NCBI GenBank assembly: GCA_026988115.1
Contig: JALSLV010000112.1
Span: 1-64,000 of the forward strand
Direction: 5' to 3'
DNA from: Lysobacterales bacterium
GTDB taxonomy: Bacteria > Pseudomonadota > Gammaproteobacteria > Xanthomonadales > Marinicellaceae
Length of the DNA stretch: 64,000 nucleotides
Shown: one piece after another, positions 1-64,000 of the stretch
Position numbering within the stretch: position 1 is the stretch's first letter
Layout: each line of letters begins with the position of its first letter
The notes under the pieces: model-generated
What the model was told of the DNA's origin: nothing
Databases searched by the model: none
Seen by the model: only the letters and a program-made list of their open reading frames with translations
Translations under genes and position numbers: made by a program

Positions 1-25
1 TCTAATAGTTTGTTAATATGGTTCA

Positions 26-109
26 TGACCTGTCCTCTAAATTATGGTATGCAAAGACAATATATTATACTGCCTTTCATAATCCACGTAGATTAGGATG
101 GACAGGTCA
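26..109. repeat. 10-bp inverted repeat flanking 64 nt
   Basis: TGACCTGTCC at 26-35 is repeated as the exact reverse complement GGACAGGTCA at 100-109. The first 243 bases of the window hold no gene that I can support. The pair could be the ends of a small mobile repeat or two operator half-sites; nothing in the sequence decides between these. Confidence 0.4.
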
Positions 110-187
110 AAACATCATATCTAATATATCAAACCTAACCTTGAGAGTTTCTAACGCAATCTAATTTGAAAACTACGGGCGTACAAA

Positions 188-216
188 CCTTGGTCGAACC
201 AATTGTTCAACCAAGG
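188..216. terminator. Stem-loop downstream of the GGDGT-repeat gene
   Basis: CCTTGGTCGAAC pairs with GTTCAACCAAGG (one mismatch, 5-nt loop). It lies 28 bases beyond the stop of the leftward small gene. The T-run at 233-240 is on the wrong side for leftward transcription, so it may stop rightward transcription entering from outside the window, or act as a 3' stabilising hairpin. Confidence 0.35.
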
Positions 217-243
217 GGCAGTACGGGTCTCATTTTTTTTGAG

Positions 244-507
244 TTACTTAACTGGAACGATTTGGCAATAAGTTTTGTCGTCAGTTCCGTCATTGCCAAC
301 CTTTAATTCAGTTCCATCAGATCCAACTTTATTTCCAGTTCCATCACCGCCGACTTTATTTTCAGTTCCGTCACCACCGATTTTGTTTCCTGTTCCATCA
401 CCGCCGACTTTTATACAGACTTGAGAGTATTTTCCTGTGCCGTCTCCACCTACAGAATAAGCATTTGTTGATAAGATTATTGCTAAAGCTATTATTAATT
501 TTTTCAT
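244..507 (-). CDS. Small secreted protein with tandem GGDGT nonapeptide repeats
   Basis: An 87-residue protein with a clear signal peptide (hydrophobic residues 4-13, likely cut after ...NAYS at 18). The mature part is almost entirely repeats: one degenerate unit at 19-25, then five 9-residue units at 34-78 of the form V/I-G-G/S/N-D-G-T-x-x-K. Single cysteines flank the array (C31 and C81) and could close it with a disulfide. I do not recognise a named family. Its ATG lies 3 bases after the stop of the upstream DUF6502-like gene, so the two are translationally coupled. From memory, DUF6502 genes in other proteobacteria often sit next to secreted GGTG-repeat/DUF5666 proteins, which would make this an analogous partner; that is recollection, not evidence seen here. 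Confidence 0.75.
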   Translation of the reverse strand: MKKLIIALAIILSTNAYSVGGDGTGKYSQVCIKVGGDGTGNKIGGDGTENKVGGDGTGNKVGSDGTELKVGNDGTDDKTYCQIVPVK

Positions 508-510
508 GAT

Positions 511-1293
511 TTATTTCTCTATTTTATATTCTAAAAATGAAACGCCATATTCAGGATGGGTTCCTACACTTACATTTTCTTCATAACTAATTAGTAGTTC
601 AGTTATATTACTTTTATAATTATCAATATGCTGTCTAATTTCCTTATGAAGGCTGTTAAATTTATTTGGGTTTATTTGTGAAGAAAAAATAGTTTGTTGT
701 ACAAACTTGTCTTCTTTCCTTAAGGTTTTAGAGTTAAATATTATGGTGTCAATTACCCTGTTTATTTGAACAGCTGTAATATTCGAATAGTTAATGTCAT
801 TCGTATAGGATAAATTTATAAACTCTAGTATTTCGACTTTATGGCCCAAATCTTTGATATTTCCTCTTTTTACAAGTTCATCCAGAATGGCTTGGTAGGT
901 GAGCATGCCAGCAGCCCGTTGTTCGCATATGCTTTGAAAAGTCCGAAAATGCCCCACTTTTGTAATTTTGTTGCTGTTGTAATACCGGTGAGCAGTCCAG
1001 CGTAAATCTTCTAGGATAGTTGCAAGTTTGTCCGGAGATGTCTTGGGTGATTTTCCTTTTAAGTAAGCGGGTATATAACGGCGATTGATTCCTGTTCGAA
1101 TAGCAATGGTTACATTTGTGGCATCGGGGTCTTGTTTTTTGGCTTCTAAAACCAATTGTTCATCTAATGCATTGAGAATTTCAGTTCTGGAAAGGCGAAA
1201 TTTTAAAATTATCTTGGCGATGGCTTTAGATAATAGTTTGATGGCATTTTTCTTAAGCTTTTGACTTTCATTTATTTTTTCTTTAGTGTTCAT
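511..1293 (-). CDS. DUF6502-like protein, probable DNA-binding regulator
   Basis: About 260 residues. The N-terminal third reads as a helical segment followed by a helix-turn-helix-like stretch (variable Thr/Ile region, then TGINRRYIPAYLKGK), as in DUF6502 proteins. The middle (LEDLRWTAHRYYN and the segment ending ILDELVKRGNI) matches the way that family continues. I chose the ATG at 1293 (MNTKEKI) because the ORF-track start at 1329 adds 12 polar residues and has no ribosome-binding site; neither start has a strong one. It is the first gene of a leftward pair with the GGDGT-repeat protein. The function is unknown, and regulation of the coupled secreted protein is an inference from position. 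Confidence 0.65.
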   Translation of the reverse strand: MNTKEKINESQKLKKNAIKLLSKAIAKIILKFRLSRTEILNALDEQLVLEAKKQDPDATNVTIAIRTGINRRYIPAYLKGKSPKTSPDKLATILEDLRWTAHRYYNSNKITKVGHFRTFQSICEQRAAGMLTYQAILDELVKRGNIKDLGHKVEILEFINLSYTNDINYSNITAVQINRVIDTIIFNSKTLRKEDKFVQQTIFSSQINPNKFNSLHKEIRQHIDNYKSNITELLISYEENVSVGTHPEYGVSFLEYKIEK

Positions 1294-1349
1294 AATCTTA
1301 ATCTTTTGCGTTTGTGTAATCTTACACATTTAAAACGATATTATTTTCT

Positions 1350-1355
1350 TATAAT
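1350..1355 (+). promoter_or_regulatory. -10 hexamer for the putative small RNA
   Basis: A perfect TATAAT lies at 1350-1355 with no convincing -35 element. It would start a transcript near 1362 that ends at the hairpin and T-run at 1448-1484. Confidence 0.45.
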
Positions 1356-1361
1356 GGCTAC

Positions 1362-1484
1362 TCGTGGGTAAATGCTACGACGCGAGTTTGGTCAAATCTC
1401 CGACTGTAGCAATTTTAGTGGGATTGCACAACTCCACGGTTGTGCGTAAAGCCAGTAACGAGAACAGGCGTTACTGGCTTTTTT
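1362..1484 (+). ncRNA. Putative small RNA, three hairpins ending in a terminator
   Basis: Downstream of TATAAT lie three successive stems. TGCTAC (1373) pairs with GTAGCA (1406). GCACAAC (1426) pairs with GTTGTGC (1439). AAAGCCAGTAAC (1448) pairs perfectly with GTTACTGGCTTT (1470), followed by a T-run to 1484: an intrinsic terminator. The only ORF over it begins with GTG and has no protein-like features. I do not recognise an Rfam family. The order promoter, structured 120 nt, terminator is that of a free-standing small RNA. Confidence 0.5.
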
Positions 1485-1701
1485 ATGCACTAAATAGTTT
1501 CACTTTTAAGTCGACAATATATTTCTTATATTTTTTTATATTTATTAAATACTCAAATCATACCACATAAAGGCAGGCTAGAACGCCCATATAGTGTGCT
1601 TTTGTCGAGTTTTTATGGGTTTTACTCTCTATTATTCAGCTTTCATTCATTGTTTTTGCATTAAAGTGGGCGTAAGTTTTAGAAAACCAAAAGGTGATAA
1701 C

Positions 1702-2259
1702 ATGAAAAACATTAGAAATATATTAACAGGATTGACTTTATTAATGGCGACTACTTTTGCCAGTGCTGGTCGTTATGATAATGAATACACCTATGCACCC
1801 GTTGTTGATGTCCAACCCGTTTATGAAACGGTTCGTGTACCGCAAAACAGAAGGGTCTGTGAAGACAGGTATAGAGGTCCTCGTGGTAGGCATTCTGGGG
1901 AACGCAGAACAAGTTCAGGCGGTGGCGCCGTTCTTGGAGGAATTATTGGTGGATTGTTAGGAAACCGCTTTGGTGATGGTCGTGGTCGTGATGCGGCAAC
2001 GGCTGTAGGTATTATTGCTGGTGCTGCTATTGGCTCTGGAGCTGATAGAAACCACAATCGTTATAACCGAAGGTATTCAAACTCAAGACGTCATGACCGC
2101 AGACAATGTTACACACAACGTGATTATTATGAAGAGCAACGCATTGTCGGTTACGATGTGGCGTATGAGTACATTGGTAGGACTTACCACACAAGAATGC
2201 AAAACCATCCTGGTGACAGGGTCAGAATACAGGTTAATGTTCAAGTAGCTGAATATTAA
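1702..2259 (+). CDS. Glycine-zipper 2TM (17 kDa surface antigen-like) protein
   Basis: A 185-residue exported protein. The start at 1702 follows the ribosome-binding site AAGGTGAT and begins a normal signal peptide (MKNIRNILTGLTLLMATTFASA). The mature N-terminus is basic and Tyr/Arg-rich. It is followed by a glycine zipper (AVLGGIIGGLLGNRFG and AVGIIAGAAIGSG, roughly residues 75-115), then a Tyr/Arg-rich C-terminus. This is the architecture of Rickettsia 17-kDa antigen/glycine-zipper 2TM proteins of the outer envelope. There is no lipobox cysteine at the cleavage site, so it is not an obvious lipoprotein. It stands alone, followed by a strong terminator. Confidence 0.8.
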   Translation: MKNIRNILTGLTLLMATTFASAGRYDNEYTYAPVVDVQPVYETVRVPQNRRVCEDRYRGPRGRHSGERRTSSGGGAVLGGIIGGLLGNRFGDGRGRDAATAVGIIAGAAIGSGADRNHNRYNRRYSNSRRHDRRQCYTQRDYYEEQRIVGYDVAYEYIGRTYHTRMQNHPGDRVRIQVNVQVAEY

Positions 2260-2297
2260 CGTTTAAACTTCTCTCTCTTGCCAGTTGAAATACTGGC

Positions 2298-2328
2298 AGC
2301 CCCTAGCGGAAGCTGGGGGCTTTTTTTT
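2298..2328 (+). terminator. Rho-independent terminator after the glycine-zipper gene
   Basis: AGCCCCTAGC pairs with GCTGGGGGCT around a GGAA loop, followed by eight T. A smaller CCAGT/ACTGG hairpin precedes it at 2281-2296. Confidence 0.85.
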
Positions 2329-2395
2329 GCTTGTTAATTGTTAATTAAATGCATATAAGATAGAATCTCAACTCTCTATCAAAAACTCTCAACTC

Positions 2396-4918
2396 ATGAC
2401 GGCATTACTTCACCAGACCTTTTCTTTTCTTGATTGGAATTTAGACATTTCAAAACATGAACTGTACTTGAATTATGAGATTGAAAGCATTGGTAAAGTG
2501 ACTGAAGTTCTTAGTTTTCCGCAATTTTCAATGACACATGTTAATAAAAAGCAAATCAACGCAGCCTGTGATTTAGTGCATTGGATGTGTGGCGTTAGTT
2601 ATTATAAATCAGGCCTTGCAAAAGAAATAATATTCAAATGTAAACAACCCTCAGAGCAGATGTTGAGTTTTATTAAGAAAACGTGGTTTCATGGTTTGGC
2701 TGAGTTGGTTTATGAGAACGGTTTAAAAGGGGTCAGTACCCTTAAATCAATAAACCCACCTACTAAAACCTTATTGTCAAAAGATTTAAGGGTACTGACC
2801 CCTTTTAAACTTGTTGCCCTAGGCGGTGGAAAAGATTCCTTAGTTACGATTGAGGAGCTTAAACTACACGGCAGTGAGATTAAATTATTTATGGTTGGAA
2901 ATTCAAGCCTAATTAAAAGTGTGGCTGAATTTATCGGTTTACCGTTAATTCAAGTCAAACGAAAAATAGATGATAAATTGATTGCTTATAATAAGGCAGG
3001 AGCCATAAATGGACACGTGCCTATTACTGCTATCAATTCTGCTATTGGTGTTTTGACGGCTTTGTTGTTTGATTGTTCAGAGGTGGTTTTTTCCAATGAA
3101 AAATCAGCCGATTCAGAGAACACCATTAATGCCGATGGGGATAAGGTCAATCATCAGTATTCTAAAAGTTATGAGTTTGAAAAGGATTTTTGTGCTATTA
3201 TTTTTAAGGAGATTACTCAAGATGTGCATTACTACTCACAACAAAGGCAGTTTTCAGAATTGGAAATTTTGCAAAAGTTTGCACAGTATCCGCAGTATTT
3301 TCCTGTATTTACTAGTTGTAACCGTAATTTTCATCTCGATGGTTCGCACAATAACAATTCCTTGTGGTGCTGTGATTGCCCTAAATGCCGATTTGTCTTT
3401 TTGGGACTGGCTCCATTTATAGAAAAATCTGAACTATTAAAAATATTTGGTCAAAACTTAATGGATGACGAAAGTCAAAAGCATGGATTTGCAGAATTGC
3501 TGGGTTATGAAGGCATTAAACCATTTGAATGCGTAGGTGAAATACACGAAAGCAGACAGGCATTTGATTCGATTAAAAACAAACGCGACTGGAACAATGA
3601 TGAGTTGGTGGTTTATTTTAAACAAAAACATTATTTAGCCCTGAGTCAATTACGAAATAAACAAGTTGCGATTTGGGGTTTTGGCGTTGAGGGCAGGGCA
3701 GTTGCCGAATATTTGCATAAAAACCAGGTGGGATTTACCGTTTTGTGCTCTAAAGGTGAAGAAGACAAAAGTTACTCCTGTGAAATAAAAGAAATTGATG
3801 TGGCATTACTTAATCAATTTGATATTATTGTTAAGTCACCTGGCATTAGCCCTTATTCTGATTTAGTGAAAAATTCCAAGGCACAATTTACCTCAGCAAC
3901 GGCATTATGGTTTGCCAACGAAAAAAACACATCGGTTATTGCCATAACAGGAACAAAAGGCAAAAGCACAAGCGTGAGTGTGTTGAGGCATGTTTTAGAA
4001 GCTTTGAATTATAACGTCAATTTGGTGGGTAATATTGGCACACCCTTGATTGCGGCTTCATCCGATTGCGACTATATTGTACTAGAGGCATCTAGTTTTC
4101 AAATTTATGATGGAGAAATTCAGGCAGATATTGCGTTAATTAATAATTTATACCCCGAGCATGTGGATTGGCATGAAGGAGCTGAAAATTATTTTAGTGA
4201 TAAAGTTAAGCTATTGGATTCGGCAACAATCAAAATTATTAATGCCAATAATAAAGAATTGGTTAAGCGAACACACTCCATGAACTGTGTGCTTTTTAAT
4301 GCAAAAAATGCTTTTCATGTCGAAGGCGAATCCTTGTTTTTACAGGACAGAGAAGTTTTGAAAATAAGTGAGATTCAATTAATTGGTCAACATAATTTAG
4401 AAAACATTGGAGCTGTGTTAACAATTTGTAAAGAGTTGAAACTAAATATTGACCGTTGCATTGACGCCATTAAAACTTTTCAACCCCTGCAGCATCGGTT
4501 GCAATATCTGGGGAAAATAGGTCAGCATTTTGCCATTAACGATAGCATAGCCACTACGCCAATTGCAACCTTGGCTGCTCTGCAAACACAAGAGTGTTCA
4601 ACAACGACATTATTTGTAGGCGGCTTTGATCGGGGTAATGATTGGTCTGATTTTGCTCAAAATTTGAACCAGTGTGCACCTAATTTATTATTGTTAACAG
4701 GACAGAGTGGTAAAATTATACATGACTATTTGCAACAAATAAATTCTCCAATTTTATTCCATTATTTTACTAAATTAGGTCAAGCCATTAAATTTGCAGT
4801 TGAAAATTCACCAAAAAATCATACACTGTTGTTATCACCGGGAGCTCCTAGCTTTGATGAGTTTGAAAATTATAAACAAAGAGGTCTTTATTTTGAAAAG
4901 GAACTACACAATATATAG
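2396..4918 (+). CDS. murL-murD2: Fused MurL-MurD2: muramoyl-Ala-Glu epimerase and L-Glu ligase
   Basis: An 840-residue fusion. Residues 1 to about 415 match MurL, the epimerase of UDP-MurNAc-L-Ala-L-Glu known from Xanthomonas: a PP-loop-like GGGKDS (143-148) and a Cys cluster at 325-331 after SCNRNFHLDGS. Residues about 420-840 are a MurD-type ligase: nucleotide-binding GFGVEGRAV (428-436), Walker A GTKGKST (519-525), NNLYPEHVDWH and NDSIATTP. In Xanthomonas MurD2 adds L-Glu and MurL then inverts it, replacing glutamate racemase plus the normal MurD. There the two are separate neighbouring genes; here they are one chain, epimerase first. Residues 109-138 are encoded by a 90-bp palindromic repeat just before the PP-loop. 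The gene overlaps the Sel1-like gene downstream by 26 bases. Confidence 0.85.
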   Translation: MTALLHQTFSFLDWNLDISKHELYLNYEIESIGKVTEVLSFPQFSMTHVNKKQINAACDLVHWMCGVSYYKSGLAKEIIFKCKQPSEQMLSFIKKTWFHGLAELVYENGLKGVSTLKSINPPTKTLLSKDLRVLTPFKLVALGGGKDSLVTIEELKLHGSEIKLFMVGNSSLIKSVAEFIGLPLIQVKRKIDDKLIAYNKAGAINGHVPITAINSAIGVLTALLFDCSEVVFSNEKSADSENTINADGDKVNHQYSKSYEFEKDFCAIIFKEITQDVHYYSQQRQFSELEILQKFAQYPQYFPVFTSCNRNFHLDGSHNNNSLWCCDCPKCRFVFLGLAPFIEKSELLKIFGQNLMDDESQKHGFAELLGYEGIKPFECVGEIHESRQAFDSIKNKRDWNNDELVVYFKQKHYLALSQLRNKQVAIWGFGVEGRAVAEYLHKNQVGFTVLCSKGEEDKSYSCEIKEIDVALLNQFDIIVKSPGISPYSDLVKNSKAQFTSATALWFANEKNTSVIAITGTKGKSTSVSVLRHVLEALNYNVNLVGNIGTPLIAASSDCDYIVLEASSFQIYDGEIQADIALINNLYPEHVDWHEGAENYFSDKVKLLDSATIKIINANNKELVKRTHSMNCVLFNAKNAFHVEGESLFLQDREVLKISEIQLIGQHNLENIGAVLTICKELKLNIDRCIDAIKTFQPLQHRLQYLGKIGQHFAINDSIATTPIATLAALQTQECSTTTLFVGGFDRGNDWSDFAQNLNQCAPNLLLLTGQSGKIIHDYLQQINSPILFHYFTKLGQAIKFAVENSPKNHTLLLSPGAPSFDEFENYKQRGLYFEKELHNI
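2721..2810. repeat. REP-like palindrome inserted in frame in murL
   Basis: 28 bases at 2721-2748 (beginning GTTTAAAAGGGGTCAGTACC) are the exact reverse complement of 2783-2810, with a 34-nt spacer. The total of 90 bp keeps the reading frame. A second copy of the GGGGTCAGTACCC core lies at 19957-20035. The motif resembles the palindromes associated with IS200-like REP transposases (recollection). Confidence 0.85.
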
Positions 4919-5651
4919 GGTTATTTTTGCCTTGCTACTTTCTTTTGGTGTCTGTGCAAAAGATGAGTTTACAGTACCTCAAACACTACTCAACCAAGTT
5001 GATAAGGGTAATGCAGAGGCAGCTTATTTTATTGCCACAACTTTTTTTGAAGGGTCTGAGAAATTTGCTGCTAATTACGATAAAGGATTAAAGTGGCTTA
5101 AAAAAGCCGCAGATATGGGTTATGCGTATGCCATGAAAGATTTGGCTATAGAATTTGAAAATAAAGCAAATTATAAAGAAGCTTTGAGTTGGTACATGAA
5201 AGCGGCAAATTTAGGTCTTGGTTCAGTTTTTGATAGCATTGCGACTTATCATTATTATGGACGAGCAGGGCTTGAAGAAGATTGCGCTGTAGCTTACCAA
5301 TGGTATGAAAAAGGAGAATTAAAGGAAAATGAATTTGCGTTTAATAACCATGCGTGGTTTTTGGCAACATCTGTTAAAGAGGAATGCCGTAATCCAGAAA
5401 AAGCTTTAAAAGTCATATCAAATTTAATGGCTATTTTTGATGAAGATGATTTAGTTCCATGGTATATCTGGGACACCAAGGCGGCTGTTTTGGCATCCGT
5501 TTCAGATTTTGGTGCAGCTATCAGTTTGCAACAATGGTTGATAGATGAGATGAAAAAGGCCGATGTAAAAATCAAGCCATCCTATTTACAGCACTTAGAA
5601 TCCTACAAAAAAAGAAAACCTTGGCTTGAACTCGAACAACCGATTAAGTAA
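4893..5651 (+). CDS. Exported Sel1/TPR-like repeat protein
   Basis: 252 residues from the TTG at 4893, chosen because AAAGAGG sits 8 bases upstream and the product begins with a signal peptide (KRNYTIYRVIFALLLSFGVCA). The ORF-track start at 4794 would place 33 unlikely residues in front. Repeats typical of Sel1-like proteins follow (GLKWLKKAADMGYAYAMKDL, ALSWYMKAANLGLGSVFDSI, AYQWYEKGEL), then a TPR-like C-terminus. Such proteins are periplasmic scaffolds. It overlaps the end of murL-murD2 by 26 bases and is therefore probably co-transcribed with it, but no specific role is evident. Confidence 0.8.
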   Translation: MKRNYTIYRVIFALLLSFGVCAKDEFTVPQTLLNQVDKGNAEAAYFIATTFFEGSEKFAANYDKGLKWLKKAADMGYAYAMKDLAIEFENKANYKEALSWYMKAANLGLGSVFDSIATYHYYGRAGLEEDCAVAYQWYEKGELKENEFAFNNHAWFLATSVKEECRNPEKALKVISNLMAIFDEDDLVPWYIWDTKAAVLASVSDFGAAISLQQWLIDEMKKADVKIKPSYLQHLESYKKRKPWLELEQPIK

Positions 5652-5670
5652 AGATTAATTGTACTGCTCA

Positions 5671-5787
5671 CTTCGCCATTCCTGCGTAGGCAGGAATCTA
5701 GTGTATTATATTTACTACTATACAATACAGCCATCCTGACATGTGAGGCTAATATTTATAAGATTACCCGCCTTCGCGGCAATGACG
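5671..5787. repeat. Short intergenic palindromic repeats between convergent genes
   Basis: ATTCCTGCGTAGGCAGGAAT at about 5680-5699 is a palindrome. A related half-element, ACCCGCCTTCGCGGCAATGACG, follows at about 5766-5787. A similar sequence (TCATTTCTGCGATGGCAGGAA) recurs near 18630. These look like dispersed intergenic repeats and may also form bidirectional terminators here. Confidence 0.5.
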
Positions 5788-5807
5788 TTAGGTGTGAGTA
5801 GTTACGA

Positions 5808-7640
5808 TTAATTTTCAAAAGACGATTTGAATACCGTATCAAAATCAACAACATTGGGCACTAGTGTATTAATTATTAATTCTGTATTGAGTGCTGAATT
5901 AACCACATCAAGCGTTATATTGCCCGTTGTTGGTGCGGCAGCTACAGTGAAGGAAAAGCTAAATAACATGCCCCAATCCTGTTCATTTGCTGCACTGCCA
6001 GTGATTTTAAGTTCATCATTGCTTATGCTAAAAGTCCAATCATTAAGTGCATTATCATCTGCATCTGAAAAAACAGGATTATTAAATGGAGTCAAGTTGG
6101 GTAAAGCCAGCCGAAATTGCGAAAACCTTGGGTCGTAATCGTAGTTTTCGATGGCATAGTTGTAACGATAATTACCATTACCTAAATCGATGACTTTGAC
6201 TGCAACGGTTAAGTGACCTTCACTTGTGCTGAGTGTTTTAGAAGCTTGCATGGCGGTAGTTGTATTTGGTACTACATAATTATCGAGTGCTGCACCATTG
6301 GTGAATGTGTTTCCTGCATTAATATTCCAGCCCGCACCATTTGGTGTCGGAGCAATCGTGCGGTAACCCATAGAGTTAAATATATCAATGTCATCTCGAA
6401 TTACGTACCAAGCTTGAAAGAACAAGGCATTGTTGTTAACGTCTGTTAATTGATTTTTACGGACGACTAAACGGTTTTGTCCGGGTTGGTTTGAGGTGTT
6501 TTGTTGTGAACCGGTGCAGGGCATTGGATCAAAAAATGAACCACAATTATCCCAAATTCCTGAAAAAGCATCCAACTCAGAACGTGGTCCAAGGGCGTTG
6601 TTGGAATCATTATTGCCTGTGCCATAGACATCTTCACATCCCAACCCTAAGACATGACCACCAGGACAGGCGCAATTAGAATTAATGGTGAAAAAAGCAT
6701 GTTTTATCCCAGATAAGCCGATTTGTTCAAAGCGATTGTCGACTTCTCGGTAAATTGACCAATTTAAATAAGGGTGTTGATCCGTATTGTACGGGGGAGA
6801 GTTTCCTGTAAATTTTTGAAACCATGCCACATCGGCTGTGCCAATGTTTTTAAGACTTGCAGAAGGAGTGATGACGATTTTATCTGCACCTACATTGCCA
6901 AGATATGCAATTTGTCCAATATCTAACAGGGTGACATCGACTTCTCCCAAAGGAGGCCAGACAGGGTTGTTTGCACAGGTGACGGCTGCAATGTTTTTGC
7001 TTGATGTGATGGCTTTTTTCGGGATTGATAAGTGATTGTAGGTGTGGAGTTGTCCAACCACTTGATTGGCATGCAAAGGTTGATTGAGTAATTGAGCAAA
7101 CTTTTGTGTGGCAATCAAGTCAATATTGGACATTTTAAGAAGCTTTTTGTCTAAGTCCAATTCAATATGAATGCTGCTGGCTGTAAAAAGTTCATTGCCA
7201 TTGTTGTCTTTAATAACAAAATTAACCAAATCACTGCTGTTGAATAGTGTGGTTGGCTCAAGTGTTAAAGAATCGATCATCACTGTTCTGTCTTGGTGAG
7301 TAAAACTAAGGTTTGCCTTGATTTTTAAAGAACCATCGGTAACTTGAGAGATGATCCCATAAGGCACTTGCAGATTTAATTCAGTGCTGTTGTCTATTGG
7401 AAAGACCAGGTGATTGGCACTCCAATGTTTGTTTGGAAATTGCGGGGCTGGGTTAACAGTGGTGTCGTAAATAGAAAAAATAGTGTAGATGAAGCGTAAG
7501 TCGGCTTCGCCGCCAGTGGCTTTCCAACGCAAATCAAGTTGTTGTTGCTTGTTTGGATCTTGAAGCTTGTCGAGCCATGATTGTTCAGCATAGGTGCTGA
7601 CACTGTTTAAAATCAAGGTTGCTAAAAGGAAAAATCTCAT
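5808..7640 (-). CDS. Large secreted protein of unknown function with C-terminal FKSSFEN
   Basis: 610 residues with a signal peptide (MRFFLLATLILNSVSTYA). The rest is Asn/Thr-rich, beta-type sequence with a Cys-containing central block (CACPGGHVLGLGCEDVYGTG, then LGPRSELDAFSG and CGSFFDPMPCTG), followed by a domain with NGNYRYNYAIENYD. I do not recognise the family. The last residues, DTVFKSSFEN, closely match the end of the M14 carboxypeptidase at 35916-38327 (DVLFKNSFE), suggesting a shared sorting or anchoring tag. It is a single leftward gene, ending near the intergenic repeats and starting 28 bases before the end of dapE. Confidence 0.7.
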   Translation of the reverse strand: MRFFLLATLILNSVSTYAEQSWLDKLQDPNKQQQLDLRWKATGGEADLRFIYTIFSIYDTTVNPAPQFPNKHWSANHLVFPIDNSTELNLQVPYGIISQVTDGSLKIKANLSFTHQDRTVMIDSLTLEPTTLFNSSDLVNFVIKDNNGNELFTASSIHIELDLDKKLLKMSNIDLIATQKFAQLLNQPLHANQVVGQLHTYNHLSIPKKAITSSKNIAAVTCANNPVWPPLGEVDVTLLDIGQIAYLGNVGADKIVITPSASLKNIGTADVAWFQKFTGNSPPYNTDQHPYLNWSIYREVDNRFEQIGLSGIKHAFFTINSNCACPGGHVLGLGCEDVYGTGNNDSNNALGPRSELDAFSGIWDNCGSFFDPMPCTGSQQNTSNQPGQNRLVVRKNQLTDVNNNALFFQAWYVIRDDIDIFNSMGYRTIAPTPNGAGWNINAGNTFTNGAALDNYVVPNTTTAMQASKTLSTSEGHLTVAVKVIDLGNGNYRYNYAIENYDYDPRFSQFRLALPNLTPFNNPVFSDADDNALNDWTFSISNDELKITGSAANEQDWGMLFSFSFTVAAAPTTGNITLDVVNSALNTELIINTLVPNVVDFDTVFKSSFEN

Positions 7641-7667
7641 TGCTAACTCGCCTCATTAAATTTGGGT

Positions 7668-8804
7668 TTATAAAATCTTACTTATAATCCTTTGGTATAT
7701 CTTTTCAAGATTCCTTATGTCTTCGACTAAAACACACTCATCAATTTGATGAATGGTTTTATTGATTACTCCTAACTCTACCACATCAACACCGTATTGC
7801 GCAATGAATCGACCATCTGAAGTGCCACCCGCGGTATTGAAATCTGGTTTAATGTGACAGATTTCACCAATACTTTGAGTTACTGCTGTATGCAAATGTT
7901 GTGATTGACTGTAAAAGGGCAGTCCAGAAAGGTTCCATGAAAGCGAATAGTTCAAGGCGTGTTTATTTAATAATTGTTTAAGTTGTTGTTCCAGTGACTG
8001 TTTTGAAGATTCGGGTGAGTAACGAAAATTCGCAACAATAATCATATCAGCAGGTATGATGTTGGACGTGTTACTTGAGGTTTTTACTGATGAAATTTGA
8101 AAACTGGTGGGTGGAAAATCATTATTGCCATTATCCCAAGTAAAGTGGGATAATTCTTCAATAAAAGCAGCGGCTAAAAAAACAGGATTTTTGGCATTTT
8201 GTGGATAAGCTACGTGTCCTTGTTTACCATGGATAGTAATTTCAACATGTAAAGAACCGCGTCTACCAATTCGAACCACGTCACCTAGTGTTAGTGAACT
8301 GGAAGGTTCACCAACTAAACAATAATCAAATGTGTGTTCTTTTGCAATATAAGGCATCATTTTTTTAATGCCATCAGTCGCAACTCCTTCCTCGTCACTA
8401 GTCAACATAAGGGCTATTTTACCTTTGTGGTTTGGTTGACTTGTAACAAAACTAATCATTGCAAGAGTGAAAGCCGCAACTGCGGATTTCATGTCAGCAG
8501 CTCCTCGTCCATAGAGATAATCGCCATCAATAACGGCTGAAAAAGGAGGGTGTTTCCATGCGGATTCATCGCCTACTGGTACAACATCCGTGTGCCCTGC
8601 AAATAAGAGGCTCTTTGAGTTTTTGCATTCTTGCCCGTGCCAAGCAAATAAATTATCTACTTTGACAAAGCGTTTGTGCTCAATCTGAAATCCTGCATCG
8701 ATTAAAAGTTGTGCAAGTAATGGCTGACATCCCGCATCATCAGGCGTAATGGATTGTCTTTTAATCAGTTCTTGGCTTAAAGCTATGACATCATATTTAG
8801 ACAT
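7668..8804 (-). CDS. dapE: Succinyl-diaminopimelate desuccinylase
   Basis: 378 residues. DapE hydrolyses N-succinyl-LL-diaminopimelate to LL-DAP in the lysine/peptidoglycan pathway, using two zinc ions. M20 family marks are clear: LFAGHTDVVPVGD (first metal His/Asp), YGRGAADMKSA, TSDEEG, the substrate-binding RRGSLH region and the late TAGGTSDGRF and ELGV segments. The start at 8804 (MSKYDVIALSQELIKRQSITPDD) matches the family N-terminus; the ORF-track start at 8912 adds 36 unrelated residues. The upstream neighbour is the YffB-type gene, a pairing seen in many gammaproteobacteria. Confidence 0.93.
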   Translation of the reverse strand: MSKYDVIALSQELIKRQSITPDDAGCQPLLAQLLIDAGFQIEHKRFVKVDNLFAWHGQECKNSKSLLFAGHTDVVPVGDESAWKHPPFSAVIDGDYLYGRGAADMKSAVAAFTLAMISFVTSQPNHKGKIALMLTSDEEGVATDGIKKMMPYIAKEHTFDYCLVGEPSSSLTLGDVVRIGRRGSLHVEITIHGKQGHVAYPQNAKNPVFLAAAFIEELSHFTWDNGNNDFPPTSFQISSVKTSSNTSNIIPADMIIVANFRYSPESSKQSLEQQLKQLLNKHALNYSLSWNLSGLPFYSQSQHLHTAVTQSIGEICHIKPDFNTAGGTSDGRFIAQYGVDVVELGVINKTIHQIDECVLVEDIRNLEKIYQRIISKIL

Positions 8805-8856
8805 GATTTTACCTGTTGTAGGGTGGGCTTGCCCACCAATAATGTATTTTGAAGTG

Positions 8857-10192
<1,336 letters not shown>

Positions 10193-10238
10193 TTAGCATT
10201 GAGATGAAAAAAATCGTTAGTTTAAAATACAATGGCAT

Positions 10239-10319
10239 AAAAAAAGGTGTAACAAGCCCAAACATTTCATACAAGGTTACATTTATTTAATGTAAGTTTC
10301 GGGTAAAGTACACCTTTTT
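10239..10319 (-). terminator. Probable terminator between porin and obg
   Basis: For leftward transcription, AAAAAGGTGTA pairs with TACACCTTTTTTT across a loop that contains its own hairpin (TTACATT/AATGTAA, 10277-10295). The T-run follows the outer stem, as expected for termination after the porin gene. Confidence 0.5.
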
Positions 10320-10339
10320 CATTCTTTTTGGGTTTTGGA

Positions 10340-11542
10340 TTAAAACTTGCTAGTCACCATGAACCACACTTTTGTTGTGTCCGTTGCGTGTGTGTCTGCA
10401 TTGTAAAAAGCACCTTTTAATAATAAGGAGACATTTTTGTTTACTTTATGTGCAATGGAGAAATCAAACTCAGTGCCCAAATCACGTGATGAATCTTGTG
10501 CAGAAAAATCGTGATAAAGAGCGTTCCATTTAAAGCCATTAACGGATCCTTTTGCTCCAATGAAGAAATCTTCTATGCCATCAGCAGGCGTGCCTAGAAA
10601 CTTATCAGCCCAGCCATTAAAAGCGTGAAGTGTTGCTAGTGGCGTTCTAAAAGCAGAGCCTGCATTATTCCTGTCTCCTTCTAATACTTCATAGCCTGTA
10701 TAAATTGTAGCAGCATCGAGTTTATAGCCGCCGTCAAAGCGATAATAGTTTGCAGTGTAGTTAACTGGGTTATTGTGTGCATCATTTTGTGTAGCATACT
10801 CAATGCCATAATTGAAAGCATTCATTTTGCCAGCAAATTTCGCGCCAAATGTTGCAGTGGAAAAAGCTGCTGCATCTTTATTGTCGATATCATAGTAATA
10901 AACAGTGAGTTTTCCTAAATCATCAAAATTGTTTGACCAGTTTGCTAATACAGTGGAATTATCATGGTTTCCTGCGGCAACATCATCACCAAAAATACGA
11001 TTAACCTTATCAACATAAGCAACAAAGAGTTTAGAACCCGAAATATCAAATGATCCCGATATTGCATCATAAGTTTGCTCATTTTGACGCCAACCTACAC
11101 CACCGACAAACCGCTGGTTATCAAGTAGAATTCTTTGTCGCCCCACTTTTACACCACTGCCTTCATTAAAAGCATAATTAAACCATGCTTGGTTGATTTC
11201 AGTACCTTGTGGATCAGCAACAACTGGATAGCGAGTGTTGCCAGGAGAGTTTCCAGCACCTGAATTATAGTTATCACCAAAAACTTCCGTAACATTATCG
11301 GCTTCGATAAAAAATGTAAAACCATTATAAGCTTTGGTTTTATAGTTTAGTCGTGTCAGTAATGTTGATGCATTGGCATTGAAATTAAATCCATCTTGAT
11401 CAACAAATTCATATCTGTATCTGAGCATCAGATTTGAGTTGCCATCGCTAATGGCATCAAAAAAGCTATCACTTTCATCAGCAGATGCATTTACTGTTTG
11501 TAATAAGCCACAAACAGCTAAGGCTAAAATACTTTTTTTCAT
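10340..11542 (-). CDS. Outer-membrane beta-barrel porin (alginate-export-like)
   Basis: 400 residues: a signal peptide (MKKSILALAVCGLLQTVNASA), then alternating amphipathic strands ending in an aromatic residue (KVWFMVTSKF), typical of a beta-barrel. The stretches LMLRYRYEFVDQDGF, INQAWFNYAF and VKVGRQRILLDNQRFVGGVG match the AlgE/alginate-export porin family. The substrate cannot be told. It is a monocistronic leftward gene, divergent from the arginine operon. A palindromic FNR/CRP-like site lies about 110 bases upstream of the start, so oxygen or carbon control is possible. Confidence 0.85.
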   Translation of the reverse strand: MKKSILALAVCGLLQTVNASADESDSFFDAISDGNSNLMLRYRYEFVDQDGFNFNANASTLLTRLNYKTKAYNGFTFFIEADNVTEVFGDNYNSGAGNSPGNTRYPVVADPQGTEINQAWFNYAFNEGSGVKVGRQRILLDNQRFVGGVGWRQNEQTYDAISGSFDISGSKLFVAYVDKVNRIFGDDVAAGNHDNSTVLANWSNNFDDLGKLTVYYYDIDNKDAAAFSTATFGAKFAGKMNAFNYGIEYATQNDAHNNPVNYTANYYRFDGGYKLDAATIYTGYEVLEGDRNNAGSAFRTPLATLHAFNGWADKFLGTPADGIEDFFIGAKGSVNGFKWNALYHDFSAQDSSRDLGTEFDFSIAHKVNKNVSLLLKGAFYNADTHATDTTKVWFMVTSKF

Positions 11543-11652
11543 TTGGTTTATTCTCTATAAAAACAATTTGAGTTTTCAACTGGCTTTTAAAAGAATCAAG
11601 CCAATTGCAGTTAAGTTATGTTTGCATTATAAATTTTGGGTTTTATATGACC

Positions 11653-11666
11653 TTGATTTAGGTCAA
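11653..11666. promoter_or_regulatory. Possible FNR/ANR-type operator upstream of the porin
   Basis: TTGATTTAGGTCAA differs from the FNR consensus TTGATnnnnATCAA at one position. It overlaps a second palindrome, GACCT-n6-AGGTC. It lies between the divergent porin and arginine leader, closer to the latter. Confidence 0.35.
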
Positions 11667-11720
11667 TTTAGATAAATCACGTGTTATTACCAAAAAAAGA
11701 CTTGTTTTGAAAATAATTGA

Positions 11721-11748
11721 TTGTTAGACTTCACCTAACAATTAAATA
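11721..11748 (+). promoter_or_regulatory. Candidate promoter of the arginine operon leader
   Basis: TTGTTA (11721-11726) and TAAATA (11743-11748) are 16 bases apart. Transcription would begin at about 11755, next to the leader-peptide ATG, which has no Shine-Dalgarno sequence; the leader mRNA may therefore be leaderless. Confidence 0.35.
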
Positions 11749-11755
11749 GATAGAT

Positions 11756-11875
11756 ATGATAACAACACAACAACAATTTAATTCATCACTTTTCACAATC
11801 ACTAGTGAATGTGTATCTGTTGTTGTTCGACGCAACCGCCGACGTATAAATATGCCAGGTTGTGAGGTCTTGTGA
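11756..11875 (+). CDS. Arginine-rich leader peptide of the arg operon
   Basis: A 39-codon ORF too short for the ORF track: ATG at 11756, TGA at 11873. It contains VVV-R-R-N-R-R-R at residues 22-30, five Arg codons out of six (CGA CGC AAC CGC CGA CGT, 11828-11845). The peptide otherwise has no domain. It is followed directly by mutually exclusive RNA stems and a terminator before argF'. This is the layout of his/thr/ilv leader peptides, but with arginine as the sensed amino acid. A ribosome stalling for lack of charged Arg-tRNA would sit over RNA segment 1. No Shine-Dalgarno is visible; an AUG-initiated leaderless message is possible. Confidence 0.75.
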   Translation: MITTQQQFNSSLFTITSECVSVVVRRNRRRINMPGCEVL

Positions 11876-11934
11876 TTTAATTATTTAATTAAAACAAATA
11901 CTTTGAAAACCTGGTGTAAAAGCCAGGTTTTTTT
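11831..11934 (+). promoter_or_regulatory. Ribosome-stalling transcription attenuator for arginine genes
   Basis: Four RNA segments can be drawn. Segment 1, CGCAACC (11831-11837), lies inside the Arg codons. Segment 2, GGTTGTG (11858-11864), pairs with it. The overlapping CCAGGTT (11855-11861) instead pairs with segment 3, AACCTGG (11908-11914), as antiterminator. Segment 3 otherwise pairs with segment 4, CCAGGTT (11923-11929), forming the terminator with a T-run. Stalling at the Arg codons would mask segment 1, free segment 2 and prevent termination. All pairings are read directly from the sequence; the mechanism is by analogy with known attenuators. Confidence 0.75.
11906..11934 (+). terminator. 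Attenuator terminator before argF'
   Basis: AAACCTGG pairs with CCAGGTTT around an 8-nt loop, followed by an uninterrupted T-run to 11934. It is an intrinsic terminator 47 bases upstream of the first arginine gene. Confidence 0.85.
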
Positions 11935-11980
11935 GTTTCTGGCTTATGCACTTTAAAAGAACTTAAATCTGGAGCAAGAA

Positions 11981-12988
11981 ATGCACAAAAATTTTATTAC
12001 TACCGAAAATTGGTCAAAATCTGAACTAGAGGATTTGCTGACTGTTGCCGGTGACTTAAAAAACAACCCTTTTCATCAAAACTTGAAAAACAAATCCTTT
12101 GCTTTGTTATTTCTTAATCCCTCTATGCGTACACGTACTTCATTTGAGATAGGAATACAGCAACTTGGTGGAACAGCGGTAATTCTACAACCAGGGAAAG
12201 ATGCATGGGGTATTGAATTTAATAACAACGTGGTGATGGATGGTGATACAGAAGAGCATATTAAAGAAGTGGCAGCAGTACTATCAACTTACGTGGATGC
12301 TATTGCGGTTCGTGCTTTTCCAAAATTTATCTCTTGGGAAGACGATAAACAAGATAAAGTGATCCAAGCATTTAAAAAATATGCCAATGTGCCAATCATC
12401 AATATGGAAACGATAGTTCATCCCTGTCAGGAACTGGCATTGATGATGACGGTTAAAAAGCATTTAGGTGAAGTTAAAAATAAAAAGTTCCTAATGACAT
12501 GGACTTATCATCCTAAACCACTCAACACAGCTGTTGCCAACTCAGGTATTTCTATTTCTTCTAAGTTTGGTATGGATGTGACATTATTATGTCCAAACAA
12601 AAATTATATTTTGGATGAAAAATACATCGAACTGGCTAGAAAAAACTGTCAAGCCCAAGGAGCAACTTTTAGTATTAGCCATGATATTGAACAAGCCTAT
12701 GCCGATGCCGATTTTGTTTATGCTAAATCATGGGGAGCACTGCCTTTTTATGGTAATCCAGAAGAAGAATGGAAGCAAAGGCGTAAGTTTCAGCATTTTA
12801 TGATTGATGAACACAAAATGGCTATGACAAATAACGCTAAATTTTCACATTGTTTGCCCTTGCGTAGAAACATAAAAGCCACCGATGCAGTGATGGATGC
12901 CGATTATTGTGTCGCCATCGAAGAAGCCGAAAACAGATTACACGTACAAAAAGCCATGATGCTGGCATTATTTGGAGAAAAATTATGA
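11981..12988 (+). CDS. argF': N-acetylornithine carbamoyltransferase
   Basis: 335 residues. It transfers carbamoyl phosphate to N-acetyl-L-ornithine, giving N-acetylcitrulline, as in Xanthomonas. Carbamoyltransferase marks: SMRTRTS (48-54, carbamoyl phosphate), HPCQ (147-150) and HCLPLRRN (290-297). The HCLPLRRN form, with the following lysine (K299, probably equivalent to the carboxylated lysine of the Xanthomonas enzyme), and the longer central region with MDGDTEEHIKE separate it from ordinary ornithine carbamoyltransferases. The neighbouring acetylcitrulline deacetylase-like gene supports acetylated substrates. It is the first structural gene after the attenuator. The ATG follows GGAGC, and its end overlaps argG by 4 bases (ATGA). 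Confidence 0.9.
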   Translation: MHKNFITTENWSKSELEDLLTVAGDLKNNPFHQNLKNKSFALLFLNPSMRTRTSFEIGIQQLGGTAVILQPGKDAWGIEFNNNVVMDGDTEEHIKEVAAVLSTYVDAIAVRAFPKFISWEDDKQDKVIQAFKKYANVPIINMETIVHPCQELALMMTVKKHLGEVKNKKFLMTWTYHPKPLNTAVANSGISISSKFGMDVTLLCPNKNYILDEKYIELARKNCQAQGATFSISHDIEQAYADADFVYAKSWGALPFYGNPEEEWKQRRKFQHFMIDEHKMAMTNNAKFSHCLPLRRNIKATDAVMDADYCVAIEEAENRLHVQKAMMLALFGEKL

Positions 12989-14190
12989 AAACCCAAAACA
13001 ATAAAAAACTTGTTCTCGCCTTTTCAGGCGGATTAGACACCACCTACTGCTTGCATGACTTGGTCAAAAAAGGCTACGAAGTGCATTCGGTTTTTGCCAA
13101 TGCGGGTGGAATATCGAATGAAGAAATTGAATCAATTAAACAACGTGCTTTGCAATTAGGAGCAACAAAACACCACAGTTTTGATATAAAAAACGATGTC
13201 TGGAAGGAATTTGTTACACCATTGGTCTGGTCACATGCCCGCATGAACAATGAATATCCGCTACTATGTTCGGATCGCTACATGATTGTAAAAAAATGCT
13301 TACAGTTGTGCGATGACCTTGACACCAAACTATTTGCCCACGGCTGCACCGCCATGGGCAATGACCAATTTCGTTTTGACCAAACGGTTAAATCACTTGG
13401 GGATTATGAAATTATTGCACCGATTCGTGATTTGCAAGCCCATGTCAATTCGGTGCGAGATTATGAAATTGAACAACTAGCCAAAGCAGGCATAGAAGTC
13501 GCAGGGCAACACAAAGCCTATTCAATCAATGAAAATATGCTCGGTGTGACAATATCTGGAGGCAAGATTGACGAATTTGAACAACCCGATGACAGCTCTT
13601 ACTTATGGGTCAAACAAAGAAAAGACTGGCCACAAAAACCCTTGTCTTTAACTGTTGGTTTTGAACAAGGCGAAGCAATTAGTTTAAATGGTGAAAAACT
13701 AGATGGTGTCAGCATTATCGAAAAACTCAATAAAAAACTGGGGCAATACGGCATAGGCAGGCACATCTATACCGGCGATGTCAGTATCGGTTTAAAGGGG
13801 AGAATCGTCTTTGAATGCCCTGCCATTGATGGATTGTTAGCTGCTCATCAAACCTTGCAAGACACGGTTAATTCCAAATTTCAAAACCAATTTAACCACA
13901 TTATTGCTAATCGCTGGGCTGAGTTGGTTTACAACGGCTATTTCCACGAACCGCACAAAACCGACTTAGAAGCCTACCTCAAAAGCTCACAATCGCACGT
14001 AACAGGCACGGTAACATTGTACAGCGAAGGTGGTAATTTATTGGCAACAGCGATAGAGTCGGACTATATCGTGCAAGACAAAGATTCAGTTTACGCTCAA
14101 TCCTGTGCTTGGTCACCTGCCGATGCCGTTGGATTTATTAAGCTTGCTGGACAAGCCTCAACATTGGTTAATAAGGTCAGAAGAGGATAA
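12985..14190 (+). CDS. argG: Argininosuccinate synthase
   Basis: 401 residues from the ATG at 12985, which overlaps the argF' stop (ATGA). The longer ORF-track start reads through argF' in another frame. It joins citrulline and aspartate with ATP. The ATP-pyrophosphatase motif LAFSGGLDTTYCL is at residues 9-21, and CTAMGNDQFRFD, YSINENMLG and the C-terminal CAWSPADAVGFIKL region agree with the family. The enzyme acts after deacetylation of N-acetylcitrulline by the gene two places downstream. argH, the last step, is not in this window. Confidence 0.95.
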   Translation: MKTQNNKKLVLAFSGGLDTTYCLHDLVKKGYEVHSVFANAGGISNEEIESIKQRALQLGATKHHSFDIKNDVWKEFVTPLVWSHARMNNEYPLLCSDRYMIVKKCLQLCDDLDTKLFAHGCTAMGNDQFRFDQTVKSLGDYEIIAPIRDLQAHVNSVRDYEIEQLAKAGIEVAGQHKAYSINENMLGVTISGGKIDEFEQPDDSSYLWVKQRKDWPQKPLSLTVGFEQGEAISLNGEKLDGVSIIEKLNKKLGQYGIGRHIYTGDVSIGLKGRIVFECPAIDGLLAAHQTLQDTVNSKFQNQFNHIIANRWAELVYNGYFHEPHKTDLEAYLKSSQSHVTGTVTLYSEGGNLLATAIESDYIVQDKDSVYAQSCAWSPADAVGFIKLAGQASTLVNKVRRG

Positions 14191-14196
14191 AAACTG

Positions 14197-14202
14197 TATA
14201 AT
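14197..14202 (+). promoter_or_regulatory. Possible internal promoter for rhuM-fic
   Basis: TATAAT ends 9 bases before the ATG at 14212, and there is no Shine-Dalgarno. If used, the transcript would be essentially leaderless and would express rhuM-fic and the downstream arg genes without the attenuator. Confidence 0.4.
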
Positions 14203-14211
14203 ACAATTATT

Positions 14212-15207
14212 ATGAAGAATACAAACCAAATAGAAATATACCAAAGCACCGATGGGCAAACACAAGTTGAATTAAATTTTAACCAAGAGTCCTTGTGGCT
14301 TTCCCAAAAACAAATGTCTGTATTGTTCGATAAAGACAGCGATACAATAGGCTTGCATTTAAAAAATATTTATAAGGAAAAAGAACTTATAAAAAATGCA
14401 ACTACCGAGGATTCCTCGGTAGTTCAACAAGAAGGAAATCGCAAGGTTAAACGTCAGATAAAACTCTATAACCTCGATGCAATTATTTCAGTTGGTTATC
14501 GTGTTAATTCGAAAAAAGGTACTCAGTTCCGTATTTGGGCAACTCAACGCTTAAAAGAAATTCTTACCCAAGGCTACTCCCTTAACCAACAACGCTTTAA
14601 ACAAAATTCCAAAGCATTGCAACAAGCATTAAAGCTCATAGAGAAAACGGCTAAATCACCAGAACTAACATTAGAAGCAGGCAGAGGTCTAACAGAAATA
14701 GTTACACGTTATACCCAAACGTTTTTATGGTTGCAACGCTATGATGAGGGATTGCTAGACGAACCAAGGGGAGAATCAGGTGGCAGTCTAATTCCGAGTA
14801 AAAAAGCCATGGAATTATTAAGTGAATTAAAAAATTCATTAATCAAACGCGGTGAAGCAACAGAATTATTTGCTCAACCTCGTGCTGAAGGTTTAGATGG
14901 AATATTTGGTAATCTAGAACAAACGGTATTTGGCGAGCCTGCCTACCCAACAATTGAAAGCAAAGCCGCTCATTTATTGTATTTTATCGTGAAAAACCAT
15001 CCTTTCTCTGATGGCAATAAACGTAGTGGTGCATTTTTATTTGTTGATTTTTTAAGTCGCAACAATCGGTTATTAAACTCATTAGGCGAGCCAATTATCA
15101 ACGATACAGGACTGGCAGCATTGACATTGCTTGTTGCTGAATCAGACCCAAAACAAAAAGAAACCCTAATTCGACTCATTATGCATATGCTAGGAAATCA
15201 ACCATGA
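14212..15207 (+). CDS. RhuM/Fic-DOC fusion protein within the arg operon
   Basis: 331 residues. The N-terminal half (about 10-125) is RhuM-like: LWLSQKQMSVLFDKDSDTIG, LYNLDAIISVGYRVNSKKGT and FRIWATQRLKEIL. The C-terminal half is a Fic/DOC domain with the active motif HPFSDGNKRSG (His263), so AMP- or phospho-transfer to a protein target is plausible. No antitoxin gene is adjacent. It sits between argG and argE' with ATGA overlap into argE', so it is locked into the operon although it has no metabolic role there. Codons 64-71 contain a perfect 10-bp hairpin (14401-14423). Related RhuM/Fic genes are usually accessory, so horizontal acquisition is likely. Confidence 0.85.
   Translation: MKNTNQIEIYQSTDGQTQVELNFNQESLWLSQKQMSVLFDKDSDTIGLHLKNIYKEKELIKNATTEDSSVVQQEGNRKVKRQIKLYNLDAIISVGYRVNSKKGTQFRIWATQRLKEILTQGYSLNQQRFKQNSKALQQALKLIEKTAKSPELTLEAGRGLTEIVTRYTQTFLWLQRYDEGLLDEPRGESGGSLIPSKKAMELLSELKNSLIKRGEATELFAQPRAEGLDGIFGNLEQTVFGEPAYPTIESKAAHLLYFIVKNHPFSDGNKRSGAFLFVDFLSRNNRLLNSLGEPIINDTGLAALTLLVAESDPKQKETLIRLIMHMLGNQP
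14401..14423. repeat. Perfect 10-bp hairpin inside rhuM-fic
   Basis: ACTACCGAGG and CCTCGGTAGT are exact reverse complements around a 3-nt ATT loop. The hairpin lies in the variable segment between the two parts of the RhuM domain. Confidence 0.7.
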
Positions 15208-16304
15208 AAAAAACAAACAAAACACTAAAAAGCATACTCAATAACTTAGATTTCCTCATTCAACAAGACACACAAAATCCGCCTCGCAAGATTTGCCAAG
15301 AGGATGAGTTGTATGTTCAACTGGAAAATCATTTCAAGCAATGTGGTTTTACTGTTGCAATAACCGACCTTGGCGATGGGCATGTGATATTTTATGCCAA
15401 AAAAGGCACGCCAAGCGTGTTATTTAATGTGCATTTAGATACCGTTCCTGTGACGGCAAGCACCATTGAGCAATGGCATTACGACCCTTTTAAGTTGACA
15501 ATTGTTGACGATAAGGCTTATGGTCGTGGCAGTTGTGACATCAAGGGCGCGGCCGCAATTCTTATGCTTTTGGCAGAATCAGCTGATGATATGGCGGTGG
15601 TTTTTACCTCAGATGAAGAAGGAGCCAATGGTTGTTGTGTACAGAGTTTTATCGATAACAACGACTTATCGCAATACCAACAAATCGTTATTGCCGAACC
15701 CACACAAAGCAAAGCGGTGGTTTCACACCGTGGCTATTTATCGACTTATATCGAGTTTATCGGTGTATGCGGGCACTCTTCTATGGCGATTGCTTTAGAA
15801 GAAAACGCTATACATAAAGCCAATAAATGGCTGTTTCAAGCTATATGTTATGCAGGAAGTTTCGTCAAAGAAGATAATCCAGCAGGCATTTGTTTTAATG
15901 TTGGTGTTATCAAAGGTGGCGAAAAAAATAATATGATAGCCGAAAAAGTCAATCTGGATTTTAGTGCACGCGTTCCAACAGGTGTTTCATCCAAGGAAAT
16001 TTTTGAAAACATGCAAGTCTTTGATAAAAAGGCTAAATTTAGAGCAGGAATGATGGCTCCACCCTTGCCTGCCGATGGTCAAAACGATAAAGCCAGTCGT
16101 GCGTTTTGCTCAAAACAAGCCATTGAAGTTGCTAACCCTGTTGATTTTTGGACCGAAGCCGCCCTTTTTTCACAAGCGGGTTTCCCTGCCATTGTCCTGG
16201 GCCCTGGTGACATCAAACAAGCCCACACCATTGATGAATGGGTTGAGATTTCTCAACTGGAAAAAATCTACAACATCTACCAAGGAATTATTCATGCAAG
16301 CTAA
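15204..16304 (+). CDS. argE': N-acetylcitrulline deacetylase (ArgE-like, M20)
   Basis: 366 residues. M20 metallopeptidase marks: VLFNVHLDTVPVTA (metal His/Asp), YGRGSCDIKGAAA, TSDEEGANG (catalytic Glu pair), the dimerisation-domain GHSSMA and a C-terminal segment ending HTIDEWVEISQL with the last metal His. In a pathway with acetylornithine carbamoyltransferase this enzyme removes acetate from N-acetylcitrulline to give citrulline for ArgG. The specificity is inferred from context, since sequence alone does not separate it from acetylornithine deacetylase. It starts at an ATGA overlap with rhuM-fic and overlaps argBA by 11 bases. Confidence 0.85.
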   Translation: MKKTNKTLKSILNNLDFLIQQDTQNPPRKICQEDELYVQLENHFKQCGFTVAITDLGDGHVIFYAKKGTPSVLFNVHLDTVPVTASTIEQWHYDPFKLTIVDDKAYGRGSCDIKGAAAILMLLAESADDMAVVFTSDEEGANGCCVQSFIDNNDLSQYQQIVIAEPTQSKAVVSHRGYLSTYIEFIGVCGHSSMAIALEENAIHKANKWLFQAICYAGSFVKEDNPAGICFNVGVIKGGEKNNMIAEKVNLDFSARVPTGVSSKEIFENMQVFDKKAKFRAGMMAPPLPADGQNDKASRAFCSKQAIEVANPVDFWTEAALFSQAGFPAIVLGPGDIKQAHTIDEWVEISQLEKIYNIYQGIIHAS

Positions 16305-17610
16305 ACAAAATTTAATCAAACAAGTGCTGTTACAACTCGGTCATTCCACCGAAGCACAGTATTATTTGGATCAATACAGCAACCACCAGCACGTTAAATT
16401 TGCTGTGGTCAAAGTCGGAGGCAATGTTATTGCCAAGCAACTTGAGGAGTTGGCACAATCCTTGTCATTAATCACACATTTGGGATTAATCCCTATCGTT
16501 TTGCACGGAGCTGGCACTCAAATTGATGCCGCAACCAGCAAACAAAACCTGCCTGTACAAAAACTGGATGGCTTGCGTGTTACCGATGATAATACCATCG
16601 CATTGATTCAACCTGTTATCAAAGATGTGCATCAAAAACTGCTGGATGCTTTGGCAGAACACGGCATAAAAACTAAGAGCATCTTCAACAATGTTTTTTC
16701 TTGTGATTATTTAGACAAAGAAAAATACGGGCATGTCGGGCAAATTAAACAGGTCAAACTGGATGAAATTAACCAAGCCATCAAACACAAACAAGTGCCT
16801 GTTTTGAGCTGTCTTGGCACCGATGATGCTGGTAATGTGCTCAATATCAATGCCGATATTGCCATTCGTCAACTGGTGTGGGAATCCAAACCAGCCAAAG
16901 TGATTTTCGTCACCCCAACTGGTGGCATGTTGGATGAGAATGAGCAATTGATTTCTGCCATTCAATTGCACAACCAATACGACAACCTTATGCAACAACC
17001 GTGGTTGCATTCAGGCATGAAATTGAAAATTCAACAAATTTACCAACTGCTCAAACCCATGCCACGCAAACTCAGCGTCTCCATAACCGCTGCCAGCGAA
17101 CTTGGCAAGGAACTGTTCACCCACAAAGGCAAAGGTACGTTTATTTGCATGGGAGAAAACATCAACCACCACCAAATCATCGGCTCAACAGTAAAGCTCA
17201 AACTTATTAGCTTGCTCGAAAACACCTTCGGTAAAAAATTAAAAGCTGATTTTTTAGATGAAATAAAACTCAAATCAATCTTTATATCCGAATCAGGACA
17301 AGCCGTTGCCTTAGTCACCGAAGGTCATAATGGCATAGCCTATTTGAACAAATTTGCCGTCACACCACAAGCCCAAGGGCAGGGATTAGGCAAAGCCATT
17401 TGGCAACACATGTTGTCGGTCTATCCACAGTTGTATTGGCGTTCTCGCAGTAACAATAAAATCAACGCATGGTATTACAAGCAAGCCGATTGCAGTTACA
17501 AAAAAGACAACTGGATTGTGTTTACCACGGGCATGACAATTGCAGCAGCCTTAAGGTGTTTACAAGTTGGTGCTGATTATGCCGATAGCTGGCAGGAGAA
17601 AGCATCATGA
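16294..17610 (+). CDS. argBA: Bifunctional N-acetylglutamate kinase/synthase
   Basis: 438 residues from the ATG at 16294, inside the end of argE'. The ORF-track start at 16075 reads argE' in another frame. The N-terminal amino-acid kinase domain (about 30-285) shows VKVGGNVI, LHGAGTQID, DGLRVT and LNINADIA. The C-terminal part (about 300-438) is a GNAT-fold N-acetyltransferase domain, with LNKFAVTPQAQGQGLGKAIW for acetyl-CoA binding. This NAGS/K arrangement is known from Xanthomonas and Maricaulis. It carries out the first two steps: acetylation of glutamate and its phosphorylation. Arginine feedback on such enzymes is established knowledge; no specific residue was examined here. Confidence 0.9.
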   Translation: MQAKQNLIKQVLLQLGHSTEAQYYLDQYSNHQHVKFAVVKVGGNVIAKQLEELAQSLSLITHLGLIPIVLHGAGTQIDAATSKQNLPVQKLDGLRVTDDNTIALIQPVIKDVHQKLLDALAEHGIKTKSIFNNVFSCDYLDKEKYGHVGQIKQVKLDEINQAIKHKQVPVLSCLGTDDAGNVLNINADIAIRQLVWESKPAKVIFVTPTGGMLDENEQLISAIQLHNQYDNLMQQPWLHSGMKLKIQQIYQLLKPMPRKLSVSITAASELGKELFTHKGKGTFICMGENINHHQIIGSTVKLKLISLLENTFGKKLKADFLDEIKLKSIFISESGQAVALVTEGHNGIAYLNKFAVTPQAQGQGLGKAIWQHMLSVYPQLYWRSRSNNKINAWYYKQADCSYKKDNWIVFTTGMTIAAALRCLQVGADYADSWQEKAS

Positions 17611-18542
17611 TAAAAGTCGCTTTAGTTGGAGCCAGAGGTTATGTTGGGTTTGAATTAATAAAACTTATCGACAATCACCCACAAACACAATTGCTTGCCG
17701 CTTATTCGCGTGAATATAACGGTAAAAAAGTCTCTGAGATAGTCACAGGTTTTACTGAAAAAGATTTGTGTTATTGTGCCGATGAACTTGAAGGCTTAGC
17801 CGAAAAAGATTTAGATGTCATATTTCTCGCCTTACCAAACGATATTGCGGCTAAAAACCACGATTTATGGCTCAAAATCAGCAAAAAGTGCGTCATTATC
17901 GACTTAAGTTCAGATTTTAGATTTGATGATACATGGACTTATGGACAACCCGAAACCCGCCAAAAGCACATCATGGGCAAAAAACTTATTACCAATCCTG
18001 GCTGTTATGCCACCGCTTCGCAACTTGGCATATTACCTATCCTTGAGCAACTTGATGGCACACCGCAAATATTTGGAGTTTCAGGCTATTCAGGAGCGGG
18101 CAGCAAACCCAGCGACAAAAACAACCCAAAATTACTCAAAGACAACCTCATGGCTTATAAACTGGTTGACCATATCCACGAAAACGAAGTCAGTCGCGTG
18201 TTAAATCATCCAGTCAACCTCATGCCACACGTCGCCGAATTTTTCAGAGGCATACACCTGACGATTTCACTTAACTTAAAACAAGAAAAAACAGCATCCC
18301 AAATAACACAAATTTACCAAGAATTTTATAACAATTTTGAACTCATAAAAGTCACAAAACAAATCCCCGAAGTCACCCAAGTGCAAAACACTCACAATGT
18401 CCTCATCGGCGGCTTTAGCACCAAAGGCAAACACCTAGTCCTCTGTGTTTGTATCGACAACCTACTCAAAGGCGCCGCCACCCAAGCGATACAAAACATG
18501 AACTTAGCATTGAGATTGGAGATGAATTTGGGGATTGTTTAA
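17607..18542 (+). CDS. argC: N-acetyl-gamma-glutamyl-phosphate reductase
   Basis: 311 residues. It reduces N-acetylglutamyl phosphate with NADPH. The Rossmann start VALVGARGYVGFELIKLI is at residues 3-20, LALPNDIAAK and the active-site PGCYATASQLG follow, then GVSGYSGAGSKPS and HVAEFFRGIHLT. It overlaps argBA by 4 bases (ATGA) and is the last recognisable gene of the arginine operon. argH and argD must be elsewhere. Confidence 0.93.
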   Translation: MIKVALVGARGYVGFELIKLIDNHPQTQLLAAYSREYNGKKVSEIVTGFTEKDLCYCADELEGLAEKDLDVIFLALPNDIAAKNHDLWLKISKKCVIIDLSSDFRFDDTWTYGQPETRQKHIMGKKLITNPGCYATASQLGILPILEQLDGTPQIFGVSGYSGAGSKPSDKNNPKLLKDNLMAYKLVDHIHENEVSRVLNHPVNLMPHVAEFFRGIHLTISLNLKQEKTASQITQIYQEFYNNFELIKVTKQIPEVTQVQNTHNVLIGGFSTKGKHLVLCVCIDNLLKGAATQAIQNMNLALRLEMNLGIV

Positions 18543-18780
18543 ATCAAAAGCGTAACGCGAAGCTCGCAAAGAAGGCGCAAAGGCACGCAAAGTTTAAAAA
18601 AATATCACTTCCCAAACAAAAAACTTCGTCATTTCTGCGATGGCAGGAACCTCATTGGTTATCGTGGTTTTGTTTGAAACTGATAAGAAACTCGGATATT
18701 CACTGAGGAGGTACAGAGTTTCACGGTGTTTTTTCCTCGTTCCTCACGCTCCGCGTGGGAATGTATTGTTATTTAATTTG
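18543..18780. repeat. Cluster of short dispersed repeats after the arg operon
   Basis: The 400-bp gap up to 18944 has no gene. It contains several degraded intergenic repeat types: GCGCAAAGGCACGCAAAG at about 18575-18592, a TCATTTCTGCGATGGCAGGAA element near 18630 related to that at 5680, a CTGAGGAGGTACAGAGTTTC element, and CCTCACGCTCCGCGTGGGAA near 18740 with a small palindrome. It looks like a landing zone for repeats. Confidence 0.45.
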
Positions 18781-18890
18781 TAGAGTATTGGTTGTATTTG
18801 AGATATACACTACCATGCAGAGCCCATCTTACGCAAAAATCGAGAAAAAAATTCAACATTGCAAAGGTCTCTAATTATAGGTAACTCATA

Positions 18891-18925
18891 AAAAAGCCCT
18901 AATTGAAATTCTATTAAGGCTTTTT
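18891..18925. terminator. Bidirectional terminator
   Basis: AAAAAGCC pairs with GGCTTTTT, extended by TAAT/ATTA after one mismatch. A-run and T-run on the two sides let it serve both the leftward membrane-protein gene and any readthrough from the arg operon. Confidence 0.7.
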
Positions 18926-18944
18926 GACTGTTTTGTATTGTAAC

Positions 18945-19946
18945 TTATGCTTGCGGTGGCAATCCATCCTCTGCATCGGGGCTGGATTTGTCCTTGCCTC
19001 CAAGCTTGGATGAGACCCATGAGGTAGCTTTATCCTTCATTTCACGGAATTTCTTTGAGCCTTTTTCAAGTTTAGCTTCCCACTCAGGATTTGGTTCCTG
19101 TCCTTCGGTTACTTTAAAAAAAACTTGCATCAAAGCTGTCATGGCAAATGGATCAATCAAAGCCGCTTTGATGCTGATAGATGCAACAACAGCTATCATA
19201 ATTGGCCATGCACCACCTGTTTGGCCAGTTAATTTTAAGGCTGCAGCAATAGGACCAAAGGTGATCAATAACACTAATGCGGTTAATACCCAACTAATTA
19301 GGGTAACAAATACGGCATTCTTTAAAAATTTCTTGTAGTTCTGTGCGTATAGAACGATGGCAGTTTTAGAACCTTCCCACGGGTTGTCGATTTCATTCTT
19401 TATGTTGTAGGCTAAGATAATTTCATCCACATAAGTCATGGAGTTCTTGACCACAGCACTAATGAATTTGACAATCGGTTGTGGAATGAAGGGCAAGAAA
19501 CGCATGATGCCTTCAAACATACCGGTAATAAATTTTACCACTTTTTTAATGATTTGATCGACTGCAAATAAAACAGAGGCCTCTTTGAAGCGTTCTTTTA
19601 CTATGCTTTGTGCATATGCAATTTGTCCTTTTCCTGATGGGATTTCTTCGTCATCAAGGTGTTTCATAATGACGGCAATGTGTCCAGCTTTAACCATGTA
19701 AAGCAAATACTCTCGCACATAATACAGGACACCAGAGACTATCCCGAAGCCACCAATTACACCATAAAAAAGTCCTGCCTCTTTATTGCCAGCAACCGAA
19801 CCAATTAAATTACCGACTCCTGCACCCGCGCCAGTGCCAACAATGTAGGCAATGGTAATGCCAAAATATATCAAGAATCGAAAGAGCATAAACTCTTTGG
19901 TTTTCCACAGTGCGCGAAATACGTCTTTTAAGTTAAAATCTATCAT
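18945..19946 (-). CDS. Multi-pass membrane protein of unknown function
   Basis: 333 residues. A short cytosolic start (MIDFNLKDVFRALWKTKEF) is followed by a hydrophobic segment at about 20-40, a glycine-zipper-like stretch (GTGAGAGVGNLIGSVAG), a helix at about 62-80, an amphipathic middle (residues 110-180) and two further hydrophobic segments at about 215-240 and 245-270. The tail is charged and ends in a low-complexity Asp/Pro stretch. I do not recognise the family. It is a single leftward gene between a terminator and the palindromic repeat that separates it from trpS. Confidence 0.7.
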   Translation of the reverse strand: MIDFNLKDVFRALWKTKEFMLFRFLIYFGITIAYIVGTGAGAGVGNLIGSVAGNKEAGLFYGVIGGFGIVSGVLYYVREYLLYMVKAGHIAVIMKHLDDEEIPSGKGQIAYAQSIVKERFKEASVLFAVDQIIKKVVKFITGMFEGIMRFLPFIPQPIVKFISAVVKNSMTYVDEIILAYNIKNEIDNPWEGSKTAIVLYAQNYKKFLKNAVFVTLISWVLTALVLLITFGPIAAALKLTGQTGGAWPIMIAVVASISIKAALIDPFAMTALMQVFFKVTEGQEPNPEWEAKLEKGSKKFREMKDKATSWVSSKLGGKDKSSPDAEDGLPPQA

Positions 19947-19956
19947 AATTTTTTTC

Positions 19957-20035
19957 TAAAGGGGTCAGTACCCTTTATCTCCTCTTTTGTTTACAACCGA
20001 TACGTGCCGGCATTAAAGGGTACTGACCCCTTTTA
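19957..20035. repeat. Second copy of the GGGGTCAGTACCC palindrome
   Basis: TAAAGGGGTCAGTACCCTTTA (19957-19977) is inverted at 20014-20035 with a 36-nt spacer. The arms share their core with the in-frame copy at 2721-2810; the spacer sequence is different. The trpS stop codon (20033-20035) lies inside the right arm. Confidence 0.85.
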
Positions 20036-21037
20036 TACAATAGGGCGAATCCCTACCGCATTCTTTAATTTCTTCAAAAAAGGTGCTGAAAACTCTCGTG
20101 CTTTTACAGCGCCTTTTAATAATTCTTGTTCAATCAGTTCTGGTTGTTCCATAAGTTGGTTATAACGTTCTCTTGGTTTTGCCAACTCATTGTTGATTAA
20201 CTCAAACAACTCTTGTTTGGCAGCCCCCCAGGCGATTCCTTCGGCAAATTTTTGTGCAAATATTTGGGTTTGTTCTTTGGTGGCAAAGGCTTTGTAAATA
20301 TCAAACACAAAAGAATCATTAGGGTCTTTTGGCTGACCTGGTTCGAGTAAGTTGGTCTTTATCTTCATGATGTGTTTACGCAGTTTCTTTTCAGGCAGCC
20401 ATAAAGGAATAGTGTTGTTGTAGCTTTTGCTCATTTTGCGGCCATCAAGTCCAGGTAATACCGCTTGGTCATCGGCGACTATGGTTTTGGGCATGACAAA
20501 ATGTTCACCAAAATGGTGGTTAAAGCGCGCAGCAATATCTCGTGCCATTTCTAAGTGTTGGGTTTGGTCTTTGCCAACGGGCACTTCGTCGGCATTAAAC
20601 ATTAAGATGTCAGCTGTCATCAAAACAGGGTAGGAAAACAATCCCATGGTAATGCCTTTGTCGGGATCATTAACTCCTGTTTCGTTGTTTTCTTGCACTA
20701 AGGCTTTGTAAGCGTGTGAACGGTTCATTAACCCTTTGGAACACATGCATGTCAGTAACCATGTGAGTTCTGGAATTTCAGGAATATCCGATTGACGGTA
20801 AAACATGGCTTTATCGGTATCTAAGCCCAATGCCAACCAAGTGGCTGCAATTTCTTTGGTGGACTGTGCAATTCTATCGGGTTCCCAACATTTAATCAGT
20901 GCGTGTAAGTCAGCTAAGAAAAAATAACTGCGGTAGTTTTCTGTTTGGCTTTTTTGGATGGCAGGCTTAATAGCGCCCACGTAATTTCCTAGGTGTGGTG
21001 TGCCTGTTGTTGTGATTCCCGTAAGAACTGTTGTCAT
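20033..21037 (-). CDS. trpS: Tryptophanyl-tRNA synthetase
   Basis: 334 residues, normal for bacterial TrpRS. Class I signatures are present: [13 protein letters not shown] near the N-terminus (HIGH equivalent) and [10 protein letters not shown] (KMSKS). The C-terminal [20 protein letters not shown] region is typical. The final Ile-Val and the stop codon fall within the right arm of the palindromic repeat, so the repeat has set or replaced the gene's 3' end. It is transcribed divergently from sodB. Confidence 0.95.
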
Positions 21038-21189
21038 TAATGTTTCCAGTAAAGTAAAAAGTTAATCATAAACATTGTGGTTAAATTAATCAATTATCAT
21101 GGATAATATGTGCATTTTATCGTCTAATGAATTTATCCTATGTGAATGAATACGATTTATTTTTGAGAACGGTGTCAAAAAAATGATAA

Positions 21190-21274
21190 AGCATTAAGAA
21201 AAATAGTGTAACTTTTGAACAGAAGTCAAAACACGGGTATGAGAGAGTGTTTCATGCACTTTATTCTTAATGCT
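21190..21274. repeat. Inverted repeat in the trpS-sodB intergenic region
   Basis: AGCATTAAGAA (21190-21200) and TTCTTAATGCT (21264-21274) are perfect inverted repeats enclosing 63 nt, with partial pairing continuing inward. The rest of the 377-bp gap has no gene. The element could be a small mobile repeat or a structured 5' region. Confidence 0.4.
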
Positions 21275-21369
21275 ACTTATATATACGACATTTAGAATAT
21301 AAAGAGGACAATTATTTAGAAAATAAATCATATCCTTCGAAAAATACTGCAACAATATTAGTTGTGTCT

Positions 21370-21378
21370 TGGTATAAT
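21370..21378 (+). promoter_or_regulatory. Extended -10 promoter of sodB
   Basis: TGGTATAAT is a perfect extended -10 (TGn-TATAAT), 36 bases upstream of the start codon. The -35 is poor, as is usual for extended -10 promoters. Confidence 0.65.
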
Positions 21379-21414
21379 CACGCCATTATTACATACATTT
21401 ATAGGAGAACACTC

Positions 21415-21993
21415 ATGAGTTTTGAATTACCAGCTCTACCTTACGCAAAAGATGCGTTAGAACCCCATATTTCGGCAGAAACTTTGGATTATCATCACGG
21501 TAAGCACCATAATGCATACGTAACCAACTTAAATAACCTCATTAAAGGCACGGACTTTGAAGGCAAATCCTTAGAAGAAATCATCCTATCATCAGAAGGT
21601 GGTATTTTTAATAATGCGGCACAGGTGTGGAACCACACTTTTTACTTTACTGGTTTATCGCCAAACGGTGGTGGTGAGCCATCTGGTGAATTGGCGGATA
21701 AAATCAATGCAAAATTTGGCTCATTTGCTGAATTTCAGGCAAAATTTGCCGCCCTTGGTTTAGCCACCTTTGGTTCTGGTTGGGTTTGGCTTGTGCAAGA
21801 CAAAGACGGTGAGTTACAATTAGTCAACACTTTTAATGCAGGCACGCCAATGACGGATGGCAACCACGCAATTTTAACCTGTGATGTGTGGGAACATGCT
21901 TACTATGTCGATACGCGCAATGACCGCGGTGGATATTTGAAAAATTACTGGAATCTCATTGATTGGGATCGAGTGGCTTCATTGATGAAGTGA
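21415..21993 (+). CDS. sodB: Iron superoxide dismutase
   Basis: 192 residues from the ATG at 21415, which follows AGGAGAACACTC. It dismutates superoxide in the cytoplasm. Metal ligands are evident: His in the N-terminal helix (ETLDYHHGKHHNAYV), His in AAQVWNHTFYF, and Asp/His in CDVWEHAYYVD. The AAQVWNHTFYF pattern and the Gly-rich segment after it are of the Fe-SodB type. It is monocistronic with its own promoter and terminator. Confidence 0.95.
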   Translation: MSFELPALPYAKDALEPHISAETLDYHHGKHHNAYVTNLNNLIKGTDFEGKSLEEIILSSEGGIFNNAAQVWNHTFYFTGLSPNGGGEPSGELADKINAKFGSFAEFQAKFAALGLATFGSGWVWLVQDKDGELQLVNTFNAGTPMTDGNHAILTCDVWEHAYYVDTRNDRGGYLKNYWNLIDWDRVASLMK

Positions 21994-22013
21994 TTTTCAA
22001 TTAATCAAATTGA

Positions 22014-22039
22014 AAAAGCGGGCATTGCCCGCTTTTTTT
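22014..22039. terminator. Terminator after sodB
   Basis: AAAAGCGGGC pairs with GCCCGCTTTT around an ATT loop, followed by further T. The A-run on the other side also suits the leftward gene ending at 22038. Confidence 0.9.
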
Positions 22040-22361
22040 ATAAATAAATATCAGAACGTGAAATAATGAATTTTTTATTTGGGTTTTTATAAATGGTTTG
22101 CTTTAAAAGAAGCGGAAAATGACATAGTATTTTCCCATAGGTATGTCTCATCACTATATTTGGATTAAATATATAATCTGGTTTATGAGTTACTTCTTCT
22201 TTTGTTGTGGTTAAATAACTACGACCCATTAAAGTATTGTCGCTAAACATATCTTTAGTTTCAGCGTGTTGTGGCAATTCAATTGTTGCTTGCATCATTA
22301 AAAATAAACTCAATGATATAAATGCACTAAATATCACCATACTACTGTATTTTTTAATCAT
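22038..22361 (-). CDS. Short membrane-anchored protein, third gene of the TonB cluster
   Basis: 107 residues with one N-terminal membrane segment (about residues 8-24). The rest has no recognised domain. The layout of membrane anchor, Glu/Lys-containing periplasmic part and a segment FPLLLKQTIYKN resembles the N-terminal half of the preceding TonB-like gene (IPFQQKQALTKA). It may therefore be a third paralogue that has lost its C-terminal domain; its end abuts the sodB terminator. It starts 3 bases after the stop of the preceding TonB-domain segment, so it belongs to the same leftward operon. Confidence 0.55.
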   Translation of the reverse strand: MIKKYSSMVIFSAFISLSLFLMMQATIELPQHAETKDMFSDNTLMGRSYLTTTKEEVTHKPDYIFNPNIVMRHTYGKILCHFPLLLKQTIYKNPNKKFIISRSDIYL

Positions 22362-22364
22362 GTC

Positions 22365-22628
22365 TTAATCCTCTGCCAGTTTGAAGTCTACCCTTTGGAT
22401 GATGGTCTTAGAAACAGCTTTACCATTAATTATTTCGGGTAAGAATTTGGCTTTTTTATAAGCATGAAGCGCTCTTCTATCAAATACACGTGGCGGATTG
22501 GCAGCAATGACATGAATATTGTCTACTGTGCCTTGTGCATTAACCTTTATTTCGAGCTTTACCCAGCCTTCTTCTTTTCTCGTATGAAGTGGGTATTGTA
22601 TAGGAGGTAACCAAGACAGGGTTAATTT
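22365..22628 (-). pseudogene. Orphan TonB C-terminal domain beyond an in-frame stop
   Basis: In the same frame as the 22629-23021 gene, directly after its TAA, 87 sense codons remain open to a TAA at 22365. The translation is an intact TonB C-terminal domain: PPIQYPLHTRKEEGWVKLEI, NAQGTVDNIHVIAANPPRVF, then a helix and IIQRVDFKLAED. It aligns closely with the end of the TonB protein at 23021-23650. No start codon or ribosome-binding site precedes it. Either the gene is inactivated by a nonsense change at codon 131, or the stop is read through, or it is a sequencing error. Confidence 0.8.
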
Positions 22629-23021
22629 TTAATTGTAAGGAGGCTTTGGTTTATTTTGTTCAAAAGCAGTAAAAGGGTCTTTGGGAATAAGTTCATTTAA
22701 AATTGATTGGCTGGTTTTTTGAATGAGTTCAAAAGAGTTAACTGGAAATAGGTCATAACCATAGCATATTGGAGGATTGTATTGAGAAATTATGGCATTC
22801 GTTTTTTGCCATAATTCTGCTTTTGTTAACGCTTGTTTTTGCTGGAAAGGAATTGAACAAATGATGGTTCTAGGTAGAGGTTTGAAATCTTCAAAGACAA
22901 ATTCACTATCATTTTCCTTAAACTCAATCGTATGCGGTTGATGCAACAAGCTATGCATAACCAAATAAAGCACCATTACCACGAGTAGACTTAATGGTGC
23001 AATGATTAAATAGCGAGACAT
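22629..23021 (-). CDS. TonB-like protein truncated by an in-frame TAA
   Basis: 130 residues: a membrane anchor (about residues 5-25), a periplasmic segment with two cysteines (RTIICSIPF and PPICYGYD), ending KPKPPYN before TAA. The missing TonB domain follows in the same frame (22365-22628), so the ancestral gene was about 218 residues. The start overlaps the stop of the upstream tonB gene (TAATG). If truncated, the product could not contact TonB-dependent receptors through the C-terminal domain. Confidence 0.7.
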   Translation of the reverse strand: MSRYLIIAPLSLLVVMVLYLVMHSLLHQPHTIEFKENDSEFVFEDFKPLPRTIICSIPFQQKQALTKAELWQKTNAIISQYNPPICYGYDLFPVNSFELIQKTSQSILNELIPKDPFTAFEQNKPKPPYN

Positions 23022-23650
23022 TAGTCTTGCAGTTTAAATTCGATAATCTGAACCGCCTTTTGAGCGCGTGCTTTGCCGTCAACCATTAAGGGTTTGAATT
23101 TTGACTTTCTTAGAGCGCGAAGAGTGGCAGCATCGAATACTCGACGAGGACTGGAGTTGATTATTTTCGCATTCGTCACTGTGCCCAATGCGGTAACGGT
23201 AAATTCGACTTCGACCCAACCTTCAATTTTATTGCGAGCCGCTTGCGGTGGGTACATTGGCTGTATCATAAACATTTGTTGCAAATCACCATTCTTGCTG
23301 ACATCTCCATCAGAATCTGAAAAGGGGAGGTTGGGATGGATGATTCTAGGCAAGGCAAGAATTTTGCCTTTAATTGGATTGGGTTGAAAAGGAATCACAG
23401 GACGACCAGAATTGTCAGTAATCTCCAATGGTTTAACTGATGGTGGTTGTTTAACCTTTTCTCTTTTGGGAGGTTCTTTTTTTACTACATGTTTGACTAC
23501 AGGTTGTTTCATGTCAGCCACTTTAGAGAAGCTAATTCTTTCTAAGTTATTTGATTTGGTGTATTTGGGTGCGCTTACTAAAAATGCCATGCCTAGAAAT
23601 GTTAAAAAACAAATGCCAATAGCAACCATCATTGATGCGGAATATCTCAT
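23021..23650 (-). CDS. tonB: TonB-family energy transducer
   Basis: 209 residues. It has an N-terminal membrane anchor (about 8-26), then a Lys/Pro-rich periplasmic spacer (VVKKEPPKREKVKQPPSVKP) and a C-terminal TonB domain (about 125-209) with PMYPPQAARNKIEGWVEVEF, VTNAKIINSSPRRVF and KSKFKP. It would carry proton-motive energy to outer-membrane receptors. A good ribosome-binding site (AGGAGAG) precedes the ATG. No exbB/exbD genes are in the window. It heads a leftward three-gene cluster. Confidence 0.88.
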   Translation of the reverse strand: MRYSASMMVAIGICFLTFLGMAFLVSAPKYTKSNNLERISFSKVADMKQPVVKHVVKKEPPKREKVKQPPSVKPLEITDNSGRPVIPFQPNPIKGKILALPRIIHPNLPFSDSDGDVSKNGDLQQMFMIQPMYPPQAARNKIEGWVEVEFTVTALGTVTNAKIINSSPRRVFDAATLRALRKSKFKPLMVDGKARAQKAVQIIEFKLQD

Positions 23651-23780
23651 GTCTCTCTCCTGAATTATTATTGTGTACTATTTGTGACTGTAATTATTCA
23701 ATAAAAGTTCAAAAAAATATTAAATCATACGATTGTTTGATAAAATAGATGGTATTACAAAAACAGACAAGAGAAATAAA

Positions 23781-25532
23781 ATGCCGATAATTCAAGCGCC
23801 ATTAAAAGACATGCAATTTTTAGCTGAACAGCTATTAAATTTAGAAGAACATTACCAAAAACTGCCGCAATTCAGTGATATTGATGCGGCCACATTTGAA
23901 ACGGTTGTGGATGAAGCCTCAAAATTTTTATTGGAGTATGCCGCCCCATTAAATCGCAATGCGGACGAACAGGGCTGTTCAATAAAAGACGGACACGTTA
24001 CCACTCCTGATGGCTTTGTTGAATTGTACAAAAATTACTGCGAAAGTGGCTGGGGATCTTTGGATGGTAATCCTGACTACGACGGTCAAGGTTTGCCGTA
24101 TTGGATGCAGGTGATTTTAGGTGAACTTAACTCTTATTATTGCCCTGGTTGGTCAAATTATCCTGGTCTGACTCATGGTGTGCGTGAGTTGTTGGACCAC
24201 CATGCGCGCCAAGAACTTAAAGACAGGTTTTTGCCCAAGTTGACCACAGGCGAATGGACGGGTACTATGTGTTTGACCGAGCCTCATTGTGGAACGGATT
24301 TGGGTTTGTTGACTACCAGTGCGACACCAAATGGTGATGATACTTACCAAATTTCAGGCACCAAGATTTTCATCACCTCAGGTGATCACGGCTTAACCGA
24401 TAACATTATTCACTTGGTTTTAGCGCGTCTTCCTGATGCACCAAAAGGAACAAAAGGCATCTCCTTATTTGTTGTTCCAAAATTTCTTGAAGGGGAACGC
24501 AACAACGCTTGGCCAGCTAGCATTGAACACAAGATGGGCTTAAATGGTTCGGCAACTTGCGTGATGAACTTTGATGATGCCAAAGGTTGGTTGGTCGGAG
24601 AGGCAAATCGTGGTTTGAATATCATGTTTTCAATGATGAATGGTGCTCGCTTAAATACCGGTATTCAAGGCATGTCTGTTTCTGCGGCTTCCTATGCTGG
24701 TGCATTAGAGTATGCCAAAGACCGTTTGCAAATGCGTTCATTGACGGGTGTCAAATACCCTGACAAAGCCGCTGATCCAATTATTGTCCACCCTGATGTG
24801 CGTAAGATGTTGTTAACTCAAAAGGCATTGACTGAAGGCAATCGGGCATTAACTTATTTTACCACGCAGTTAATTGAAAAATCGCACCACGCTCAAGACG
24901 AATCAGAACGCAAAAAAGCCGATGCTATGGTGGCAATTCTAACACCGATAGTTAAAGCATTTATGACTGAAACAGCATTGGAAGTCACCAATTATGGCAT
25001 TCAGATATATGGAGGCCATGGCTATATTCGTGAACACGGTATGGAACAGTTGTACCGCGATGCCAAAATATTTACCTTATACGAAGGCACAACTGGCATT
25101 CAGGCACTGGACTTATTGGGTCGTAAAATCATGCAATTTAACCACGGGAAAATAGGTCCTCTTGCCGATGAAATGAATGAATATATCAACAATTCTGACA
25201 ACCCATATACGCAAGAGCTAAAAGACTTAATGGTTCAATGGCAAGAATTGATTGTTAAAATTTCAACAAAATCCATGAAGAATATGGATGAAATGGGCGC
25301 AGCTTCTGTTGATTTTCTCATGTATTCAGGTTATGTTATGTTGGCTTATTTTTGGGCTCAAATGCACGATGAAGCAGAAAAAGGTGGCAGATTTGGGCAA
25401 TCGTTTTATAATGGTAAAAAGAAAACCTGTGAATTTTACTATAAACGCATCTTACCTCGCGCCCAAATGCATGTAAAAACCATGCTCAGTGGCAGTGACA
25501 ATTTGATGCAATTGGAATTAGACGAATTTTAA
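23781..25532 (+). CDS. Acyl-CoA dehydrogenase
   Basis: 583 residues from the ATG at 23781 (after AAGAGA); the ORF-track start at 23733 adds 16 residues without a ribosome-binding site. It begins MPIIQAPLKDMQFL, typical of the long (about 590-residue) acyl-CoA dehydrogenases with an extra N-terminal segment. Later marks are LTEPHCGTDLG and ISGTKIFITSGDH (FAD and substrate), YGGHGYIREHGMEQLYRDAK and YEGTTGIQALDLLGRK. It catalyses alpha-beta dehydrogenation of acyl-CoA; related enzymes include FadE and DmdC types. The chain-length preference cannot be read. It overlaps the small lipoprotein gene by 1 base. Confidence 0.9.
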   Translation: MPIIQAPLKDMQFLAEQLLNLEEHYQKLPQFSDIDAATFETVVDEASKFLLEYAAPLNRNADEQGCSIKDGHVTTPDGFVELYKNYCESGWGSLDGNPDYDGQGLPYWMQVILGELNSYYCPGWSNYPGLTHGVRELLDHHARQELKDRFLPKLTTGEWTGTMCLTEPHCGTDLGLLTTSATPNGDDTYQISGTKIFITSGDHGLTDNIIHLVLARLPDAPKGTKGISLFVVPKFLEGERNNAWPASIEHKMGLNGSATCVMNFDDAKGWLVGEANRGLNIMFSMMNGARLNTGIQGMSVSAASYAGALEYAKDRLQMRSLTGVKYPDKAADPIIVHPDVRKMLLTQKALTEGNRALTYFTTQLIEKSHHAQDESERKKADAMVAILTPIVKAFMTETALEVTNYGIQIYGGHGYIREHGMEQLYRDAKIFTLYEGTTGIQALDLLGRKIMQFNHGKIGPLADEMNEYINNSDNPYTQELKDLMVQWQELIVKISTKSMKNMDEMGAASVDFLMYSGYVMLAYFWAQMHDEAEKGGRFGQSFYNGKKKTCEFYYKRILPRAQMHVKTMLSGSDNLMQLELDEF

Positions 25533-25786
25533 TGAATAAACTGTTTTTGATATTAGTTGTTATGGTATTGTCTTCGTGTTCGCAAGAACCCGAAGACGAT
25601 AATTCTGCGCAATGGCCGCGCCAAGATGGAGTTTTGGGAGAGTCACAAAAAGAAGTAACTCCCGTTAGAAAAAAATCATCAAACCACGTATTAAAAGGCT
25701 ATCAAGATAATATTCAACGCGCCAAAGACATGGAAAAAGAAGTTTTAAAAGCCGCCGAAAGGCAAAGAAAGGTTATTGATGGTTAA
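25532..25786 (+). CDS. Small lipoprotein upstream of gspC
   Basis: 84 residues. The signal sequence ends in a lipobox (VMVLSSC, Cys at about 16), so it is a lipoprotein; the mature part is charged and has a helical C-terminus (RAKDMEKEVLKAAERQRKV). It overlaps the acyl-CoA dehydrogenase stop by one base (TAATG) and gspC by 8 bases. The family is unknown. Its position suggests a type II secretion accessory protein such as a pilotin-like factor, but it has no pilotin signature. Confidence 0.7.
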   Translation: MNKLFLILVVMVLSSCSQEPEDDNSAQWPRQDGVLGESQKEVTPVRKKSSNHVLKGYQDNIQRAKDMEKEVLKAAERQRKVIDG

Positions 25787-26624
25787 TTCAAAAGAAAGCC
25801 TTTATTCCTTAATTAATTGGCTCATGATTGGGCTAATTGTGTTTTTGTGGCTGCAGTTTTTTTTGTCATCCTCGGATGGTTTTGATGTTCAAACCGCTAA
25901 AACCACAACGTCATACAATTCTCCACAATTTTCTAATGACTCAATTGAGCAGTATCATATTTTTGGTTCACAAGGGCAGTTGATAGATATACCTTTAAAC
26001 CAAGGAAATACCAGTTTAGATCTTATATTGAATGGAACAATGAGTAACCTCGATGCCCAAACAGGGATGGCATACATCAGTAATGTCCAAGGCAAACAAG
26101 AAGTCTTTAAGGTGGGAGATAAGATATTTGATGGTGCAACCCTGAAAGAAATCTATAAAGACTATGTTGTATTAGAACACAATGGACGCAATGAACGTTT
26201 ATCGCTTTCTGAAAAAATACAGGGCATGGATGTTGTTTCAAATAAAAAACTCAGAAAAAATAAAGGTACGCCACCTGCTTACTTAAAACATTTACAAGGC
26301 AACCAAACGCGTAATTGGCAAGAGTTAATGGATCAACAAAAATACGATGCCAATAAAATCTCGAAAATTGTCAGTAATATTAATATTGTCACTGACCAAG
26401 TGGGTCGCGTCCAAGGCTTGCGGGTGTCCAACTTGGCGAGCGGTGATTTGCTTTCAAAAAATGGTTTAAAGTCCAACGACATCATTACCGCTATTAATGG
26501 CAAAAAAGTCTCTGCTGCTAATATGATGACTATTCAACAAACATTAAAACAAAACCCCAATGCAACCATTACCATCAAGCGCAATGGTCAATTGCAAAAC
26601 ATACAAGTCAATTTAAATCAATGA
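25779..26624 (+). CDS. gspC: Type II secretion inner-membrane protein GspC
   Basis: 281 residues from the ATG at 25779, which follows AAAGG; the TTG at 25776 is less likely. A short cytosolic start and one membrane helix (about 14-30) lead to the homology region (FGSQGQLIDIPLNQGNTSLD, GMAYISNVQGKQEVFKVGDK) that contacts the secretin, and a C-terminal PDZ domain (about 200-281: VQGLRVSNLASGDLLSKNGL, NDIITAINGKKV). GspC links the inner-membrane platform to GspD and helps select substrates. The next gene, a hydrolase, overlaps it by 4 bases. Confidence 0.9.
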   Translation: MVNSKESLYSLINWLMIGLIVFLWLQFFLSSSDGFDVQTAKTTTSYNSPQFSNDSIEQYHIFGSQGQLIDIPLNQGNTSLDLILNGTMSNLDAQTGMAYISNVQGKQEVFKVGDKIFDGATLKEIYKDYVVLEHNGRNERLSLSEKIQGMDVVSNKKLRKNKGTPPAYLKHLQGNQTRNWQELMDQQKYDANKISKIVSNINIVTDQVGRVQGLRVSNLASGDLLSKNGLKSNDIITAINGKKVSAANMMTIQQTLKQNPNATITIKRNGQLQNIQVNLNQ

Positions 26625-27541
26625 TAAGAAAAATATTTGCTCTTTTAATTGTCCTAGTAGCACTCTCCTTGTTACTTGTACCAAAATTTTATACCGATGA
26701 GCAACACGAGTTAGATTCGCATATAAGAGCAGGAACTCCAGGTGAATACCTTGAATTGTCACAAGGAGTGACTCATTACCAACAAGCCAATATTGATGCA
26801 AAAGAAGTGGTTGTTTTAGTGCATGGCTTTTCAGTTCCTTATTACATTTGGGAACCAACCTATGAATTTTTAAAAAATCAAAATTTTCGTGTTATTCGGT
26901 ACGATTTATATGGGCGAGGTTATTCTGATCGACCTGAAGTGGAGTATGACCAAGCACTTTTTGACAGGCAAATTTTAGATTTACTTGATGAGTTAAAGAT
27001 TAAACAACCGATTAATATCATGGGTTTGTCCATGGGTGGAGCGGTTGTGGCAAAGTTTGTGGCAGACCATCCAGAAAAAGTTAAAAAGGCTATTTTTATT
27101 GACCCATCACACCGTTCTTTTTACAAAAGAACGCTAGCGATTCCTTTGGTTGGTGACTTTTATGCCGCTGTATTTATGATGCCTAAAGTTGCTCAAGGGC
27201 AATTAAGTGACTTTTATTACCCAGAAAATTTTCCCAATTGGGTCGAAAAGTATAAAGAACAAATGCAATACAAAGGGTTTCGCCGAGCCATTGTTTCGAC
27301 ATTGGTGCATTTTGCCAAACCTGATAAGCTGCCTTGGTATGAACGAATTGGGTCTTTAGGTAAAGATGTTTTGCTTATTTGGGGCAGAGAAGACCAAACA
27401 TTGCCCCTTGCTGACAGTCAACGTGTCGCAGATGCGTTAAAAACAAAAACGTTTATTGTGGAAAAATCGGGACATTTGCCACATTTAGAGCATCCGCAAA
27501 TTGTAAATGCGAAGATATTAAGCTTTCTTAGGGAAAACTAA
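26621..27541 (+). CDS. Alpha/beta hydrolase between gspC and gspD
   Basis: 306 residues. An N-terminal hydrophobic segment (about 5-22) acts as an anchor or uncleaved signal. The hydrolase fold follows: oxyanion VLVHGFSVPYYIWEP (about 66-80), nucleophile GLSMGG (Ser137), an acid in IWGREDQTLP and the catalytic His in KSGHLPHLEHP. This resembles MhpC/haloperoxidase-type hydrolases; the substrate is unknown. It overlaps gspC by ATGA, so it is part of the secretion operon. Such a gene is not a standard T2SS component. It may be a secreted enzyme made with its exporter or an accessory protein. Confidence 0.85.
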   Translation: MIRKIFALLIVLVALSLLLVPKFYTDEQHELDSHIRAGTPGEYLELSQGVTHYQQANIDAKEVVVLVHGFSVPYYIWEPTYEFLKNQNFRVIRYDLYGRGYSDRPEVEYDQALFDRQILDLLDELKIKQPINIMGLSMGGAVVAKFVADHPEKVKKAIFIDPSHRSFYKRTLAIPLVGDFYAAVFMMPKVAQGQLSDFYYPENFPNWVEKYKEQMQYKGFRRAIVSTLVHFAKPDKLPWYERIGSLGKDVLLIWGREDQTLPLADSQRVADALKTKTFIVEKSGHLPHLEHPQIVNAKILSFLREN

Positions 27542-27594
27542 CTCAATTTAGGTTAAAATCAAATTTACCAACATAAAAATGATAAAACCAAAAA

Positions 27595-29457
27595 ATGAAA
27601 TTCAATAAAATTATTCTTGCCACTGTATTTATTTTGAGCAGTTTAAGTGTGTTTGCGGCTGATGAAGAACTTCGCAGCTTGAACCTGCAAGATGCCGATA
27701 TTCGTTTACTCATCGAGACAGTTTCTGATATAACCAAGAAAAACTTTATCATTGATCCGCAAATTCAAGCCAAAGTCACGGTGATTTCAGGGCGACCTGT
27801 GCATAAAGATGAAATCTACGACATCTTTTTAACGGTATTAAACGTGCATGGATTGGCAGCCATTAATGATGGCAACAGCATTAAAATCATTCCAGAAAGC
27901 GATATTGGTGGTGTTATTGGCGAACTGAATCAAGCCAATGGCAGTGATTTTGTCACACGCATCGTGCCATTAAAGTATGTACCAGCTCAAGAATTGTTGA
28001 CCATGTTGAAAAGCATTAATAAAAAAACCAATATTATTGCCCACAAAGAAAGCAACCTCTTAATTATTTCTGATCGGGCTAAAAATGTTGAGCGTATGCT
28101 TACCATTATTCATCGCATTGATAAAAAATCCGATTCATCTATCGACATGATTTCTCTGCAACATGCCAATGCAACTGAAGTCGCACAAACAATAGAATCT
28201 TTGCTTGATACAGGAACAGCAGCTTTGGGAAGTAAAACTAAAATTGTTGCCGATGAGCGAACCAATTCCGTTATTATCAATGCGCCACCTTCATTGAAAA
28301 TACGTATTCACACCTTGATTGCACAACTGGATAAACCGCTTGAAACAAATACGCAATCACAAGTTATTAAGCTTAAATATTCCGAAGCAGAATCATTGGT
28401 GTCAATTTTAGAAACCTTAGCCAACAAATCACAAGTTAATGCAAGTGGTGAAAAATCGAACGAACAAAATGCCACCATCCAAGCACACAAAGAAACAAAC
28501 TCTTTGGTTATCAATGCATCACCGACCGTGTTTAGAAACCTGCAAAGTGCCATCAATCAATTAGATGTACCTAGACCACAAGTTTTGGTTGAAGCAATAA
28601 TTGCCGAAATTACAGTTGATCACTCTAAAGAAGCGGGGTTTCAATGGCAAGGTTTGTTAGACCAACTCAATGGTGGTGAAGGCTTAGTTGGCGGAACAAA
28701 TTATGGTATTATTGGCAATATACTCTCTCCAAATACCGCAGGAGGATTGGTCAATAATGGGGTTAATGTCGGTTATGTGCATTTGGATGGAGAAGGCAAT
28801 CCGCAAATTGGTGCATTATTGTCCGCTTTAGCACAAAACACCAATAACAATATATTATCCACACCTTCCTTGGTCACCTTAAATAATAAAGAAGCCTCAT
28901 TGTCTGTTGGGCAAGAAGTGCCTTTTTTAACAGGACAGTTTACCAACACAGGTGCTAATAATGGTTCGACTAATCCATTTTCAACGATTCAGCGCAAAGA
29001 CATTGGGATTTCACTCACCGTGACACCACATATTTATGAAGGCAACCAAATTGTTTTAGACATTGCACAAGAGGTGTCTTCTTTAGCACAATCTGCAACC
29101 ACAGTAGATGTGATTACTAACAAACGCACCCTAACCACTTCGGTAATGGTGCCCAATGATGGCGTTATTGTTTTGGGTGGCCTGATTGATGATTCCATTG
29201 AAGAAACCATCAAAAAAGTGCCTTTGTTGGGAGATATTCCAGTAATTAGAAATTTATTTAGGCACAAAAAAAAGACGCGTGTTAAACGCAATTTAATGAT
29301 TTTTATTCACCCTAAAATCTTAGACAGCAGTAATCAAACGGATGTGACCAATAAATATTATAATGACATGAGAGGGCAGCAACTTGAAAAAATAGATAAA
29401 TCCCAATTTATCAAAGAGGGCATTGTTTTACCAGAGCAAATTATTGATAATGAATAA
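27595..29457 (+). CDS. gspD: Type II secretion secretin GspD
   Basis: 620 residues: a signal peptide (MKFNKIILATVFILSSLSVFA), the N0 domain beginning LRSLNLQDADIRLLIETVSD, N1-N3 repeats (for example VPLKYVPAQELLTMLKSIN, VIKLKYSEAESLVSILETLA), and a secretin domain from about residue 330 with VLVEAIIAEI, LSTPSLVTLNNKEASLSVGQ, PFLTG and VPLLGDIPVIRNLF. It forms the outer-membrane channel. It is distinct from the pilus secretin at 45695-47440. 53 bases separate it from the hydrolase. Confidence 0.95.
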   Translation: MKFNKIILATVFILSSLSVFAADEELRSLNLQDADIRLLIETVSDITKKNFIIDPQIQAKVTVISGRPVHKDEIYDIFLTVLNVHGLAAINDGNSIKIIPESDIGGVIGELNQANGSDFVTRIVPLKYVPAQELLTMLKSINKKTNIIAHKESNLLIISDRAKNVERMLTIIHRIDKKSDSSIDMISLQHANATEVAQTIESLLDTGTAALGSKTKIVADERTNSVIINAPPSLKIRIHTLIAQLDKPLETNTQSQVIKLKYSEAESLVSILETLANKSQVNASGEKSNEQNATIQAHKETNSLVINASPTVFRNLQSAINQLDVPRPQVLVEAIIAEITVDHSKEAGFQWQGLLDQLNGGEGLVGGTNYGIIGNILSPNTAGGLVNNGVNVGYVHLDGEGNPQIGALLSALAQNTNNNILSTPSLVTLNNKEASLSVGQEVPFLTGQFTNTGANNGSTNPFSTIQRKDIGISLTVTPHIYEGNQIVLDIAQEVSSLAQSATTVDVITNKRTLTTSVMVPNDGVIVLGGLIDDSIEETIKKVPLLGDIPVIRNLFRHKKKTRVKRNLMIFIHPKILDSSNQTDVTNKYYNDMRGQQLEKIDKSQFIKEGIVLPEQIIDNE

Positions 29458-30901
29458 AGGTAAGTTTCCATCTTATGGTTTTGCTCGAAAGCGGGGAGGT
29501 ACCATCGAATCATGGGATAATGAAAAGGCACTTTTGGCATTAAGCCAGTCGGCAACTACCGAAACAATAGACGAGTTGCAACGATTTGCAGGGACGCTGT
29601 GTGAGGCAAACTTTTATAGCGATGCAGAGTACAAGAATGTTATCCAAAAACTCTACCAGCAACAAAAAGCCTTATCCGATGATGTTATCGACTTTGAAAA
29701 CCAACCAGGACTGGCAGAAATTGCCGATGACTTGGGAGAGCCTGAAGATTTACTCGAAAGCAACGATGATGCGCCTATTATCCGTTTAATAAATGCCATG
29801 TTATCCGATGCAGTAAAGGTAAACGCCTCGGATATTCATATTGAGCCCTTTGAGGACAGAGTATCGGTGCGTTACCGAGTCGATGGCACCTTGCAAGAGG
29901 TCATTGCACCACCCAAAGCGATTGCACCATTAATTTCATCGCGCATTAAAATTATGTCCAAGTTGGATATATCCGAAAAACGTTTGCCACAAGATGGACG
30001 TATCTCAATCAAAATAGCAGGACGTTCGGTGGATGTACGTGTTTCCACTATTCCTGGAGCATTTGGTGAGCGTATCGTTATGCGTTTACTGGATAAACAA
30101 GCAGGAAAGCTGGATTTAACCCATTTAGGAATGAAAAAGGAAGACTTAATCACCATGGAAAAAATGGTCAATTTGCCGCATGGGATTATACTGGTCACAG
30201 GACCAACGGGATCAGGAAAAACCACCACTTTATATGCTGGAATCGAAACCATCAACGACCGCAGTCGTAATATCATGACAGTAGAAGACCCGATTGAATA
30301 TTATTTAGCTGGTATTTCGCAAACCCAAATTAATTCAAAAATTGACATGACTTTTGCCAAAGGATTACGTGCTATTTTGCGTCAAGATCCAGATGTTATC
30401 ATGGTGGGTGAGATACGTGATTTGGAAACAGCAGAAATTGCTGTTCAGGCAAGTCTAACAGGACATTTGGTGTTGTCCACTTTACACACCAATACAGCCG
30501 TGGGTGCCATTACTCGACTAATTGACATGGGGGTTGCTCCATTTTTATTGGCATCCAGTGTTAAAGCCGTTTTAGCCCAACGGTTGGTTCGTGTGTTAAA
30601 TCCAAAGACACGAATCGCTTACCAGCCCGATGAAAAAGAATGTGAAATATTCGGCATTAAACCACAAACACTGTATAGAGCCGATGATAAATTACCCATT
30701 CAAGAAGCCTATTCTGGTCGTACCGGCATTTACGAATTAGTCACGGTTGATGAAAAAATGAAAACCTTAATTCATCAAGGGGCATCCGAACAGCAATTAG
30801 AAGCTCATGCACGTAAATCTTCGAGCTCAATTCGTGCTGATGGTGTATTGAAAATGCAACAAGGCATCACCACCGCTGATGAAATTTTGCGTGTAACTTA
30901 A
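29450..30901 (+). CDS. gspE: Type II secretion ATPase GspE lacking the zinc-binding cysteines
   Basis: 483 residues from the ATG at 29450, which overlaps gspD by 8 bases. N-terminal N1E-type domain; ATPase core with Walker A GPTGSGKTTT (about 251), the Asp box DPIEYYL, Walker B DPDVIMVGEIRD and the His box GHLVLSTLHTN. Between QRLVRVLNPKTR and SGRTGIYELV the usual two CxxC pairs are replaced by non-Cys sequence (only one Cys, in EKECEIF), so no zinc site is present. The pilus ATPase at 50072-51775 keeps both pairs. The protein powers pseudopilus assembly. Confidence 0.92.
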   Translation: MNKGKFPSYGFARKRGGTIESWDNEKALLALSQSATTETIDELQRFAGTLCEANFYSDAEYKNVIQKLYQQQKALSDDVIDFENQPGLAEIADDLGEPEDLLESNDDAPIIRLINAMLSDAVKVNASDIHIEPFEDRVSVRYRVDGTLQEVIAPPKAIAPLISSRIKIMSKLDISEKRLPQDGRISIKIAGRSVDVRVSTIPGAFGERIVMRLLDKQAGKLDLTHLGMKKEDLITMEKMVNLPHGIILVTGPTGSGKTTTLYAGIETINDRSRNIMTVEDPIEYYLAGISQTQINSKIDMTFAKGLRAILRQDPDVIMVGEIRDLETAEIAVQASLTGHLVLSTLHTNTAVGAITRLIDMGVAPFLLASSVKAVLAQRLVRVLNPKTRIAYQPDEKECEIFGIKPQTLYRADDKLPIQEAYSGRTGIYELVTVDEKMKTLIHQGASEQQLEAHARKSSSSIRADGVLKMQQGITTADEILRVT

Positions 30902-30905
30902 ACCG

Positions 30906-32120
30906 ATGGATGCTTATGAATACAAGTCATTAGACCCGTCAGGAAAAACCAAATCAGGCGTGTGTCAAGCCGATACGGAAAAACATGTCAGGCAAATTTT
31001 GCGCCAACAAAACTTAATTCCAATAGAAATTAAAAAGGTTAACGCCCAAGAAATAAGCGGTCAGAAGGATAAAAAATTCAGTACCACGTTACGAACTGGA
31101 GAGTTGCCTATCATTATTCGTCAATTGTCCACTCTTATGAAAGCAGGGTTGCCTTTGGATGAAGCGTTAAGCACCACAATTGAACAAAGTGATCACAAAA
31201 ACACAAAAAAAATCCTGATGACATGTCGAGCTAAACTCATGGAAGGGCATACGTTGGCATACGCCATGGGTTTATTTCCCAAAGCTTTTGATGAACTCAT
31301 CACCACCAGTGTTGAAGCTGGCGAACAATCAGGGCATTTGGATGAGGTTTTATTGCGATTGTCCGAATATTTAGAACAACGCCAAGACATGAGCAAACAA
31401 TCGTGGATGGCATTACTTTATCCTTTGATTTTAATAGTGACATCCATTGCTGTTGTCTCTGGTTTAATGGTCTATATCGTCCCTAAAGTTATTCAAGTTT
31501 TTGAAAACAACAATGCCCAATTACCCGCCATAACCCGTGCATTAGTGTCATTAAGTGATTGGTTGCGGCATTATGGCATCTATTTTTTGGTGATTTTATT
31601 GGTGTTTATCGTTGCCTTTATCTTCACTTTACAGAATAAGCCATTTAAGCACAGGTGGCATCAATTTTTATTAAAATTGCCTTTAGCTGGCAGTTTTATT
31701 CAGGTTTCACAATCGGCTAAATTCACCCGAACTTTGGGAATATTGACTAAATCCACCGTTCCAATCGTGCACGCCTTATCGCTATCATCCAAAGTGGTTA
31801 AAAACCTTGCCATAAAACAAGCCATTGAAAAAACAGCAGCGCAAGTGCGAGAAGGTTCCAGTTTAAGTCAATCACTCAAGTCAAATGGCTACTTCCCTCC
31901 CATGACTATACGTCTGATTCACTCAGGCGAGCAATCGGGTATCTTATCAGAGATGCTCGAACGCGCAGCCGATACCCAAGAACGCGATGTTAATCACCGT
32001 TTAAGTTCCATTATTGGCATTATGCAGCCCGTTGCAATTCTCATCGTTGGCATGATGATACTGCTTATTGTACTGGCGATGTTATTGCCGATATTCCAAA
32101 TGAATACGATTATTAATTAG
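30906..32120 (+). CDS. gspF: Type II secretion platform protein GspF
   Basis: 404 residues with two T2SSF domains and three membrane segments (about 172-195, 222-242 and 372-395). Family marks are MDAYEYKSLDPSGKTKSG at the start, QLSTLMKAGLPLDEAL, GEQSGHLDEVLLRLSEYLEQ, and the second copy GEQSGILSEMLERAADTQE. It is the inner-membrane platform that GspE acts on. It starts 4 bases after gspE. The pseudopilin genes gspG-K and gspL-M do not follow, so the operon here is only C, D, E and F, as in some Xanthomonadales where the rest lies elsewhere. Confidence 0.93.
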   Translation: MDAYEYKSLDPSGKTKSGVCQADTEKHVRQILRQQNLIPIEIKKVNAQEISGQKDKKFSTTLRTGELPIIIRQLSTLMKAGLPLDEALSTTIEQSDHKNTKKILMTCRAKLMEGHTLAYAMGLFPKAFDELITTSVEAGEQSGHLDEVLLRLSEYLEQRQDMSKQSWMALLYPLILIVTSIAVVSGLMVYIVPKVIQVFENNNAQLPAITRALVSLSDWLRHYGIYFLVILLVFIVAFIFTLQNKPFKHRWHQFLLKLPLAGSFIQVSQSAKFTRTLGILTKSTVPIVHALSLSSKVVKNLAIKQAIEKTAAQVREGSSLSQSLKSNGYFPPMTIRLIHSGEQSGILSEMLERAADTQERDVNHRLSSIIGIMQPVAILIVGMMILLIVLAMLLPIFQMNTIIN

Positions 32121-32151
32121 GTTTAATATTTTGTTACAATTGCTTTCTTAA

Positions 32152-33402
32152 TCAGAGGCTGTCTTTTAAATTTTTCTTTAAACCTGAAACAATGGCATGA
32201 AAAATTAAAAGAGCAAGAAAATATAAAACCAAATAAGCGAGTAAGGTATTTCCAATAAAATAGGAAGTGTTATTTTTGTAAGCTTTAAGTTCTTGAGTGT
32301 ACCACGATAAATTGTTAGCAAAGCTGCTTGTAGGTTTAATTTCAAAAGTGTTGGTAGATGGATTAAAATCATAGACCTTAAAAGATTTACCGTGCTTGCC
32401 ATCAGGACTAAATAAAATTTCAGGTTCTTTATCCTTATCTAAATTTATTATTCGAGACAGGAAAAAAGGGTTGTCGTAGGGATAAAAGGCAAAGTGAAAA
32501 ACAGTATCGGATTCATCAGCTCCGAATCGTCCCTCATGAATAAGAATCGAGGAGAGCAATGGCTTGCCATTTTTTGAAACAATATCCACAAACTTATCGC
32601 CATCGAAATTTATGTGTTCATTCTTTGCTAAGAAATACTGATTATCAAGGTTTTCTAGCGTTTTTTGTTTAAAGTGATAATGTGTCCAATTAAAGAAAAG
32701 GTTTGTGGTCATAATGAGAGCAAAAAAGACAGCTATTGGTGTATAAAAAAAGTATTTGGCTTTATAGTAGGGCTTGATAGCTTGCAAAAAGGCTTTTGAT
32801 TTTGGAGATGGATTGCTGCGAAATTGTTCTAATTCACCTCTTTTCCAGGCAAAATATTCTTTGGTTGAGATAAATTGAGGAGTAATTCCTGAGGTTTTCG
32901 CTAAGGTGTCTATAAGTTCATTTGAGTTATCGATATTATTCGTGTTAAATGTAATGACCTTATCATTGCTTAATCGAATCGCTAATTGCTTGTTGTAAGA
33001 TGTGTTATAACTGGCATTTGCGACAACCGATGATAGGATATTGCCAATGGCTCGCCCTGTTGCTTGGGGACTGCTCCCTATCATGGCTCTGTTTCTTTTA
33101 TTGTGTGGTAGAATTGAGATAAGCACCAATTCTTTAAAGAGGTTTATGTTGTATAGTTCAACTTTATGCATCAACTTTTTTACAATCATTTCATTTGCAT
33201 TTATATAAATCGTAACAAAGTTTCGCCCGATTAAGAAACGAGCAATAAAAATAAAAAGCAGAGATGAAAAAATACCAAAAATTGAGCCTATTGTGGGGAA
33301 GAATAAAGCAAAAATAATACCCGAGCCACCAGAAAAAAAAAGGGGCATCGAAAAAAACAACGAAAGTGTTCTTGCTGGCTTATTCGTTTTGTAACATTTC
33401 AT
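32152..33402 (-). CDS. Membrane protein of unknown function
   Basis: 416 residues. Two closely spaced hydrophobic segments lie near the N-terminus (about 15-33 and 36-56), followed by a PH-like soluble stretch (TIYINANEMIVKKLMHKVEL), a third segment near 225-240, a beta-rich region and a last segment at about 388-408. I do not recognise a family; the fragment after the third segment (INLDKDKEPEILFSPDGKHG) resembles VCBS/repeat-like sequence. It is convergent with gspF and 16 bases downstream of the histidine kinase gene, so it may be co-transcribed with the kinase. Confidence 0.65.
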   Translation of the reverse strand: MKCYKTNKPARTLSLFFSMPLFFSGGSGIIFALFFPTIGSIFGIFSSLLFIFIARFLIGRNFVTIYINANEMIVKKLMHKVELYNINLFKELVLISILPHNKRNRAMIGSSPQATGRAIGNILSSVVANASYNTSYNKQLAIRLSNDKVITFNTNNIDNSNELIDTLAKTSGITPQFISTKEYFAWKRGELEQFRSNPSPKSKAFLQAIKPYYKAKYFFYTPIAVFFALIMTTNLFFNWTHYHFKQKTLENLDNQYFLAKNEHINFDGDKFVDIVSKNGKPLLSSILIHEGRFGADESDTVFHFAFYPYDNPFFLSRIINLDKDKEPEILFSPDGKHGKSFKVYDFNPSTNTFEIKPTSSFANNLSWYTQELKAYKNNTSYFIGNTLLAYLVLYFLALLIFHAIVSGLKKNLKDSL

Positions 33403-33418
33403 GGTAATAATAAAATCC

Positions 33419-35644
33419 TTATAGGTCTAATTTGCTCTTAATTTGTTTTTTAGTGTTTGCATAAACAGTTTTGAGTTGGTTGAAATTATTGGGTAAACTC
33501 TTATATTCTTTTTGTTTTAAGTTGTTTTCTAACATGATGCAACTTGCGTTTAATCGCATACAACCAATGGTAGCCGATGCCCCTTTGAGGGAGTGCACCA
33601 TTTTTTGAGCTTTGTCAAAATCTTTGTTTTTCAGTGAAGCGTGCAAATCCACCACTGTTTCTGCCATCGAAACAAGAGAATGTTGACACACTTTCACAAC
33701 CAATTCATGATTGCCTGAAACGCGTTGGTTAATGGCATTGTAGTCGAAAATAATGGCTTCTTTATATTGTTTATTTTGAGGAGTTGTTTTTTCTTTTGCT
33801 GTTGAATTATTTTCTGTTTGTGTTTCTTTGACTTCTGTTTTATTTGTGTTTGTTTCACTTTGTTTTCTGTCCTTGTGTAACCAATATTGTAATTTTTGTT
33901 GGATAACGTCTATTTCTATGGGTTTGGTCATGTAATCATCCATTCCAGAGGATAGGCATTTTTCTCTGTCTCCAACCATTGCACTTGCCGTCATGGCGAC
34001 AATAGCAATGTTGTAATTTCTTTGCTGAGGTTTTAATTGCCTAATTTTTCTTGTCGCTTCATAACCATCCATTTCTGGCATGTGGCAATCCATAAAAACC
34101 AAATCAAAATCTTTTTGTTCCAAGGCTTCTAATGCACCTAAACCGTTTTTTGCACTGCTTACCTTGGCGCCAAGCACTTCAAGCATATCCTGAGCCACCA
34201 TTATATTTGTTTCATTATCATCAACGATAAGAATGTTAGCGTCATTATGGTATATGTGTTTTTTGGAATGGTGAGTGTGCTGTGGCGTGTCAATTTTCTC
34301 AAGTCTTACAGTAAAGGAGATATGGGTTCCTTTGTTTGATGTTTCTTTAATAGCGATGTCGCCGCCTAAAAGTGAAGCTAATTGTTTGCAAATACTTAAA
34401 CCCAATCCTGTTCCTCCGTATTTCCTGGTGGTGGAATTATCGGCCTGAGTAAATCGTTCAAATATTGTATTCTTTTGCTCTGGACTAATGCCAATGCCAG
34501 TATCAATGACATCAAATTCTAAGATGGTAAATAGGTCATTGCTATAGTTTGGTTTACAATTAATAGTTATGGAACCCTTCTCGGTAAATTTGAGTGAATT
34601 ACTAATAAGGTTATTGAGGATTTGTTTAATCCTTCTAGAGTCTCCCTTAAACCACCGATTTAATTCAGGCGAACAATTGCATCTATAATTTAAGCCCGTG
34701 GCTCTTATGCTGCTACTGACATTAGAGGAAATATCGCTAATAAATTCAGTAAAGTTAAAGTCATGCAAGTCAACGCTCAACATTCCTGCTTCAATCTTAG
34801 AGAAATCAAGAATGTCATTAATAATGGCAAGCATAGAATTGGCACTGCTTTGAATTGCGTGCGCTCTTTGTTTTTGTTCTTCAGAAAGTTCATCCATTAA
34901 CAGTAAACTCAAGTTGCCCAAAACTCCATTCATGGGTGTGCGAATTTCATGGCTCATATTGGCAAGAAAGTCAGACTTTGCCTTATTGGAAATTTCCGAC
35001 TGTTCGTAGAGCTCTTTAAACTTTAAGTCGGTTTCATGAAATTGCATTTTTGTTTTTTTAGAATCAAGTTTAAGCCGTATTTTTTCTTTTAAATTGTGGT
35101 TAAGCTTCTTTGCGATAAATAAAGAAATAACCAGTAACAAAAAGAAGTAAAATGCTAAGACTAAGCTATTCTCATGGCGAGAATATAAAATGTTTGCAAT
35201 TAAAGGTATTAAGATAACAGCAGAAAAAATTCGAACCGCTTTTAAACTAGCAAAAATTGTACCAACAGAAGCAGCCACCACACCCGTAATAGTTAGATAC
35301 AATAAAGACTCTTCAATTAAGGCATTTTCTGGGTATAAAATTATTCCAGCAACACCCCAAGACAGTGCGGCGAGTAATGTGGACAGTAGAAATCGACGTT
35401 CCCAAAAAAGAGTGTCGATACTTAGGGATTCTTTCTTTAAATTGTAGCTGTGTTTAATATAAAACCCAAAAGATGTGGATAAAAGCAACAGGGAGAGCCA
35501 CATAATTTTTTTTTCAAACAGTATTTGATCTCTCAGGACAAAAAGTAAAACTATTGCGGAAAATAGATAGCCTAAATTAGTATAAACTAAGGTGTCGTAT
35601 AAAATAGTGAGTCTTTGGCGACTCATTCCCGTGTTTTTTTTCAC
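33419..35644 (-). CDS. Hybrid sensor histidine kinase with receiver and Hpt domains
   Basis: 741 residues. An N-terminal membrane region with about six helices (residues 20-180) and no periplasmic sensor domain is followed by a coiled-coil linker (about 185-222) and HisKA with [15 protein letters not shown] (His232). The HATPase domain has [17 protein letters not shown] and GGTGLGLS. A receiver domain follows ([10 protein letters not shown] at 471, phospho-acceptor in [12 protein letters not shown], Asp519, Lys574) and a C-terminal Hpt domain ([13 protein letters not shown], His684). This is a BarA/RpfC-like phosphorelay. The cognate regulator is not adjacent. Signals and targets are unknown. 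Confidence 0.92.
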
Positions 35645-35915
35645 TCTTTTGCCATTTGTAATTAATTAATAAATTTAACTCCTAAATTAAGGGAGAAAAA
35701 GGGTTAATGTATACATGGGATTATTTTTAGGGTTGAAATTATTATATCTGCACACTTGTTATAGTTTACATCTGTCTTAAACGCTATGCAATTATCACGG
35801 ATATATTTTGTGCTTTCTACGGGTTTCTTAGAAATGAATATTCGACAAAATATTTCTGTTAAGATGTGCTTAACAAAGGTAAACTAGCGTACACCTTAAC
35901 TTTTGGTTTAAATTT
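35645..35915. other. Intergenic region between kinase and carboxypeptidase
   Basis: 271 bases with two divergent genes on either side. It is AT-rich and holds no gene, obvious terminator or palindrome that I can support; promoters for both genes must lie here. Confidence 0.6.
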
Positions 35916-38327
35916 ATGAGAAAGCAACTGTTTTTTTTACTTTTAATTATGCAACAAACATGGGCAATAGACTCACAAGTCATCAGTGTTTATTCTCCAA
36001 GTGTTCAAAATAAAGTTGTGCGTGCTTATTATGCCGATGTCTCTTCTATTCAACCCTTAAGTGAAATTACTGTGCCGTGGGAAGTTAATACAGATCAGAA
36101 GTATGCAGTTTTTATGTTGGAGAGTAAAAAAGATTTTGAACGGATTAAAAAACTTGGATTCGTATTGCGCCTTGATAAAAAGCTACAAGCTAAATTAGAT
36201 CGTGACAAAAGTGTGGCAAAGAATAAAAGTGTAACAAAAGCAGTGACAGGAATTCCTGGTTATTCGTGTTATGCAACGGTGGAAGAAACTTTTAGTCGCA
36301 TGAATACAATGGCAGCAAACTATCCTGATTTTACGGAAATTATTGATATTGGCGACAGTTGGGAAAAAACAATGAATGCTGCAAATGGGTACGATATGCG
36401 GGTATTGAAAATAACCAATAAAAACATTGTAGAAACAAAACCAGTATTATTTATTTCATCAGCGGTACATGCTCGCGAATATTCAACGGCTGAATTGACA
36501 ACTCGATTTGCTGAGTATTTATTGAGTCATTATGCTACAGATTCGGATGTTAAATGGATGCTTGATCACCAAGAAGTGCAATTTTTATTGCACAATAATC
36601 CCGATGGGCGCAAAAAAGCAGAAGCTCAAGTCGGTGGCAACCCAGGGTGGCGAAAAAACACCAATCAAGCCTATTGTGCACCTGCAAGTAACACCCGAGG
36701 AGCTGACTTAAATAGAAATTACCCATTTGAATGGCTTGCATCAACGCCATCAGATGAATGCAGCTCGACCTTTTCGGGTTCAGCCCCTCAATCAGAACCA
36801 GAAATCAGTTCATTAGTGTCGTACATTAATACAATTTACGATGATAACCGTGGAATAGGGATAAATGACGCCGCTCCCGAAGACACACCGGGTGTTTTTA
36901 TTGATGTGCACAGTTACAGCGAATTAATCCTGTGGCCCTGGGGTTATACCTCAGGGCTGTCTCCCAATGAAAGTCAATTTTCTGCCTTTGGGCGACGTGT
37001 GGCGTATTTTAATGGCTATAAACCACAACATGCCGCACAACTTTATACCGCTGCGGGCGTTTCTATTGATACGACATATGGTGATTTAGGTGTGGCTTCA
37101 ATTGTTTATGAATTGGGCACTGCATTTTATCAAGACTGCGCCACTTTTGAGTCGCAAATATTGCCTGATAATCTGCAATCATTGTTGTATGTTAGCCGAG
37201 TCACCAGAACCCCGTACATTACCCCTTTTGGTCCCGATATTGAAAATTTATCACTAGTGCCAAATGTTATTTTGTCGAATGAATCAAGCACTGTTTTAGG
37301 CGTAGCAAATGATGATAGGTATAATCACAGCAACGGTATTCAGAGTGTCGGGCAAGTGCAAAATGTTGAATCTTTTATTAATGTTTTGCCTTGGCAAACA
37401 GCCAATGGTTCAAGTTTAGCCGCAACCGATGGTACTTTTGATAGCAGTTTAGAAAATTTTTCAGGAATAATTAATGGCTCAGCTCTTAATATGGGCCAGA
37501 ATACGGTTTTTGTCGTTTCGACAGATAATGAGGGTAAGCGTGGTGCGGTTTATTCAAAATTTGTTGATGTGGTTACACCCGCTCAAATCACTGCATTCAG
37601 TGGTCGTGTTATTGATGCAATTACAGCTTTGCCAGTGCCTGATGTGTTTTTAACAATAAATAACTCTGCGGCTCGAACCAATGCCGCAGGCGACTACAGC
37701 CAAAACGTTTACCCTGCTAGTAATGCCGATGTTGTGGCAAGTCAGGTGGGCTATGCCACTCAAATCGTTGATAATATCGATATTATTGCAGGACAAAGCA
37801 TCAGCAAAGATTTTCAGTTAGAGCCTTTTTGCAACTACACCTTAGACACAATAGAAAGCGGTATTAATTCGTGGGTAGCGGATTCACCTTGGGGTATTAC
37901 CACAAGCAAGTCAGTTAGTCCAAGTCATTCTTGGACTGACAGCCCCAATGGAAATTACCAAAACAACCTTTCAGTTTCTTTGACCTCTGAAACAATTAAT
38001 GTCGCTAACATGGTGGGTTTGCAGTTATCATTCAACAGTTTTTGTGATACCGAAGCAGGTTACGATTATGGTCTTGTTGAAGTGAGTTTTGATGGCGGAC
38101 CCTGGGCTGGGATATTTAGTTGTGATGGCGATGCAAATTGGAAATTAATTAACCAAGAGGTAGCCATTGAATCGGGAGCGGTTTCCATGCAATACCGCTT
38201 TAGATTAACAACGGACGTAGCTGTAACGGCGGATGGGTGGTATGTTGATGATGTTAAGTTGATAGCTGCTGGTCAAGTCTGTCATGCCGTTAATCCTGAT
38301 GTGTTATTCAAAAACAGTTTTGAATAA
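35916..38327 (+). CDS. Secreted M14 zinc carboxypeptidase with C-terminal FKNSFE
   Basis: 803 residues with a signal peptide (MRKQLFFLLLIMQQTWA). The catalytic M14 domain spans about 115-410, with zinc ligands in HAREYSTAE (His185, Glu188) and DVHSYS (His332), substrate residues in LNRNYPFEW and catalytic Glu399 in VYELG. It is followed by a spacer, a carboxypeptidase-regulatory-like domain (about 560-640, beginning FSGRVIDAI) and a jelly-roll/MAM-like domain (about 645-785). It ends DVLFKNSFE, closely like the protein at 5808-7640. It probably degrades extracellular peptides and is a candidate substrate of type II secretion. Confidence 0.88.
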   Translation: MRKQLFFLLLIMQQTWAIDSQVISVYSPSVQNKVVRAYYADVSSIQPLSEITVPWEVNTDQKYAVFMLESKKDFERIKKLGFVLRLDKKLQAKLDRDKSVAKNKSVTKAVTGIPGYSCYATVEETFSRMNTMAANYPDFTEIIDIGDSWEKTMNAANGYDMRVLKITNKNIVETKPVLFISSAVHAREYSTAELTTRFAEYLLSHYATDSDVKWMLDHQEVQFLLHNNPDGRKKAEAQVGGNPGWRKNTNQAYCAPASNTRGADLNRNYPFEWLASTPSDECSSTFSGSAPQSEPEISSLVSYINTIYDDNRGIGINDAAPEDTPGVFIDVHSYSELILWPWGYTSGLSPNESQFSAFGRRVAYFNGYKPQHAAQLYTAAGVSIDTTYGDLGVASIVYELGTAFYQDCATFESQILPDNLQSLLYVSRVTRTPYITPFGPDIENLSLVPNVILSNESSTVLGVANDDRYNHSNGIQSVGQVQNVESFINVLPWQTANGSSLAATDGTFDSSLENFSGIINGSALNMGQNTVFVVSTDNEGKRGAVYSKFVDVVTPAQITAFSGRVIDAITALPVPDVFLTINNSAARTNAAGDYSQNVYPASNADVVASQVGYATQIVDNIDIIAGQSISKDFQLEPFCNYTLDTIESGINSWVADSPWGITTSKSVSPSHSWTDSPNGNYQNNLSVSLTSETINVANMVGLQLSFNSFCDTEAGYDYGLVEVSFDGGPWAGIFSCDGDANWKLINQEVAIESGAVSMQYRFRLTTDVAVTADGWYVDDVKLIAAGQVCHAVNPDVLFKNSFE

Positions 38328-38340
38328 ATGCGAATTGTTC

Positions 38341-38346
38341 TATAAT
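38341..38346 (+). promoter_or_regulatory. Possible -10 of ftsEX
   Basis: TATAAT ends 8 bases before the ftsE ATG and there is no Shine-Dalgarno, so a leaderless transcript is possible. A weak -35 (TTTGAA) is 16 bases upstream. Confidence 0.4.
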
Positions 38347-38354
38347 TGTTGATT

Positions 38355-39041
38355 ATGATAAGTTTTAAACGGGTTTCAAAAAGTTACGGTAAAGACAACA
38401 AAGCATTGCGTGATGTTAGCTTTGAGGTTGAAGCAGGTGAAATGTTGTTTTTAACAGGTCATTCAGGAGCGGGCAAGACAACCATTTTAAGATTACTTAT
38501 GATGATGCAACCAATCAGTTATGGTCAATTATGTGTTAATGGCAAAGACATTAACACAATCAAAACAAAAGATATTCACAAATACCGACTCAATATCGGC
38601 ATGATATTTCAAGACCATCGCTTATTAGATAATAAAACGGTACTTGAAAATGTCGCGCTGCCCTTACAAATAAGAGGTTACTCGGACTCTTACAGTTTCA
38701 AAAGTGCACGCGCAGCCTTGCAACAAGTCAGTATTGGTGAAAAAGCAGAGTTCTACCCACAAGAATTATCCAGCGGTCAACAACAGCGTGTTGGTATTGC
38801 CCGTGCGTTTGTGGCAAAGCCTTCATTAATACTGGCAGATGAGCCAACAGGAAATCTTGATCCCGACTTGTCATTGGAACTCATGCAAATATTTGAAGAG
38901 TTAAACAAGCAAGGCATGACTATAATTATTGCTTCACATGATTTGTTTCTCATCAAACGTCTGCAAAAAAGAGTATTAGTGCTTGATAAAGGTGAATTAA
39001 TCGATGATTTTAATCCGCAACCCAACCCGTATGCTCCATGA
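38355..39041 (+). CDS. ftsE: Cell division ATP-binding protein FtsE
   Basis: 228 residues from the ATG at 38355; the TTG at 38346 would add three residues. ABC ATPase marks: Walker A GHSGAGKTT, Q-loop in IGMIFQDHRLL, signature LSSGQQQRV and Walker B LILADEPTGNLD. With FtsX it couples the divisome to peptidoglycan hydrolases. The segment FQDHRLLDNKTVLENVALPL is close to textbook FtsE. It overlaps ftsX by 4 bases. The usual upstream ftsY and downstream rpoH are absent. Confidence 0.95.
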   Translation: MISFKRVSKSYGKDNKALRDVSFEVEAGEMLFLTGHSGAGKTTILRLLMMMQPISYGQLCVNGKDINTIKTKDIHKYRLNIGMIFQDHRLLDNKTVLENVALPLQIRGYSDSYSFKSARAALQQVSIGEKAEFYPQELSSGQQQRVGIARAFVAKPSLILADEPTGNLDPDLSLELMQIFEELNKQGMTIIIASHDLFLIKRLQKRVLVLDKGELIDDFNPQPNPYAP

Positions 39042-39973
39042 TAAAAAAAGCCTCGCAACCCAATGGATTAGTCAAATACACACGTGGGCATAAGCGCGCT
39101 TTAGGTGAAGGGCTTTCTATGCCATGGAAACAGCCAATAAAATCTTTCATGACCATTTTGACCTTAGCGATTTGTTTTTTTATTCCTTTATTTTTATGGA
39201 CTATTTGGCTTAATTACGACGAACTCAAAGAATCTTGGCAGCAACAGGGTAGTATTGCTGTTTTTCTTGAGGGTAAAATGGATTTGAAAGAAGCGGGTAT
39301 CTTTATGCAAGAAATAAAGGAAATGCCATTGGTTGACACAGCGGTCTTAACCGATTCCAATCAAGTTAAAAAATCCTTGTTTGAAGATGCGCAATTTTCA
39401 CAAGTCATGGATTTAATTCAAGCTCAGGATTTTCCCAAACAAATATCAGTCAAGGTAAAATCGGATACCGCCGTTGAGCTAGTGGATGATTTTGTCAATA
39501 ACCTGACAATAAACCCCCAAGTTGAATACGTTAGTTACGATAAACAATGGTTGACTCAGCTCGAAGCCATTACCCAAACGCTTTTACAAATGGCACGAAT
39601 CAGTGCGTTAATGTTCCTTTTAATTGTGATGGTTATTTTGGGCAATACCATTGCTAATGAAATTACCGATCACAAAAGTGAATTAAGGTTACTGGAATTA
39701 ATTGGAGCCAGTGATGCACAAACACGGCGGAGTTTTTTGTATATGGGTGTGGTTTTAGGCACTATTGCTGCTTTGCTGTCTTTATTGTTTTTAAGTGTTA
39801 GTTTTTATTGGTTGGAAGATACTGTAGCAAGCTTAGTGCAAAATTTTGGTATGAATATCACTTTGCATGGATTGAATGTTGCGCAAGTATTAAGTGTCTT
39901 AATCGCAGCTATTCTCGTGACGTGGATAGCAGCACGATTAAGCTTGTCTTCTCAACAATTAAATCAGATTTAA
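39038..39973 (+). CDS. ftsX: Cell division membrane protein FtsX
   Basis: 311 residues, with an N-terminal cytosolic segment, a first membrane helix (about 37-58), a periplasmic domain of about 100 residues (including GSIAVFLEGKMDLKEAG) and three further helices (about 188-208, 232-255 and 280-300). The conserved EITDHKSELRLLELIGASD lies between the second and third helices. It is the partner of FtsE. It ends the two-gene unit; the following 288 bases hold the pilus-operon promoter. Confidence 0.93.
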   Translation: MIKKASQPNGLVKYTRGHKRALGEGLSMPWKQPIKSFMTILTLAICFFIPLFLWTIWLNYDELKESWQQQGSIAVFLEGKMDLKEAGIFMQEIKEMPLVDTAVLTDSNQVKKSLFEDAQFSQVMDLIQAQDFPKQISVKVKSDTAVELVDDFVNNLTINPQVEYVSYDKQWLTQLEAITQTLLQMARISALMFLLIVMVILGNTIANEITDHKSELRLLELIGASDAQTRRSFLYMGVVLGTIAALLSLLFLSVSFYWLEDTVASLVQNFGMNITLHGLNVAQVLSVLIAAILVTWIAARLSLSSQQLNQI

Positions 39974-40103
39974 TTTTCCTCTCCTTCTAAAGATTAAAAG
40001 TGCGTGACAAAAAATGTCAGCCTTCTTTTTACCACCTAAAAAAGTTTGTTTTTTTCAAAAAAATAACAAAAACCCCCGAAAAATAAGCACTCTGTCACAG
40101 AAA

Positions 40104-40132
40104 TTACAAACATTTGCAACATTTGTTATAAC
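40104..40132 (+). promoter_or_regulatory. Promoter of the 16-gene pilus operon
   Basis: TTACAA (40104-40109) and TATAAC (40127-40132) are exactly 17 bases apart, giving a start near 40139 and a 120-nt leader. No other convincing promoter was seen between here and 58172, and genes overlap or nearly touch throughout. The 288-bp gap has no other feature that I can support. Confidence 0.55.
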
Positions 40133-40261
40133 GCTTTTTCAATTAATAATTCAATAATGCAAACAATCTCAAAGCATCGTGAGACATAAATATTGTCATT
40201 GCTCTTATGGTTTTTTGAAAATTTAAATTGAAAATTAATTCGTCAAACAGGGGTTTATATT

Positions 40262-41026
40262 ATGAATTCAAGAAGTATGAAGTTGTCAAATCAAAGTGGT
40301 TTTACATTGGTTGAAATGGCAATTGTGTTAGTCATTATAGGACTAATTTTGGGAGCAGTATCTATCGGTAAAGATTTACAACGCGATGCTGAATATGCAA
40401 AAGTTAAACAGAAATTTATTGATCAATGGGCATCTGCTTACAATGCCTACTATCAAAGAGCAGGGGTTGTGCTTGGAGATGATGAAACAAGACCACAAAT
40501 TATGGTTAATGGCTTTGACTATATAACTGCAGGTACGGCATCTGGTGGCGACATGACTGCAGTTAATCCACCCAATGCATTGTGTGAAGGTTCGCAAGGA
40601 CCCAATATGACACGTACTTCAAACAATAATTTGCATTCATTTTTTGATAATTTAGGCATCCGTATGCCTCCTGGCCGTGCTGAGGGTTCTGAAGACAGGT
40701 ATGTTTACTTAGATTCAAATGGAAATCCGCAAGAAATTCAAGTGTGCTTTCAGTGGAACAATCCGGTTGAGCCAGCAGGTTCTGGCAATATGATGGTTAT
40801 AACTGGCTTAACTCCAGATTTAGCACGTTCTTTAGATCAAATGATAGACGGAAAGCCTGATGCTCAAGAAGGCATGTTTCGTCGCCAAGGTGTTGCTAAT
40901 GGCACTCCAGGAGGTCCTGGTGTTGCATGGGCAGAAACCAATCAAGACAGTTTCGCAGGAGCAGGGACTAATTTAGATGAAGATCAAATCATTACAGTTG
41001 TTGCTAACTACAAAATGAATCAATAA
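40262..41026 (+). CDS. Prepilin, family A (first copy)
   Basis: 254 residues. A type IV prepilin leader of 13 residues ending SNQSG, then FTLVEMAIVLVIIGLILG with Glu at +5. The head domain contains a block shared with the genes at 41037 and 57480: RMPPGRAEGSEDRYVY, DSNGNPQEIQVCFQW, ITGLTPDLARSLDQMIDGKP. Two conserved cysteines (in NALCEG and QVCF) could form a disulfide. The family is not one I recognise. It starts the operon and, being one of two nearly tandem copies, is a good candidate for the major subunit. Confidence 0.85.
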   Translation: MNSRSMKLSNQSGFTLVEMAIVLVIIGLILGAVSIGKDLQRDAEYAKVKQKFIDQWASAYNAYYQRAGVVLGDDETRPQIMVNGFDYITAGTASGGDMTAVNPPNALCEGSQGPNMTRTSNNNLHSFFDNLGIRMPPGRAEGSEDRYVYLDSNGNPQEIQVCFQWNNPVEPAGSGNMMVITGLTPDLARSLDQMIDGKPDAQEGMFRRQGVANGTPGGPGVAWAETNQDSFAGAGTNLDEDQIITVVANYKMNQ

Positions 41027-41036
41027 GGGGAATACC

Positions 41037-41867
41037 ATGAAAAATAATTCTATAAATAAAAAACAAACAGGCTTTACTTTAATTGAAATGGCAATAGTTC
41101 TGGTGATTATTGGTTTAATCCTAGGAGCTGTTTCTATCGGCAAAGACTTACAAAGAGATGCAGAATACGCCAAGGTAAAACAAAAATTCATGGATGGCTG
41201 GAAAGAAGCCTATGACGGGTATTACATGCGAACAGGTGTGGTGCTAGGAGATGACCAAACAGCCCCACTTTATATGGTGGATGGAAGAGTGGTTACAGGC
41301 GATAACAATCCAGCATTGCCAGGAATTCCTGCAAGTTATAGCAATACTGGAAATAAAATATGCCATGGTCAAGGTTATGCACAAGAAACGGTAGGTGCTG
41401 GGGATGCTGTTTTAGAAACGGTAGTCGAGCAAGATTTACATGTGCTTATGGATAATATAGGTATTCGGATGCCTCCAGGCCGTTCGGAAGGTCAAGAGGA
41501 TCGTTATGTTTATCAAGACAGCAATGGCAATCCCGTTGAATTGCAAATTTGTTTTCAATGGAATCCAGATAGAACAATCAGTGGTGCTGGTAATGTGATG
41601 GTGATTCGTGGGTTAACACCAGATTTAGCTCGGGCTTTGGATCAAATGGTTGATGGTAAACCTGATGCTTTAGAAGGTCGGTTCCGTCAACAAAATAATG
41701 GCACAAATGACGGTGAAGTTAGTTCTCAAGCTCCGGGCATTGAGTGGATTGGAAACAATACCTACAGACAAGGCGGAACAGGTAATTTAACGGCTAATCA
41801 AACGGGTGAAAACAAAGATGAGAATAGAGTCGCTCTTTTGACCGCTCATTGGGTAATGGATCAGTAA
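41037..41867 (+). CDS. Prepilin, family A (second copy)
   Basis: 276 residues. Leader MKNNSINKKQTG, then FTLIEMAIVLVIIGLILG with Glu at +5. The N-terminal 60 residues are nearly identical in pattern to the preceding gene (SIGKDLQRDAEYAKVKQKFM), and the head repeats the RMPPGRSEGQEDRYVY and TPDLARALDQMVDGKPDALE blocks with the same two cysteines. It is a recent tandem duplicate that has diverged in loops (residues 80-135). It lies 10 bases after the first copy. Confidence 0.85.
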   Translation: MKNNSINKKQTGFTLIEMAIVLVIIGLILGAVSIGKDLQRDAEYAKVKQKFMDGWKEAYDGYYMRTGVVLGDDQTAPLYMVDGRVVTGDNNPALPGIPASYSNTGNKICHGQGYAQETVGAGDAVLETVVEQDLHVLMDNIGIRMPPGRSEGQEDRYVYQDSNGNPVELQICFQWNPDRTISGAGNVMVIRGLTPDLARALDQMVDGKPDALEGRFRQQNNGTNDGEVSSQAPGIEWIGNNTYRQGGTGNLTANQTGENKDENRVALLTAHWVMDQ

Positions 41868-41868
41868 A

Positions 41869-42396
41869 ATGACAGAAGATAAACAAGCCGCCAGAAAAAA
41901 CGAGAGAGTGAAAAGTTCTTCGAATACAAGAAGAAAGTTTATCTTGGCAGCGACTGCTGTATTGATAATTGCGTTGCCAATCATGGTTTATAAAGTGCTA
42001 CATGATTGGCGAGCCTTGCAAAACAAGAAGGCAGAGTTAATTTCTGTTAGAAAGCAATCCAGTGATTTGGTGGTTTTGCAAGAAAGCATAAATCAGTATA
42101 AAAAATACCATAACGAACTTAAACAATTGATGCAACAAGCAGAATCATCCAATTTAGGTTCGGAATATTGGATTGAAAGAAAGGTTGAAATCAATAAAAA
42201 GAAAATTAATCGCAGTGAAGCCGCTGGATTTTTAGCGGGAGCGGGTAAAGACACGGATTCCTTCTTTAAAACGGCAATGTTTGAAATTCACACCGTGCAA
42301 TTAGGCGATGATTTGTTTAATTTTAGGCAAGGCGATGCCAGTGAAGTGCAAATGACGATGAATGGTCAATTTTATTCGAAAATAAAAAATAAATAA
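41869..42396 (+). CDS. Pilus alignment protein, PilO/MshJ-like position
   Basis: 175 residues: a basic cytosolic start, one membrane helix (about 26-42), a coiled-coil stretch (about 48-92) and a small C-terminal domain (FFKTAMFEIHTVQLGDDLFN onward). This is the layout of PilO/MshJ inner-membrane alignment proteins, though sequence similarity is low. It is followed by the PilN/MshI-like gene, consistent with the usual PilMNOP cluster. Function is inferred from architecture and neighbours. Confidence 0.6.
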   Translation: MTEDKQAARKNERVKSSSNTRRKFILAATAVLIIALPIMVYKVLHDWRALQNKKAELISVRKQSSDLVVLQESINQYKKYHNELKQLMQQAESSNLGSEYWIERKVEINKKKINRSEAAGFLAGAGKDTDSFFKTAMFEIHTVQLGDDLFNFRQGDASEVQMTMNGQFYSKIKNK

Positions 42397-42440
42397 GGGA
42401 ATAAAAAAATGCTCTTAACAATCAATCAAAGGTCAAAAGT

Positions 42441-43778
42441 ATGAAATACAGTTTACCCATAATAAATTTAGATCATCAGTGGTACTTATTGCAAGGTGTC
42501 AAACTGAGTAAAATAGATAAACCAGAAACCTTAACGGGCACGGAGGTGATTTTAACGGATTTTAATGATGCTGTTTTTGGGTTGGAAAATGTCTCAGGTC
42601 CAGTTGAACATGCCGCTGCGTTAATAGAAAAACGGTTACGCGATATCGGTATGTTAGATGGGCCTAGTAAAGTTATCGTACACGACACACACAAAATTGG
42701 TGATATAACCAGTGTATTATTTACGGCAATACCTGCCGAAAGTTACGCACAATATTTTCAATTGGTCAACAACCAAAAAGATCATTGTTTAGTTGTGCCG
42801 CTTTTATCGGTATTAACCAAACAAGTTGAAAAACACACCGACTCATCAAAAAAAGCCAAAGCATTTGTGTTTCATCATGGCAGGGAATTTGACTTAATTA
42901 TTGTTCGCGATAAGCAAATAGTTCAGGTCGCTAGAATGACGGCTTTTAGTCAGAGCGATGAAGACGTTAATCAAACGCTAAAAACACTAGCAACGGAAGT
43001 ACTTAAACAGAATAAATCAGTTCTAAACAGAATTGACAATATTCAATGGTCAGGTTTTTTAGAAGAAGAAAAAAATCAAAATCAATACATGAAGACGTTA
43101 GCTGAATTAACAGACCTTGAAGTGGTTGCGGAACAACACAGCGACATTATATTTGATGGCAATGAAGTTAAATCGGTTTTACCAAATTTGATTAATTGCA
43201 TCACAATCAAAGATGCTGCTAATGATGCCAATAGTCGATTTTTGTATAACAGCGAGAAGTTTTTACCCTTTATGGCGGCGGCTTTACTGGCTGCGATTAT
43301 TTTTCTTGGTGGTCTTTTGATTAAATGGAACAGCCAAATGCAAGACATTAATAATGAGTTAGCGCAATCAGATGAGAGTAAATTGCAAGCCGATATTGCT
43401 TCAATTAAATCAGATTTGATGCAAACAAACAAACTCTTTTCGAGCAATGCCAATGCACAAAGTACAAGTCAATGGCTATACGATTTAAACGGAATTCAAT
43501 CAGCACCCGATCCAAAACAACTCGTGGATGATGTGGGCAGTAGTTTGCCTGAGGATGTATTGATTGTGGGGATTTCTTTGGATTCTCGTCGGTCTCCAGC
43601 TACGGTTGTACTTGAAGGAGTGATTGATAAGCCTTTGCAACAAGCCTTAAAAGATTTGGAGTCGATGAGTGGTGAACTTTTGAGAAAGGGTTATCAAATG
43701 ATGAATAATAGTTCAATTGAATTGGGCGACAGTAATGATTTTCGCATGACATTAAAGGTTGATTATAATGACAAATAA
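42441..43778 (+). CDS. MshI-like protein: PilM-like and PilN-like regions in one chain
   Basis: 445 residues from an ATG preceded by AAAGG. The N-terminal 260 residues are cytosolic and read as a degenerate actin-like PilM domain (KKAKAFVFHHGREFDLIIVR). A membrane helix at about 275-295 (MAAALLAAIIFLGGLLI) is followed by a coiled coil and a C-terminal domain like PilN (LPEDVLIVGISLDSR, VVLEGVIDKPLQQAL). PilM and PilN are separate proteins in many pilus systems; MshI/GspL-type fusions exist. It overlaps the next gene by 11 bases. Confidence 0.75.
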   Translation: MKYSLPIINLDHQWYLLQGVKLSKIDKPETLTGTEVILTDFNDAVFGLENVSGPVEHAAALIEKRLRDIGMLDGPSKVIVHDTHKIGDITSVLFTAIPAESYAQYFQLVNNQKDHCLVVPLLSVLTKQVEKHTDSSKKAKAFVFHHGREFDLIIVRDKQIVQVARMTAFSQSDEDVNQTLKTLATEVLKQNKSVLNRIDNIQWSGFLEEEKNQNQYMKTLAELTDLEVVAEQHSDIIFDGNEVKSVLPNLINCITIKDAANDANSRFLYNSEKFLPFMAAALLAAIIFLGGLLIKWNSQMQDINNELAQSDESKLQADIASIKSDLMQTNKLFSSNANAQSTSQWLYDLNGIQSAPDPKQLVDDVGSSLPEDVLIVGISLDSRRSPATVVLEGVIDKPLQQALKDLESMSGELLRKGYQMMNNSSIELGDSNDFRMTLKVDYNDK

Positions 43779-44307
43779 ATATTCAGGTATTACGCTTTTT
43801 TTATTGGCAATCATTGCCGTAATTTTTAGTTGGAGCATGTATAAAAAGCAAAAGAGGTCTTTTTTTGTTAGTCGTCCCAATGCATTGGAATCTCAGCAAC
43901 TGATTAGAGACATAAAAATCAAACCAAAAGCTTTTGCATCATTGCAAGTAATGAAAGAGGTGCTTTTGACAGTGTCTAATATAACTGATAACGCAACACA
44001 AACCAAACATGATTCAGTATCAATTGCATTGTCTCCAAAAGCGAATAAAGCCAAGAGACCTATTCTTGAAAACCCTACAAAACAAGAAAAACAAAAGAGA
44101 ATAGCCGCATCAATTTGCCGACAAGCAAGAAAGTTAAAAGTCTCGATGTCATTTGTAACAAATGAAGAGAAATATGCTGTTATTTCTGACCACTTTGTTA
44201 GAGAAGGGCAAGCTATTGGTAATAAATTTAAGGTTGTTAGTATTTCTCCTGAGACAATTCGAGTTAAAAAATATGGAGTTACGTGTCAAGTGAAAGTCAG
44301 TAGTTAA
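43768..44307 (+). CDS. PilP/MshK-like inner-membrane protein
   Basis: 179 residues from the ATG at 43768; the ORF-track start at 43759 adds three residues. One membrane helix near the N-terminus (about 8-23), a long polar linker and a compact C-terminal domain with DHFVREGQAIGNKFKVVSIS then IRVKKYGVTCQVKV. The pattern of a Gly-rich turn and final strands resembles the PilP/GspC/MshK homology domain that binds the secretin. It lies between MshI-like and MshL-like genes, the position of mshK in Vibrio. Confidence 0.65.
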   Translation: MTNKYSGITLFLLAIIAVIFSWSMYKKQKRSFFVSRPNALESQQLIRDIKIKPKAFASLQVMKEVLLTVSNITDNATQTKHDSVSIALSPKANKAKRPILENPTKQEKQKRIAASICRQARKLKVSMSFVTNEEKYAVISDHFVREGQAIGNKFKVVSISPETIRVKKYGVTCQVKVSS

Positions 44308-44336
44308 TGTTTTATAGGATAAATAAGTAAAGATAA

Positions 44337-44864
44337 ATGAACTTTAAAATAACTTTAATTTTAGTCTTAATTAGTTTAGCTCTTATTGTTGCTAATGTTG
44401 ATTTTGGTGTGGATGTTAATCCAGATAAGCAAAACACCAGCAAGAAAACAGGGCTGAATATTATTAAACCAGTGCAACTAGAACAACAAAGTGAAGACAT
44501 TCTTATTGCAAAAGAAAAAATAAAATTAGTCAGTGATTTTACAAAGTCAAATAGGACTTTGCAACAACGCAAAACGTTTGACAACGAGAGATTTAGCAAA
44601 GAAGGACAAGCCTATACAACTTTAGGTGAATTAATGCTTAAGAACCAAAAAAAAGTGAGTACGCAAAACTATTCAGTTGAATTGTTTAAGCAAATAACCC
44701 AAGCAAAATACAATCTAAAAATAGCAAAAGAAATGGCGTATTTAAGCAAAGATTTATTTATAGAAACAGACGATGGTAAAAAAATAGATGAAAAGGTTTA
44801 CCAAAAAATAAAAGAGTTAAGAAATGACCTTATTGTTGAACTAAAAAAACAAAATAATAAATAA
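44337..44864 (+). CDS. Single-helix membrane protein of unknown function in the pilus operon
   Basis: 175 residues: a short hydrophobic N-terminus (about 5-24, MNFKITLILVLISLALIVAN) is followed by a charged, largely helical remainder rich in Lys and Gln (for example KQITQAKYNLKIAKEMAYLS). There is no domain that I recognise. It is separated by 29 bases from the MshK-like gene and starts just before the third prepilin. Its helical makeup suggests a coiled-coil accessory of the assembly machine. Confidence 0.6.
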   Translation: MNFKITLILVLISLALIVANVDFGVDVNPDKQNTSKKTGLNIIKPVQLEQQSEDILIAKEKIKLVSDFTKSNRTLQQRKTFDNERFSKEGQAYTTLGELMLKNQKKVSTQNYSVELFKQITQAKYNLKIAKEMAYLSKDLFIETDDGKKIDEKVYQKIKELRNDLIVELKKQNNK

Positions 44865-44865
44865 A

Positions 44866-45675
44866 ATGCACTATTCGACGAACAATAAAACACCAAAATG
44901 CTCAATAAAAGTTAAAGCATTCACATTGATAGAATTGTCGATTGTTTTGGTTATTGTGGGAATTATTATTTCATCTGCTCAAGCTTTTTACCGCTCGACA
45001 ATTAAAACAAGTAATAACATAAAAATAGATTCCCAGTTAGCCAGTATAAGTCAGTCACTTATCACCTTCGCTTTGCAAAATAAGCGGTTGCCTTGTGCGG
45101 ATGTAGATGGCAATGGCTATGAAGGCTCAGGCAACGGAAATTGTGGCAGTGCCGGGCTTTATCAAACAGGTTCAGTGCCCTATAAAACATTGGAAATGAG
45201 TCAAATGTCAAACACCCAAACTCAACTAATGAAAAAAGATATTGTATACGGTGTGTATAGAAATTCGAATGCAACGGCGACAAATGATGCGGATTTAAGC
45301 CGAGCAATTGAACGCACTTCTGATGCAGCTGGGAGCCAATATTATATTAATATTTATGATTTTATTAAAGCATTAAGCACTGCCAACTCTACGCTTAAAA
45401 CTTCCAGTTATATTTACACCACAGGTATTGGCAGCAATGAAAATTGTGCCACCATCGTCACCAGAAACTATGCCTATATTTTGGTTTCAGCAGGAATTGA
45501 GGATGCCGATAATAATGGCAATGTTTTTGATGGCGTTAACACTAATTTAAAGCAAGATGGAACTGGCAGCAAATGTTTTGTTTCAAGCAAAAGAAGAATG
45601 AGCAACCAATATGATGACAAGGTATTGGTCATGAACTTTCAATCCTTAATTGGAAAAATGAATTCAATAAACTAA
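44866..45675 (+). CDS. Prepilin, family B, short form
   Basis: 269 residues. Leader of 18 residues ending IKVKA, then FTLIELSIVLVIVGIII; the residue before cleavage is Ala rather than Gly, which some prepilin peptidases tolerate. The head shows the family B pattern: LPCADVDGNGYEGSG, VPYKTLEM, IVYGVYR, DADLSRAIE, YILVSAGIEDADNNGNVFDG and YDDKVLVMNF. Both Asp/Asn/Gly segments look like Ca-binding loops. It lacks the Ala-rich extension of the three longer members (53026, 55125 and 56267). Confidence 0.85.
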   Translation: MHYSTNNKTPKCSIKVKAFTLIELSIVLVIVGIIISSAQAFYRSTIKTSNNIKIDSQLASISQSLITFALQNKRLPCADVDGNGYEGSGNGNCGSAGLYQTGSVPYKTLEMSQMSNTQTQLMKKDIVYGVYRNSNATATNDADLSRAIERTSDAAGSQYYINIYDFIKALSTANSTLKTSSYIYTTGIGSNENCATIVTRNYAYILVSAGIEDADNNGNVFDGVNTNLKQDGTGSKCFVSSKRRMSNQYDDKVLVMNFQSLIGKMNSIN

Positions 45676-45694
45676 TGATAAAAAAGAGAATAAT

Positions 45695-47440
45695 ATGAAA
45701 ATAATAAGCATAAATTCACCAATAGCTGTATTAATGGCTTCAACATTCATGCTTTCCTCATGTGCAACCAATAAGCCAAGTTGGGAAAATGCTAAGGAAA
45801 TAGAGAAAATTAATGAGGAGTCTTTGGCATTAATTACTCAACGGACAGCTTTAGAGTCTCAAAAGCTTTATCAACAACAACAAGACCTGATTGCTCGCAT
45901 TGAAAATGTCGCTAAAAGGGAGAAAGCCCTTGAGCCAGTTGCTCCAAGATTTGATCCTCTGGAGTCGGTTAATGTTACTATAAATGCCGATGATGCAGAT
46001 TCTCAATTTGTTTTACAAGCCTTGGCAAAACAAGCAGGAATGAATTTGCTCATGTCACCGAACCTTTCTCATTTAGAACGTAAAATTAGTTTGCATTTGG
46101 AAGATGTGTCAGCAAGGTTGGTCTTTGAAAGGTTAATGAATATGCTCGATTTACATGGGGAAATCAAAGGCAATATTCTTGTTATCAAGCCTTTTGAAGA
46201 ACGACTCTTTCATGTGAATTTCTTACAAGATATTGCCACTATAGATTTTAGCACGGGTGGAGATGTGTTTGGCTCAGGAAGTTCAGGCGCTGGTAGTGGC
46301 GGTGGTGGCGGAGGTGGTAGTTCGTCGGGTGGTGGTTCAGGTAACAACCTCAGAGCAAATTTCACCCTTAATGGTAAGAGTGCTAATAATAATGATCCCT
46401 ATGAACAAATGGAAAATATGTTAGAGCGGCTTATTGGAACCAAACCCTCCAATAAAAAACAATCACAAAACAAGCCAGGAATGTTAGGTGTTAATGAGTT
46501 TAAAGAAATTGCCACCCCCATTTATAATGAGCCTAAATATTCTTTAAATAAAGTCACAGGCACGTTATACGTGAATGCAAGACCTTCACAAATAGAGGCT
46601 GTTTCACGAATCATTAACAGTTACGAAGATGTGATGGGACGCCAGGTATTAATCGAAGCTCAAATTCTTGATGTGACGTTAAAAGATGGATATGAGTATG
46701 GCGTAGACTGGACTAGTCTTCGCAACCATTTGGCTGGTGGATTCTTAGGGTCAGGTGGAATCACAGTAGGCGGTATTCAATCAGCAATACCTGGAGCGGT
46801 GAATCAAGGCAATGGGATAATTATTCCAGGTTCTTCGACAGGGTTTCAAGAAGGCAATAGTTTTGGCTTAGCTTACAGTGATGGTTCTTTTAATACGGCA
46901 ATTAAATTATTGAATACTTATGGGCATGTTCGGGTTTTATCGAACCCGACTATTCGTGCAAAAAACTCACACCCTTCCATGATAAGTGTGGGAAGCATTA
47001 CCCGATTTGTTTCCCAATCCGAAGCCATTGTTAATAACGTAGGAGGGAGTTCTGTGACGACTAATAATGTTATTACAGATTCTGTTTTTAATGGTATTGT
47101 GGTTGGTGTGCTGCCTTTTATTTCGGCAGATGGAACGGTTAATTTAACCATTCATCCCATGCAATCAGAGGTAAACCAAGCCAGTTTAGCTTTGCAAGAT
47201 GTGGGTGGCTCAAAAATAACCCTGCCACAAATTGATTTTAAAGGAGTTACAACATCACTTGCATTAAATGATGGAGATACCGTGTTACTGGGAGGATTAA
47301 TTAGTGAAAGTGGTCATTCGACTGGTGAGAAAGTGCCTTTTGTCTCTCAAATCCCCTTGGTAGGAAATATGTTTAAAAATCGCAGTCGATCCACTTCCAG
47401 TCGTGAGTTGGTTATCGTGTTAAAAGTTAAAGTGTTATGA
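45695..47440 (+). CDS. Pilus secretin, MshL-like lipoprotein
   Basis: 581 residues. The signal sequence ends MLSSCATNK, a lipobox (Cys at about 23). An N-terminal helical segment follows, then an STN-like domain (VNVTINADDADSQFVLQALA, GMNLLMSPNLS), a Gly/Ser-rich linker (about 190-215), an N-domain (TGTLYVNARPSQIEAVSRII) and the secretin domain from about 305 (VLIEAQILDVTL, RVLSNPTIRAKN, VLLGGLISES, VPLVGNMFKN). It is an outer-membrane channel for the pilus. It overlaps the next gene by 4 bases. Confidence 0.92.
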   Translation: MKIISINSPIAVLMASTFMLSSCATNKPSWENAKEIEKINEESLALITQRTALESQKLYQQQQDLIARIENVAKREKALEPVAPRFDPLESVNVTINADDADSQFVLQALAKQAGMNLLMSPNLSHLERKISLHLEDVSARLVFERLMNMLDLHGEIKGNILVIKPFEERLFHVNFLQDIATIDFSTGGDVFGSGSSGAGSGGGGGGGSSSGGGSGNNLRANFTLNGKSANNNDPYEQMENMLERLIGTKPSNKKQSQNKPGMLGVNEFKEIATPIYNEPKYSLNKVTGTLYVNARPSQIEAVSRIINSYEDVMGRQVLIEAQILDVTLKDGYEYGVDWTSLRNHLAGGFLGSGGITVGGIQSAIPGAVNQGNGIIIPGSSTGFQEGNSFGLAYSDGSFNTAIKLLNTYGHVRVLSNPTIRAKNSHPSMISVGSITRFVSQSEAIVNNVGGSSVTTNNVITDSVFNGIVVGVLPFISADGTVNLTIHPMQSEVNQASLALQDVGGSKITLPQIDFKGVTTSLALNDGDTVLLGGLISESGHSTGEKVPFVSQIPLVGNMFKNRSRSTSSRELVIVLKVKVL

Positions 47441-48399
47441 GTTTAATCCACGATTCATTGCGAAGGTTAGAATCAAAGCAATTAAATAAGGTTGCGACAG
47501 ATTCTAATGTTTACACAGGCTATGTTGATGCGACACAACAAAGTTTGTTTAATAAATCGTGGGTTGTCGGATTGTTGGTGTTTGTTGTTTTATTAATTAT
47601 CTTCGCCCTCATAAGTTACAAAAAGATAGGCTTTAATAACCTTGATTTACTGAATCCAGTCGAACCCATTAATGACCGTGATGACTTAATAACACAAAAA
47701 TATACGAATCAAACAAGCAAGAACCCGTCTTCGATTCATGAGACGATAGATGCGCCTGTTGTTATTACACAACCTGCAACTAAAGTTAAAGAAGCTGAAA
47801 ATGAAACCGCAGAGGGCAGTTTGCCAAAAACAATAAAGACATTTGAACCAGTACAGAAAGCTTCACCTAAAAACGTTGTGCCAAGAGTCACTTCACAGCA
47901 AAAGATTATCCTAAAAAAACCAGCGGCAACAAAAAAGAAGCCACCGTTGCTCTTTAGCAAAGTACAAGAATTCAGTAAAGTACAAGAATTAAGTAAAACG
48001 CAAGAAATCAAGTCAGAACAAAAGCCTAAACTTACCGTAAAAGAAACTCGCCATTTGGTGAATAATCTACAAATGTATATTGAAGAAAGAAATAAGCCTA
48101 AAGTTAACACTTTGTTAGCGCAATTACAAAAAAGTTCAGGCTCCAGTAGTTTGGTATATCTTCGCATGTATGCGTATTGGTCAACAATACAAAAAGACGA
48201 TGAAACCGCTATACGCATGTATAAAAAAATTCTGTTTGTGAAGCCTAATGACATTCAAGCTGGAACTAACTTGGCTCTTATTGAAGCTCGACAAAATAAA
48301 AGTGAACAAGCATTAAAACGATTAAAGTCTTTGCAAGTTTATTATCCAAGCAATAAGAATATTAAAGCCTACATTAAAAAAATTGAGGTGATGAAGTGA
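47437..48399 (+). CDS. MshN-like TPR protein
   Basis: 320 residues. It begins MSLIHDSLRRLESKQ, followed by one membrane helix (about 42-60), a long disordered linker with a short tandem repeat (SKVQEFSKVQELSKTQE, residues 170-188) and C-terminal TPR units (about 245-315, AIRMYKKILFVKPNDIQAGT). This matches MshN of MSHA pilus loci, which carries an N-terminal anchor and periplasmic TPRs. It starts at ATGA in the mshL-like stop and overlaps the next gene by GTGA. Confidence 0.75.
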   Translation: MSLIHDSLRRLESKQLNKVATDSNVYTGYVDATQQSLFNKSWVVGLLVFVVLLIIFALISYKKIGFNNLDLLNPVEPINDRDDLITQKYTNQTSKNPSSIHETIDAPVVITQPATKVKEAENETAEGSLPKTIKTFEPVQKASPKNVVPRVTSQQKIILKKPAATKKKPPLLFSKVQEFSKVQELSKTQEIKSEQKPKLTVKETRHLVNNLQMYIEERNKPKVNTLLAQLQKSSGSSSLVYLRMYAYWSTIQKDDETAIRMYKKILFVKPNDIQAGTNLALIEARQNKSEQALKRLKSLQVYYPSNKNIKAYIKKIEVMK

Positions 48400-50072
48400 A
48401 TCTATTAACTCAAAACATGCCTCATTTAAAAGCTCTAGGCTTGAAGTTTAACCCATTCCCAGTTGTTCCAGATTCTCACAACTATTTTATGACTGATCGA
48501 ATGAGTGAGTCAATTGATGATATTTTGCACTGCATAGATGCGCGCAAGGGGTTTATTCTTATTAGTGGAGAAGTGGGGTTGGGGAAAACGACTTTGAGTC
48601 GGTTGTTATTAGCTAAGCTGGCTCAAAGTAATATTATCACGTCTCTTGTTTTTAATACCTTTCTACAAGAAAAATCCTTATTGAAAGCCATAAACAAAGA
48701 TTTTAATATTTTTATTAAAAGCGATAACATTGAAGACCAATTAAATGCACTAAATCGTTTTTTATTAACTCAATACGCCTTGAAAAAAAACTGTGTTATT
48801 GTTATTGATGATGCGCAACAATTAAGCACAAAAAGCTTAGAGCTTATTAGGCAGCTTTCAAATTTAGAGACCAATCAAAATAAATTGGTGCAAATTATTT
48901 TGGTTGCACAAGGCGAGATTTTAGAAACATTAAATCGAAATGACTTAAGGCAATTAAAGAGTCGCATTGCTCTTAATGTGAAAATTGAACCATTTAGTTT
49001 ACACGAAGTTAGGCAATACATCGATTTTAGATTGGCTCGCGCGGGCTCAAATGGTCAAATTAGAATAGACAATATTGCCTCGAAATATTTACATAAGGTA
49101 ACTCTTGGATTACCAAGACAAATTAACCTGGTTTTGGATCGTTGTTTATATGTAGTGGCTGCGTATGATAAAAATACAATAGACAAAAATTTAGTATCGC
49201 AAGCGTTTCAAGAAATTTCGTTGCATTCAAAACCTAAAAATACACAACTATCAGTAAAGGCTTTATCAACCTATGCCGCCGTGGTTGTATTTGGCTCATT
49301 TCTGGGTGTTGCGATTTATAAAAAATCCATTGGAAACCATGCAATTGATGAAAATGTCTATCGAGCCCAACAAAATGAATCATTACTGTTAACTCATTCA
49401 TTTGATTCTCAACAGAAAATAAAACCACAAGTAATGGACTCTATTCCTAAAGAAAAAGTGAAATCTTCGGAAAACGAACAACTTACCTTAAATGAATTCT
49501 TAACAAGCTTTAACTTTGGAAAAAATCTTACTGGCATCGCAAATGCCATTAAAGAGTCCAATATGAACAAACTTGCTCAACAGGTTAATCAACTAACACC
49601 CTATAAGTTGTTAATCACATCACAATTACAGAAGAACCAAAACAAACACCTGTTTTGGCATGTTATTGATGAAAATAAACAGCAAAAGTGGATTACATTT
49701 TGGCAACCAGAAATAACCCTAAAGGCTTTTTACCAAGGCTATTATTCGGATTCAATTTATAAACTGCAAAACCGTTTGAAAGATTTAGGCTATTACCATT
49801 TTAATGTGGATGGGATAGTTGGAGATAAAACTTTAGCAGGAATCACCTCACTGCAAAAAGATTACGGCATTGATGCCAGTGGTTTTCCAAATGATTTAAC
49901 TCTGTATTTTTTACAGCACAATTTGCCCAAAAACACACTCAAAGAAAACACCTATTTAAGTGAAAAAAAGAACAATAAAAAAGTAAGTAATAATAAAAAT
50001 AAGTCTTATCAATTTAACAATAAAAATGCACTGGCTTATGACAATTCAATTCAGAACATTAACTACCGATAA
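48396..50072 (+). CDS. ExeA/MshM-like AAA ATPase with peptidoglycan-binding domain
   Basis: 558 residues from a GTG overlapping the previous stop, with GAGGTG 5 bases upstream. AAA domain: start GLKFNPFPVVPDSHNYF, Walker A GEVGLGKTT (58-66), Walker B VIVIDDAQQL, sensor LPRQINLVLDRCL. A membrane helix (about 288-306) leads to a periplasmic part with a peptidoglycan_binding_1 domain (about 445-515, IYKLQNRLKDLGYYHFNVDGI). Vibrio MshM lacks the C-terminal wall-binding part; ExeA (GspA) has it. It probably places the secretin through the wall. Confidence 0.85.
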   Translation: MNLLTQNMPHLKALGLKFNPFPVVPDSHNYFMTDRMSESIDDILHCIDARKGFILISGEVGLGKTTLSRLLLAKLAQSNIITSLVFNTFLQEKSLLKAINKDFNIFIKSDNIEDQLNALNRFLLTQYALKKNCVIVIDDAQQLSTKSLELIRQLSNLETNQNKLVQIILVAQGEILETLNRNDLRQLKSRIALNVKIEPFSLHEVRQYIDFRLARAGSNGQIRIDNIASKYLHKVTLGLPRQINLVLDRCLYVVAAYDKNTIDKNLVSQAFQEISLHSKPKNTQLSVKALSTYAAVVVFGSFLGVAIYKKSIGNHAIDENVYRAQQNESLLLTHSFDSQQKIKPQVMDSIPKEKVKSSENEQLTLNEFLTSFNFGKNLTGIANAIKESNMNKLAQQVNQLTPYKLLITSQLQKNQNKHLFWHVIDENKQQKWITFWQPEITLKAFYQGYYSDSIYKLQNRLKDLGYYHFNVDGIVGDKTLAGITSLQKDYGIDASGFPNDLTLYFLQHNLPKNTLKENTYLSEKKNNKKVSNNKNKSYQFNNKNALAYDNSIQNINYR

Positions 50073-51775
50073 TGAGTAAAATAATGACAAATTTAGCAAT
50101 AACTAAACAGGGTGAACAGATAAGCAATAAAGTCGCAATAGGGACTTTATTATTAACCCATAAATTAATTACTTCTGAACAGTTAAAATACGCTCTTCAA
50201 AAGCAAAAAGTTACCGAAGAAAAGTTAGGGGAGCTTTTAGTCAGACTTGGAATGGTTACCGACAGTGAACTCTCACCTATTTTGTCCAAGCAATTGGGTC
50301 TAGCGTATTTAAATACAGATGAAATAGAAAAGCCAGATCCTAAAGTGTTAGACATGTTCAATCAAGAATTATGTTTGCGATCAAAGTTTTTACCGATTAA
50401 AAGAAAAGGAGAGTTTCTGGAAGTTGTCGTAGGCAATGCTAATTTGGAATATGTTTCTCAAATGATTACCAAACGTTCAGGTTTGCGCCCTCATCTAATA
50501 ATGGCGGATTTTGGCAAAGTAACGCGCAGCATTAAATACCATTATTTTTTCAGTAACTATCCGATTGAAGATTTGGTTCAAAAAGAAATTAACTTACTCA
50601 AGAATGATGCCGATCAAGTGCATAATCCTGAGGTGTTATTAGATTATTTGTTGCATTTAGCGGTTAAACACCGGGCAACCGATATTCACATACAACCCGA
50701 CAATAATAGCGCACATATTTCATTTCGCATTGATGGTGTTTTGCAGCCTATTGTTGGTATGTCTAAAGCAGTAGTTCGGCTTATTTCGAGCATAAAAATG
50801 CGTTCAAAAATGGATATAACCGAACAAAGATTGCCACAAGATGGCAGTTTTGGAACAGAGGTTATTGAGACACCCTACGATGTTCGGGTGTCAACTCTAT
50901 CCACGGAATTTGGTGAAAATGTTGTGCTAAGGCTTCTGCCTGGTGGCGTTTTGGTTCGCGATTTGAGTCAATTGGGCTTTTTGACAAAAGACATTCATTT
51001 GATGAAGAAAATGTTTTCCCAACCTGCTGGTATTGTATTGCTTACTGGTCCAACTGGTAGTGGTAAAACCACAACTTTACATGCTGGTTTGAGAGCACAC
51101 GGTTTAAGTGGAAAAAATATATTAACCATTGAAGACCCAATTGAATACAAATTGCCCGTCATCTGCCAGACTCAAGTCAATCGAAAAGCAAATTATACTT
51201 TTGAAACAGCCATTGCGCATTTTTTAAGGCACGATCCTGATGTGATGTTAATTGGAGAAATTAGAGATAAAGAAACTGCATTAGCGGCAATGACGGCTGC
51301 TGAAACGGGTCATTTAGTTCTCTCTACACTGCACGTAAACAGTGCCCTTGGTGTGATTCCACGTTTAAAAGCGTTAGGCATTCATTCTCAAATAATTGCC
51401 GATAGTTTGGTTGGAGTTGTCAGCCAAAGGTTGTTGCGTAAATTATGTCAGCATTGTTGTGAATCATATATACCAACGCTTGAGGAGTGGTCAATCGTGA
51501 GTCAAAACAAAGACATAAAACCCTTAAAAAGAAGTGTTGGTTGTCCACAATGTGCGGACAGTGGCTATCTGGGTCGCACACCAATTTATGAGTTATTGCC
51601 AGTAGGGAAGTCTTTAGTTGATGCCATTGCAAATGACTCTTCACGAAAACAAATCGCTGATATTGTTGCAACAAAAGGTTTGTTAGATTTAAGAAGCATG
51701 GCAAAAGGAAGAGTGCTGGCTGGAGAAACTTCAGTCGATGAATTCATGAGAATTATTGGTTCGGAGCTGGATTAA
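50072..51775 (+). CDS. Pilus assembly ATPase, MshE/PilB-like
   Basis: 567 residues. The N-terminal MshEN-type domain (about 20-165) has two helical units, ending RLGMVTDSELSPILSKQLGL; this family binds cyclic di-GMP in MshE. The catalytic domain has Walker A GPTGSGKTTT (about 326), the Asp box EDPIEYKL, Walker B DPDVMLIGEIRDKETA and the His box HLVLSTLHVN. Zinc cysteines are retained (LCQHCCES and GCPQCADSGYLGR). It overlaps the previous stop by one base (TAATG). No retraction ATPase (PilT/PilU) is in the window. Confidence 0.93.
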   Translation: MSKIMTNLAITKQGEQISNKVAIGTLLLTHKLITSEQLKYALQKQKVTEEKLGELLVRLGMVTDSELSPILSKQLGLAYLNTDEIEKPDPKVLDMFNQELCLRSKFLPIKRKGEFLEVVVGNANLEYVSQMITKRSGLRPHLIMADFGKVTRSIKYHYFFSNYPIEDLVQKEINLLKNDADQVHNPEVLLDYLLHLAVKHRATDIHIQPDNNSAHISFRIDGVLQPIVGMSKAVVRLISSIKMRSKMDITEQRLPQDGSFGTEVIETPYDVRVSTLSTEFGENVVLRLLPGGVLVRDLSQLGFLTKDIHLMKKMFSQPAGIVLLTGPTGSGKTTTLHAGLRAHGLSGKNILTIEDPIEYKLPVICQTQVNRKANYTFETAIAHFLRHDPDVMLIGEIRDKETALAAMTAAETGHLVLSTLHVNSALGVIPRLKALGIHSQIIADSLVGVVSQRLLRKLCQHCCESYIPTLEEWSIVSQNKDIKPLKRSVGCPQCADSGYLGRTPIYELLPVGKSLVDAIANDSSRKQIADIVATKGLLDLRSMAKGRVLAGETSVDEFMRIIGSELD

Positions 51776-53023
51776 ATGCGTTGTTATTACCACAAATTAT
51801 TATTGCAATCAGGGAAAACACGCAGAGGTGTTTCTAAATTACTAATGGAAAATGAACGTTCGGCTCAGATATTTTTGGAAAAACGAAAAGACGCCATTAT
51901 TCTTAATTTATTCATGTTGCCTAACTGGTTTGTTTATGTCTATGATTTTTGGAATAAGTTACTTGGAAAAGATCTTTCTAAAGCATCATTAGCCGAATTT
52001 TTTCATAATATTGCTGTTATGTTAAAAGCGGGAGTGCCTATTTTTACGGCAATGGAAGAGATGTCATCCGATGATTCGGAGCCAAAAATCAGGGAGTTGG
52101 CAGACAACTTATTGGAGTCCATGCGTTCAGGATTGACTTTTGCACAGAGTCTTGAAAAACACGCCGACACCATTCCGAAAACGGTTCGATACCTTGCTCT
52201 AATTGGAGAAAAGTCAGGCAACCAAGACCGAACCTTAAATGATGCAGCTGAGCATATGAATCGAATAGTTAGCATTTCACGTGATACTAAAAGAGCCATG
52301 ATTTATCCCGCTTTTGTCTTTACCAGTATTATTGGAGCGACAATCTTTTGGCTGTATTATGTGGTGCCAAATATTGCAGATTTGTTTAAACACATGCAAG
52401 TGGAATTGCCATCTATCACCAAGATTACCATTGCTTTTTCCCATCATATTCATGATTATTTCTTTTTGTATATCGTCTTATTTTTCTTTCTTGTTATTTT
52501 CTTAATTGCGCTTTATCGGTACAACCAACCCTTTCGTTATAAAGTGCATAAATTGCTCTTTAAGTTGCCTGTTTCACGTACCATAGTTAAGTCATCTGGT
52601 TTGGCTTTTATAACCGAATACCTGAGTTTACTCATTTCTTCTGGCGTTGAAATTATTACCAGTCTTGACATCATAGAATCATCCATTACCAATGAAGTCT
52701 ACAAAGAAAAAATTGCCAAAGTAAAAAAGGGCGTAAGTCGGGGTAACACCTTAACGGATGAATTGCGAGCAGCCGATGTCTTTCCAAGTTTTGTGTTACG
52801 CCTTACCAGCATAGGTGAACAAACAGGAACCTTGGATAAGCAGCTCAGTTATTTGGCTGAAGAATACCGCAAACGTTTTGAACACACCGTTGCTTCAATC
52901 AATGAAATCATCCAGCCATTGGTCATTATTTTTGCTGGCATGATGTTTATATTAATGATAGTTGCCTTATTCTTGCCTGTTTATAAGCTCATTGGTCAAG
53001 TTGGAATCTTAGGAGGTAAATAA
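51776..53023 (+). CDS. Pilus platform protein, MshG/PilC-like
   Basis: 415 residues with two T2SSF domains and three membrane segments (about 175-198, 228-248, 375-400). Family marks: FFHNIAVMLKAGVPIFTAME, GEKSGNQDRTLNDAAEHMNR, and the second copy IGEQTGTLDKQLSYLAEEYR. It immediately follows the assembly ATPase (stop to ATG with no gap), the standard mshE-mshG order. Confidence 0.92.
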   Translation: MRCYYHKLLLQSGKTRRGVSKLLMENERSAQIFLEKRKDAIILNLFMLPNWFVYVYDFWNKLLGKDLSKASLAEFFHNIAVMLKAGVPIFTAMEEMSSDDSEPKIRELADNLLESMRSGLTFAQSLEKHADTIPKTVRYLALIGEKSGNQDRTLNDAAEHMNRIVSISRDTKRAMIYPAFVFTSIIGATIFWLYYVVPNIADLFKHMQVELPSITKITIAFSHHIHDYFFLYIVLFFFLVIFLIALYRYNQPFRYKVHKLLFKLPVSRTIVKSSGLAFITEYLSLLISSGVEIITSLDIIESSITNEVYKEKIAKVKKGVSRGNTLTDELRAADVFPSFVLRLTSIGEQTGTLDKQLSYLAEEYRKRFEHTVASINEIIQPLVIIFAGMMFILMIVALFLPVYKLIGQVGILGGK

Positions 53024-53025
53024 CC

Positions 53026-55125
53026 GTGTACACTAATCGTCATAATAAAATCGTTCGGCAATATGGATTTAGCTTATGGGAATTGTCACTGGTTATGTTA
53101 ATCATGGTAGGATTGTTTGTGGCATTGGTGAATATAATGCCCTACATTATAAAACGAGATAATGTCCGTTTGGATAATACCATTCTCCTCAAGGTTGATG
53201 AACAAATACTCGGTTTTATTGCCACCTACAACCGTTTGCCATATCCTGACAGCAATGCAGATGGTCTAGAAGATGCCACCGCAAGCAGTGGCACTCTGCC
53301 TTATAAAACTTTAGGGTTAAATGAAGATTACGCGGGAGTGGGCTCCATACCACTGGTTTATGCCGTTTATCGCAATGCTGCAGCCAATGCTGACCTTGCC
53401 AATATTACTAACTTATTCAATCCCACAGATTCACACGGAACGACAACATCCTTTACCCACGTCAATGGTTTGGATTTCTGTACCGCTGTAAAAAATGGGG
53501 CTTCGGCAACTTTTTCAGCTTCTTTTGCGCATATTGTTTTACCAAGTGGAGTAAAAAAAGCCATACCCTATATTATTGTCAGTGCAGGTTTAGCAGACAA
53601 AGATGGTAACTTAAATCCATTTGATGGCAGGAACGCAAGCGTAGCATTGGACTTTGAGTCGGTCAATAAGATTCAAAATGGCAACTACGATGATATTGTC
53701 TTAACTAAAACATTTGAAGAACTTGCCACTTCTTTAAATTGTGATACCGCCATAAATTCACTTAATTTATTAGCTGATGCAAAAGCCACTCATGTTGAAA
53801 ATGTGGCTCAAGCGCAAAACATAAAAGACTCCGTAGAGTTATCCATAATTATTACTATTATGCAAACTGCATTAGGTGTCGCGAACACCGCCATAGCGGT
53901 TTATAATTTGGGATTGGCTGCTGCTCTTGTGGGTGTCGCTTCGGCTTCTTTAGCCTCGGCAATTGCTGCGTGTGTGGCTTCCTTAGGAACGGCATGTGGA
54001 TTGGTAGCTGTTGCGATAGCTGGCTTGGTTGCGGCTGTGGCGGCTGTTATTGCAGCAGGTGTTTCTGTTGGCTTAAATATAGCTGCATTAGTAGCACAAG
54101 GCATTGCTATTGCAAAAACTATTGATGTCGCTAATAGAGCAGGTTCTACCATATCACCTCCCAATCCAAATAGTGTAACAGATCCAAATACAGGTAATGT
54201 GACATCCAATACAGATTTAGCAGCGCAAGCACGAGCAACGGCGGAAATGCTAAAAAAAGATGCCGCCGAAAAAGTTATTGCTGCGCGTGATAGTATCAAT
54301 AACGCACGCTCACTAGCCCTTACTATTCGCAACAGATTTACCACCTTAAAAGCAGAAACTCAAGCTCTGGTTAATACCAATGCAGCAGTTGGAGATGCAC
54401 TTTTTACCGCTCAAACTCTTTCGGCAAATAACCAAGCGCAAACTAATCTAAACCAATCTAATGCTGCTATTGTGGGGTTAAATAATGGTCTCGGTGATGC
54501 CAATAATGCTGTAGCAGCAGTGGGTGCTCCTTTATCAACGATTGATCCTAGCAACCCTTTTGGACCGCCAATTATTTCTTACCCTAACGCAGATTTTCCA
54601 TTGGCGGAAACACATTTGCAGTTGGCAGAACCCGATATAACAACAGCAAGCACTGAGTTTACCAACCTGAGCAACAGTTATTTATCGACCAAAACATCAG
54701 CAATCAATGCAAAAAATAGAATTATTTTTATACGAACTAACTTGCCAGCTTTGCCAGTTAATGCCACTCAAGCTCAAATTAATGCCAGAAATGCTTATTT
54801 AGTAACATTAAATGATGCCGAAGCTAAAGCGAATGCGGTCATTGCACGCATAGATGAGGTCTTTTTAAATCCTTTGGGACCAAATTTTTTGGATAACATA
54901 TTTAGTACGTGGATAGGCACAGAATTGGGCCGAATAAACGCGGCACAAGGTCAGACAACCGAGGCTTTGGAAACAATTGCAGGCGCATTAGATGCAGAAG
55001 CAAGTGCCACTCAATTAGAAAATGCGGGTGGTAATAACCCTCCACCATCAACCACTGTTTTGAACCTATCAACTGGGGTTGACGATATATTAAAGGCAGC
55101 GGATAAAAAAGGAGTGCAAAGGTAA
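53026..55125 (+). CDS. Giant prepilin, family B, with Ala-rich hydrophobic extension
   Basis: 699 residues from a GTG with AGGAGGT upstream. Leader MYTNRHNKIVRQYG, then FSLWELSLVMLIMVG with Glu at +5. Family B head (about 60-245): LPYPDSNADGLEDAT, LPYKTLGL, LVYAVYRNAAA, LDFCTAVKN, IVSAGLADKDGNLNPFDGRN, YDDIVLTKTFEEL. Residues about 270-375 form a long Ala/Val/Gly-rich, strongly hydrophobic stretch (for example NLGLAAALVGVASASLASAI), followed by an Asn/Ala-rich helical region to the end. Two cysteines lie inside the hydrophobic stretch (AACVASLGTACG). Normal prepilins are 150-200 residues; the extension is unusual. Confidence 0.85.
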   Translation: MYTNRHNKIVRQYGFSLWELSLVMLIMVGLFVALVNIMPYIIKRDNVRLDNTILLKVDEQILGFIATYNRLPYPDSNADGLEDATASSGTLPYKTLGLNEDYAGVGSIPLVYAVYRNAAANADLANITNLFNPTDSHGTTTSFTHVNGLDFCTAVKNGASATFSASFAHIVLPSGVKKAIPYIIVSAGLADKDGNLNPFDGRNASVALDFESVNKIQNGNYDDIVLTKTFEELATSLNCDTAINSLNLLADAKATHVENVAQAQNIKDSVELSIIITIMQTALGVANTAIAVYNLGLAAALVGVASASLASAIAACVASLGTACGLVAVAIAGLVAAVAAVIAAGVSVGLNIAALVAQGIAIAKTIDVANRAGSTISPPNPNSVTDPNTGNVTSNTDLAAQARATAEMLKKDAAEKVIAARDSINNARSLALTIRNRFTTLKAETQALVNTNAAVGDALFTAQTLSANNQAQTNLNQSNAAIVGLNNGLGDANNAVAAVGAPLSTIDPSNPFGPPIISYPNADFPLAETHLQLAEPDITTASTEFTNLSNSYLSTKTSAINAKNRIIFIRTNLPALPVNATQAQINARNAYLVTLNDAEAKANAVIARIDEVFLNPLGPNFLDNIFSTWIGTELGRINAAQGQTTEALETIAGALDAEASATQLENAGGNNPPPSTTVLNLSTGVDDILKAADKKGVQR

Positions 55126-56270
55126 TGAAAAAAAATTATCTTAAAGCCTATTCCTTGGTTGAAATGTCACTTGTTTTAGTGGTGATTGGAATCATTGGGT
55201 TTTTTAGTCTTAAATTTCTAACTGAGATTGGAACACAAACACTTAATCAGCAATTTAAAAATGAATTAGAACGAGCCAATGAAGCTTTAATTGGGTTTGC
55301 TTTATCCAATAGTCGCCTGCCTTGCCCAGACACCAATAATGATGGCGATGAAGACTGTGCTATCGCTAATAAACAGGGGTTTTTGCCAGTTAACACCTTA
55401 GGAATCGAGTCAACAAATCAAAGTAAAAAAGGCCTGTCTATTCGTTATGGAGTCTACAGAAAAGCAAGTGCCACCTTGTTAAATGATATGGATTTAGCTC
55501 AACTTAAGGGTCGTTATGAACCCTTATTACCGAATTCAGAGACTTCAAATCAACTCGGGGGTTTGGATTTTTGTTTTGCCTTAAAAAAAGCCAGCCTTAG
55601 TGCTGCAGATAACAGTCAAATCAATATAGGTACTGCTGCGATTAATGTGGCATATGTGCTAGCAGGTGCTGGATTAATAGATGCTAATAATGATGGCAAT
55701 CTGTTTGATGGAGTCAATGCGACGGGTGTTAAATTTGAAAAGCCACATAAATCGCATAAAAACAATTACGATGATAATGTTGTGGCAATGAGCTTTAATG
55801 GTTTGTCAGGAACTCTGAATTGCCCAAAAGTTTTATCGCAGACCAATGGAGCGGCGAGGGCTAGTTTTGCTGCATATGATATGTGGTTGTTGGCAACACA
55901 GTACAAAGAATTTAGAGACTTTAACGTCGCGTATTTACAAAGCATGTTAAAAGTCGCGGAAAGTAATCGGGACCTTGCCTTAGCTGGTGTCGCCTTAGCC
56001 TTATTATCGACAGCGATAGCAGCAGCCGATGTGGCAATGGACTTTACTGGTGCCAGTGCGATTGGTATAACCTTGGCATTATTGGCAACAGCCGATGCAG
56101 CTTACGCATTGGTGCAAGCCATTCAAGGAGTGGCAGATGCTCAACAAGATGTGGCGGACGCTGTGCAACAACAAAATGAAGCCATAGCCTCATTGGCACA
56201 AGCCTTAGCATTTAAAGATGCCAAATTAGTGCAGGTGAAGACTTTAGATCAAAGAGGATTAATTCGATGA
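55125..56270 (+). CDS. Prepilin, family B, with Ala-rich C-terminal extension (second)
   Basis: 381 residues; it overlaps the previous stop by one base (TAATG). A very short leader (MKKNYLKA), then YSLVEMSLVLVVIGIIG. Family B head: LPCPDTNNDGDEDC, LPVNTLG, IRYGVYRKASA, MDLAQLKGRYEPLLP, LDFCFALKK, LAGAGLIDANNDGNLFDGVN, YDDNVVAMSFNGLSG. The C-terminal 100 residues are Ala-rich with a hydrophobic stretch (LALAGVALALLSTAIAAADV, TLALLATADAAYALV) then a coiled coil (AQQDVADAVQQQNEAIASLA). The heads of this, the previous and the next gene are clearly homologous. Confidence 0.85.
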   Translation: MKKNYLKAYSLVEMSLVLVVIGIIGFFSLKFLTEIGTQTLNQQFKNELERANEALIGFALSNSRLPCPDTNNDGDEDCAIANKQGFLPVNTLGIESTNQSKKGLSIRYGVYRKASATLLNDMDLAQLKGRYEPLLPNSETSNQLGGLDFCFALKKASLSAADNSQINIGTAAINVAYVLAGAGLIDANNDGNLFDGVNATGVKFEKPHKSHKNNYDDNVVAMSFNGLSGTLNCPKVLSQTNGAARASFAAYDMWLLATQYKEFRDFNVAYLQSMLKVAESNRDLALAGVALALLSTAIAAADVAMDFTGASAIGITLALLATADAAYALVQAIQGVADAQQDVADAVQQQNEAIASLAQALAFKDAKLVQVKTLDQRGLIR

Positions 56271-57475
56271 GAAAAATAAGAGGTTATTCACTTGTAGAAT
56301 TGAGTGTTGTGTTAATAATATTGGGTGTAATTGTTTCACTGCTTTATACTTATTATCCCAGGTCACAAAATGTCAAACAGCATATAGTTAAATCTTTTAA
56401 TACCGAAGACATCGATAATGCCTTAATTGGATTTATGTATTCGCATGGCCGCATGCCTTACCCCGATACAAACGGCAGTGGAGTGGAAAATATTGGAGCG
56501 ACAAGAGGAACAGTTCCCAACATAACCTTGGGTTTACCCGAGAAGCCTGTCAACGAATTTAATATTCCTTTAGTTTACTCTATCTTTAGAAAACCCAATG
56601 CTGACAACCAACTGGATGCGGACTTGGGTATTAATAAGGACAGACTGTATGCACTTTTACCAACAGGCACGAGAACAGCGGCGTTAACACCGTTAAACCA
56701 ATCCAACACTATTGATTTTTGTTTTGCCTTGAAAACAGCAGCCAATATTGCGGTTAATGATGCGTCCTCTTTATTTGTTTCAAAGCCCCTTTACAATCGC
56801 AATGTGGCTTACGTTTTAGTTGATGTTGGTGCAACTGATGCCGATGGTGATGGCAATTTATTGGATGGTCTGAATGCCAGTGGGATTAATTTTGAAGTGG
56901 CAACTAAAGCAAAATCTTTAACCTACGATGATCAGGTTAATTCCAAAGAGTTTTCTGAATTATTTGGCGCTCTGGCATGTGGTTCTGTTATCTCAGCGGC
57001 TTTACATGCACACGATAATGCTGTTTTGGCTGCAGATATGATGCATACTTCTTTTGTTGATTACAGTCGATTATTAGCCTTATCAAAAGACCTTGCCGAT
57101 ATTGGTACGCTTTTATCCACAGCCGCCATACTTCAAGCGGTTGCAGGAATTTCGGATTCTGCATCAGCTGGAGCGACAGCTTTGGCAGAGACCCTAATTC
57201 CACCACCTGCCGTATTTCAGGCGCAAGGGAGCTTGGCTTTGGGTTTAATTGCTGCCTCTGCGGTTGTTGCCACAGCCTCGACAGTGGCAGCAGCATTAAC
57301 TCAAGCCTCAGCAGATGATGCACTTCAAGCGGTGAAAGATGCTCAGGCCTGTTTTGATAATGGCACAGGGCCTGTTTGTACCAACGGACAAACAGGAAAT
57401 TTTGTATCGAAACTAGCCAACTTAACAACAATAATTAGGGCAAATGCCATTGCCGCAGATAATGCAGGATTATAG
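56267..57475 (+). CDS. Prepilin, family B, with Ala-rich C-terminal extension (third)
   Basis: 402 residues; ATGA overlap with the previous gene. A six-residue leader MRKIRG, then YSLVELSVVLIILGVIV. Family B head: MPYPDTNGSGVEN, VPNITLGL, LVYSIFRKPNA, LDADLG, IDFCFALKT, YVLVDVGATDADGDGNLLDG, YDDQVNSKEFSELFG. The C-terminal part has two Ala-rich hydrophobic stretches (about 290-345, for example ALGLIAASAVVATASTVAAA) and ends in a short helix with a Cys pair (QACFDNGTGPVC). Third of three tandem extended prepilins, all in one transcript. Confidence 0.85.
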   Translation: MRKIRGYSLVELSVVLIILGVIVSLLYTYYPRSQNVKQHIVKSFNTEDIDNALIGFMYSHGRMPYPDTNGSGVENIGATRGTVPNITLGLPEKPVNEFNIPLVYSIFRKPNADNQLDADLGINKDRLYALLPTGTRTAALTPLNQSNTIDFCFALKTAANIAVNDASSLFVSKPLYNRNVAYVLVDVGATDADGDGNLLDGLNASGINFEVATKAKSLTYDDQVNSKEFSELFGALACGSVISAALHAHDNAVLAADMMHTSFVDYSRLLALSKDLADIGTLLSTAAILQAVAGISDSASAGATALAETLIPPPAVFQAQGSLALGLIAASAVVATASTVAAALTQASADDALQAVKDAQACFDNGTGPVCTNGQTGNFVSKLANLTTIIRANAIAADNAGL

Positions 57476-57479
57476 AGAA

Positions 57480-58172
57480 ATGAAAAATCAAAAAATATTA
57501 AGAAATACTCAGGGTTTTACTCTAATAGAAATGTCGATTGTCCTTATTGTAATTGGGCTTATTTTAGGTGCAGTTTCAATTGGAAAAGACTTGCAGCGTA
57601 ATGCTGTCTATCAAAAAATTAGTCAGTCCTTTATTCAAGGTTGGGCATTAGCGTATCAAAACCACTTTGATAGAGTTAATTTAGTTGTTGCCGATAACCC
57701 TTTAGCTCCAACTCTGATGGTTAACTCCAATACTGGTGAAATTTGTGGGTTGCCCTTGCAAAGTGCAATGGATGTTGCGGGTGTAGAAATGCCACCAGGA
57801 AGAGCTGAAGGCTCAGAAGATAAGTACGTCTATCTTGATACCAATGGCAATCCTCAACAAATTGAAGTGTGTTTTGATAATATTCCTTGGTCAGTTGATG
57901 GGTTAACAGCAGGCACTTACATGTTGCGCAATAAAAATGTCATGGTTATTAAGGGCATCACACCTGATTTAGCTCGATTGTTGGACAATTCGGTTGATGG
58001 AATTGCTGATGCCCGATTTGGGAAATTTAGAGAGTCACAGTACGCCAATAATACCGCATCCACACAACGGCTGTGGAGCAAAACAAATACTCAAAATTTT
58101 ACCAATGCAAACATCAACCAAGATGAATCCCAAGTGGCAATTATGACAGCGTATTATTTAATGCCTGAATAA
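57480..58172 (+). CDS. Prepilin, family A (third copy)
   Basis: 230 residues from the ATG at 57480; the ORF-track start at 57444 lies in the previous gene. Leader MKNQKILRNTQG, then FTLIEMSIVLIVIGLILG. It shares SIGKDLQRNAVYQKISQSFI, EMPPGRAEGSEDKYVY, NPQQIEVCF, VIKGITPDLARLLDNSVDG and the two cysteines with the pair at 40262 and 41037. So the operon begins and ends with the same prepilin family. It ends 12 bases before the convergent greA. Confidence 0.85.
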   Translation: MKNQKILRNTQGFTLIEMSIVLIVIGLILGAVSIGKDLQRNAVYQKISQSFIQGWALAYQNHFDRVNLVVADNPLAPTLMVNSNTGEICGLPLQSAMDVAGVEMPPGRAEGSEDKYVYLDTNGNPQQIEVCFDNIPWSVDGLTAGTYMLRNKNVMVIKGITPDLARLLDNSVDGIADARFGKFRESQYANNTASTQRLWSKTNTQNFTNANINQDESQVAIMTAYYLMPE

Positions 58173-58184
58173 CCTATCGTGCGG

Positions 58185-58658
58185 TTAAATGTATTTAACT
58201 TCAGTGATGTAATAAGTTTTTGTGCCGCCTGGTGTTTGCACTTCAACTTCATCATCCAATTCTTTGCCGATTAATGCTCGGGCAATAGGAGAGGAAATTG
58301 AAATCTGACCTTGATCAATATCCGCTTCGACATCACCAACAATTTGGTAAGTTACTTCATTTTCATCATCGTCTTCGAGAGTTACTGTAGCACCAAATAC
58401 CACTTTATTACCAACATTCAAACTATGAATATCAATGATTTGAGCATTTGAGATTGTGCCTTCTAAATATTTGATGCGTGCTTCATTCATGCCATGTTCT
58501 TCACGAGCCGCATGGTATTCGGCATTTTCTTTTAAATCACCGTGTGCACGAGCTTCAGCCACGGCTTCAATAATACGCGGTCTTTCAACTGTTTTAAGTC
58601 TTTTTAATTCTTCTTTTAATCGTTCTGCACCAGTTGCAGTTAATGGAGCTAATGCCAT
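58185..58658 (-). CDS. greA: Transcription elongation factor GreA
   Basis: 157 residues from the ATG at 58658, which has GAGGAT upstream; the ATG at 58670 would add four residues. It has the N-terminal coiled coil ([20 protein letters not shown], with [17 protein letters not shown], the tip acidic residues) and the C-terminal FKBP-like domain ([20 protein letters not shown], ending in a Gly-rich turn [10 protein letters not shown]). It stimulates cleavage of backtracked RNA by RNA polymerase. It follows carB by 21 bases, the common carAB-greA order. Confidence 0.95.
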
Positions 58659-58679
58659 TTTTATCCTCATGTCCTGTAG

Positions 58680-61600
58680 TTATTCACTTAAATCGTGTAG
58701 TTCATCAAGTGAGTATATTTCTTGTTTATTTAAATACTTATACGCTTCTAAGGTTGCTGCAGCACCGTAGATCGTGGTGGAATAATTTATATTTTGTTGC
58801 AGAGCTTCGCGACGTATAGAGTATGAATCCGATATGGCTCCAGAGCCTTCGGTTGTGTTGATGATGAATTCTATTTCTTTTGACTTGATTTTGTCAACAA
58901 TATGAGGCCTGCCTTCCAAAACTTTATTCACTCTTTCGCAATATAAGCCGTTTTTACGTAATAATTGGCAAGTTCCGCCTGTAGCAACTAAATCAAATCC
59001 CATGTCTTGTAGTTTTTTTGCAAGTGGTATAACTTGTTGTTTATCCGCTTCACGAACTGAGATAAATGCCGTTCCTTGCAGTGGCATAGATGTGTCACTG
59101 GCTTGTTTGGAACGTGCTACTGCTGCACCGAAAGTTTTACCAATGCCCATCACTTCGCCGGTGGAACGCATTTCTGGACCAAGTATTGGATCAACACCGG
59201 GAAATTTAAGAAAAGGGAATACGGGTTCTTTGATGGAATAATGGTTAAGTTTTAATCGTTGCTTAACATTTTGTTGTTTTAAACTGATACCAGCCATGCA
59301 GCGAGCGGCAATTTTTGCCAGTGGTAATCCGCTGGCCTTAGAAACAAAGGGCACAGTACGCGAGGCACGAGGGTTAACCTCTAAAATGTAAATGTCTTCG
59401 CCTTGAATGGCAAATTGGGTATTCATTAAACCAATCACCCCCAGTTCTTTTGCCATTAAACCCGATTGTCTGCCCAATTCCTTTTGCACCTCATCGGATA
59501 AGGAAAAAGGTGGAATACAACAAGAAGAATCTCCCGAATGCACACCTGCTTGTTCGATATGTTCCATAATGCCGCCGATAAATACATCTTGCCCGTCGCA
59601 GATAATATCCACATCGACTTCAATGGCATGGTCTAAAAATCTGTCTAAAAGAATAGGGGAATCATTGGAGATTTTAACCGCTTCTTTCATGTAGCGATTG
59701 AGTTCGTTATCGTTATGCACTATTTCCATCGCTCGACCACCCAGCACAAAAGAAGGGCGAACCACCAAAGGATAGCCGACTTGATTCGCCAATTCGACTG
59801 CTTCTTCAACATTTTTAGCAATGCGATTAGGCGGTTGTTTGAGGTCGAGTTTATCCAACATGGCTTTGAATAACTCGCGGTCTTCTGCCCTATCAATGCA
59901 TTCAGGTTGCGAACCAATAATCGGCACACCCGCCGCTTTTAAACCATTGGCTAAATTTAACGGCGTTTGTCCACCGTATTGCACAATCACGCCATACGGT
60001 TTTTCGATGTTGACGATTTCTAACACGTCTTCATGGGTTAGAGGTTCAAAATACAAACGATTTGCCGTGTCGTAATCGGTGGAAACGGTTTCAGGGTTGC
60101 AATTGACCATGATGGTCTCAAAACCATCTTCCTTTAGTGCCAATGCTGCATGTACACAACAATAATCAAACTCAATGCCTTGCCCAATGCGGTTGGGGCC
60201 TCCGCCTAAAATCATGATTTTCTTGTTGTTGGTCGGGCGTGCTTCGCAGTGCGCTTCGTAAGTGGAGTAAAAATAATCAGTGGTGGCATCAAACTCTGCC
60301 GCACAGGAATCCACTCTTTTGTAAACGGGACGAATGTTAAAATCATGGCGAAGTTGCGTGAGTTTCTTTTCGCTTGTGCCCATGAGTTCAGCAATGCGAC
60401 TATCGGAAAATCCCAGTTGTTTAATCGCCAGCATTTGCCTAGCATTAATATCATTGCTTTGTTTAATGGCGTGTTCAACTTTAATAATGTGTTCTATTTC
60501 GGCTAAAAACCACGGGTCAATTTTACTGATGGCAAACAATTTATCGACGCTATAGCCCAAACGCAAAGCATCGGCAACATAGAGCAAGCGGTCTTGAGTT
60601 GGCTCACGTAATTCTGTATTCAAATCAAAGCCTTTGTCTAAATCTGTTTGGTTGACAAGTGAATTCAAACCATTTAAGCCTGTTTCCAAACCACGCAGGG
60701 CTTTTTGTAAAGATTCGGCAAAGGTGCGTCCAATCGCCATCACTTCACCAACAGATTTCATTTGTGTGGTCAGGTGATTATCGGCTTTGGCAAATTTCTC
60801 AAAAGCAAAACGTGGTATTTTGGTGACCACATAATCAATACTTGGCTCAAAGGAAGCGGGCGTGGCACCGCCTGTTATTTCGTTCTGTAGTTCATCAAGT
60901 GTGTAGCCCACAGCCAATTTAGCTGCTACTTTGGCAATCGGAAAACCTGTAGCTTTGGAAGCAAGAGCCGATGAACGTGAAACCCGTGGGTTCATTTCTA
61001 TCACAATTACTCGTCCATTTTCAGGGTTAATAGAAAATTGCACATTTGAACCACCCGTATCGACACCAATTTTACGCAAAACTGCCAAAGAAGCATCCCG
61101 CAAAATTTGGTATTCCTTGTCGGTTAAGGTTTGGGCTGGAGCAACCGTGATGGAATCACCGGTATGCACGCCCATTGGGTCGAGGTTTTCAATCGAACAA
61201 ATAATAATGCAATTGTTTTTTTTATCACGCACCACTTCCATTTCGAACTCTTTCCAACCCAATAGTGACTCTTCGAGCAATACTTCAGTGGTTGGTGATA
61301 ATTTCAAACCATTGGCTGTAATGTCTTCAAACTCTTCTAAATTATAAGCAATGCCACCACCTGAGCCTCCCATGGTAAAGGAAGGGCGAATAATCACAGG
61401 ATAGCCGATTTGCTTTTGAGCGATGCGGGCTTCTTCAATATCGTGCACAAGAAAGGACAAAGGCGTGCCAAGACCAATTTCGGTCATGGCTTTTTTAAAT
61501 AACTCGCGGTCCTCAGCCATATCAATGGCCTCACGTGTTGCACCAATCATTTCCACACCAAATTTCTCCAAAACTCCATGTGAAACTAAATCAAGAGAGC

Positions 61601-61892
61601 AATTTAATGCGGTTTGCCCACCCATTGTCGGTAATAAGGCATCGGGGCGTTCTTGTTCGATAATTTTAGCAACGGTTTGCCAGTTTATTGGTTCGATAAA
61701 TATTTTGTTTGCTGTTTCGGGGTCGGTCATGATAGTGGCAGGATTGGAATTAACCAAAATAACTTTGTAGCCTTCATCCATTAAGGCTTTGCACGCTTGC
61801 GTGCCAGAATAATCAAACTCACAAGCTTGTCCAATGACAATCGGACCTGCGCCTAACACCAAGATGCTTTTTATATCACTGCGTTTAGGCAT
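58680..61892 (-). CDS. carB: Carbamoyl-phosphate synthase large subunit
   Basis: 1070 residues, full length. It has duplicated ATP-grasp halves: [20 protein letters not shown] at the start and the second copy [20 protein letters not shown] at about 555, then the allosteric MGS-like domain near the end ([13 protein letters not shown]). Metal and ATP motifs include [20 protein letters not shown] and [20 protein letters not shown]. It makes carbamoyl phosphate from glutamine-derived ammonia, bicarbonate and two ATP, for arginine and pyrimidines. It overlaps carA by 8 bases. Confidence 0.96.
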
Positions 61893-63057
61893 TATTATTC
61901 TCCTGCATGGCTTTTATAAAAGGCAGAAATAGTTTTTTCGCATCGTGCGGGCCAGGACTTGCCTCAGGATGCCCTTGAAAACTATAGGCAAAACAATCAC
62001 GGCGTTTAATGCCTTGCACCGAATCATCAAATAAGGATTTATGTGTGATTTGTAAGTTTTCAGGAATAACACTTTCATCCACCGCAAAACCGTGATTTTG
62101 TGAGGTTATCATCACCTCAGTTGTGGCTAAATCTTGTACGGGATGATTGGCACCATGATGCCCAAACTTCATTTTCATGGTTTTTGCTCCACTGGCAAGT
62201 GCGAGAATTTGATGACCTAAACAGATGCCGAACAGAGGAATGCCCGATTTTAAAAAGTGTTGTGTCGCATTAATCGCATAATCACAAGCCGCAGGGTCGC
62301 CCGGACCATTGGATAAAAAGATGCCATCAGGTTTCATGGCTAACACATCTTCTGCTGATGTATCGGCTGGAACAACGCTAATGTTACAACCCAAATCAGC
62401 AAGTATACGTAAGATATTGTGTTTGACACCAAAATCGTAGCATACCACTTTATAATTGTTTGTTGGTGTTTCATTGAAGTCGTTAGTGGCTAAATCAAAT
62501 TCTCCACCTTGCATCCATTGGTAGGTTTCTTTGCAAGTCACTTCGATGGCTAAATCTTTACTTTCCAAACCTGCAAAACCTTTAGCGAGTTCAACCGCTT
62601 TTTGCTCATCAATGTCTTTTGTCATGATACAGGCTTTCATTGCCCCTTTTTTACGTAAAATTTGGGTTAATTCTCGTGTGTCGATTTTGGCAATGGCAAC
62701 AATTTTATTGTTCTCAAGGTATTTATCAAGGCTTATTTGCTTGCGCCAAGAGCTGGCTAACTTGGGTAAATCCCTGATGACCAAACCTTTAATATGCAGT
62801 TTTTCAGATTCGACATCAGCGCTATTGCAACCCGTATTGCCAATATGTACATAAGTTAAGGTAACGATTTGTTCGGCATACGAAGGATCGGTTAAAATCT
62901 CTTGGTAACCCGTCATGGCGGTATTGAAAACGATTTCACCAACGCTATTGTCGTTAAAACCAATGGAAATTCCTGAAAATACTGTGCCATCTTCAAGGGC
63001 GAGAATTGCTTTATTTTGTCCAGCAAAAAGAACAGAATCTAAGTTTGATTCGTGCAT
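61885..63057 (-). CDS. carA: Carbamoyl-phosphate synthase small subunit
   Basis: 390 residues. The N-terminal CarA-specific domain ([40 protein letters not shown]) is followed by a class I glutamine amidotransferase domain with [16 protein letters not shown] (catalytic Cys), and a late catalytic His/Glu in [15 protein letters not shown]. It supplies ammonia to CarB. No Arg-rich leader or attenuator is visible upstream, unlike the arg operon at 11756; regulation of carAB is therefore probably different. Confidence 0.95.
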
Positions 63058-63169
63058 AATTTAGTTTTTATGAGTGATTATCGGCTGGATGGGTATTTTA
63101 ACTCAAGCAATCTCACTAGTCTAAACAAATTACTAAATATAGGCAGTTTTATCTTAGCCTGAATATTTC

Positions 63170-63229
63170 ATGCAAGAATGGAGTTTATGGGAAGAATGGC
63201 AAAATATATTGGATAAATATCGCTTTTAA
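63170..63229 (+). other. Possible 19-residue small ORF ending in a hairpin
   Basis: ATG at 63170 to TAA at 63227 encodes MQEWSLWEEWQNILDKYRF, an amphipathic Trp/Glu-rich peptide. No Shine-Dalgarno is visible. The stop codon falls inside the hairpin at 63219-63255. It may be a chance ORF; the 367-bp region between carA and the next gene has no other candidate. Confidence 0.25.
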
Positions 63230-63255
63230 CCTAGTTATTCTTAGGTTGAAAGCGA
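63219..63255 (+). terminator. Strong stem-loop with T-run in the carA-DUF2066 gap
   Basis: ATCGCTTTTAACCTA pairs with TAGGTTGAAAGCGAT over 15 bp (one G-U), followed by TTTTATT. It terminates rightward transcription, but the only gene-like element before it is the tiny ORF at 63170. Confidence 0.6.
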
Positions 63256-63424
63256 TTTTATTCAAGATATGAAGCCATTTTTTTCATAAAGCCATTCAGG
63301 TCTAAGCAGTAAACGTAATAATTTTAGGGTAAGCTATTGAAATATATAATAAATACACCTATTACTTACCTCTTGTATGAAATATTCAGGTTAGAGCTTT
63401 ATTTATTAGCCGTAATTAGGGATA

Positions 63425-64000
63425 ATGGCAAATGATACAACTAAAATTATGAGGGATGTTTTGTTTTCTAAAATTACACTGATTGGGATATTGTTATTTG
63501 CCTTTTTTGGCGTGGATGCTACCGCTTTTGATCGAGCGAAAAGTGCCATACTGGTTGAGGATACTAATCTTAATGATTCATTAAAGTTGAAACAAGTCTT
63601 TGCTCAAATAATTGTGAACAATACTGGAGAGACAATATCTGATGTTTTAAATAATCCTGTATTTTTAGAGGCAAATATTAAATCTGGTTTAAAACGTTCC
63701 TATGTGGAGCAAATTGGTCACAACTATTTATCTGATAATAGCCCGTATAAATATTGGTTTTATGCGGTTATGCAAAAAAAGTTTATAGATGAGATAATAG
63801 CTGATGCTCATTTTTCAGTTTTACCTAAAAATCGAGAAAAAATTATGACTTGGGTTGTTGAAAACAATGAAACAAGTCAATCTGAGCTGATCTATGCTTA
63901 TGATGACGAAAGTATCATGTATTGGTTAAAGCATTGGGCTGATGTCATGGGCTTAAACCTTGTTTTTCCTAAAATGGATGAAGTGGATAGCATAAATGTT
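63425..64000 (+). CDS. DUF2066-type exported protein (partial, runs off the window)
   Basis: 192 codons are open to the window end; the ORF is not in the track because it is cut. It starts MANDTTKIMRDVLFSKITL, followed by a hydrophobic signal segment (GILLFAFFGVDATAF). The pattern from DRAKSAILVEDTN through a helical LKQVFAQIIVNNTG to ANIKSGLKRSYVEQIG is that of DUF2066 periplasmic proteins. The start could instead be the ATG at 63449, which would give a more usual signal peptide; AGGG precedes the first ATG. Function unknown. Confidence 0.7.
   Translation, partial: MANDTTKIMRDVLFSKITLIGILLFAFFGVDATAFDRAKSAILVEDTNLNDSLKLKQVFAQIIVNNTGETISDVLNNPVFLEANIKSGLKRSYVEQIGHNYLSDNSPYKYWFYAVMQKKFIDEIIADAHFSVLPKNREKIMTWVVENNETSQSELIYAYDDESIMYWLKHWADVMGLNLVFPKMDEVDSINV

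What the first reader, a model, noticed from the sequence alone, without database searches (positions are those of the whole stretch)
11756..11934. Arginine-sensing leader-peptide attenuator ahead of the arg operon
A 39-codon ORF contains five Arg codons out of six. It overlaps segment 1 of a set of mutually exclusive stems: 1 with 2, 2 with 3 as antiterminator, and 3 with 4 as terminator with a T-run. This is the classical his/thr/ilv layout, but for arginine. Arginine genes in gammaproteobacteria are usually controlled by the ArgR repressor, and I do not know of a described Arg leader peptide of this kind. The pairing partners are seen directly; novelty is my inference.
Basis: partly seen in the sequence, partly recalled or inferred. 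Interest (0 to 1): 0.88.

Follow-up and report, generated by a model that had tools for sequence, protein, structure and literature searches.

The report
Arginine-sensing attenuator replaces arginine repressor
Ahead of the arginine-making genes lies a tiny arginine-rich reading frame and an RNA switch that probably turn the genes on when arginine runs short; the same device is found at most such loci examined in a bacterial order that has largely lost the usual arginine repressor.

Summary
Window 11756-11875 encodes a 39-codon leader with five Arg codons in six. An intrinsic terminator follows (11905-11934); its 5' arm can instead pair with the leader end (11851-11861 with 11908-11918). Next comes argF' of an arginine operon. 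The device is widespread: in the order (probably Lysobacterales), 122 of 135 argF' loci examined have a terminator plus an Arg-rich leader. Own antiterminator pairs beat swapped ones (0 of 2000 swaps as good; 5 of 2000 within families; no signal within family f8). ArgR is absent from this genome and found in 6 of 298 order genomes, all in family f11, where no leader was seen. Outside the order, 9 of 9 argF' genomes keep ArgR and show no terminator upstream of argF'. Ribosome-mediated attenuation seems to have replaced the repressor. The mechanism is the classical his/trp kind; the amino acid and operon are new as far as my searches reach. Four families share MTSRARR in the leader (67 of 67), more than codon sensing alone requires. 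No expression data were available.

The parts
11702..11730 (+). inferred promoter: TTGTTT, 17 nt, TAGACT
   Evidence: CTTG/TTG and TGTTAGACTT or TGTTACATT-like motifs line up upstream of the leader in the alignment of 18 family loci, least clearly in L025; the consensus scanner did not list it. Inference.
11756..11875 (+). leader ORF, 39 codons, MITTQQQFNSSLFTITSECVSVVVRRNRRRINMPGCEVL
   Evidence: Arg-rich leaders at the same place in 18 of 18 family loci with readable upstream DNA
11828..11845 (+). regulatory Arg codons CGA CGC AAC CGC CGA CGT
   Evidence: sequence; shuffle test
11831..11837 (+). segment 1 (CGCAACC), pairs with GGTTGTG 11858-11864
   Evidence: fold of 11822-11868, not above shuffles; f1 own versus swapped 17 of 2000
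11851..11864 (+). segment 2: 11851-11861 pairs with segment 3 (antiterminator), 11858-11864 with segment 1; inside the last codons of the leader
11908..11918 (+). segment 3 as used in the antiterminator (AACCTGGTGTA)
11905..11934 (+). intrinsic terminator: stem 11905-11915 / 11922-11932 (segments 3 and 4) and T-run
11981..12988 (+). argF', N-acetylornithine carbamoyltransferase, first gene of the operon
   Evidence: NF003384, 527 bits, cut-off 288
12985..14190 (+). argG, argininosuccinate synthase
   Evidence: TIGR00032, 285 bits, cut-off 268.2
14212..15207 (+). RhuM-Fic fusion gene inside the operon; not part of the switch
   Evidence: PF13310 and PF02661 over cut-off
15204..16304 (+). argE-like acetylornithine deacetylase
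   Evidence: NF006439, 344.5 bits, just under its cut-off of 345
16288..17610 (+). argB/argA fusion (N-acetylglutamate kinase-synthase type; the synthase part is inferred)
   Evidence: NF003387 acetylglutamate kinase, 486.6 bits, cut-off 426
17607..18542 (+). argC
   Evidence: TIGR01850, 290 bits, cut-off 233.6

Best explanation
A ribosome-mediated transcription attenuator that senses charged arginine tRNA and controls the argF' operon. With arginine plentiful, the ribosome runs through the Arg codons to the stop codon at the end of the leader and covers segment 2; segments 3 and 4 then form the terminator and transcription stops before argF'. With arginine short, the ribosome stalls on the CGN run, segment 2 stays free and pairs with segment 3, the terminator cannot form, and the operon is transcribed. 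The parts, their conservation and the covarying 2:3 pairing are shown; translation, stalling, termination and the arginine response are inferred from the classical his/trp/leu attenuators. In this order the device stands in place of the lost ArgR repressor.
For: 122 of 135 argF' loci, from ten families, have terminator plus Arg-rich leader. Family f1: 18 of 18 loci exceed shuffles for Arg density at p<=0.05. Seg2:seg3 match in 7 of 7 positions (G-U allowed) in 46 of 72 loci, against 1.5 expected from mononucleotide shuffles of the upstream DNA. Own versus swapped seg2:terminator duplexes: 0 of 2000 swaps as good overall, 5 of 2000 within families, 0 of 2000 within f1. In the window's genus all three segments change together (CCAGG/CCTGG/CCAGG versus CCGGG/CCCGG/CCGGG in L014 and L017), and in genus g3 the antiterminator is rewired to pair the leader end CTCTTTGG with the terminator loop. 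Arg reaches 3 in 6 codons in all 122 leaders, which the selection rule itself demands; the next amino acid, Ala, does so in 67. ArgR absent; complementary distribution.
Against: No expression, ribosome-profiling or termination data. In the GC-rich families f12, f2 and f3, Arg density alone is above shuffles at 0 of 18 loci, and the two other frames of the same stretches reach 3 Arg in 6 codons in 51 and 53 of 122. The rewired antiterminator of genus g3 is weak against shuffles: in the seven g3 loci L018-L024, 6 to 26 of 200 shuffled leaders pair as well. Swapped pairs do as well as own ones for 2:3 within f8 (1459 of 2000) and for 1:2 in f2/f3/f4/f12 (1204 of 2000). 13 of 135 argF' loci lack the device, nine of them in f9, although no f9 genome was among the six with ArgR.
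Confidence: 0.9

Rival explanations
1. A nascent-chain sensor: the leader peptide itself (for example MTSRARR in four families) arrests the ribosome in the exit tunnel in response to arginine or its lack, with the Arg codons only part of the signal.
For: MTSRARR is present in 67 of 67 leaders counted in f2, f3, f4 and f12, while its codons vary at synonymous positions (pS 0.325 over 52 distinct sequences).
Against: In f1, f5, f7 and f8 the residues around the Arg run differ freely (RRNRRR, RRLRR, RRRRR), which fits codon sensing. Nothing points to it for the window's own leader.
Confidence: 0.07
2. The terminator only trims expression constitutively and the Arg-rich ORF is an incidental short gene or a consequence of GC-rich sequence.
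For: In GC-rich families f12, f2 and f3 Arg density alone is not above shuffles (0 of 18 loci).
Against: The window's family is AT-rich here and 18 of 18 f1 loci exceed shuffles; the antiterminator partner sits at the leader end and covaries; the peptide is conserved across four families.
Confidence: 0.02
3. Control is by another DNA-binding arginine regulator that replaced ArgR, with the leader giving minor tuning.
For: Not excluded: only the PF01316 ArgR family was sought.
Against: It does not explain the conserved leader, antiterminator and terminator.
Confidence: 0.05

Closest known systems
Leader-peptide attenuators of his, trp, thr, leu, ilv and phe operons
   Same: Short ORF with a run of codons for the operon's product, overlapping a 1:2 / 2:3 / 3:4 set of exclusive stems ending in an intrinsic terminator (layout recalled; of PMC1183508 the listing with the start of the abstract was seen, and a find for arginine terms gave none).
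   Different: Codons are arginine, operon is arginine biosynthesis; no Rfam leader family matches.
Salmonella speF leader orf34 (PMC6386406, abstract and outline seen)
   Same: Short ORF whose consecutive Arg codons sense arginine through ribosome pausing and alternative RNA structures.
   Different: Controls ornithine decarboxylase; works through Rho, RNase G and translation, not through an intrinsic terminator before an arginine biosynthetic operon.
Staphylococcus aureus rbfL (PMC13009471, passages seen)
   Same: Leader ORF that senses arginine limitation through Arg codons.
   Different: Two Arg codons (AGA, AGG); the paused ribosome blocks the ribosome binding site of a biofilm regulator, so control is translational.
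carAB leader of Pseudomonas (PMC4997734, passages seen)
   Same: A terminator ahead of a gene needed for arginine, with attenuation proposed.
   Different: Attenuation is ascribed to pyrimidines, the gene is also under ArgR, and the authors report no start codon for a small peptide in strain DC3000.
ArgR repressor regulon of Gammaproteobacteria (PMC5343134, passages seen)
   Same: Controls the same biosynthetic genes by arginine.
   Different: DNA-binding repressor; PF01316 not found in this genome nor in 292 of 298 sampled genomes of the order.

Membership tests
Ribosome-mediated transcription attenuator (leader-peptide type) | Short ORF with a run of codons for the end product of the downstream operon | tested here: met
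   Five Arg in six codons ahead of the arg operon; 122 of 135 loci in the order
Ribosome-mediated transcription attenuator (leader-peptide type) | Intrinsic terminator between leader ORF and first gene | tested here: met
   11905-11934, z -4.1; 123 of 135 loci
Ribosome-mediated transcription attenuator (leader-peptide type) | Antiterminator pairing exclusive with the terminator, with its 5' strand in the leader end | tested here: met
   Fold z -4.4; own versus swapped 0 of 2000 overall and in f1, 5 of 2000 within families, no signal within f8; weak against shuffles in genus g3
Ribosome-mediated transcription attenuator (leader-peptide type) | Protector stem 1:2 involving the regulatory codons | tested here: inconclusive
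   Forms in the fold but z -0.3; own versus swapped 17 of 2000 in f1, 1204 of 2000 in f2/f3/f4/f12
Ribosome-mediated transcription attenuator (leader-peptide type) | Leader ORF is translated | tested here: inconclusive
   Indirect: MTSRARR kept in 67 of 67 leaders of four families while synonymous positions vary; no ribosome data
Ribosome-mediated transcription attenuator (leader-peptide type) | Readthrough rises when the amino acid is scarce | not testable with these tools
   needs a reporter or RNA-seq
Rfam amino-acid leader families and T-box | Match to a covariance model at its gathering score | tested here: not met
   0 gathering matches in the window; at E<=10 in 11640-12000 no amino-acid leader or T-box among 11 weak hits
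ArgR regulon | ArgR (PF01316) encoded in the genome | tested here: not met
   0 matches in G000; the control rings in 9 of 14 genomes

The most novel reading that the evidence does not exclude
Across the order the arginine repressor was replaced by an RNA attenuator, and in four families the leader has become an arrest peptide: the invariant MTSRARR works through the nascent chain (or as a free peptide in trans), so that arginine is sensed by both codon and peptide.
Probability: 0.22. Interest if true: 0.78.

Novelty: new variant of a known kind. Interest (0 to 1): 0.64.

Why it matters
Arginine is the textbook case of control by a repressor in Gammaproteobacteria (recalled). Here most of an order appears to have lost that repressor and put a leader-peptide attenuator in its place, a clear, testable case of one regulatory mechanism replacing another for a whole pathway. 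It would also add arginine to the amino acids whose biosynthetic operons are run by leader-peptide attenuation, and predicts how arginine genes are controlled in the order.

Tried and rejected
ArgR control: rejected, no ArgR in G000. Known Rfam leader or T-box: no match. A second copy of the leader in the own genome: the leader peptide query found only itself at E<=1. A peptide search through the class with one f12-type leader found 1 of 274 genomes and missed a genome of the order that has the leader (G044, whose leader is in L140), so it says nothing about other orders. Whether the leader travels with argF': no, in 9 of 9 argF' genomes outside the order no terminator was found upstream and ArgR is present. 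The consensus promoter scan did not find the promoter I infer. Upstream of the argG of G001 (L156) I saw no Arg-rich leader next to the gene, by eye only; the sequence looks alphaproteobacterial (resemblance recalled).

Rows dropped: L028 (contig ends inside the region), L026 (gene fragment at a contig edge), L105, L106 and L113 (gene fragments) are not in the 135. L053 had no seg3 core and is missing from the 72. One search stopped with an error part-way; redid the table on 73 loci with a rule that the hairpin start lies within 260 nt of the end of the stretch read, but without the per-locus shuffles. One search listed only part of its 277 matches, best first, and I drew 100 loci from that list, so the sample leans towards sequences like the window; one search added 26 chosen genomes, of whose 27 loci 24 were used.

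Literature: (open-licence PMC papers only). I saw listings with the start of abstracts, and some lists were capped (20 of 81 papers, 12 of 79, 12 of 13). None of the listed papers was recognisably about a leader-peptide attenuator of an arginine biosynthetic operon. PMC8632094 and PMC2965389 were seen by passages only and showed none; PMC1262725 (passages) reports no RNA element for arginine operons in Actinobacteria and cites T-boxes for arginine elsewhere. A comparative attenuator survey of proteobacteria that I recall (Vitreschak and colleagues, 2004) was not seen.

Full report
What is there. The window lies in a genome of 3.5 million bases in 121 contigs. Of seven named relatives by argF', three (89 to 93% identical) are titled Lysobacterales bacterium, two uncultured Alcanivoracaceae, one Kangiella sp. 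and one Wenzhouxiangella sp.; I take the order to be Lysobacterales, which is an inference from these titles. At 11756-11875 is a 39-codon ORF, MITTQQQFNSSLFTITSECVSVVVRRNRRRINMPGCEVL. After 29 nt comes an 11-pair terminator hairpin at 11905-11932 with a T-run to 11934, and then argF' at 11981. The genes that follow are argF' (NF003384), argG, a RhuM-Fic fusion, an argE-like deacetylase, argB/argA and argC.

The pairings. Segment 2 (11851-11861, in the last codons of the leader) pairs over 11 positions with 11908-11918; that stretch folds at -20.8 kcal/mol, z -4.4, 0 of 200 shuffles as stable. The terminator alone is -15.0, z -4.1, 0 of 200. The 1:2 stem forms at -10.2 but 67 of 200 shuffles do as well. 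The full leader folds at -47.5, z -3.55, 1 of 200 shuffles as stable. The stop codon at 11873-11875 would put a terminating ribosome over segment 2, while a ribosome stalled early in the Arg run leaves it free (inference from footprint size, recalled).

Relatives. A family search found argF' in 19 of 33 genomes. All 18 of these with readable upstream DNA have an Arg-rich leader and a terminator, and a promoter-like motif lines up ahead of them. In the order, argF' was matched in 277 of 298 genomes, a number that includes five weak f11 matches of 38 to 41% identity. I read 141 loci: 135 argF' loci and six f11 loci. 122 of 135 have a terminator plus an ORF with at least three Arg in six codons; 123 have the terminator. 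By family: f1 18 of 18, f2 24 of 26, f3 3 of 3, f4 6 of 7, f5 3 of 3, f6 0 of 1, f7 2 of 2, f8 26 of 26, f9 5 of 14, f10 1 of 1, f12 34 of 34; f11 0 of 6.

Is it more than chance? The Arg criterion picks the most Arg-rich ORF, so it needs a null. Against 200 dinucleotide shuffles per locus (six-codon windows), 18 of 18 f1 loci, 3 of 3 in f5, 2 of 2 in f7, 18 of 26 in f8 and 4 of 6 in f9 pass p<=0.05; 0 of 12 in f12, 0 of 5 in f2 and 0 of 1 in f3 do. The total over 73 loci is 275 against 80.9 expected. The two other frames of the chosen stretches reach three Arg in six codons in 51 and 53 of 122 loci. In the GC-rich families the case therefore rests on conservation. The counted leaders of f2, f3, f4 and f12 number 67, and 67 of 67 contain MTSRARR; its codons vary at synonymous positions (pS 0.325 over 52 distinct sequences). 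The nonsynonymous rate of 0 within the motif is so by construction, since the sequences were picked by it, and the ORF choice preferred ORFs holding it; what counts is that none of the 67 lacked it. The last Arg codon of the motif is CGA in 64 of 67.

Covariation. Seg2 matches seg3 in 7 of 7 positions (G-U allowed) in 46 of 72 loci, against 1.5 expected from mononucleotide shuffles. Own pairs beat pairs swapped among the 122 loci: 0 of 2000 swaps as good overall, 5 of 2000 within families, 0 of 2000 in f1; within f8 there is no signal (1459 of 2000). An earlier version on 73 loci gave 0 of 2000 and, within families, 1 of 2000. For 1:2 the result is 2 of 2000 overall, 161 of 2000 within families, 17 of 2000 in f1 and 1204 of 2000 in f2/f3/f4/f12. 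In the window's genus the CCAGG/CCTGG/CCAGG triple is replaced as a set by CCGGG/CCCGG/CCGGG in L014 and L017. In genus g3 the antiterminator uses a different stretch, CTCTTTGG at the leader end (ATCTTTGG in L025) against the terminator loop; there matching to the usual core fails, and in L018-L024 6 to 26 of 200 shuffled leaders pair as well, so taken one by one these are not strong.

The repressor. ArgR (PF01316) is absent from G000 and found in 6 of 298 order genomes, the six f11 genomes seen, where the matched gene is only 36 to 41% identical to this argF' and no terminator was found upstream. Outside the order, a class sample of 369 genomes gave 14 with argF', five of them in the order. 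Of the other nine, 9 of 9 have ArgR and 0 of 9 have a terminator in the stretch upstream; by eye, argF' there follows closely on other coding sequence. So in the genomes checked for both, leader and ArgR were not seen together, and 13 argF' loci of the order have neither. Two f1 genomes with the leader (G023, G029) were outside the 298 and were not checked for ArgR. In family f1, 13 of 33 genomes lack argF' and have only weak argG hits (at most 32.7 bits), so they look like arginine auxotrophs.

How it works. The best reading is a classical ribosome-mediated attenuator with arginine as the signal. Shown: parts, conservation, 2:3 covariation, distribution. Inferred: translation, stalling on uncharged Arg tRNA, termination control. 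The spacing is fairly uniform (stop to hairpin median 29 nt, quartiles 25 and 32; last Arg to stop median 8 codons, quartiles 8 and 9, range 1 to 16), as a coupled mechanism would need.

Known or new. No Rfam family matches. Ten literature searches listed no leader attenuator of an arginine biosynthetic operon; the library holds open-licence papers only, some lists were capped, and I saw listings, abstracts and passages, so this is not proof of absence. Closest are speF orf34 (PMC6386406, abstract and outline) and rbfL (PMC13009471, passages), which sense arginine by Arg codons but act on other genes by other means. I therefore call it a new variant of a known kind. What remains odd is the invariance of M, T, S and A in MTSRARR, which codon sensing does not require.

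Noticed in passing
window 14212-15207; L002 8257-9255: A RhuM-Fic fusion gene sits inside the arginine operon between argG and the argE-like gene (Pfam); a clearly similar ORF is at the same place in L002, a 91% relative by argF' (by eye).
   Followed up: partly
window 2396-4918: An 840-residue ORF joins a MurL-like half (NF041275, 419.5 bits, under its cut-off of 700) to a MurD half (TIGR01087, 298.2 bits, over its cut-off): an apparent MurL-MurD fusion (Pfam).
   Followed up: partly
family f1 genomes: 13 of 33 genomes lack argF' and have only weak argG hits: apparent arginine auxotrophs, leader and operon gone together.
   Followed up: partly
f9 loci L058, L059, L061, L065, L066, L088, L151, L152, L153: argF' without the attenuator, and no f9 genome was among the six with ArgR: control unknown.
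   Followed up: no
G001, L156: A genome labelled as the same family has a strong argG of a different type whose surroundings look alphaproteobacterial (recalled resemblance); the label may be wrong.
   Followed up: no
leaders of 84 of 122 loci: The leader often contains RRP, the Arg run being followed by proline, in otherwise different leaders.
   Followed up: no
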